Shown here piece by piece: positions 1-20,773 of a stretch of DNA of 20,773 bases. A program made the position numbers and the translations under genes. The first letter of the stretch is position 1. Each line of letters begins with the position of its first letter. Source of the stretch: a virus; IMG/VR virus record IMGVR_UViG_3300042402_005803, positions 1-20,773 of that record; one strand, given 5' to 3'. Under the pieces are notes generated by a model. It did no database searches. It worked only from the letters and a program-made list of their open reading frames with translations, and was not told the origin of the DNA.

Positions 1-306
1 AAAGGTGTCGAGTTGCCCACAAGCCAGGCAGTTAATGCAAAAGAAATTCTTGATTTGTATTACTGGTGGACCGAGGAATATCCTAACCGTCCTGATGTGT
101 ACGATGTCACCGGCTGGAGCGAATACTGTAGCCGTCAACGAAAAAACGACGATGATCTATTTGATTCCGGTGACGATACACCCAAAGATCGAGCACAGAC
201 AAAAAAGATGCTCAATGAAATCAATCGTTTGGAAAAACAATATGCTCGTGAGGATGAGCAAATGATGATTCGCTTGATTAAAATCCGAGAAGGACTGTGG
301 ACTTGA
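1..306 (+). CDS. Unknown protein, 5' end outside window
   Basis: The reading frame is open from the first base (K-G-V-E precedes the possible TTG start at 13), so the gene most likely begins upstream and only its last 101 residues are visible. The visible part has an aromatic, acidic N-terminal stretch (YYWWTEEYP) followed by an Asp-rich segment and a charged C-terminal helix (about residues 60-95) of mixed Lys, Arg and Glu that could form a coiled coil. No catalytic motif or membrane segment is seen. The TGA stop overlaps the possible GTG start of the next gene by 10 bases, which suggests one transcript with the next two small genes. I do not recognise the family. It could instead start at the TTG codon at 13, but there is no clear ribosome binding site for that. 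Confidence 0.6.
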   Translation, partial: KGVELPTSQAVNAKEILDLYYWWTEEYPNRPDVYDVTGWSEYCSRQRKNDDDLFDSGDDTPKDRAQTKKMLNEINRLEKQYAREDEQMMIRLIKIREGLWT

Positions 307-530
307 ATCGCCTTGAGCAACAAACTGCACAGGAAAAAGCCATGAAAAAAGAGTTAGACACAAAAACAGCCAGTTTATTCAGAAATTGGGTTCGTAACCT
401 TTGGATAGAAAACACTTCTGAACGAGAAGAATATCGCGAACTACCTTATACCATGCAAGAGTATTGGGCAAGATATAAGTGGTGGCTCAAGAGAGAATAC
501 CAACATCAAAACAACAAGGACTGTAAATGA
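297..530 (+). CDS. Small basic/aromatic unknown phage protein
   Basis: This is a 77-residue reading frame from GTG at 297. An in-frame ATG at 342 gives a 62-residue protein and has the better ribosome binding site (AGGA at 331-334, 7 bases before it), so the true start may be 342. The protein is rich in charged and aromatic residues, with a C-terminal run YWARYKWWLKREY (about residues 56-68) that resembles small unnamed proteins I associate with T4-like phages. That resemblance is from memory and unverified. There is no membrane segment and no catalytic motif. It is linked to its neighbours by a 10-base overlap upstream (if 297 is used) and an ATGA stop-start overlap downstream, so it is probably translationally coupled. 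Confidence 0.6.
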   Translation: MDLNRLEQQTAQEKAMKKELDTKTASLFRNWVRNLWIENTSEREEYRELPYTMQEYWARYKWWLKREYQHQNNKDCK

Positions 531-865
531 AAGCACAGCAGCCTGCTCAGGGAATCAGCATCGACCACGAATTTGGAGATGCGAGAGTTTTTAATGTAGA
601 GTGCGACTGTTCCGACGATGATCATTCCATTAAAATGTGGATTGAAGTAAATCGCGACCCAGATATCCCTGATGTTGAAGTGACCTTTTATGTGACCACT
701 TGGACTGCTTGGTTTAATAACTGGCAAGAGCGTTTAACAGCAGTCTGGGACATTTTAATTAACGGCGTACATAAACAACAACACTCAATGTTGCTGAACA
801 AACAGACCGCACTGAACTTTGCCGAAGCTATTAAAAGCACAGTCGAGGTTCTGGATTCTAAATAA
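527..865 (+). CDS. Unknown 112-residue phage protein
   Basis: The start ATG at 527 overlaps the preceding stop as ATGA, a standard coupling arrangement. The 112-residue product is acidic in its first half (CDCSDDDHS at about 26-34), then has alternating hydrophobic residues suggestive of beta strands (about 34-58) and a Trp-rich segment (TTWTAWFNNWQERL, about 57-70). The C-terminal half looks alpha-helical and ends in a conserved-looking helix about FAEAIKSTVEVLDSK. There are two cysteines but no metal-binding array, no signal peptide and no membrane segment. The family is not recognised. It closes the first small operon; a candidate late promoter core lies immediately downstream, before infA. 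Confidence 0.65.
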   Translation: MKAQQPAQGISIDHEFGDARVFNVECDCSDDDHSIKMWIEVNRDPDIPDVEVTFYVTTWTAWFNNWQERLTAVWDILINGVHKQQHSMLLNKQTALNFAEAIKSTVEVLDSK

Positions 866-868
866 ATA
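861..868 (+). promoter_or_regulatory. Candidate T4-type late promoter core (AATAAATA)
   Basis: AATAAATA matches the T4/cyanophage late core NATAAATA and sits 30 bases before the infA start. No TTGACA-like box is seen 17 bases upstream. It would drive the infA-sod-erpA unit. It is a short AT-rich motif, so a chance match is possible. Confidence 0.45.
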
Positions 869-898
869 GTTATTTTATAAAAGGAGATAAATTGCAAA

Positions 899-1117
899 GT
901 GTCTAAAGAAGATATTATTCGTATGAACGGCGTAGTAGACGAAGTTTTGCCTAACGCTATGTTTAGAGTTTTGCTGCCTAATAATCACAAGATTATTGCT
1001 ACACTGGGTGGCAAACTGCGTCGACACAATATACAAATTCTATTAGGTGATAATGTCGATGTTGAAATGAGTCCTTATGATGTCACCCGAGGCCGTGTAG
1101 TTTATCGCAACAAATAA
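899..1117 (+). CDS. infA: Translation initiation factor IF-1
   Basis: This is a 72-residue protein, exactly the length of bacterial IF-1, and it matches the family along its whole length. Shared blocks are KEDIIRMNG at the N-terminus, LPNAMFRVLL (about 17-26), GGKLRRHNIQILLGDNV (about 37-53) and SPYDVTRGRVVYR (58-70). IF-1 is a single OB-fold domain that binds the 30S A site during initiation together with IF-2 and IF-3. The start is GTG at 899; the only strong ribosome binding site, AAGGAG at 881-886, is an unusually long 12 bases upstream, so translation may be modest. The stop TAA abuts the ATG of the next gene with no gap. An IF-1 gene outside a bacterial ribosomal context is unusual and suggests that the phage adjusts host initiation. 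The family call is secure; the role in infection is inferred. Confidence 0.93.
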   Translation: MSKEDIIRMNGVVDEVLPNAMFRVLLPNNHKIIATLGGKLRRHNIQILLGDNVDVEMSPYDVTRGRVVYRNK

Positions 1118-1678
1118 ATGGACCTAAGACAGACCATTAATTTAATTGAAGCCGCTAACAAACCTAAATTAGAGCAGGTAAAACTGCCCTATTCTCGCGA
1201 TGGTCTGGCTTCAGTGCTAAGTCAAAGCGCCATAAATTATCACTATGGCAAGCTGTACAAGACCTATGTTGATAGGTACAATAAAGGTGAAGGCGACAGC
1301 AGTTTTAACGAAGCTGGCGCATTTTTGCACAAAATTTATTTTGAGCAATTAACACCTCCTAAAAATAACAACAAGCCACATGGCACTAGTCTTGCACTGA
1401 TTAATCGTCGTTGGACTGACTTTGACAGATTCAAAGAGCAGGTCTCCGAGGAAGCTATGAAAATCCAAGGCTCTGGTTGGGTCTATATGAGCCGCGGCGG
1501 TGAAATTAAAACCATAAAGAATCATGCCATACGGCGAGATATAGCCCTACTTATTGACTGGTGGGAACATGCCTGGGCATTGGACTATGCCAGTAACAAG
1601 AAGAAATATCTAGAAAACATCTGGCGTTCTATCAATTGGGAATATGTTAATCGTAGAATCTACGGAGGTATTAAATGA
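1118..1678 (+). CDS. Fe/Mn superoxide dismutase-like protein
   Basis: The 186-residue protein aligns with bacterial SodB/SodA from about residue 23 (LPYSRDGLASVL) to the end (INWEYVNRRI). SODs convert superoxide to peroxide and oxygen. All four metal ligands are in place: H42 (YHYGK), H71 (FLHKIY), and D147 and H151 (DWWEHAW); the gateway tyrosine Y50 is also kept. Differences from E. coli SodB include Leu for the gateway His at position 46, and a shortened region before H71. The usual second-shell Gln seems to be replaced: G67 stands where Fe enzymes have Gln, and H136 lies near where Mn enzymes have Gln. The start ATG directly follows the infA stop, and the end overlaps the next gene as ATGA. 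It is probably a cytoplasmic enzyme; a structural role using the fold is possible. Confidence 0.85.
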   Translation: MDLRQTINLIEAANKPKLEQVKLPYSRDGLASVLSQSAINYHYGKLYKTYVDRYNKGEGDSSFNEAGAFLHKIYFEQLTPPKNNNKPHGTSLALINRRWTDFDRFKEQVSEEAMKIQGSGWVYMSRGGEIKTIKNHAIRRDIALLIDWWEHAWALDYASNKKKYLENIWRSINWEYVNRRIYGGIK

Positions 1679-1998
1679 TTACCTTTGAAACCAGTGCTGT
1701 TGATAAAATCAGAGATATCCTAGCCGAAGGAAATAACCCCCAGATGAGCCTCAGGGTATTTGTTCAGGGCGGCGGTTGCAGTGGATTCAGCTATGGCTTT
1801 ACCTTAGATGAGGAACAGGCCGAAGACGATTTTACCTTCAACGAAGGTGGTATTCGTGTGCTGGTAGACAGCATAAGCGCACAGTATCTTCAAGGTTCAA
1901 CTGTGCGTTACAAAGAAGAACTAATGGGCAGTAGTTTTGTCATTGACAACCCAAATGCCGTAGGAACCTGCGGCTGCGGCAGCAGTTTTCGCGTTTAA
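1675..1998 (+). CDS. Iron-sulfur cluster carrier, ErpA/IscA type
   Basis: This is a 107-residue A-type carrier (HesB/IscA/ErpA/SufA family), which accepts Fe-S clusters from a scaffold and passes them to apo-enzymes. The three family cysteines are present with normal spacing: C35 in GGGCSGFSYGF, and C99 and C101 in the C-terminal TCGCGSSF. The intervening sequence (FVIDNPNA just before CGCG) matches ErpA. The length is typical. The start overlaps the SOD stop as ATGA, so expression is coupled to SOD and IF-1. No scaffold (IscU/SufB) or desulfurase is nearby, so it must tap the host machinery. ErpA, IscA and SufA cannot be separated with confidence from sequence alone. A long (GGG)CSGF block and the full CGC make loss of function unlikely. 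Confidence 0.92.
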   Translation: MITFETSAVDKIRDILAEGNNPQMSLRVFVQGGGCSGFSYGFTLDEEQAEDDFTFNEGGIRVLVDSISAQYLQGSTVRYKEELMGSSFVIDNPNAVGTCGCGSSFRV

Positions 1999-2013
1999 GT
2001 AATTGCTCAAAAT

Positions 2014-2034
2014 CCTATAAATACTGTTTATAGG
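2014..2034 (+). promoter_or_regulatory. Late promoter inside an SD-hiding inverted repeat
   Basis: TATAAATA at 2016-2023 is a perfect T4-type late core with no -35 box. It lies within an 8-base perfect inverted repeat: CCTATAAA at 2014-2021 and TTTATAGG at 2027-2034, loop of 5. The AGG of the ribosome binding site (AGGA, 2032-2035, 8 bases before the ATG at 2044) is in the 3' arm. Late initiation at about 2029 would leave the 5' arm out of the mRNA. Confidence 0.7.
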
Positions 2035-2043
2035 ACATAAGAT

Positions 2044-4671
2044 ATGGGCAATCTACGACTTGTTAACACAGGCACAGGACCTAGCAGTGGGGACGGCGAC
2101 CAACTGCGGGTGGCATTTGACAAAATAAATTCAAATTTCCAGGACATTGTTTCTGGAAATATCGCTGTTCCTGGCAGTGGGGGTGGTGGCACAATCGGTA
2201 ACAGTTCCTTAAACTTTGCCGGACAAACTATTTCCAGTTCCGGTGATTTAACACTGCAAAGTAATACACAGGTCTGGGTATTTAGAACCAACGGGAGCTT
2301 AGTTTTCCCGGATGGATCACAGCAGATTACTGCCTTCAACAGCACACAATATTACACACAAACACAGATTAATAACCTATTGGGTAATGTAGGCAATGTA
2401 AACTCAGGTAATGGGTTTACAGGCAGCGTTGGTGCCACAGGACCCATGGGCTCACTGGGCTACACTGGTAGCTTTGGTATTACCGGGGCCATTGGTCCAA
2501 CTGGTGCTCGTGGCCCAGTTGGAGCACAAGGTGCCACAGGCGCTACTGGGCCACAGGGCACGGTAGGAGCCACTGGCGCTACTGGTGCCAGCGGTGTACA
2601 AGGTATGCCCGGTCCGCAAGGATCCAGTGGTCCTAGAGGATTTACTGGATTTGATGGCAGTCGTGGGGATCCTGGTTATACAGGCAGCGAAGGGCCTCAA
2701 GGCTTACAAGGTATGCCAGGACCCACAGGCGCTTCGGGTATACAAGGATTACAAGGTACACAAGGTCCTAGCGGCCCCCAAGGCCCAACAGGACCACAGG
2801 GACTGAGAGGATATTCTGGCAGCGAAGGTACAACTGGTCCTACTGGCCCTCAAGGGGATAAAGGATACGCTGGCAGTGGTGGTCCTGTTGGACCATCGGG
2901 CGGAACAGGCAATACCGGCGCAACAGGTGCCTCGGGCCCAGTAGGACCTTTGGGATTCACCGGCAGCGAAGGCATGATGGGCACAACTGGCTACACAGGT
3001 AGTCAAGGGGTTACTGGATTTATTGGTAGCAAAGGTGATACCGGTGCAACAGGAACAACTGGATTTGTAGGTAGCCGTGGCGCCAATGGTACCAGCGTTA
3101 CTATTAAAGGTACAGTAGCAGATGCAGCCGCACTGGCAGCATATCCTACAGCAGGATTAGTAACCGGTGACGCATTAATTAGAACAGACAATGGCACATT
3201 AAATGTCTGGAACGGCAGTTCTTGGACCGATGCTGGACAGATAGTAGGTCCAACTGGTGCATTGGGCTATACTGGTAGTCAAGGCTCGGGATTTGTAGGT
3301 AGTCGGGGCATTACTGGTGCCACAGGCCCAACTGGTGCATTAGGACTATCAGGTTTCACCGGCAGCAGAGGAACTTTAGGTTTCACTGGCAGCGGCGGTT
3401 CATCGGGTCCTAGCGGCTTACCCGGCCCCACTGGAGCCAACGGTACTATTGGACCTATGGGTCCAGTGGGCTTTGTTGGTAGTCGAGGATTAGAAGGACC
3501 CACTGGACCAACTGGGGCGCAAGGCGTTCAAGGATTACTAGGATTTACAGGCAGCGTTGGCCCACAAGGATTACAAGGCCCAACTGGTGCCACAGGCCCA
3601 CAAGGCAATCAAGGTCTTCAAGGAGATACTGGATTTACTGGTAGTCGTGGAGCCACAGGACTTACTGGTGGTATTGGTGCCACCGGAGCCACTGGTGCCA
3701 CCGGAGTTGTTGGACCAGCAGGTGCCACCGGAGCCACAGGAATAGCAGGTGCTACTGGCCCATCTGGTGCTACTGGCCCATCTGGTGCTACTGGCCCACA
3801 AGGTGCCAGCGGCATAGCTACAAATATTGTTGGTAGTGTTCCACTGGTGAGTAACTTACCGGGTCTAAACAATGTGATAGGCGATGGCTACATTGTTCAA
3901 GACGATGGTGGACTGTATGTTTGGACTTCGTATAATAATTGGTATAGAGTAGGCACTGTAGTTGGTCCTACTGGTGCCACAGGGCCAGTAGGTTTTGTAG
4001 GTAGTCAGGGCAGCGGATTTGTCGGCAGTCAAGGCTTCACTGGCAGTGCTGGATTTACAGGCAGTAAAGGTGACGAAGGTCCAATTGGCCTAACTGGCGC
4101 ACAAGGAGCAACTGGTGCTACCGGTCCACAGGGTGATTTGGGATATTCCGGAAGTCAGGGACCCGAGGGCGCAACAGGTGCCACAGGCCTAGCAGGTCCA
4201 CAGGGTATCGCCGGAGACCTAGGGTACACTGGCAGCATTGGCCCAACAGGCCCAACAGGTCCTGTTGGGGCCGCAGGTACAGCAGGACCCACTGGTGCTA
4301 CAGGACCATTTGGTCAGACTGGAGCCACCGGTGCCACAGGCCCTGGGGGTACAGCAGGCCCGGTAGGAGCCACAGGATCTACAGGTCCTAGCGGCCCGCT
4401 TGGTTACACAGGTAGCCTAGGCGCCAGTGGTACAGCAGGTATCCGAGGATTCTCGGGTAGCATTGGCTCAACTGGACCCACCGGTCTTTCGGGTGCTGCC
4501 GGCAGATATAGAACTACTGTGCCAGCAACCAGCCAAGGTGTCACTGGAGACCTACAAGGGGATGTAGCAGTTGACAAAGCCTCAGGATATTACTATGTCT
4601 GTACAGAAAATTACACTACTGGCGTTCCGGACATTTGGATAAGAATATACGGTGTTGAGGCTTCGTTCTAA
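2044..4671 (+). CDS. Collagen-like phage fibre protein
   Basis: This 875-residue protein is probably a virion fibre or spike. The N-terminal region (1-123) contains [14 protein letters not shown], a motif style I associate with attachment domains of T4-like fibres. From about residue 124 to 818 it is built of Gly-X-Y triplets, mostly [10 protein letters not shown] and GYTGS/GFTGS variants, as in bacterial and phage collagen-like proteins that form trimeric triple helices. Two related globular inserts interrupt it at about 348-401 and 589-639; both have a [10 protein letters not shown] / [10 protein letters not shown] element, a LxVW motif and end in VGPTG. A third non-collagen domain (819-875) closes the protein. 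It has its own late promoter and SD. It is followed 3 bases later by a subtilisin-like protease, which might process it. The exact virion location is unknown. Confidence 0.85.
2414..4500 (+). repeat. Gly-X-Y coding repeat region
   Basis: Degenerate 9-base (Gly-X-Y) repeats fill this part of the fibre gene, interrupted only by two inserts (about 3088-3246 and 3811-3960). An almost exact 18-base tandem repeat occurs three times at 3748-3801 (the unit encodes GATGPS; the last copy changes at its end), which suggests recent slippage or recombination. The repeats also produce long proline-rich shadow frames on the other strand. Confidence 0.85.
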
Positions 4672-4674
4672 GAT

Positions 4675-6279
4675 ATGAAAGAATACATAATTGTTGCTAA
4701 AACGGAAGCAGACATTGACAGTCTGCATGCCGAACTAACTGTTAATACTGCGGCCAATTCTGCAAGTAACAAGGCTGTTGTTCCGATTAGAGCAGTTAAT
4801 GTTGCCAATGCCAGACTGGGTAATCCTAGAATTACGCATTACTTTTTAACTGACACTGAAGCAGAAAAATTAGCCAATGACCCCAGGGTTGAGGCTATAC
4901 ATTTGCCACCGCCCACAGATTCTAGAATCAAACATGTTGTACAAAGATCTGTGGCATACAATGGCGTACTAGGAAACTACAATAGAAACAGTTCCTTGGA
5001 CAAATTTAACATCAACTGGGGCCTGCGTAGAACCAGTGTAGCCACGGTAGAACCCAGACCTGGCAACACCTATGAATACGATGTCGACGGTGCAGGGGTT
5101 GACATTATTATCATGGATGACGGTGTACAAGTAGATCATCCTGATTTATTAGAAGTCACTGGTCAAAGTAGAGTTCAACAGATAAATTGGTATGCAGTCA
5201 CAGGTATACCGGGCACTATGCCACCAAATCACTATTCAATGACAAACTACGGCGATGGTGAGCACGGCACACATGTGGCAACAACTGTAGCAGGAAAGAC
5301 CTTTGGCTATGCTAAAAAGTCTCGACTGTATTCTCTGCGAATATTTGGTTCTCAGAGTCAGGTTATTCCCGAGGCCGATCAATTTGACTTAATTAGAGTT
5401 TTCCATCAAAATAAACCCATTGACCCTAAAACCGGTGCCAAGCGTCCAACTATAGTCAATATGAGTTGGGGCTATCGATGGTACTATAACAATGCTAACT
5501 TTTCTAACGGAAACATAATTAGAAAAATCAACTATCGTGGCACAGTCTACGATTACACCAATGCGCCGGTGTCAGCAAAACAACAGTTTGGTCAAATTGG
5601 CAGCTTACATGGTTTTATTGTGCCCAGTGCAAATGCCGAACAGCAAGATGCTGAAAATGCCGGCGTGATATTTGTTCATAGTGCCGGTAACTTTTCTCAT
5701 AAAATTGACAAAGTTGGCGGAGTGGATTATAACAACTACTACACCATGAATGAAAGTTTTGCAGGAATTGTGCCAGCCAACCAACCCATTTATTATCATA
5801 GAGGCGGAAGTCCTCAGAGTTTAAATGCTATCACTGTCAGTGCCGCACGAGATATTCCATCTCGTGCCAACAATCGCAATTGGGAAATAGTAGACAACTA
5901 CAGCGAACGCGGTCCTGGTTGTGATGTGGTTGCACCTGGTACTAACATCACTGCCGGAACTTCCAAGACTGCTTCGTATGCTACACAAGAATATGTCTGG
6001 GGCAGAAACAATGTGCAGGATACCTCGCACAAGGTTACAAAAATCAGTGGTACCAGTATGGCAGCACCTCAGGTAACTGGAGTGCTGGCTCTCTATCTGA
6101 GTAGAAATCCCAAAGCCACTCCAGCTCAATGTAAGGCCTGGATATCCCGGACCGGAATTAAAAGTCAAATCTTTTCCAGCGTTATCAATAACGATTGGGC
6201 CAATGGCAATGCCCTATTAGGCGGTCCAAATAATTTTCTTTTCAATCCCTATAGAAATAGGTACACTGATAAAAAATAA
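4675..6279 (+). CDS. Subtilisin-like serine protease (S8 family)
   Basis: A 534-residue protein with the full subtilase catalytic set in order: Asp148 in IIIMDDGVQVDHPDL, His197 in GEHGTHVATTVAG, the oxyanion-hole Asn339 in VHSAGN, and Ser461 in GTSMAAPQVTGV. The first 130 residues lie before the catalytic domain and could be a propeptide-like or assembly domain (EYIIVAKTEADIDSL resembles the start of an inhibitor-type prodomain). There is no signal peptide or membrane segment, so it acts in the cell or as part of the particle. It starts 3 bases after the collagen-like fibre stop and is presumably co-transcribed from that late promoter. I infer a role in maturing the fibre or another virion protein, but a lysis or entry role is possible. 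Confidence in the enzyme class is high, in the role low. Confidence 0.92.
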   Translation: MKEYIIVAKTEADIDSLHAELTVNTAANSASNKAVVPIRAVNVANARLGNPRITHYFLTDTEAEKLANDPRVEAIHLPPPTDSRIKHVVQRSVAYNGVLGNYNRNSSLDKFNINWGLRRTSVATVEPRPGNTYEYDVDGAGVDIIIMDDGVQVDHPDLLEVTGQSRVQQINWYAVTGIPGTMPPNHYSMTNYGDGEHGTHVATTVAGKTFGYAKKSRLYSLRIFGSQSQVIPEADQFDLIRVFHQNKPIDPKTGAKRPTIVNMSWGYRWYYNNANFSNGNIIRKINYRGTVYDYTNAPVSAKQQFGQIGSLHGFIVPSANAEQQDAENAGVIFVHSAGNFSHKIDKVGGVDYNNYYTMNESFAGIVPANQPIYYHRGGSPQSLNAITVSAARDIPSRANNRNWEIVDNYSERGPGCDVVAPGTNITAGTSKTASYATQEYVWGRNNVQDTSHKVTKISGTSMAAPQVTGVLALYLSRNPKATPAQCKAWISRTGIKSQIFSSVINNDWANGNALLGGPNNFLFNPYRNRYTDKK

Positions 6280-6282
6280 TTG

Positions 6283-6320
6283 TTGACATCAATATCTCAT
6301 TATGCTACTATAGCATAATG
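6283..6320 (+). promoter_or_regulatory. Sigma70-like promoter with palindrome over -10
   Basis: TTGACA (6283-6288), 17 bases, TACTAT (6306-6311), with an extended -10 TG at 6303-6304. A perfect 10-base inverted repeat (CATTATGCTA 6298-6307, TAGCATAATG 6311-6320, centre CTA) covers the -10, so it could be an operator. The gene start is at 6360. A weaker late-like GGTAAATA is at 6346-6353. Confidence 0.7.
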
Positions 6321-6359
6321 TCTCAATTTATCCGTAAGAAATCACGGTAAATACTAGTT

Positions 6360-7970
6360 ATGATATTTGGATATTTTACATTGGTAGTGGCACTGATCAT
6401 CAGTGCCGTGGCCGAATTCTACAGCATCGTTGGACTTACTGCCATCTTTTCTGCGGCATTTTGGCCAGTGGTCATCATGGGTGCCGCACTTGGTGTTGGC
6501 AAAGTAACAGCCGCAGTCTGGCTAAAATTAAACTGGGACAGAGCAAAATGGACTTACAAGGTATACCTTGTGCCCGCTGTGTTTTTCTTAATGTTTCTGA
6601 CCAGTATGGGTATATTCGGTTTTCTAAGCAAAGCGCATAGCGACCAAACCTTAGTCAGTGGCGATGTTCAAAGCAAGATTGCAATCTATGATGAAAAAAT
6701 TAAAACAGCAAAAGAGAATATTGAAGCTGACCGTAAGCAACTCCGCCAAATGGATGAGGCTGTTGACCAAGTCATGGCAAGGAGCACATCAGAAGAAGGT
6801 GCGACTAAATCCAATGCTATTCGTAAGGCTCAAGCCCGCGATAGGACTGCTTTGGCCAAGAACATTGAAGCCAACCAGAAGCTTATTGGTGTTCTCAATG
6901 ATGAAGCCGCACCTATACGAGCAGAAATTCGTAAAGTCGAAGCTGAAGTAGGCCCAATTAAATACATTGCGGCATTAATCTACGGCGACAACACTGACGA
7001 GAACCTACTAGAGGCTGCGGTACGGTGGGTGATTATTCTTATTGTTGCAGTATTCGATCCCTTGGCCCTTGTATTAATCCTGGCTGCACAACAAAGCCTG
7101 CGCTGGGCCAAAGATGATAAAGCTCGAGAAGAACAAGAAAAAATCACTGAAGAAGAATTTAGAAAAGAATTAGAAAACGACCCTGAGGTCAGTGCCTTCT
7201 TTACAAAGGCCCGTGCAACTGCACAAGCTCTGGATCGTGGCGACCCAATTCCTGGTGCAGTAATAGAGGAAAACCTGCAGGACGAACAGGGAGATGTTAG
7301 TGCCGAAAATGACAATGTAGTAAGCAGTGACCCAGCGGCACCACCTGCAGAGGCTGTTCACCAACCAGATACACACCCTTATCTGAAACAAGGGTTTGCT
7401 TATCCACCAGGGTGGATGTTCCACCCACCCATGGTTGCCAAACCGGCGGACACAGAATCTACTGTAGATCCTGAACCTATTGTCGCCGAAGTAATTGAAA
7501 CCGATAAAGTTTCAATTGAGCCAGAAGAGGTTAAAATTGAGCTACCCTTGGACTCAGTAAAAGAGGCAGTGGAGCCTCCGCCTAAGGCTAAGATTGTGGT
7601 GCCCGAAGCATTTGATCCAAAACTAAAAAAGGTCACTGCTGACACTAGGTTAACTGCCGACAATGATCAGTCAATACCAAAAGAAATTAAAGCACATTTT
7701 GGAATTGCTTTTCCTGATGGCCCAGAAAAGGGAGAAGTTTTCCTGCGTGTAGACTACTTGCCAAGTAGGCTATACAAGTTTAATGGTAATGTCTGGATTG
7801 AAGTTGACAAATCTCTCACAGACAGTTACATTTACAATCATGAATACATCAAGTTCTTAATCTCCGAAATTGAGCAGGGTCGTATAGATCCTGATGATAT
7901 CAGTGCCGGGGAGCGAGAGCAAATTACTGAATTTCTAGCTAACAATGAGCCAACTCGTAACCCCACCTGA
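6360..7970 (+). CDS. Multi-pass membrane protein with coiled coil
   Basis: The 536-residue protein has about three hydrophobic segments in the first 100 residues (about 3-22, 26-50 and 67-88). A long charged helical region follows (about 100-200, KSNAIRKAQARDRTALAKNIEANQK), typical of a coiled coil, and then a further membrane segment (about 222-245, WVIILIVAVFDPLALVLILAA). After that come a charged stretch, a long acidic Pro/Val/Glu-rich linker (about 300-425) and a compact C-terminal domain (about 435-525) with YLPSRLYKFNGNVWIEVDKS. The layout resembles unnamed membrane proteins of T4-like aquatic phages, from memory only. It has its own sigma70-like promoter, hence possibly early expression. 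The function is unknown; remodelling or guarding the host membrane is a guess. The 3' end overlaps the next gene by 26 bases. Confidence 0.8.
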   Translation: MIFGYFTLVVALIISAVAEFYSIVGLTAIFSAAFWPVVIMGAALGVGKVTAAVWLKLNWDRAKWTYKVYLVPAVFFLMFLTSMGIFGFLSKAHSDQTLVSGDVQSKIAIYDEKIKTAKENIEADRKQLRQMDEAVDQVMARSTSEEGATKSNAIRKAQARDRTALAKNIEANQKLIGVLNDEAAPIRAEIRKVEAEVGPIKYIAALIYGDNTDENLLEAAVRWVIILIVAVFDPLALVLILAAQQSLRWAKDDKAREEQEKITEEEFRKELENDPEVSAFFTKARATAQALDRGDPIPGAVIEENLQDEQGDVSAENDNVVSSDPAAPPAEAVHQPDTHPYLKQGFAYPPGWMFHPPMVAKPADTESTVDPEPIVAEVIETDKVSIEPEEVKIELPLDSVKEAVEPPPKAKIVVPEAFDPKLKKVTADTRLTADNDQSIPKEIKAHFGIAFPDGPEKGEVFLRVDYLPSRLYKFNGNVWIEVDKSLTDSYIYNHEYIKFLISEIEQGRIDPDDISAGEREQITEFLANNEPTRNPT

Positions 7971-8274
7971 TATAGTAACTGAACACACTGTTTATCTAGT
8001 AGTCAATGCCCAAGAATGGGACATTGAAATGATTATGCGGTGGTTGAAATTCAGCGAAAAAAAGTATACAATACACATATACCACGATGCCATGGATGAT
8101 TTGAAATGGTTACATCGTGCCGGCGCTGAATCGGAGTTAATCTTCGTTAATAGACAGCAAACACCTGCAATGGATCCTTTGTTGGATCATACAGCTAAAA
8201 TTGTTTGGTTTGGTAAAGATCAACCATATCCTAGTGCAGTTGAGTCAATGTTAAAAAATGGTAGAATCAATTAA
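7945..8274 (+). CDS. Unknown 109-residue protein
   Basis: The start ATG at 7945 lies 26 bases inside the end of the membrane-protein gene, and the stop lies 17 bases inside clpX, so it is tightly coupled on both sides. The sequence has a beta-alpha-beta look: TVYLVVNAQEWDIEMIMRWLKF, then KYTIHIYHDAMDDLKWLHRA, then SELIFVNR and AKIVWFGKD, which suggests a small alpha/beta domain of three or four strands. No catalytic motif is evident. I do not recognise the family. Its position directly before clpX raises the possibility of an adaptor or modulator, but nothing in the sequence shows this. Confidence 0.65.
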   Translation: MSQLVTPPDIVTEHTVYLVVNAQEWDIEMIMRWLKFSEKKYTIHIYHDAMDDLKWLHRAGAESELIFVNRQQTPAMDPLLDHTAKIVWFGKDQPYPSAVESMLKNGRIN

Positions 8275-9463
8275 AGGTCATCAGCCAGTTTATTGCAATT
8301 TTTGTAACAAAAATCGCACAGAAGTTAAAAAACTAATCGTTGCCAACGATGCGGGTATCTGCGACGAGTGTATTGAGTTATGTGCCAGTATCATTAGCAA
8401 AGAAAAAAACGAAGAGCTGAAAAAAGAAAAGAAGCTCAATGGGGTACTGGATCCAGTTAAGGTCAAGCGTTATTTAGATACACACATAGTTGGGCAAGAT
8501 AACGCAAAAATTACACTAAGCGTGGCTATTGTAAATCATTATAAGCGTATATATTTCAAGCCCAACTATGAAATAGAAAAAAGCAATATTTTGATCTTTG
8601 GCCCAACTGGATCTGGTAAAACTTTATTGGCAAAGAAAATTGCCAACTATCTCAAAGTACCTTTTGTAATTGCAGATGCTACGACACTAACCGAAGCTGG
8701 TTATGTAGGTGAAGATGTTGAAAGTATGATTGGCCGATTACTGGCCGAAGCAGACTATGATGTTGAGCGTTGCGAGCAAGGCATTGTGTTCATTGATGAA
8801 GTGGACAAAATTGCCAGAAAGAGCGAAAGCCCTAGTGTACGAGATGTCAGCGGAGAAGGTGTTCAACAGGCACTGCTTAAATTAGTTGAAGGTACTAAAT
8901 GTCAGGTTAAAATAGGCAGCAATAGAAAAAATGTAGCCAATGACTCAGTGGAGATTGATACCAGCAACATACTGTTTATTGCCGCTGGTGCATTTGGTGA
9001 TATTGATCGCATCATTGATCGACGCATCAACAACAATAACTCTATAGGCTTTACTGCTAACTCTAAGAACAGTCAAGTTGACAGAACTAAATTTTCAACA
9101 GAAGATTTTATCAAGTTTGGCATGATACCTGAGTTTACTGGCAGATTTCCAATTATCACGCATGTGGACGAGCTAGACTTAGATAGCCTGGTGCGTATTT
9201 TGCTTGAGCCAAAAAATAACTTGATCAAGCAGATGCAGTTTTACTTTGACATAGACAACATAGAACTAACATTCACAGATGGTGCTGTGTTGGCCATTGC
9301 CGAAGAAGCAAATAAAATGAAAAGTGGAGCCCGGGGTCTAAAAGGTATTTTAGAATCACTGTTACAGCCCTATCTGTTTAACATAGAGTCTTATAAAAAA
9401 TCTAACAAAAAGAAAATTGAAGTTACGGAACAGATTGTCAAAGAAAAATTTGACAAAAGTTGA
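8258..9463 (+). CDS. clpX: ClpX, ATP-dependent unfoldase
   Basis: A 401-residue AAA+ unfoldase that pulls tagged proteins into ClpP. The N-terminal zinc-binding domain is complete (C13, C16, C35, C38). AAA+ motifs follow: Walker A GPTGSGKT (115-122), pore-1 loop GYVG (148-151), Walker B IVFIDE (176-181), arginine finger R296 in PEFTGRFP, and sensor-2 R359 in GARGLKG. The RKH substrate loop of E. coli reads RKN here (223-225), a change at a substrate-contact position. The ClpP-docking tripeptide IGF is intact (263-265), so the protein should bind a ClpP, and one is encoded at 19715. The length is slightly short of the usual 420-425. The start ATG at 8258 overlaps the previous gene by 17 bases; no promoter is visible directly upstream. 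Confidence 0.97.
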   Translation: MVESIKGHQPVYCNFCNKNRTEVKKLIVANDAGICDECIELCASIISKEKNEELKKEKKLNGVLDPVKVKRYLDTHIVGQDNAKITLSVAIVNHYKRIYFKPNYEIEKSNILIFGPTGSGKTLLAKKIANYLKVPFVIADATTLTEAGYVGEDVESMIGRLLAEADYDVERCEQGIVFIDEVDKIARKSESPSVRDVSGEGVQQALLKLVEGTKCQVKIGSNRKNVANDSVEIDTSNILFIAAGAFGDIDRIIDRRINNNNSIGFTANSKNSQVDRTKFSTEDFIKFGMIPEFTGRFPIITHVDELDLDSLVRILLEPKNNLIKQMQFYFDIDNIELTFTDGAVLAIAEEANKMKSGARGLKGILESLLQPYLFNIESYKKSNKKKIEVTEQIVKEKFDKS

Positions 9464-9480
9464 AAATTAAGGTATAAATA
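9450..9480 (+). promoter_or_regulatory. Overlapping sigma70-like and late-type promoter of dnaK
   Basis: TTGACA (9450-9455), 17 bases, TATAAA (9473-9478) is a near-consensus sigma70 promoter. The same -10 reads TATAAATA (9473-9480), a perfect T4-type late core, so the gene may be used by two RNA polymerase forms. The predicted 5' end is near 9485, at the foot of the leader hairpin. The -35 box lies in the end of clpX. Confidence 0.7.
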
Positions 9481-9482
9481 TA

Positions 9483-9537
9483 TTTGTAAGGTGCCATCCG
9501 GGCCTTATACAAATCTTGCTTTTTTAAGGAGAATACA
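9483..9537 (+). promoter_or_regulatory. Structured dnaK leader, ROSE-like
   Basis: Hairpin I pairs TTTGT with ACAAA and AAGG with CCTT around a U-G pair (9492, 9502), a bulged G (9493) and CC/GG closing an AUCC loop. Hairpin II can pair UUGCUU (9516-9521) with the ribosome binding site AAGGAG (9526-9531) across a UUUU loop, with one central G-G mismatch. The same two elements precede hsp20 and the phasin gene. Folding and temperature response are inferred. Confidence 0.6.
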
Positions 9538-11451
9538 ATGAGCAAAATCATCGGTATCGATCTGGGTACCACAAATTCATGCGTTGCCGTTATCGAAAAC
9601 GGCGTCCCCAAAGTAATTGAAAACAGCGAAGGTGCTCGTACTACACCTAGTATTGTTGCTTATGCCAACGATGAAATACTAGTTGGTGCCAGCGCAAAGC
9701 GTCAAGCAGTTACTAATCCCAAAAACACAATCTATGCTGCCAAGCGTCTAATCGGTCGTAAGTTTACCGAAAATGCTGTGCAAAAGGATATTGATCTTAT
9801 GCCTTATAAGATTATCCAGGCCGACAACGGTGATGCTTGGATTGAAGCACATGATAAAAAGCTAGCACCTCCACAGATTTCAGCAGAGGTTCTACGCAAA
9901 ATGAAAAAGACTGCCGAAGACTATCTGGGATACGAAGTCACTGAAGCAGTTATTACAGTGCCTGCTTACTTCAATGACAGTCAACGCCAGGCCACCAAGG
10001 ATGCTGGTAAGATTGCCGGTCTAGAAGTTAAGCGTATCATTAACGAACCTACAGCCGCCGCACTGGCCTATGGCGTAGACAAAGCTGACAAAAAGGACCG
10101 TAAGGTTGCTGTATATGACCTAGGCGGTGGCACCTTTGATGTCAGTGTTATTGAAATCGCACATGTCGACGGCGACAAGCAAATTGAAGTGTTATCAACA
10201 AACGGTGACACATTCTTAGGCGGTGAAGACTTTGATCAACGAATTATGGATTACTTAATTGACGAGTTCAAGAAAGAGCAAGGCATTGATCTTAAGAAAG
10301 ACATGCTGGCTTTACAGCGTCTGAAAGAAAGTGCAGAAAAAGCCAAGATTGAACTATCCAGCAGTGCCAGCACTGATGTTAACTTGCCTTATATCACTGC
10401 CGATGCTTCTGGTCCTAAGCACATGAACATTAAGATGACTCGTGCTAAACTAGAAAGTCTAGTAGAAGATCTGATCCAGCGTAGCATTGAGCCATGCAAG
10501 ATTGCCATGAAAGATGCCGGTGTTACAGCCACTGACATCGACGAAGTTATTCTTGTTGGTGGTCAAACACGCATGCCTAAAGTGCAAGAAGCAGTTGAGA
10601 AACTATTCGGTAAGGCACCCCGTCGTGATGTTAACCCCGACGAAGCTGTAGCAGTTGGTGCCGCAGTACAAGGTGCTGTTCTAGCCGGCGATCGCAACGA
10701 TGTGTTATTGCTGGATGTTACACCACTGAGCCTGGGTATCGAAACACTAGGCGGTGTGTTTACAAAGATGATTCAAAAGAATACTACCATTCCTACCAAG
10801 CACAGTCAGGTATATAGCACTGCCGAAGATGGTCAAGCCGCTGTTACTATTAAGGTAGCACAAGGCGAGCGTGAACTGTTCCAATACAACAAACTATTGG
10901 GTGAGTTTAACCTTGATGGAATTCCTCCAAGTCGTCGAGGTCAGCCACAGATCGAAGTTACCTTTGACATTGATGCCAATGGTATCCTTAAGGTTCATGC
11001 CAAGGACAAGACCACTAACAAAGAAAACAATATCACTATTAAGGCCAACAGCGGTCTTAGCGAAGCTGAAATTGAACAAATGGTCAAGGATGCTGAACTC
11101 AATGCCGATGCTGATAAAAAAGCTCGCGAGCTAATTGACAAGCGTAATACTGCCGAAGGCTTTATGAACGAAGCTCGAGCTGACTTGGCCAAGTACGGTG
11201 AGCAGATCACTGAGGAAGAAAAGACCAAGCTCAACGAAGCACTAACTGCTCTCGAAGAATCAGTCAAAGGCGAAGATGCTGAAGCCATTCAGAATAAGAC
11301 CTATTCTTTCATGGAAGCACTGGGTCCATTGACCTCAGCCAAGTACAAAGCAGAGAATCCGGAACCACAGGCTGAAACTAAGCCCGAACAATCCGAAGCA
11401 CCTGCTGATGTAGTTGATGCCGAAGTTAAAGAAGTTAAACCCGGCAATTGA
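9538..11451 (+). CDS. dnaK: DnaK, Hsp70 chaperone
   Basis: A 637-residue Hsp70, the usual bacterial length (638 in E. coli). The ATPase domain begins [15 protein letters not shown], includes the phosphate-2 region [15 protein letters not shown] (about 198-212) and VGGQTRMP (about 341-348). The interdomain linker region [19 protein letters not shown] leads into the substrate-binding domain and helical lid. The C-terminus is acidic and ends in EVKEVKPGN, close to the EEVKD-type tail of bacterial DnaK. DnaK holds unfolded chains with help from DnaJ and GrpE; neither cofactor is in the window, so host ones are presumably used. Nothing is missing or broken. Expression is from its own promoter through a structured leader, separate from clpX. 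Phage virion or replication complex folding is the likely use (inference). Confidence 0.98.
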
Positions 11452-11476
11452 CACAGGCCGTTAACTGTGTTACACT
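11448..11476 (+). promoter_or_regulatory. Sigma70-like promoter of hsp20
   Basis: TTGACA (11448-11453), 17 bases, TACACT (11471-11476), with extended -10 TG at 11468-11469. The predicted start, near 11483, is at the base of the leader hairpin. ACACAG (11451-11456) and CTGTGT (11465-11470) form an inverted repeat in the spacer that could be an operator. The -35 overlaps the dnaK stop codon. Confidence 0.7.
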
Positions 11477-11479
11477 AGT

Positions 11480-11545
11480 GTATAGGGTGCCGATATCGGG
11501 CCCTATACCAAATGTCATTAACTTGCTTATGAAAGGAGAACTAAA
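11480..11545 (+). promoter_or_regulatory. Structured hsp20 leader, ROSE-like
   Basis: Hairpin I: GTATAGGG (11480-11487) pairs with CCCTATAC (11501-11508), then a U-G pair (11488, 11500), bulged G (11489) and CCG/CGG. Hairpin II: UUGCUU (11523-11528), loop AUGA, AAGGAG (11533-11538). UUGCU pairing with the Shine-Dalgarno through a G-G mismatch is the hallmark of ROSE thermometers, which are known mainly before small heat-shock genes. Confidence 0.65.
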
Positions 11546-11998
11546 ATGACACAACAACAACTAAGTATTGGTCGAATTGACTTTAGTCCATTTACTCGTT
11601 TTACTGTAGGGTTCGATGAAGTCTTCGACGCTCTGGCCCGCACACACGAGCAATTGAATAGCCAACCTGCTAACTATCCCCCATATAATATTCTCAAGTA
11701 CGATGCCAACAATTATGCACTGGAAATTGCTGTTGCTGGTTTCGATCTCGATGAAATTGATGTAGGTGTCGAAGGCAACAATTTGACTATTACCGGTCAA
11801 AAAATTGAAAAGAAGGACGATGCGACTTATATCTATAAGGGTATTAGTACTCGTAGTTTTAAGCGTACTATTCCACTGGGCGATCACATTGTTGTCAGGG
11901 ATGCAGTAATCAAGAACGGTATGCTTACCATTCAACTTGAGCGCGAAGTTCCTGAAGCTATGAAACCGCGTAAAATCGCTATTACAGCTCAGAAGTAA
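11546..11998 (+). CDS. Small heat-shock protein, IbpA type
   Basis: A 150-residue Hsp20 holdase of the IbpA/IbpB class. The N-terminus FSPFTRFTVGFDEVFDAL (about 13-30) and the alpha-crystallin domain (about 45-135) match the family: YPPYNILKYDANNYALEIAVAGF, then TYIYKGISTRSFKRTIPLGDHI, then NGMLTIQLEREVPEA. The C-terminal I-x-I-type anchor KIAITA, which docks oligomers, is present. Such proteins coat unfolded proteins and hand them to DnaK, which is encoded immediately upstream, so the two form a functional pair. It has its own sigma70-like promoter and leader, followed by a terminator-like hairpin 10 bases after the stop. Related Hsp20s are known in some aquatic T4-like phages. Confidence 0.96.
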   Translation: MTQQQLSIGRIDFSPFTRFTVGFDEVFDALARTHEQLNSQPANYPPYNILKYDANNYALEIAVAGFDLDEIDVGVEGNNLTITGQKIEKKDDATYIYKGISTRSFKRTIPLGDHIVVRDAVIKNGMLTIQLEREVPEAMKPRKIAITAQK

Positions 11999-12007
11999 GT
12001 AAATATA

Positions 12008-12038
12008 ATGCGGGGCGCAAACCCCGCATCTCATTTTT
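12008..12038 (+). terminator. Rho-independent terminator after hsp20
   Basis: A perfect 8-base GC-rich stem, ATGCGGGG (12008-12015) with CCCCGCAT (12022-12029), loop of 6, followed by CTCATTTTT. It ends 6 bases before the clpS start codon, so clpS may depend on read-through. Confidence 0.8.
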
Positions 12039-12044
12039 AAATTT

Positions 12045-12356
12045 ATGGAAGCAATCACTGATACCATAGTCAAACCCAAGATCGAGCCCAAGCTAGATCT
12101 CAAGGAACCCAGCATGTTTCGTGTAATTTATATTAACGACGAAACCACCACGATGGAATTTGTTGTAGAGACATTAATTTCTATTTTCGACATGAGCAGA
12201 GAAGATGCCACAAGCACCGCTGTAAAAATTCACGAAGACGGCAGTGCTGTTGTAGCGGTCATGCCCTACGAAATAGCCGAGCAAAAAGGCATTGAAGTTA
12301 CTGTGTTAGCTCGCAGTCATGGATTTCCTCTGCAGGTTAAACTGGAATCAGAATGA
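12045..12356 (+). CDS. clpS: ClpS, N-degron adaptor
   Basis: A 103-residue ClpS. The family delivers proteins with Leu, Phe, Tyr or Trp at the N-terminus to ClpAP. The flexible N-terminal tail (1-22) ends in LKEPSMFRVIYINDE, the usual entry to the core. The pocket residues that hold the N-terminal amino group and side chain are conserved: N31, D32, T35, M37, V40 and H63. The core is full length (MEFVVETLISIF, then HGFPLQVKLE). No clpA is in the window, and ClpX does not normally use ClpS, so the protein would act on host ClpA or ClpC, or compete with host ClpS. The stop overlaps the next small gene as ATGA. No clear ribosome binding site is visible before 12045. Confidence 0.93.
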   Translation: MEAITDTIVKPKIEPKLDLKEPSMFRVIYINDETTTMEFVVETLISIFDMSREDATSTAVKIHEDGSAVVAVMPYEIAEQKGIEVTVLARSHGFPLQVKLESE

Positions 12357-12484
12357 TACAAATACTGATAAATTTTTTCCGCCGTTTATTTACACCCAAC
12401 CCATACTGTAATCAAAATTGTTATCAAGGACGCCGCTGTGACTGCGGCAGTATATCAAATGGAAATTCAACCCAAAGATCCTAG
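12353..12484 (+). CDS. Cys-rich 43-residue microprotein
   Basis: The ATG at 12353 overlaps the clpS stop as ATGA and opens a 43-residue frame. An N-terminal hydrophobic/basic helix (IQILINFFRRLF) is followed by four cysteines in C-x3-C-x5-C-x-C (YCNQNCYQGRRCDC, about 18-31). Small phage proteins with a hydrophobic N-terminus and a CNQ-x-C-x-QGR-x-C-x-C type motif are familiar to me from T4-like and other phages, but I cannot confirm a match here. The four cysteines could bind a metal ion. It overlaps the GTG start of the next frame by 47 bases, in a different reading frame. Confidence 0.6.
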   Translation: MIQILINFFRRLFTPNPYCNQNCYQGRRCDCGSISNGNSTQRS

Positions 12485-12629
12485 CCGGGGTCACTTTTAT
12501 GTTAGTTTGGTTAAGAGTGCCACTCGCATTGCCGCGGGTATTGCATTGATTTGGCCGCAAAGTTTAATTCTAGCTGGAATTTTTCTAATCGGTGCCGAAA
12601 TACTTGGCATCGTTGAAGAATTAGTGTAA
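12438..12629 (+). CDS. Small single-pass or hairpin membrane protein
   Basis: A 63-residue protein. The GTG start at 12438 has a good ribosome binding site (AAGGA at 12426-12430, 7 bases away); the in-frame ATG at 12459 has none, so 12438 is preferred. The N-terminal 25 residues are polar. From about residue 29 to 58 it is hydrophobic (IAAGIALIWPQSLILAGIFLIGAEILGIV), with WPQ in the middle that could be the turn of a helical hairpin; this would give two short membrane helices. It could be holin-like by size, but the charge pattern does not prove it. The family is not recognised. It overlaps the Cys-rich microprotein and is followed 21 bases later by the acidic gene. Confidence 0.6.
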   Translation: MTAAVYQMEIQPKDPSRGHFYVSLVKSATRIAAGIALIWPQSLILAGIFLIGAEILGIVEELV

Positions 12630-12632
12630 AAT
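12604..12632 (+). promoter_or_regulatory. Possible sigma70-like promoter before acidic gene
   Basis: TTGGCA (12604-12609), 17 bases, TAAAAT (12627-12632) lies in the end of the preceding gene. Its start point (about 12639) would coincide with the strong ribosome binding site AAGGAGG at 12639-12645. The match is fair but the leader would be very short. Confidence 0.35.
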
Positions 12633-12650
12633 AAAATCAAGGAGGCCAAC

Positions 12651-13073
12651 ATGGCTACATGGAAAATCTCTAACTACCACAAAAAGAATGCAGTCGAGCG
12701 TCAATTCTGGACCAAGGACGGCATCACAGTAACCAAGGACGAAGGCTTCCGATGGGGATATTGGACCTGCGAAAGCGATGAGCGTCCTGACATTGATCTT
12801 AAAAATCCCGATGGTATCGAAATCTTATTTGGAGACTATGATTGGGAAATGGAATCTATGGACGACGGCTGTTGGGTCGAATGGACATTTCCCAATGACA
12901 TGGATGAAGAAGAACAAGAGCGTATTCAAGAGCTCTGGGACGAAGACTTCTATGAAGGCATGGAAGGGGATGGTTGGAACAACGACGACACAGAACAGTG
13001 GATCTATGGTCCGCTATGTTTGGAAAATGTAGACACCGGAGAAAGTTGGAACGGCGACAATGATACTGAATAA
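12651..13073 (+). CDS. Highly acidic unknown protein
   Basis: A 140-residue protein with a very strong ribosome binding site (AAGGAGG, 12639-12645). It is dominated by Asp, Glu and Trp, for example DMDEEEQERIQELWDEDFYEGMEGDGW (about 83-109, a run given here only to show composition). Its N-terminal part looks like a beta-rich domain with DGITVTKDEGFRWGYW (about 23-38). The extreme acidity could mimic DNA, but that is only composition. Similar acidic, Trp-rich unnamed proteins are familiar from T4-like aquatic phages (memory, unverified). No cysteine cluster, membrane segment or catalytic motif is present. The 3' end overlaps the next gene by 14 bases. Confidence 0.7.
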   Translation: MATWKISNYHKKNAVERQFWTKDGITVTKDEGFRWGYWTCESDERPDIDLKNPDGIEILFGDYDWEMESMDDGCWVEWTFPNDMDEEEQERIQELWDEDFYEGMEGDGWNNDDTEQWIYGPLCLENVDTGESWNGDNDTE

Positions 13074-13536
13074 AATCAAAGATCTCAAAGAACAAGGACT
13101 GAAAATTGGTATTACTTTCAGTGCCTTTGACTTACTACATGCAGGCCACATTGCTATGTTGGCCGAAGCTAAAAACCACTGCGATTACCTAATTGCAGGA
13201 CTACAGACGGATCCTACAATTGACCGTCCGGACAGCAAAAATACACCAGTGCAAAGCATTGTAGAGCGACAAATCCAGTTGTCTGCTTGCCGTTATGTAG
13301 ACGAAGTTGTAGTCTACCAAACTGAAAAAGATTTAGTAGATTTGATCTTGACATTACCCATAGATGTGCGTATACTAGGTGTTGAGTACGAGGATACCAA
13401 CTTTACTGGTCGCAACGAAGGCACCGGGCGTGGTATCCATCATGTGTTTAACAAACGAGACCACAGTTTTAGCAGTAGCAATCTGCGTAAACGGGTACAC
13501 GAAGCCGAGGCCGCCAAACATGGACATAATGCTTGA
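13060..13536 (+). CDS. Cytidylyltransferase-like nucleotidyltransferase (copy 1)
   Basis: A 158-residue protein of the small HIGH-superfamily nucleotidyltransferases (glycerol-3-phosphate cytidylyltransferase/RfaE C-terminal type), which join a nucleotide to a phosphorylated alcohol or sugar. The signature FDLLHAGHIAML (about 23-34) supplies the two histidines that hold the nucleotide phosphates. The second family motif reads SFSSSNLRKRV (about 136-146), the SS-x-x-R form that replaces ISTT-x-x. The middle part (VQSIVERQIQLSACRYVDEVV) matches the family. A second copy at 16731 shares TDPTIDRP and ERxxQLxACRYVDE. The substrate cannot be told from sequence; sugar or lipid precursor activation is likely. 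The gene overlaps both neighbours. Confidence 0.85.
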   Translation: MILNKIKDLKEQGLKIGITFSAFDLLHAGHIAMLAEAKNHCDYLIAGLQTDPTIDRPDSKNTPVQSIVERQIQLSACRYVDEVVVYQTEKDLVDLILTLPIDVRILGVEYEDTNFTGRNEGTGRGIHHVFNKRDHSFSSSNLRKRVHEAEAAKHGHNA

Positions 13537-14062
13537 CTTAGAAACTCTAAGCACCAGACCCAATGCTGTAATTCTCAGTATTGGTGTAGTAAAATTTGAT
13601 CCTTTTACAGATCGCATTGATGTTGAAGAAGGCTTAGATCTACGCATCGATGTAGATGAACAGACTGCTCTAGGACGAGATGTACAAGAAGAAACAGTCA
13701 AGTGGTGGGAGACACAGCCCAAGGAAGTGCAAGAGGCAGCATTTAATCCCGATGGTCGTATTCGCTTAGACAATTTTATTCGTGCGTTGAATAAATTTCT
13801 AGTGGGTGCAGACAACATTTGGGCACAGGGCCCGGCATTTGACATTGTGATCTTAGAGGATCTGTACAGACAATTAGGCATACCTACTCCTTGGCAATTC
13901 TGGCAGATTCGTGACAGCAGAACCTTATTTGGTGTACACGGGGATCCCCGCGATAAGAATCGCAAAGGCGCACACAATGCATTAATGGATTGCTGTTACC
14001 AAGCTATGGGTGTGCAACAAGTATATCAGCAACAGGGCATCAAGCCAAGATTTCCTCGATGA
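13520..14062 (+). CDS. DEDDh 3'-5' exonuclease
   Basis: A longer frame is open upstream to 13379, but the family begins at MDIMLDLETL, so ATG 13520 is chosen, giving 180 residues and a 17-base overlap with the previous gene. The DEDDh catalytic set is visible: D6 and E8 (LDLET), D108 (AQGPAFDIVIL) and H152 with D157 (AHNALMDC). This is the Rv2179c-like exoribonuclease type, also called phage exonuclease and related to T4 DexA; these remove 3' nucleotides from DNA or RNA using two metal ions. I cannot tell whether DNA or RNA is the substrate. The stop overlaps the next gene as ATGA. A role in host nucleic acid breakdown or RNA turnover is inferred. Confidence 0.88.
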   Translation: MDIMLDLETLSTRPNAVILSIGVVKFDPFTDRIDVEEGLDLRIDVDEQTALGRDVQEETVKWWETQPKEVQEAAFNPDGRIRLDNFIRALNKFLVGADNIWAQGPAFDIVILEDLYRQLGIPTPWQFWQIRDSRTLFGVHGDPRDKNRKGAHNALMDCCYQAMGVQQVYQQQGIKPRFPR

Positions 14063-14361
14063 ATATTATATTTGGTCATGCTCATGCCGAAATGATCCGT
14101 GAGCGATATACTGTACTAGAAGTTGTCAATCTAGAAGATGTTGTCACGGATTATCAATGCTATTGTGTAGTAGACGGTTCTACAATGCCTCCTCAAGAAC
14201 TTGCTACACTGAATCACTATGTAAATTTACATAGCAAGTTGGTCGACAATATCCGCAAAAATAACACGGATGTTGTGCTCGAGCTGGCCCGCAGTCTACA
14301 CCGTCACTGGGGCGGCGAACTTGATTCTTTTTACGAAGCTGTAATAGAGCACTACAAGTAG
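14059..14361 (+). CDS. Unknown 100-residue phage protein
   Basis: The start ATG at 14059 overlaps the exonuclease stop as ATGA, and begins MNIIFGHAHAEMIRERYTVLEV; the frame is also open upstream to 13990, but that would lie inside the exonuclease. The product has an N-terminal alpha/beta part containing YCVVDG (about 32-37). A helical C-terminal half with two short His/Trp clusters follows (LHRHWGGELDSFYEAVIEHYK, about 80-100). The pattern resembles small conserved proteins of T4-like phages, from memory only. There is no catalytic or membrane signature. Coupling with the exonuclease may mean a shared process. Confidence 0.65.
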   Translation: MNIIFGHAHAEMIRERYTVLEVVNLEDVVTDYQCYCVVDGSTMPPQELATLNHYVNLHSKLVDNIRKNNTDVVLELARSLHRHWGGELDSFYEAVIEHYK

Positions 14362-14391
14362 TAACCCAAAGGTTGTTGATGGGCTGGAACT

Positions 14392-14399
14392 CATAAATA
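14392..14399 (+). promoter_or_regulatory. Late promoter core (CATAAATA)
   Basis: CATAAATA followed by CT (as in the fibre promoter) lies 27 bases before the ATG at 14427; no -35 box is seen. It would drive the two following genes. No strong Shine-Dalgarno is seen before 14427 (AACAACAACAA). Confidence 0.6.
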
Positions 14400-14426
14400 C
14401 TATAAGTTTTAGCCTAACAACAACAA

Positions 14427-15152
14427 ATGAGTGACTTTATTCAATACAGCGATATATTACTAGACGGGTTTTCAAGTAATTCTAAATCTCTAGAGGTCGT
14501 TGAGAAAAAACGCGACCTGATCACAGAAGTTTTAGATCATTATGACTTAGATTCTAGTAGTATTTTATTCGTGGGGTTCAGCCCATGGTGCATGGCCCAC
14601 GACCAAGGTAAATTTACTATCACTGAGGTCGGCGGCAAAGTCTTGGACTTTTTAAGCCAAAATGACTGCAAATACGAGCACGAGACGCTGGCAAACTTAG
14701 TCAAGGGCAACCGTAAGTTCAGTGTTATTGTTGCCGCAGACGAATACTTTACTTTTTCTGACAGCGACCAGGGTCAGCGCACCTTGGTAGAACAGCTGGC
14801 TAAACTTGCCGAAGATGTAATTATAACTACTCTTCGCGATTACAAAAATCAAGATTTCAAAAACCGCGAATTCAGTCAACCAATACAAATTCGCGGTACA
14901 GTAGATAAAATTTTCCTTGAGCACTACGACTACGACCTCAGGGATAAAAATGCCAGCACTAGCCGCACCTATGTACTCAGCGGTAACGATTGCCGTGTTC
15001 ACGGCCCGTTTGCTAGACGCAACATGTACTTTAAACAGTTAGCAAAATTTAGTATAGATGCCGGCGCCACTAACTTTTTTGTTCATAAAAATCTCATGTA
15101 TAAGAGTGTTATCAAGAAGAACTATGAACATGTAATAACTATTAAATTCTGA
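14427..15152 (+). CDS. Unknown 241-residue phage protein
   Basis: The product begins SDFIQYSDILLDGFSSNSKS and contains SSILFVGFSPWCMAH (about 44-58). This could be a Rossmann-type strand-loop, and FSVIVAADEYFTF (about 97-109) could be a second strand. The arrangement of a glycine near strand 1 and an acidic residue near the later strand recalls a methyltransferase-like fold. No clear SAM-binding GxGxG is seen, so this is only a possibility. A C-terminal part (about 155-241) with EHYDYDLRDKNAS and NMYFKQLAKFSIDAG has no recognised motif. It sits behind a late promoter and 7 bases before a fibre-like gene, so a virion or assembly role is plausible. Family not identified. Confidence 0.65.
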   Translation: MSDFIQYSDILLDGFSSNSKSLEVVEKKRDLITEVLDHYDLDSSSILFVGFSPWCMAHDQGKFTITEVGGKVLDFLSQNDCKYEHETLANLVKGNRKFSVIVAADEYFTFSDSDQGQRTLVEQLAKLAEDVIITTLRDYKNQDFKNREFSQPIQIRGTVDKIFLEHYDYDLRDKNASTSRTYVLSGNDCRVHGPFARRNMYFKQLAKFSIDAGATNFFVHKNLMYKSVIKKNYEHVITIKF

Positions 15153-15159
15153 GGATCTT

Positions 15160-16239
15160 ATGGAATCAATTAATGATATCACTAATACATTAGTCAAGCA
15201 AATCACCGACGAATTCTTGGCTTCGCTAAAACAGCAGGTAACCAAGCAAATCTCCGACAATGTTGCTTACCAAATGAGCAGGCTTGATCTTCCTACTTTG
15301 GTTCGCGAGCACCTGAGCAATGTGTTAAACTCCAGCGCCAAGACTTATACATTCCCAAATCGCAGTATCCACGGTAGTGCTATTAACCCCGATGGACTTT
15401 TTATCAAAGCAGATCAAATTGCCGCAGGCGTACTACGCAATTTTGAAAGTACAGGTATACAAGACAAGTCTACCGAAACACAAGTTACCATCATGGACAA
15501 TGCCACAGTCTATGAAAATCAGCTAGTAGCCAAAGAACTGCATATTGCCGGCGACACTGTCATTGATGGTGATTTGAACTTAAAAGGTTCTGTGGATCGT
15601 TCCAGCAAATTGTTCACAGATCTATTAGAAGCCAGCAAAACAGCTATCCGTAGTGAAATGCAAGACGGTATGTTACAAGGATATCGTGACGATGTATTGA
15701 AACAATTGCATACCGAAGGTATTCCTGCAGATATTATCAAGTACCAAAATCATAGACTGGTTCGTGACAATATTTTAGCACCAACTATCCTATTCAGTAA
15801 CCTACAAAAAGTTGGAGCACTAAAAGAGCTACAGGTAATTGGCGAAACATTGCTAGACGAAACATTGTATGTTAGTGTACACCGTGTGGGCATTAATACC
15901 ATGGATCCAGAAGCTACTTTTGACCTTTGGGATCAAGAAGTAGAAATTACCGCAGGCAAGCTGGAAAAGGATGTGGCTATCATTGAAACACCAAAGAACC
16001 AAACTTTGGTACTCAGCGCCAACAAGAATTATAACTTAGTCTGCAATACCGATGGTTCAATTACCATCAACACACTGAAAATTGGGCAGAGCAAGCATAC
16101 CAGTTCGGCTAAAATGCCCACAGATTCTGCGCCCAAAGGTGATATCGTTTGGAATACTGAGCCTGCAATTGGCAGTCCAATTGGTTGGGTAAGTTTGGGC
16201 GGCGCCCGTTGGGCCACTTTTGGCACTGTAACCGCTTGA
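15160..16239 (+). CDS. Probable virion/fibre-type protein
   Basis: A 359-residue protein preceded by GAGG at 15151-15154. The N-terminal 60 residues are helical and charged (ITNTLVKQITDEFLASLKQQVTK), possibly coiled coil. The rest alternates beta-strand-like blocks such as TQVTIMDNATVYENQL, ELHIAGDTVIDGDLNLKGS (about 128-147) and, near the end, SITINTLKIGQSK. These short repeated beta elements, low Cys content and the C-terminal GWVSLGGARWATFGTV resemble trimeric phage fibre or baseplate fibre proteins. There is no catalytic motif. It follows the previous gene by 7 bases and presumably uses the late promoter at 14392. The call rests on composition and context, not on a recognised family. Confidence 0.65.
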   Translation: MESINDITNTLVKQITDEFLASLKQQVTKQISDNVAYQMSRLDLPTLVREHLSNVLNSSAKTYTFPNRSIHGSAINPDGLFIKADQIAAGVLRNFESTGIQDKSTETQVTIMDNATVYENQLVAKELHIAGDTVIDGDLNLKGSVDRSSKLFTDLLEASKTAIRSEMQDGMLQGYRDDVLKQLHTEGIPADIIKYQNHRLVRDNILAPTILFSNLQKVGALKELQVIGETLLDETLYVSVHRVGINTMDPEATFDLWDQEVEITAGKLEKDVAIIETPKNQTLVLSANKNYNLVCNTDGSITINTLKIGQSKHTSSAKMPTDSAPKGDIVWNTEPAIGSPIGWVSLGGARWATFGTVTA

Positions 16240-16274
16240 CCAAATAATTATCTTATGCTATAATATAGCATGAG
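16236..16274 (+). promoter_or_regulatory. Consensus sigma70 promoter with palindrome
   Basis: TTGACC (16236-16241), 17 bases, TATAAT (16259-16264), extended -10 TG at 16256-16257. ATGCTATA (16255-16262) and TATAGCAT (16264-16271) form an 8-base inverted repeat over the -10, resembling the one at 6298-6320. The predicted transcription start (about 16271) coincides with the ATG at 16270. Confidence 0.75.
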
Positions 16275-16731
16275 ACAAACATTTGGCACCTTCCTGCCTG
16301 GCCTACGCATAATTGAGCATACCAAGTACCCCGATAATAGGGGTAGCTTCTGCGAACTGTGGAAAAGCATTGACGATGGTATGCGCGGCACCTTTAGGCA
16401 ATTAAACATTGCAACTTCAAAAATTAATGTCTTGCGTGGCCTACACAGACAGGATCAAAGTAAATTAGTAATGCCGATTGTAGGAACCATATTTGATGTT
16501 GCAGTTGATCCTGTAAGTGGTCAATGGTTTGGTATACATCTCAATGATACTTGCGGATTGCTGATTCCACCAGAATATGCACATGGATATTTGGTAACAT
16601 CAGATTCTGCTGTGGTACAATATGTAGTCGATGCACCGTACAATCAATCTAAAGAAGAAAATTTTAAATGGAATGGTTATGGTATTTCGTGGCCCACAGT
16701 TAATCCAATCCTATCAGCAAAGGACAGCTAA
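16270..16731 (+). CDS. RmlC-like sugar epimerase (cupin)
   Basis: A 153-residue member of the dTDP-4-dehydrorhamnose 3,5-epimerase family, which inverts carbons 3 and 5 of a 4-keto-6-deoxy nucleotide sugar. Family blocks are GLRIIEHTKYPDNRGSFCELW (about 11-31, given as one recognised motif region with R24 key), VLRGLHRQ (54-61, His59 at the catalytic histidine position), IFDVAVDPVSGQWFG (about 74-88), LLIPPEYAHGYLV (97-109) and ISWP near the end. It is somewhat shorter than the 180-residue norm. No other rhamnose gene is in the window, so the substrate could be a host-made nucleotide sugar. The start is fixed by the family N-terminus, and the promoter leaves almost no leader. The stop overlaps the next start as TAATG. 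Confidence 0.85.
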   Translation: MRQTFGTFLPGLRIIEHTKYPDNRGSFCELWKSIDDGMRGTFRQLNIATSKINVLRGLHRQDQSKLVMPIVGTIFDVAVDPVSGQWFGIHLNDTCGLLIPPEYAHGYLVTSDSAVVQYVVDAPYNQSKEENFKWNGYGISWPTVNPILSAKDS

Positions 16732-17201
16732 TGAAAGTGGGATTTAATTGTAGTTCGTTTGATCTTCTACATGCCGGGCATGTAACTATGCTCAAAATGG
16801 AGAAACAGCTCTGCGATTACCTGATAGTGGCCTTACAAGTAGACCCTACTATTGATCGCCCTGGTGTTAAAAATAAGCCTGTGCAGAGTGTTTATGAACG
16901 ATATGTTCAGCTTCAGGCCTGCCGCTATGTAGATGAAATTTTAGTTTATGAAACTGAATTTGATCTACTGCAATTGTTAATGACCCAGACCATACACATT
17001 CGATTTCTCAGTGAAGAATACTTGAATAGAGATTTCACTGGCAAGCAATATTGTATTGACAACAACATTGAATTGTGTTATCATAAGCGTGGTCATGTTT
17101 ACAGTTCCAGCGAACTTCGAGCTAGAACTGCCAGACTTGAAGCACAAAAAGATAACTCTATGTGCGCTATCCCTCAACACTCTACTGAGTTAACACAATG
17201 A
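16731..17201 (+). CDS. Cytidylyltransferase-like nucleotidyltransferase (copy 2)
   Basis: A 156-residue paralogue of the protein at 13060. It keeps SFDLLHAGHVTML (about 9-21), VDPTIDRPGVKNKPVQS (about 38-54), the RYVQLQACRYVDEILVYE block and the C-terminal VYSSSELRAR (about 123-132). It lacks the N-terminal extension of copy 1 and has its own C-terminal tail. These proteins transfer CMP or AMP to phosphorylated compounds. Its position after the RmlC-like gene, in a TAATG overlap, argues for a sugar-nucleotide or glycan pathway, perhaps altering the host surface or phage DNA/virion decoration (inference). Why two related copies are kept is not clear; different substrates or hetero-oligomers are possible. 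Confidence 0.85.
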   Translation: MKVGFNCSSFDLLHAGHVTMLKMEKQLCDYLIVALQVDPTIDRPGVKNKPVQSVYERYVQLQACRYVDEILVYETEFDLLQLLMTQTIHIRFLSEEYLNRDFTGKQYCIDNNIELCYHKRGHVYSSSELRARTARLEAQKDNSMCAIPQHSTELTQ

Positions 17202-18226
17202 CTAAACGCATAGGCTTTGCCTGCAAGTGGATCGACACTCCGAGTCAAGTCGACGGTATCAAGCCCAAGGACGACTGTAAGCGATACAATACCGGCGCTA
17301 CTACTGTAGCTTGGCTAAATAGACAGACTCGGGATGTGTCCGAACAAAAACTCTGGGACCTAATGGTACAGAACATCGAGGCTTCACGACTTCTAGTAGA
17401 AAAGGTAGGTCAACTTGAAACTTCTCTTCGTATGGTTCGCCTTAGTAGCGATATTCTGCCTGTTTATACCGAATCTAGCTGGAGTTATTTTTGGCGTAGG
17501 CCTGATGTTATGGACTATTGTTCTACACATTTTAGGACTGTTGGGGACCTTGCTAGGCAGCATTCTGTTCGCCTTAGTTTTCATCCTGGCCAGTTTTGCG
17601 TACTGGCTAGCGATAATCCTGACATAGTAGATCGCAGTATAGAGGAGTTTGAATATCATGCTGACATGGCCCGTTGGTTGGGGTACGGTAGACAATTCCA
17701 GGACTTTAAAATCAATGTCCACATCGCGGGTAGAGCCGGTCCAGCCGGTATACAAGCCGCACTTGGGCGTCTCTCACCAGAGGCGCGAAACTGTATTACT
17801 ATCGAAAACGACGAAATATCCTGGGGAATCGACGCCAGCCTCGAATTGGCCAACGATCTCGCTTTGGTGCTAGATATACACCACCACTGGATCAAGACTG
17901 GAGAATACATTGAAGCAGATGATGACCGTATTAAAAGGTTTATTGATAGTTGGCGCGGTCAGCGCCCTGTTATACATTACAGTGTCAGCAGGGAAGAGCA
18001 CTTACCAGACGCCTGCCGTGTCAGCCGTCCGTGCTTGACTACATTACTTGAGTTGGGTCATAAGAAAGCCAAGCTCAGGGCACACAGTGATTTTTATTGG
18101 AACAATGCCTGTAACGAATGGGCACTGACGCACAGTGAATGGGCCGATATCATGTGCGAAAGCAAGGGTAAAAATCTTGCCAGCTTTGAACTACACCGCC
18201 AGGGTCAACAGCTAGGCCTACTCTAA
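17198..18226 (+). CDS. UV-damage endonuclease, UvdE/UvsE type
   Basis: A 342-residue TIM-barrel endonuclease that nicks DNA 5' to UV photoproducts and abasic sites. Characteristic blocks are RMVRLSSDILP (about 78-88), VRLSFHPGQFCVLAS (about 124-138), NVHIAGRAG (about 173-181), ITIENDE (about 199-205, metal-binding Glu and Asp) and LVLDIHHHW (about 222-230). Later come PVIHYSVSREEH (about 258-269) and LRAHSDF (about 291-297). These give the His/Glu/Asp metal set of the family. The start ATG overlaps the preceding stop as ATGA. The strongly T-ending codons here create a hydrophobic +1 shadow frame at 17415-17627. A phage of sunlit water would benefit from it (inference). The gene converges on the minus-strand gene across a terminator. 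Confidence 0.93.
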   Translation: MTKRIGFACKWIDTPSQVDGIKPKDDCKRYNTGATTVAWLNRQTRDVSEQKLWDLMVQNIEASRLLVEKVGQLETSLRMVRLSSDILPVYTESSWSYFWRRPDVMDYCSTHFRTVGDLARQHSVRLSFHPGQFCVLASDNPDIVDRSIEEFEYHADMARWLGYGRQFQDFKINVHIAGRAGPAGIQAALGRLSPEARNCITIENDEISWGIDASLELANDLALVLDIHHHWIKTGEYIEADDDRIKRFIDSWRGQRPVIHYSVSREEHLPDACRVSRPCLTTLLELGHKKAKLRAHSDFYWNNACNEWALTHSEWADIMCESKGKNLASFELHRQGQQLGLL

Positions 18227-18233
18227 CTGCATT

Positions 18234-18263
18234 CAAAAAAATAGGACTGCTGGGCAGTCCTAT
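18234..18263 (-). terminator. Rho-independent terminator of minus-strand gene
   Basis: A perfect 10-base stem, ATAGGACTGC (18241-18250) with GCAGTCCTAT (18254-18263) and loop TGG. Read on the minus strand it is followed by TTTTTTT (18234-18240 region), as expected for termination of the gene at 18288. On the plus strand the following sequence is not T-rich. Confidence 0.85.
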
Positions 18264-18287
18264 ATCTAATAGAATAAAGTCAAGTAA

Positions 18288-18602
18288 TTAAGCTGACTTT
18301 TTCTTGGCAACCGTCTTTTTAGCCGCAACCGTCTTTTTAGCTGGAACAGTTGGTTTGGCTGCTGTCTTACGAGCAGGTTTAGCCTTAACTGGTTCAGCTT
18401 TAACTGGTTCGGCCGCTGGTGCGGGTGCGCTAATTATCGCGGCTACTTCTGGTGGAACAGGTGCTTCAACCTTATAAGGAACTTCTTCCTTAATTGGCTC
18501 CTGCTCAGTTTTAACAACATCCGCAGGTACATCTTTTTTGTTCCAGTTGTAAAATACAGCTAGGCCAATTACAACGATGCCTATAAAAATAATAACTTCC
18601 AT
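18288..18602 (-). CDS. Membrane-anchored Lys/Ala/Pro-rich protein
   Basis: The only minus-strand gene in the window. Its 104-residue product starts with one hydrophobic helix (about 2-18, EVIIFIGIVVIGLAVFYNW), then an acidic/Pro linker (about 24-70). The basic tail has repeats of KPA, KTVAAKK and KKSA, as in histone H1-like bacterial proteins. The predicted layout is a short outside N-terminus with the basic tail in the cytoplasm. The ribosome binding site AAGGAG (minus strand, 18607-18616 region) is strong. The upstream sequence contains a direct repeat of TGCAAGTTTAT. I infer tethering of DNA or nucleoid to the membrane; low-complexity composition means homology searches would be weak. Confidence 0.75.
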   Translation of the reverse strand: MEVIIFIGIVVIGLAVFYNWNKKDVPADVVKTEQEPIKEEVPYKVEAPVPPEVAAIISAPAPAAEPVKAEPVKAKPARKTAAKPTVPAKKTVAAKKTVAKKKSA

Positions 18603-18613
18603 TCGATTCTCCT

Positions 18614-18639
18614 TGCAAGTTTATAGAATGCAAGTTTAT
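18614..18639. repeat. Direct repeat TGCAAGTTTAT x2
   Basis: TGCAAGTTTAT at 18614-18624 and 18629-18639, 15 bases apart, in the leader of the minus-strand gene. On the minus strand each reads ATAAACTTGCA, so the leader carries the same AACTTGC string that precedes the ribosome binding sites of hsp20 and phasin. CUUGC and GCAAG copies could pair in the RNA. Confidence 0.6.
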
Positions 18640-18688
18640 TTAACCAAACAAAATGGGCGAATAAAATAATAAAACACCATATAAATTG

Positions 18689-18717
18689 TTGCACCGCAGC
18701 ATAAATAAATGTACAAT
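18689..18717 (+). promoter_or_regulatory. Sigma70-like promoter and late core before phasin gene
   Basis: TTGCAC (18689-18694), 17 bases, TACAAT (18712-18717) gives a predicted 5' end near 18724, at the base of the leader hairpin. A late-type CATAAATA at 18700-18707 lies in the spacer. So, as at dnaK, two polymerase forms could act. Confidence 0.6.
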
Positions 18718-18722
18718 AGATA

Positions 18723-18780
18723 TGTGAGGTGCCGCATAGTGCGGGCTTCATTAGTAAACTTGCTTAATAAGGAGAAAACT
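18723..18780 (+). promoter_or_regulatory. Structured phasin leader, ROSE-like
   Basis: Hairpin I: TGAGG (18725-18729) with CTTCA (18746-18750), U-G pair (18730, 18745), bulged G (18731), CCGCA/TGCGG, loop TAG. Hairpin II: UUGCUU (18760-18765), loop AAU, AAGGAG (18769-18774). Both elements are shared with dnaK and hsp20 although the flanking sequence differs. Confidence 0.6.
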
Positions 18781-19092
18781 ATGTTTACATTAGACGCTAC
18801 CATCGATGCCGTACAAGGCGCAAAAAAACAATTCGTTAACACTTTTGTTCAAAACGAAACTGTTGCCAAAGCTCTAAACGAGTTTGTGGATGCACAAAGC
18901 GATTACACCAAAAAGGCTGCTAAGACTTCAATGGATGCTGCCACCGTTTTGACACAAGAAATGGTTCGTGGCGTAACCGAAGCTGCCAAATTTGATTACA
19001 CTAAGTTCGGCGAAGGCATTATGAAAGCCTACAACGAAATGAATCGTAGTGCTGAAAAAGTCTCTAAGGCTTACAGCAAAAAGTCTGCCTAA
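18781..19092 (+). CDS. Phasin-like protein
   Basis: The frame is open upstream to 18709, but the ribosome binding site AAGGAG (18769-18774) fixes the start at 18781, giving 103 residues that begin MFTLDATIDAVQGAKKQFVNTF. It is entirely helical and amphipathic, with Ala/Lys/Glu heptad-like spacing and no Cys or Trp, and has the look of a phasin (PhaP): low-complexity helical proteins that coat polyhydroxyalkanoate granules. Apolipoprotein-like or other granule or nucleoid proteins are alternatives. It has its own promoter and a structured leader shared with dnaK and hsp20, plus a strong terminator, so it is a monocistronic, probably highly expressed gene. Binding of storage granules to release carbon, or chaperone-like activity, is inferred. 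Confidence 0.7.
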   Translation: MFTLDATIDAVQGAKKQFVNTFVQNETVAKALNEFVDAQSDYTKKAAKTSMDAATVLTQEMVRGVTEAAKFDYTKFGEGIMKAYNEMNRSAEKVSKAYSKKSA

Positions 19093-19112
19093 TTAGGCAA
19101 TTAACTACCCAG

Positions 19113-19141
19113 AAAACGGCACTTTTAGTGCCGTTTTTTTC
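19113..19141 (+). terminator. Rho-independent terminator after phasin gene
   Basis: AAAACGGCACT (19113-19123) pairs perfectly with AGTGCCGTTTT (19127-19137) around TTT, followed by more T. This is a textbook terminator. A 12-base palindrome, GCCTAATTAGGC, covers the phasin stop codon at 19087-19098. Confidence 0.92.
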
Positions 19142-19174
19142 TTTTGTCCAGCGTATACTAAATATCTAAGAGAC

Positions 19175-19672
19175 ATGGGGGTAGCTATGGCAAGGCCAAA
19201 TCCGTTAAGAGTTATGATGGCAACAGAGTTGCCACCAAGAACGATCCAAAGAAAAATGCCCTATCGTCCAAATATGGACGAAATTGAATATACCTACGAT
19301 AAACTTAATAGGTATGTGTTTGACAATGCTCTTAGACAACCTGAAATCATTCCAAACATTTTACAAAAGGCCTGGGGTGTTTGCTATGGGTTAACTGAAG
19401 AAGGACCCACCGGTAGCTTCTGTAAAATACGCCTTATGGACAAATGGTATTCAGTGCAATGGATGGTTACTACGCTGGCCCATGAAATGTGTCATCAGTA
19501 TCAATGGGATGTTCGCGGCCCTGAAAGAGAAGAAAACGGTAAAGATTGGTTAATGAGTCATGGACCCAGTTTCCTAGAGCACAGAGACCGCTTAGCCGAA
19601 TACAATATTCCGCTTAAAGTTTGCCATAGCCGCAGACTCTGGTTTAAGCATCAAGACTTGTTCTTAGCATAA
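19175..19672 (+). CDS. SprT-like zinc metalloprotease domain protein
   Basis: A 165-residue protein from ATG 19175; an in-frame ATG at 19187 (MARPNPLRVM) has a closer ribosome binding site (GGGGG at 19177-19181) and may be the true start. The zinc-binding HExxH motif is H103-E104-M-C-H107, and the third ligand H129 lies in MSHGPSF, the SprT/Spartan arrangement. Spartan-type enzymes digest proteins crosslinked to DNA; bacterial SprT members are little studied. The front half (about 34-75, PNMDEIEYTYDKLNRYVFDN) matches the SprT helical start. A C-terminal basic segment could bind DNA. It stands alone between the phasin terminator and the clpP promoter. A role in DNA-protein crosslink repair is inferred, alongside the UvdE-type repair enzyme. 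Confidence 0.82.
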   Translation: MGVAMARPNPLRVMMATELPPRTIQRKMPYRPNMDEIEYTYDKLNRYVFDNALRQPEIIPNILQKAWGVCYGLTEEGPTGSFCKIRLMDKWYSVQWMVTTLAHEMCHQYQWDVRGPEREENGKDWLMSHGPSFLEHRDRLAEYNIPLKVCHSRRLWFKHQDLFLA

Positions 19673-19710
19673 AAATCTGTTATACTATCCTTGTAAGAAC
19701 ACACAAGGAG
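19658..19710 (+). promoter_or_regulatory. Sigma70-like promoter and SD hairpin of clpP
   Basis: TTGTTC (19658-19663), 17 bases, TATACT (19681-19686), extended -10 TG at 19678-19679. TCCTTGT (19688-19694) pairs perfectly with ACAAGGA (19703-19709), which contains the ribosome binding site. A transcript beginning near 19693 loses most of the 5' arm. Confidence 0.65.
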
Positions 19711-19714
19711 AGTT

Positions 19715-20305
19715 ATGCCCAATTTAGTTCCAATGGTACTTGAACGCACTAGTCAAGGTGAACGCAGTTACGACTTATACAGTCGACTACTCAAAGACCG
19801 TATTGTTATGCTAGACACTGATGTAAATGATCACAGTGCTAGTTTAGTTGTTGCCCAAATGTTATTTCTAGAAAGTGAGAATCCCGATGCAGACATCCTC
19901 TTCTACATCAACAGCCCCGGCGGCTCAGTTACTGCTGGAATGGCAATATATGATACTATGCAGTTCATTAAACCTGATGTTTCTACCATTGTACTTGGCC
20001 AAGCCTGCTCTATGGGAAGCCTACTTGCCAGCTCAGGTGCCGCAGGAAAACGACTGATGTTGCCCAATGCACGCCACATGATTCATCAGCCATCTGGTGG
20101 TGCTCGTGGTATGCAAAGTGACATTGAAATCAGCTACAAAGAAATCACCTACTTAAAGCGTAGGCTCACAGAGATTTATGTTAAGCACAACAGCGCAGGC
20201 AAGACCTATGAAGAATTTGAGCGTGACATGGACCGTGATTTCTTTATGAGTGCAGAGGAAGCACATAATTATGGCCTAGTGGATCGAGTTGTGGACCAGC
20301 GTTAG
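19715..20305 (+). CDS. clpP: ClpP, ATP-dependent protease subunit
   Basis: A 196-residue ClpP serine protease, the right length for a protein with little propeptide. The N-terminal region begins [27 protein letters not shown] like the bacterial protein. The catalytic triad is intact: Ser99 in GQACSMGS, His124 in HMIHQPSGG, and Asp175 in [12 protein letters not shown]. The oxyanion loop [10 protein letters not shown] is present. The family forms a 14-subunit chamber fed by ClpX or ClpA. Phage ClpX (8258) retains the IGF docking loop, so a complete phage ClpXP is likely, although subunits could also mix with host ClpP. Own promoter; ribosome binding site AAGGAG. Confidence 0.97.
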
Positions 20306-20312
20306 TATAAAC

Positions 20313-20347
20313 CGAAATCTCCATAAATATTCAACAAGGAGATTTCG
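20313..20347 (+). promoter_or_regulatory. Late promoter in loop of an SD-hiding hairpin
   Basis: CGAAATCTCC (20313-20322) pairs perfectly over 10 bases with GGAGATTTCG (20338-20347), which carries the ribosome binding site AAGGAG of the nuclease gene. The late core CATAAATA (20322-20329) sits in the loop side. A late transcript starting at about 20335 would lack the 5' arm and be free for translation. Confidence 0.75.
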
Positions 20348-20773
20348 ATGAAACGATTATTAGCACTGCTGGCCATTGTACCACTACTGGCTTTTGCACA
20401 AAAACAACCACAGGGAGTAACCTACGATGCACAGATTGTTCGTATTAACGACGGCGATACTGTGGTCATAGCCGCACCCTTTTTACCTGCTCCGCTCAAG
20501 CCAGAGTTGGCCGTTAGAATCTATGGTGTGGACACACCAGAAAAAGGACACAGAGCACAGTGTCCTCAAGAAAATGCTCGTGGTTTGGCCGCTACAGAAT
20601 TTACTAAGAACGCAGTGGCAAGCAGTCAAAAAAGACAAGTGGTTCTTTATGCCTGGGATAAGTTTGGAGGCCGTGTATTAGGAGATCTTATTCTAAATGG
20701 ACAGAGTCTTCGTGCCGCATTGATTGCCAATGGCTTTGCTCGAGAGTACTACGGAGATGCCAAGCAGTCCTGG
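20348..20773 (+). CDS. Exported thermonuclease (SNase family), 3' end outside window
   Basis: The frame is open to the window edge, so the last part is missing; 142 residues are visible. The N-terminus is a signal peptide: KR, then a hydrophobic core LLALLAIVPLLAF, with likely cleavage after AFA before Q18. The nuclease domain matches the staphylococcal nuclease family: DGDT (35-38), VRIYGVDTPEKGH with R57, D62 and E65 as catalytic residues, and DKFGGRVLGDL with the second arginine R109. The family cuts DNA and RNA with calcium. Export suggests action in the periplasm or outside; it could degrade host or competitor DNA during infection, or act at entry. It has a late promoter of its own. Confidence 0.9.
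   Translation, partial: MKRLLALLAIVPLLAFAQKQPQGVTYDAQIVRINDGDTVVIAAPFLPAPLKPELAVRIYGVDTPEKGHRAQCPQENARGLAATEFTKNAVASSQKRQVVLYAWDKFGGRVLGDLILNGQSLRAALIANGFAREYYGDAKQSW

Follow-up and report, generated by a model that had tools for sequence, protein, structure and literature searches.

Three genes in a stretch of viral DNA, dnaK, hsp20, and a gene for a phasin-like protein, are each preceded by a leader of the same conserved, covarying structure. The same leader is observed immediately before chaperone and phasin-like genes, and almost nowhere else, in a wide range of phages. These leaders are very probably ROSE-like RNA thermometers, acting in cis as translational switches that control a heat-shock regulon of the phage, though their response to temperature is inferred. 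The stretch, called the window below, is 20,773 nt long and covers positions 1 to 20,773 of IMG/VR record IMGVR_UViG_3300042402_005803.

Leaders and promoters in the window

A sequence-only reading of the window had pointed out UUGCUU followed by a short loop and AAGGAG in front of the three genes, and all three copies are confirmed at 9516-9531 (dnaK), 11523-11538 (hsp20), and 18760-18774 (phasin-like). The loop is 3-4 nt long, and each motif ends 6-7 nt upstream of an ATG. The exact pattern TTGCTT-N2-6-AAGGAG occurs three times on the forward strand and not at all on the reverse strand, and a reversed-pattern control gives no match. When two mismatches are allowed, the three occurrences found in the window are not above chance (2.05 expected), so that the significance rests on the exactness of the motif, its position, and its relatives. 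A chance origin is rejected because the exact motif appears only three times, always at gene starts, and has relatives elsewhere.

All three motifs belong to longer leaders that are homologous to one another and contain a GGUGCC...GGGC hairpin; the motif makes up the 3′ portion, a point absent from the sequence-only reading. The leader is about 60-72 nt long (~65 nt) and consists of a 5′ hairpin (hairpin I), a short linker, CUUGCUU, a loop of 3-4 nt, AAGGAG, and the ATG. The features are as follows; scores are those of R1, a covariance model built from 46 phage leaders, whose seed includes all three window leaders.

9450..9478, + strand: putative sigma70 promoter of dnaK, TTGACA-17-TATAAA, a sequence reading without experimental mapping
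9485..9544, + strand: ROSE-like leader of dnaK, R1 55.0 bits, E=8e-15, hairpin I at 9485-9511
9538..11451, + strand: dnaK (Hsp70), full-length, 637 aa, Pfam PF00012 E=2e-258, NCBIfam DnaK 990 bits (above cutoff)
11448..11476, + strand: putative sigma70 promoter of hsp20, TTGACA-17-TACACT, 10/12 consensus matches, overlapping the dnaK stop codon
11480..11552, + strand: ROSE-like leader of hsp20, R1 60.2 bits, hairpin I at 11480-11508, SD hairpin at 11522-11538
11546..11998, + strand: hsp20, IbpA-like small heat-shock protein, 150 aa, Pfam PF00011 E=2e-18
18689..18717, + strand: putative sigma70 promoter of the phasin-like gene, TTGCAC-17-TACAAT, likewise only read from the sequence
18723..18787, + strand: ROSE-like leader of the phasin-like gene, R1 54.8 bits, hairpin I at 18724-18751, SD hairpin at 18759-18774
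18781..19092, + strand: phasin-like all-helical protein, 103 aa, ATG at 18781, Pfam Phasin_2 E=0.0045

The SD hairpin of the dnaK leader (9515-9531) reads CUUGCUU UUUU AAGGAG. In the hsp20 leader, whose folding z-score is −4.1, UGUCAU (11513-11518) can additionally pair with AUGACA (11546-11551) to give an optional anti-AUG helix. The putative promoters end 3-7 nt upstream of hairpin I in all three cases, and the predicted transcription start of dnaK (~9485) is the first base of hairpin I. The leader is thus probably the very 5′ end of each mRNA, with the start sites inferred. Evidence for a −10 position shared upstream of the leaders is limited to a suggestive peak at −13 to −5.

Genes in the window

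The window Hsp20 scores 124.5 bits against NCBIfam IbpA, below the cutoff of 212, and has the equivalents of Tyr34 and Arg93 of E. coli IbpA. The third gene had been labeled phasin. This label is weak, since the protein reaches only 17.6 bits against the gathering score of 24.9 for the Pfam family (PF09361), and we name it phasin-like only. Structure prediction was uninformative on its identity: the AlphaFold model is all helix with a pTM of 0.42, and a Foldseek search gave no informative match in the PDB. No phasin relative was found in 50,697 phage records.

Genes for ClpX (8258-9463), ClpS (12045-12356), and ClpP (19715-20305) make a near-complete Clp protease set near dnaK and hsp20, and none of them has an R1 match. 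An 875-aa collagen-repeat protein (2044-4671, PF01391) is followed directly by a subtilase (4675-6279, PF00082). Two similar cytidylyltransferase-like proteins are encoded at 13060-13536 and 16731-17201; the second gene adjoins that for a dTDP-sugar epimerase (16270-16731), possibly as a glycan or surface-sugar module. A UvdE-type UV endonuclease (PF03851) is encoded at 17198-18226.

The leader at homologous genes

The DNA pattern GGTGCC…GGGC…TTGCTT-N4-AAGGAG matched 87 viral stretches. Since most of the R1 seed leaders had been chosen by pattern, the model was tested on loci whose retrieval relied only on protein similarity, few of which are in the seed and nearly all outside it. The R1 element is found at the start of 78 of the 80 phasin-like genes, 17 of the 18 groES genes, 68 of the 80 dnaK genes (a few weaker dnaK matches are omitted from the 150-row alignment), and 67 of the 80 hsp20 genes. 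The hsp20 count comprises 56 loci scored by script and 11 re-read by hand (L015-L024, L027), where the element overlaps the tblastn start by 15 nt and lies at the true ATG. At nine further hsp20 loci (L010, L011, L037-L039, L041-L044) the element sits before a phasin-like gene that immediately precedes hsp20, and at 4 of the 80 there is no nearby element serving hsp20. The element is also absent at the tested Lak-A1 and LR745206 dnaK loci. Apart from the gene starts counted above, the 1.2 Mb of phasin loci contain almost no R1 matches. The element also precedes genes for additional small proteins similar to phasins (L435, L440, L441). In L037-L044, L048-L051, L010, and L011, an element-bearing phasin-like gene lies directly 5′ of hsp20, tying the two families together in one apparent operon.

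The specificity holds in whole phage genomes. Twenty phage contigs of 157-353 kb (5.6 Mb) contain 40 R1 matches at E<=0.001; those read out lie before hsp20, phasin-like, dnaK, or groES genes, with one off-target match (G004:222572). A match was found in 49 of a further 50 records, and 50 of all 70 records carry two or more. The contigs that bear the element are phages: a T4-type Gp23 capsid protein is encoded in 20 of 26, including five records with dnaK loci. The gene order in two contigs (G012, G032) is element, short ORF, GroES, apparently GroEL, a second element, and hsp20. A similar order, namely element, very short ORF (MSKHTYLT or MIKNLSPPDHSIST), groES, apparently groEL, and hsp20, is seen in L271 and L437/L438, where the ORF may be a leader peptide.

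Among cultured phages, R1 matches at the hsp20 start are found in Methylophilales phage Melnitz (58.8 bits), cyanophage Syn19 (45.6), S-CREM1 (40.4), S-SRM01 (31.7), Mosig (30.9), Agrobacterium phage Atu_ph07 (30.8), Pseudomonas phage 30-3 (29.0), S-RIM2 (28.5), MED4-213 (28.3), S-SSM7 (24.5), P-HM1 (22.2), HTVC115P (19.8), and S-CAM3 (19.6). Among ten additional cultured phages that were sampled, most of them cyanophages, eight have the element at hsp20. The weak match of ACG-2014f (17.3 bits) is not counted among the eight, and no R1 element is found in the hsp20 leader of S-TIM5, another of the ten. The hsp20 leaders without a recognizable element in the related cyanophages S-TIM54 (L300) and S-TIM5 (L484) may reflect natural loss or a different control.

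Pairing register of the SD helix

The family-wide leader consists of a 5′ hairpin (a stem with a U·G pair, a bulged G, and CC…GG) followed by CU(U/C)GCU paired to the SD sequence with a bulged G. Cells changed on both sides of a pair number 112 in the phasin set (32.3 after shuffling) and 155 in the hsp20 set (54.4 after shuffling), and sliding the pairing register abolishes the signal. These counts come from covariance-model alignments, which lean to the model. RNAalifold on a plain MAFFT alignment recovers both hairpins; on the MAFFT alignment of the phasin leaders, it recovers hairpin I only. Covariation is strong in stem I. The pairing of UUGCUU with AAGGAG, which the sequence-only reading expected relatives to preserve, is kept with covariation across hundreds of loci at hsp20, dnaK, groES, and phasin-like genes.

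The register proposed in that reading, in which UUGCUU faces AAGGAG with a G·G mismatch, is disfavored: only 85.3% of the cells fit, no covariation is seen, and the second pair is broken in 32 of 63 sequences. Covariation instead favors a register with a bulged G that uses the conserved C before UUGCUU, in the order C-G, U-A, U·G or C-G, bulged G, C-G, U-A, U-A. In this register 96.1% of the cells are paired, and there are six C-G to U-A changes, including AAGGAG to AAGGAA. The helix type was resolved for 122 of 123 distinct leaders as CUU/GGAG (99), CUC/GGAG (17), UUU/GGAG (3), UUC/GGAA (2), and AUU/GGAG (1).

An outer anti-AUG helix as a universal feature is rejected, as only a subset of the family has it. 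Compared with permuted sequences, the hsp20 leaders give z=−2.0 (11 of 300 permutations are as low), and in the phasin and dnaK leaders the helix is not above the permuted level.

Comparison with known thermometers

Members of the ROSE-like class lie in the 5′ UTRs of heat-shock genes and have two to four hairpins, the last of which pairs U(U/C)GCU with the SD sequence through noncanonical or weak pairing with a bulged G, and temperature induces its opening and translation (PMC11182007). The phage leaders share the location, the U(U/C)GCU-SD pairing, the bulged G, and two hairpins. Although only phage leaders went into R1, the model picks out the leaders of two E. coli genes, ibpA (14.9 bits, E=0.0026, 15.7 kb searched; 100.4 bits with Rfam ROSE_2) and ibpB (14.1 bits). 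With the conservation of the leader, this supports the ROSE-type interpretation already advanced from the sequence.

Like the phage leaders, ROSE_2 (RF01832, E. coli ibpA) lies in the 5′ UTR of an IbpA-type gene and shows CUCGCU...AGGAG, in which the strand facing the SD contains one additional G. Unlike ROSE_2, the phage leaders have one covarying 5′ hairpin, GGUGCC...GGGC, and occur in front of dnaK, groES, and phasin-like genes as well. ROSE_3 (RF02523) resembles them over its full length: both have two hairpins, the first with a U·G pair and a bulged G, and in both a G is bulged out of the SD helix. The phage SD helix is shorter, however, and the phage leaders score only 26-34 bits against a gathering score of 43. 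In the Rfam ROSE scan of the whole window, a check suggested by the sequence-only reading, two of the three leaders are matched by ROSE_3 along the full model (hsp20, 30.8 bits, E=0.0068; phasin-like, 26.1 bits, E=0.11), both under the gathering score. Relatives score likewise below it (Melnitz 34.1 bits, others 31.8 and 30.7 bits), and the leaders are therefore not assigned to Rfam ROSE_3. The Bradyrhizobium hspA ROSE element of the UYGCU class has the same imperfect U(U/C)GCU-SD pairing in its last hairpin (PMC11182007, PMC11342760), whereas the phage leaders have two hairpins and sit in phage genomes.

Known phage thermometers are lambda cIII, the fourU element of SPbeta blyA, and a fourU element of Caudoviricetes sigma70 genes (PMC11182007, PMC10586365). 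They are temperature-responsive phage leaders too, but are of the fourU or alternative-structure type and act on single genes; none is ROSE-like, on chaperones, or multi-gene. In the open-access papers searched (subscription papers and preprints were outside the scope), phage thermometers are described only of other types and on single genes, and those on phage hsp20 make no mention of leaders or thermometers. We regard the leaders as a new, phage-borne, ROSE-like variant extended to dnaK, groES, and phasin-like genes.

Bacterial heat-shock leaders are also matched by R1, which groups the phage element with bacterial heat-shock thermometers. Matches were found in 24 of 289 alphaproteobacterial genomes, and the genes behind 20 fetched matches are hsp20, dnaK (L470, L474, L476), and RpoH-like sigma factors. 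Bacterial proteins were named by inspection of their sequences, except for part of the hsp20 calls, which were HMM-checked. R1-like leaders precede RpoH-like (sigma32) genes in L468, L475, L478, L479, and L480, and in small-genome alphaproteobacteria both rpoH and dnaK may be under ROSE-like control. In 369 gammaproteobacterial genomes R1 gave two matches, one of them at hsp20, and ROSE_3 gave one sub-threshold match in 274. Chromosomal hsp20 genes of SAR86 carry the element; the exact-pattern scan of bacteria yielded 19 stretches in 257 Gb, of which only SAR86/gammaproteobacterial hsp20 genes are convincing. An origin of the element in proteobacterial hsp20 leaders is a plausible inference.

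Proposed mechanism and alternatives

As a thermometer, the leader would work as follows. A transcript from a sigma70-type promoter is predicted to begin at hairpin I, a stable 5′ hairpin with a conserved U·G pair and a bulged G. In the second hairpin, CU(U/C)GCUU would pair imperfectly with AAGGAG, one G being bulged, and at low temperature would mask the ribosome-binding site; some leaders of hsp20 and phasin-like genes may have the AUG covered as well, by a second helix. Warming or another proteotoxic signal would open the weak helix and allow translation of Hsp20, DnaK, GroES(-GroEL), and the phasin-like protein. Since the same element lies on separate transcripts, the genes form a regulon. 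The inferred benefit to the phage would be that its virion proteins and enzymes are kept from aggregating.

Regulation in trans by the IbpA-like Hsp20 is a serious alternative or addition. The leader might mainly be a binding site through which phage Hsp20 represses the hsp20, dnaK, groES, and phasin mRNAs; aggregates would titrate Hsp20 and release them, giving an aggregation-sensing regulon, perhaps together with thermal melting. In E. coli, such release of IbpA repression through titration by aggregates has reportedly been found. E. coli IbpA binds its own 5′ UTR and represses its own translation, for which Arg93 and an aromatic residue at position 34 are needed (PMC10474464). Among 158 distinct Hsp20 proteins encoded behind the element, 156 have Arg at 93 and 157 have Tyr or Phe at 34, while IbpB has Gln93; an element common to several different mRNAs would also suit a trans-acting reader. 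However, Hsp20 proteins whose genes lack the element keep both residues too; Arg93, found in those of S-TIM5 and L012-L014, is thus not diagnostic. The second cationic position required in E. coli (Lys98) is usually Thr or Ser here (position 97 is mostly Arg, Lys, or Gln, and 98 mostly Thr or Ser). There are no binding data, and as the main function of the leader we lean against this reading while keeping it as possible.

Folding in silico, the check proposed with the ROSE interpretation, bore out melting for one leader only. ViennaRNA predicts SD opening in the dnaK leader of 0.16 at 25 °C, 0.31 at 37 °C, and 0.67 at 50 °C. For the hsp20 and phasin leaders the program prefers an AUG-covering helix (UGUCAU/AUGACA and GUAAAC/GUUUAC, respectively) with the SD helix mostly unformed, though the SD helix is able to nest inside it. 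SD accessibility hardly differs between element leaders and ordinary leaders of the same phages (0.46 versus 0.52 at 10 °C, p=0.05; weaker at other temperatures). Since ViennaRNA likewise misses melting in the ROSE element of E. coli ibpA, folding is a weak test that neither proves nor refutes the switch, and accessibility was discarded as a discriminator on both grounds. The lack of a difference from controls would suit a leader in which hairpin I merely stabilizes the mRNA 5′ end and UUGCUU-SD is ordinary conservation without a switch. This is very unlikely given the compensatory change in the SD helix, the exclusion of the alternative register, and the restriction of the element to heat-shock genes across phages and bacteria.

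A role of the leader as the operator of a different translational repressor, for example T4-type RegA, is scarcely tenable. In its favor, regA lies directly upstream of hsp20 in ACG-2014f, P-HM1, and S-SSM7. Against it, the element in whole phage genomes occurs only at chaperone and phasin-like genes, bacterial hsp20, dnaK, and rpoH also carry it and E. coli ibpA scores, and RegA operators are not known to have this two-hairpin fold.

Implications for phage biology

With the leaders read as ROSE-like thermometers, large aquatic phages appear to run their own heat-shock response. Previously known phage RNA thermometers are few and act on a single gene each; here, giant phages have a ROSE-like switch on a chaperone set of several genes, and most of the sampled cultured T4-like cyanophages have it at hsp20. 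The element also ties an uncharacterized phasin-like family to proteostasis.

We suggest, only tentatively and as a doubtful extension, that large T4-like phages have an autonomous heat-shock and aggregation response in which warmth opens, and the phage's IbpA-like Hsp20 closes in trans, one RNA fold carried by the separate mRNAs of Hsp20, DnaK, GroES-GroEL, and the phasin-like protein. If this is true, virion proteins aggregating during infection, and not heat alone, would switch on the whole set, and hsp20, a core gene of unsettled role in cultured cyanophages, would be under the same control there. For phage Hsp20, capsid scaffolding or host survival has been suggested (PMC7674155). If the leader is gated by heat or aggregation, the function of the protein can be tested directly, and phage proteostasis would be expected to depend on temperature in warming waters.
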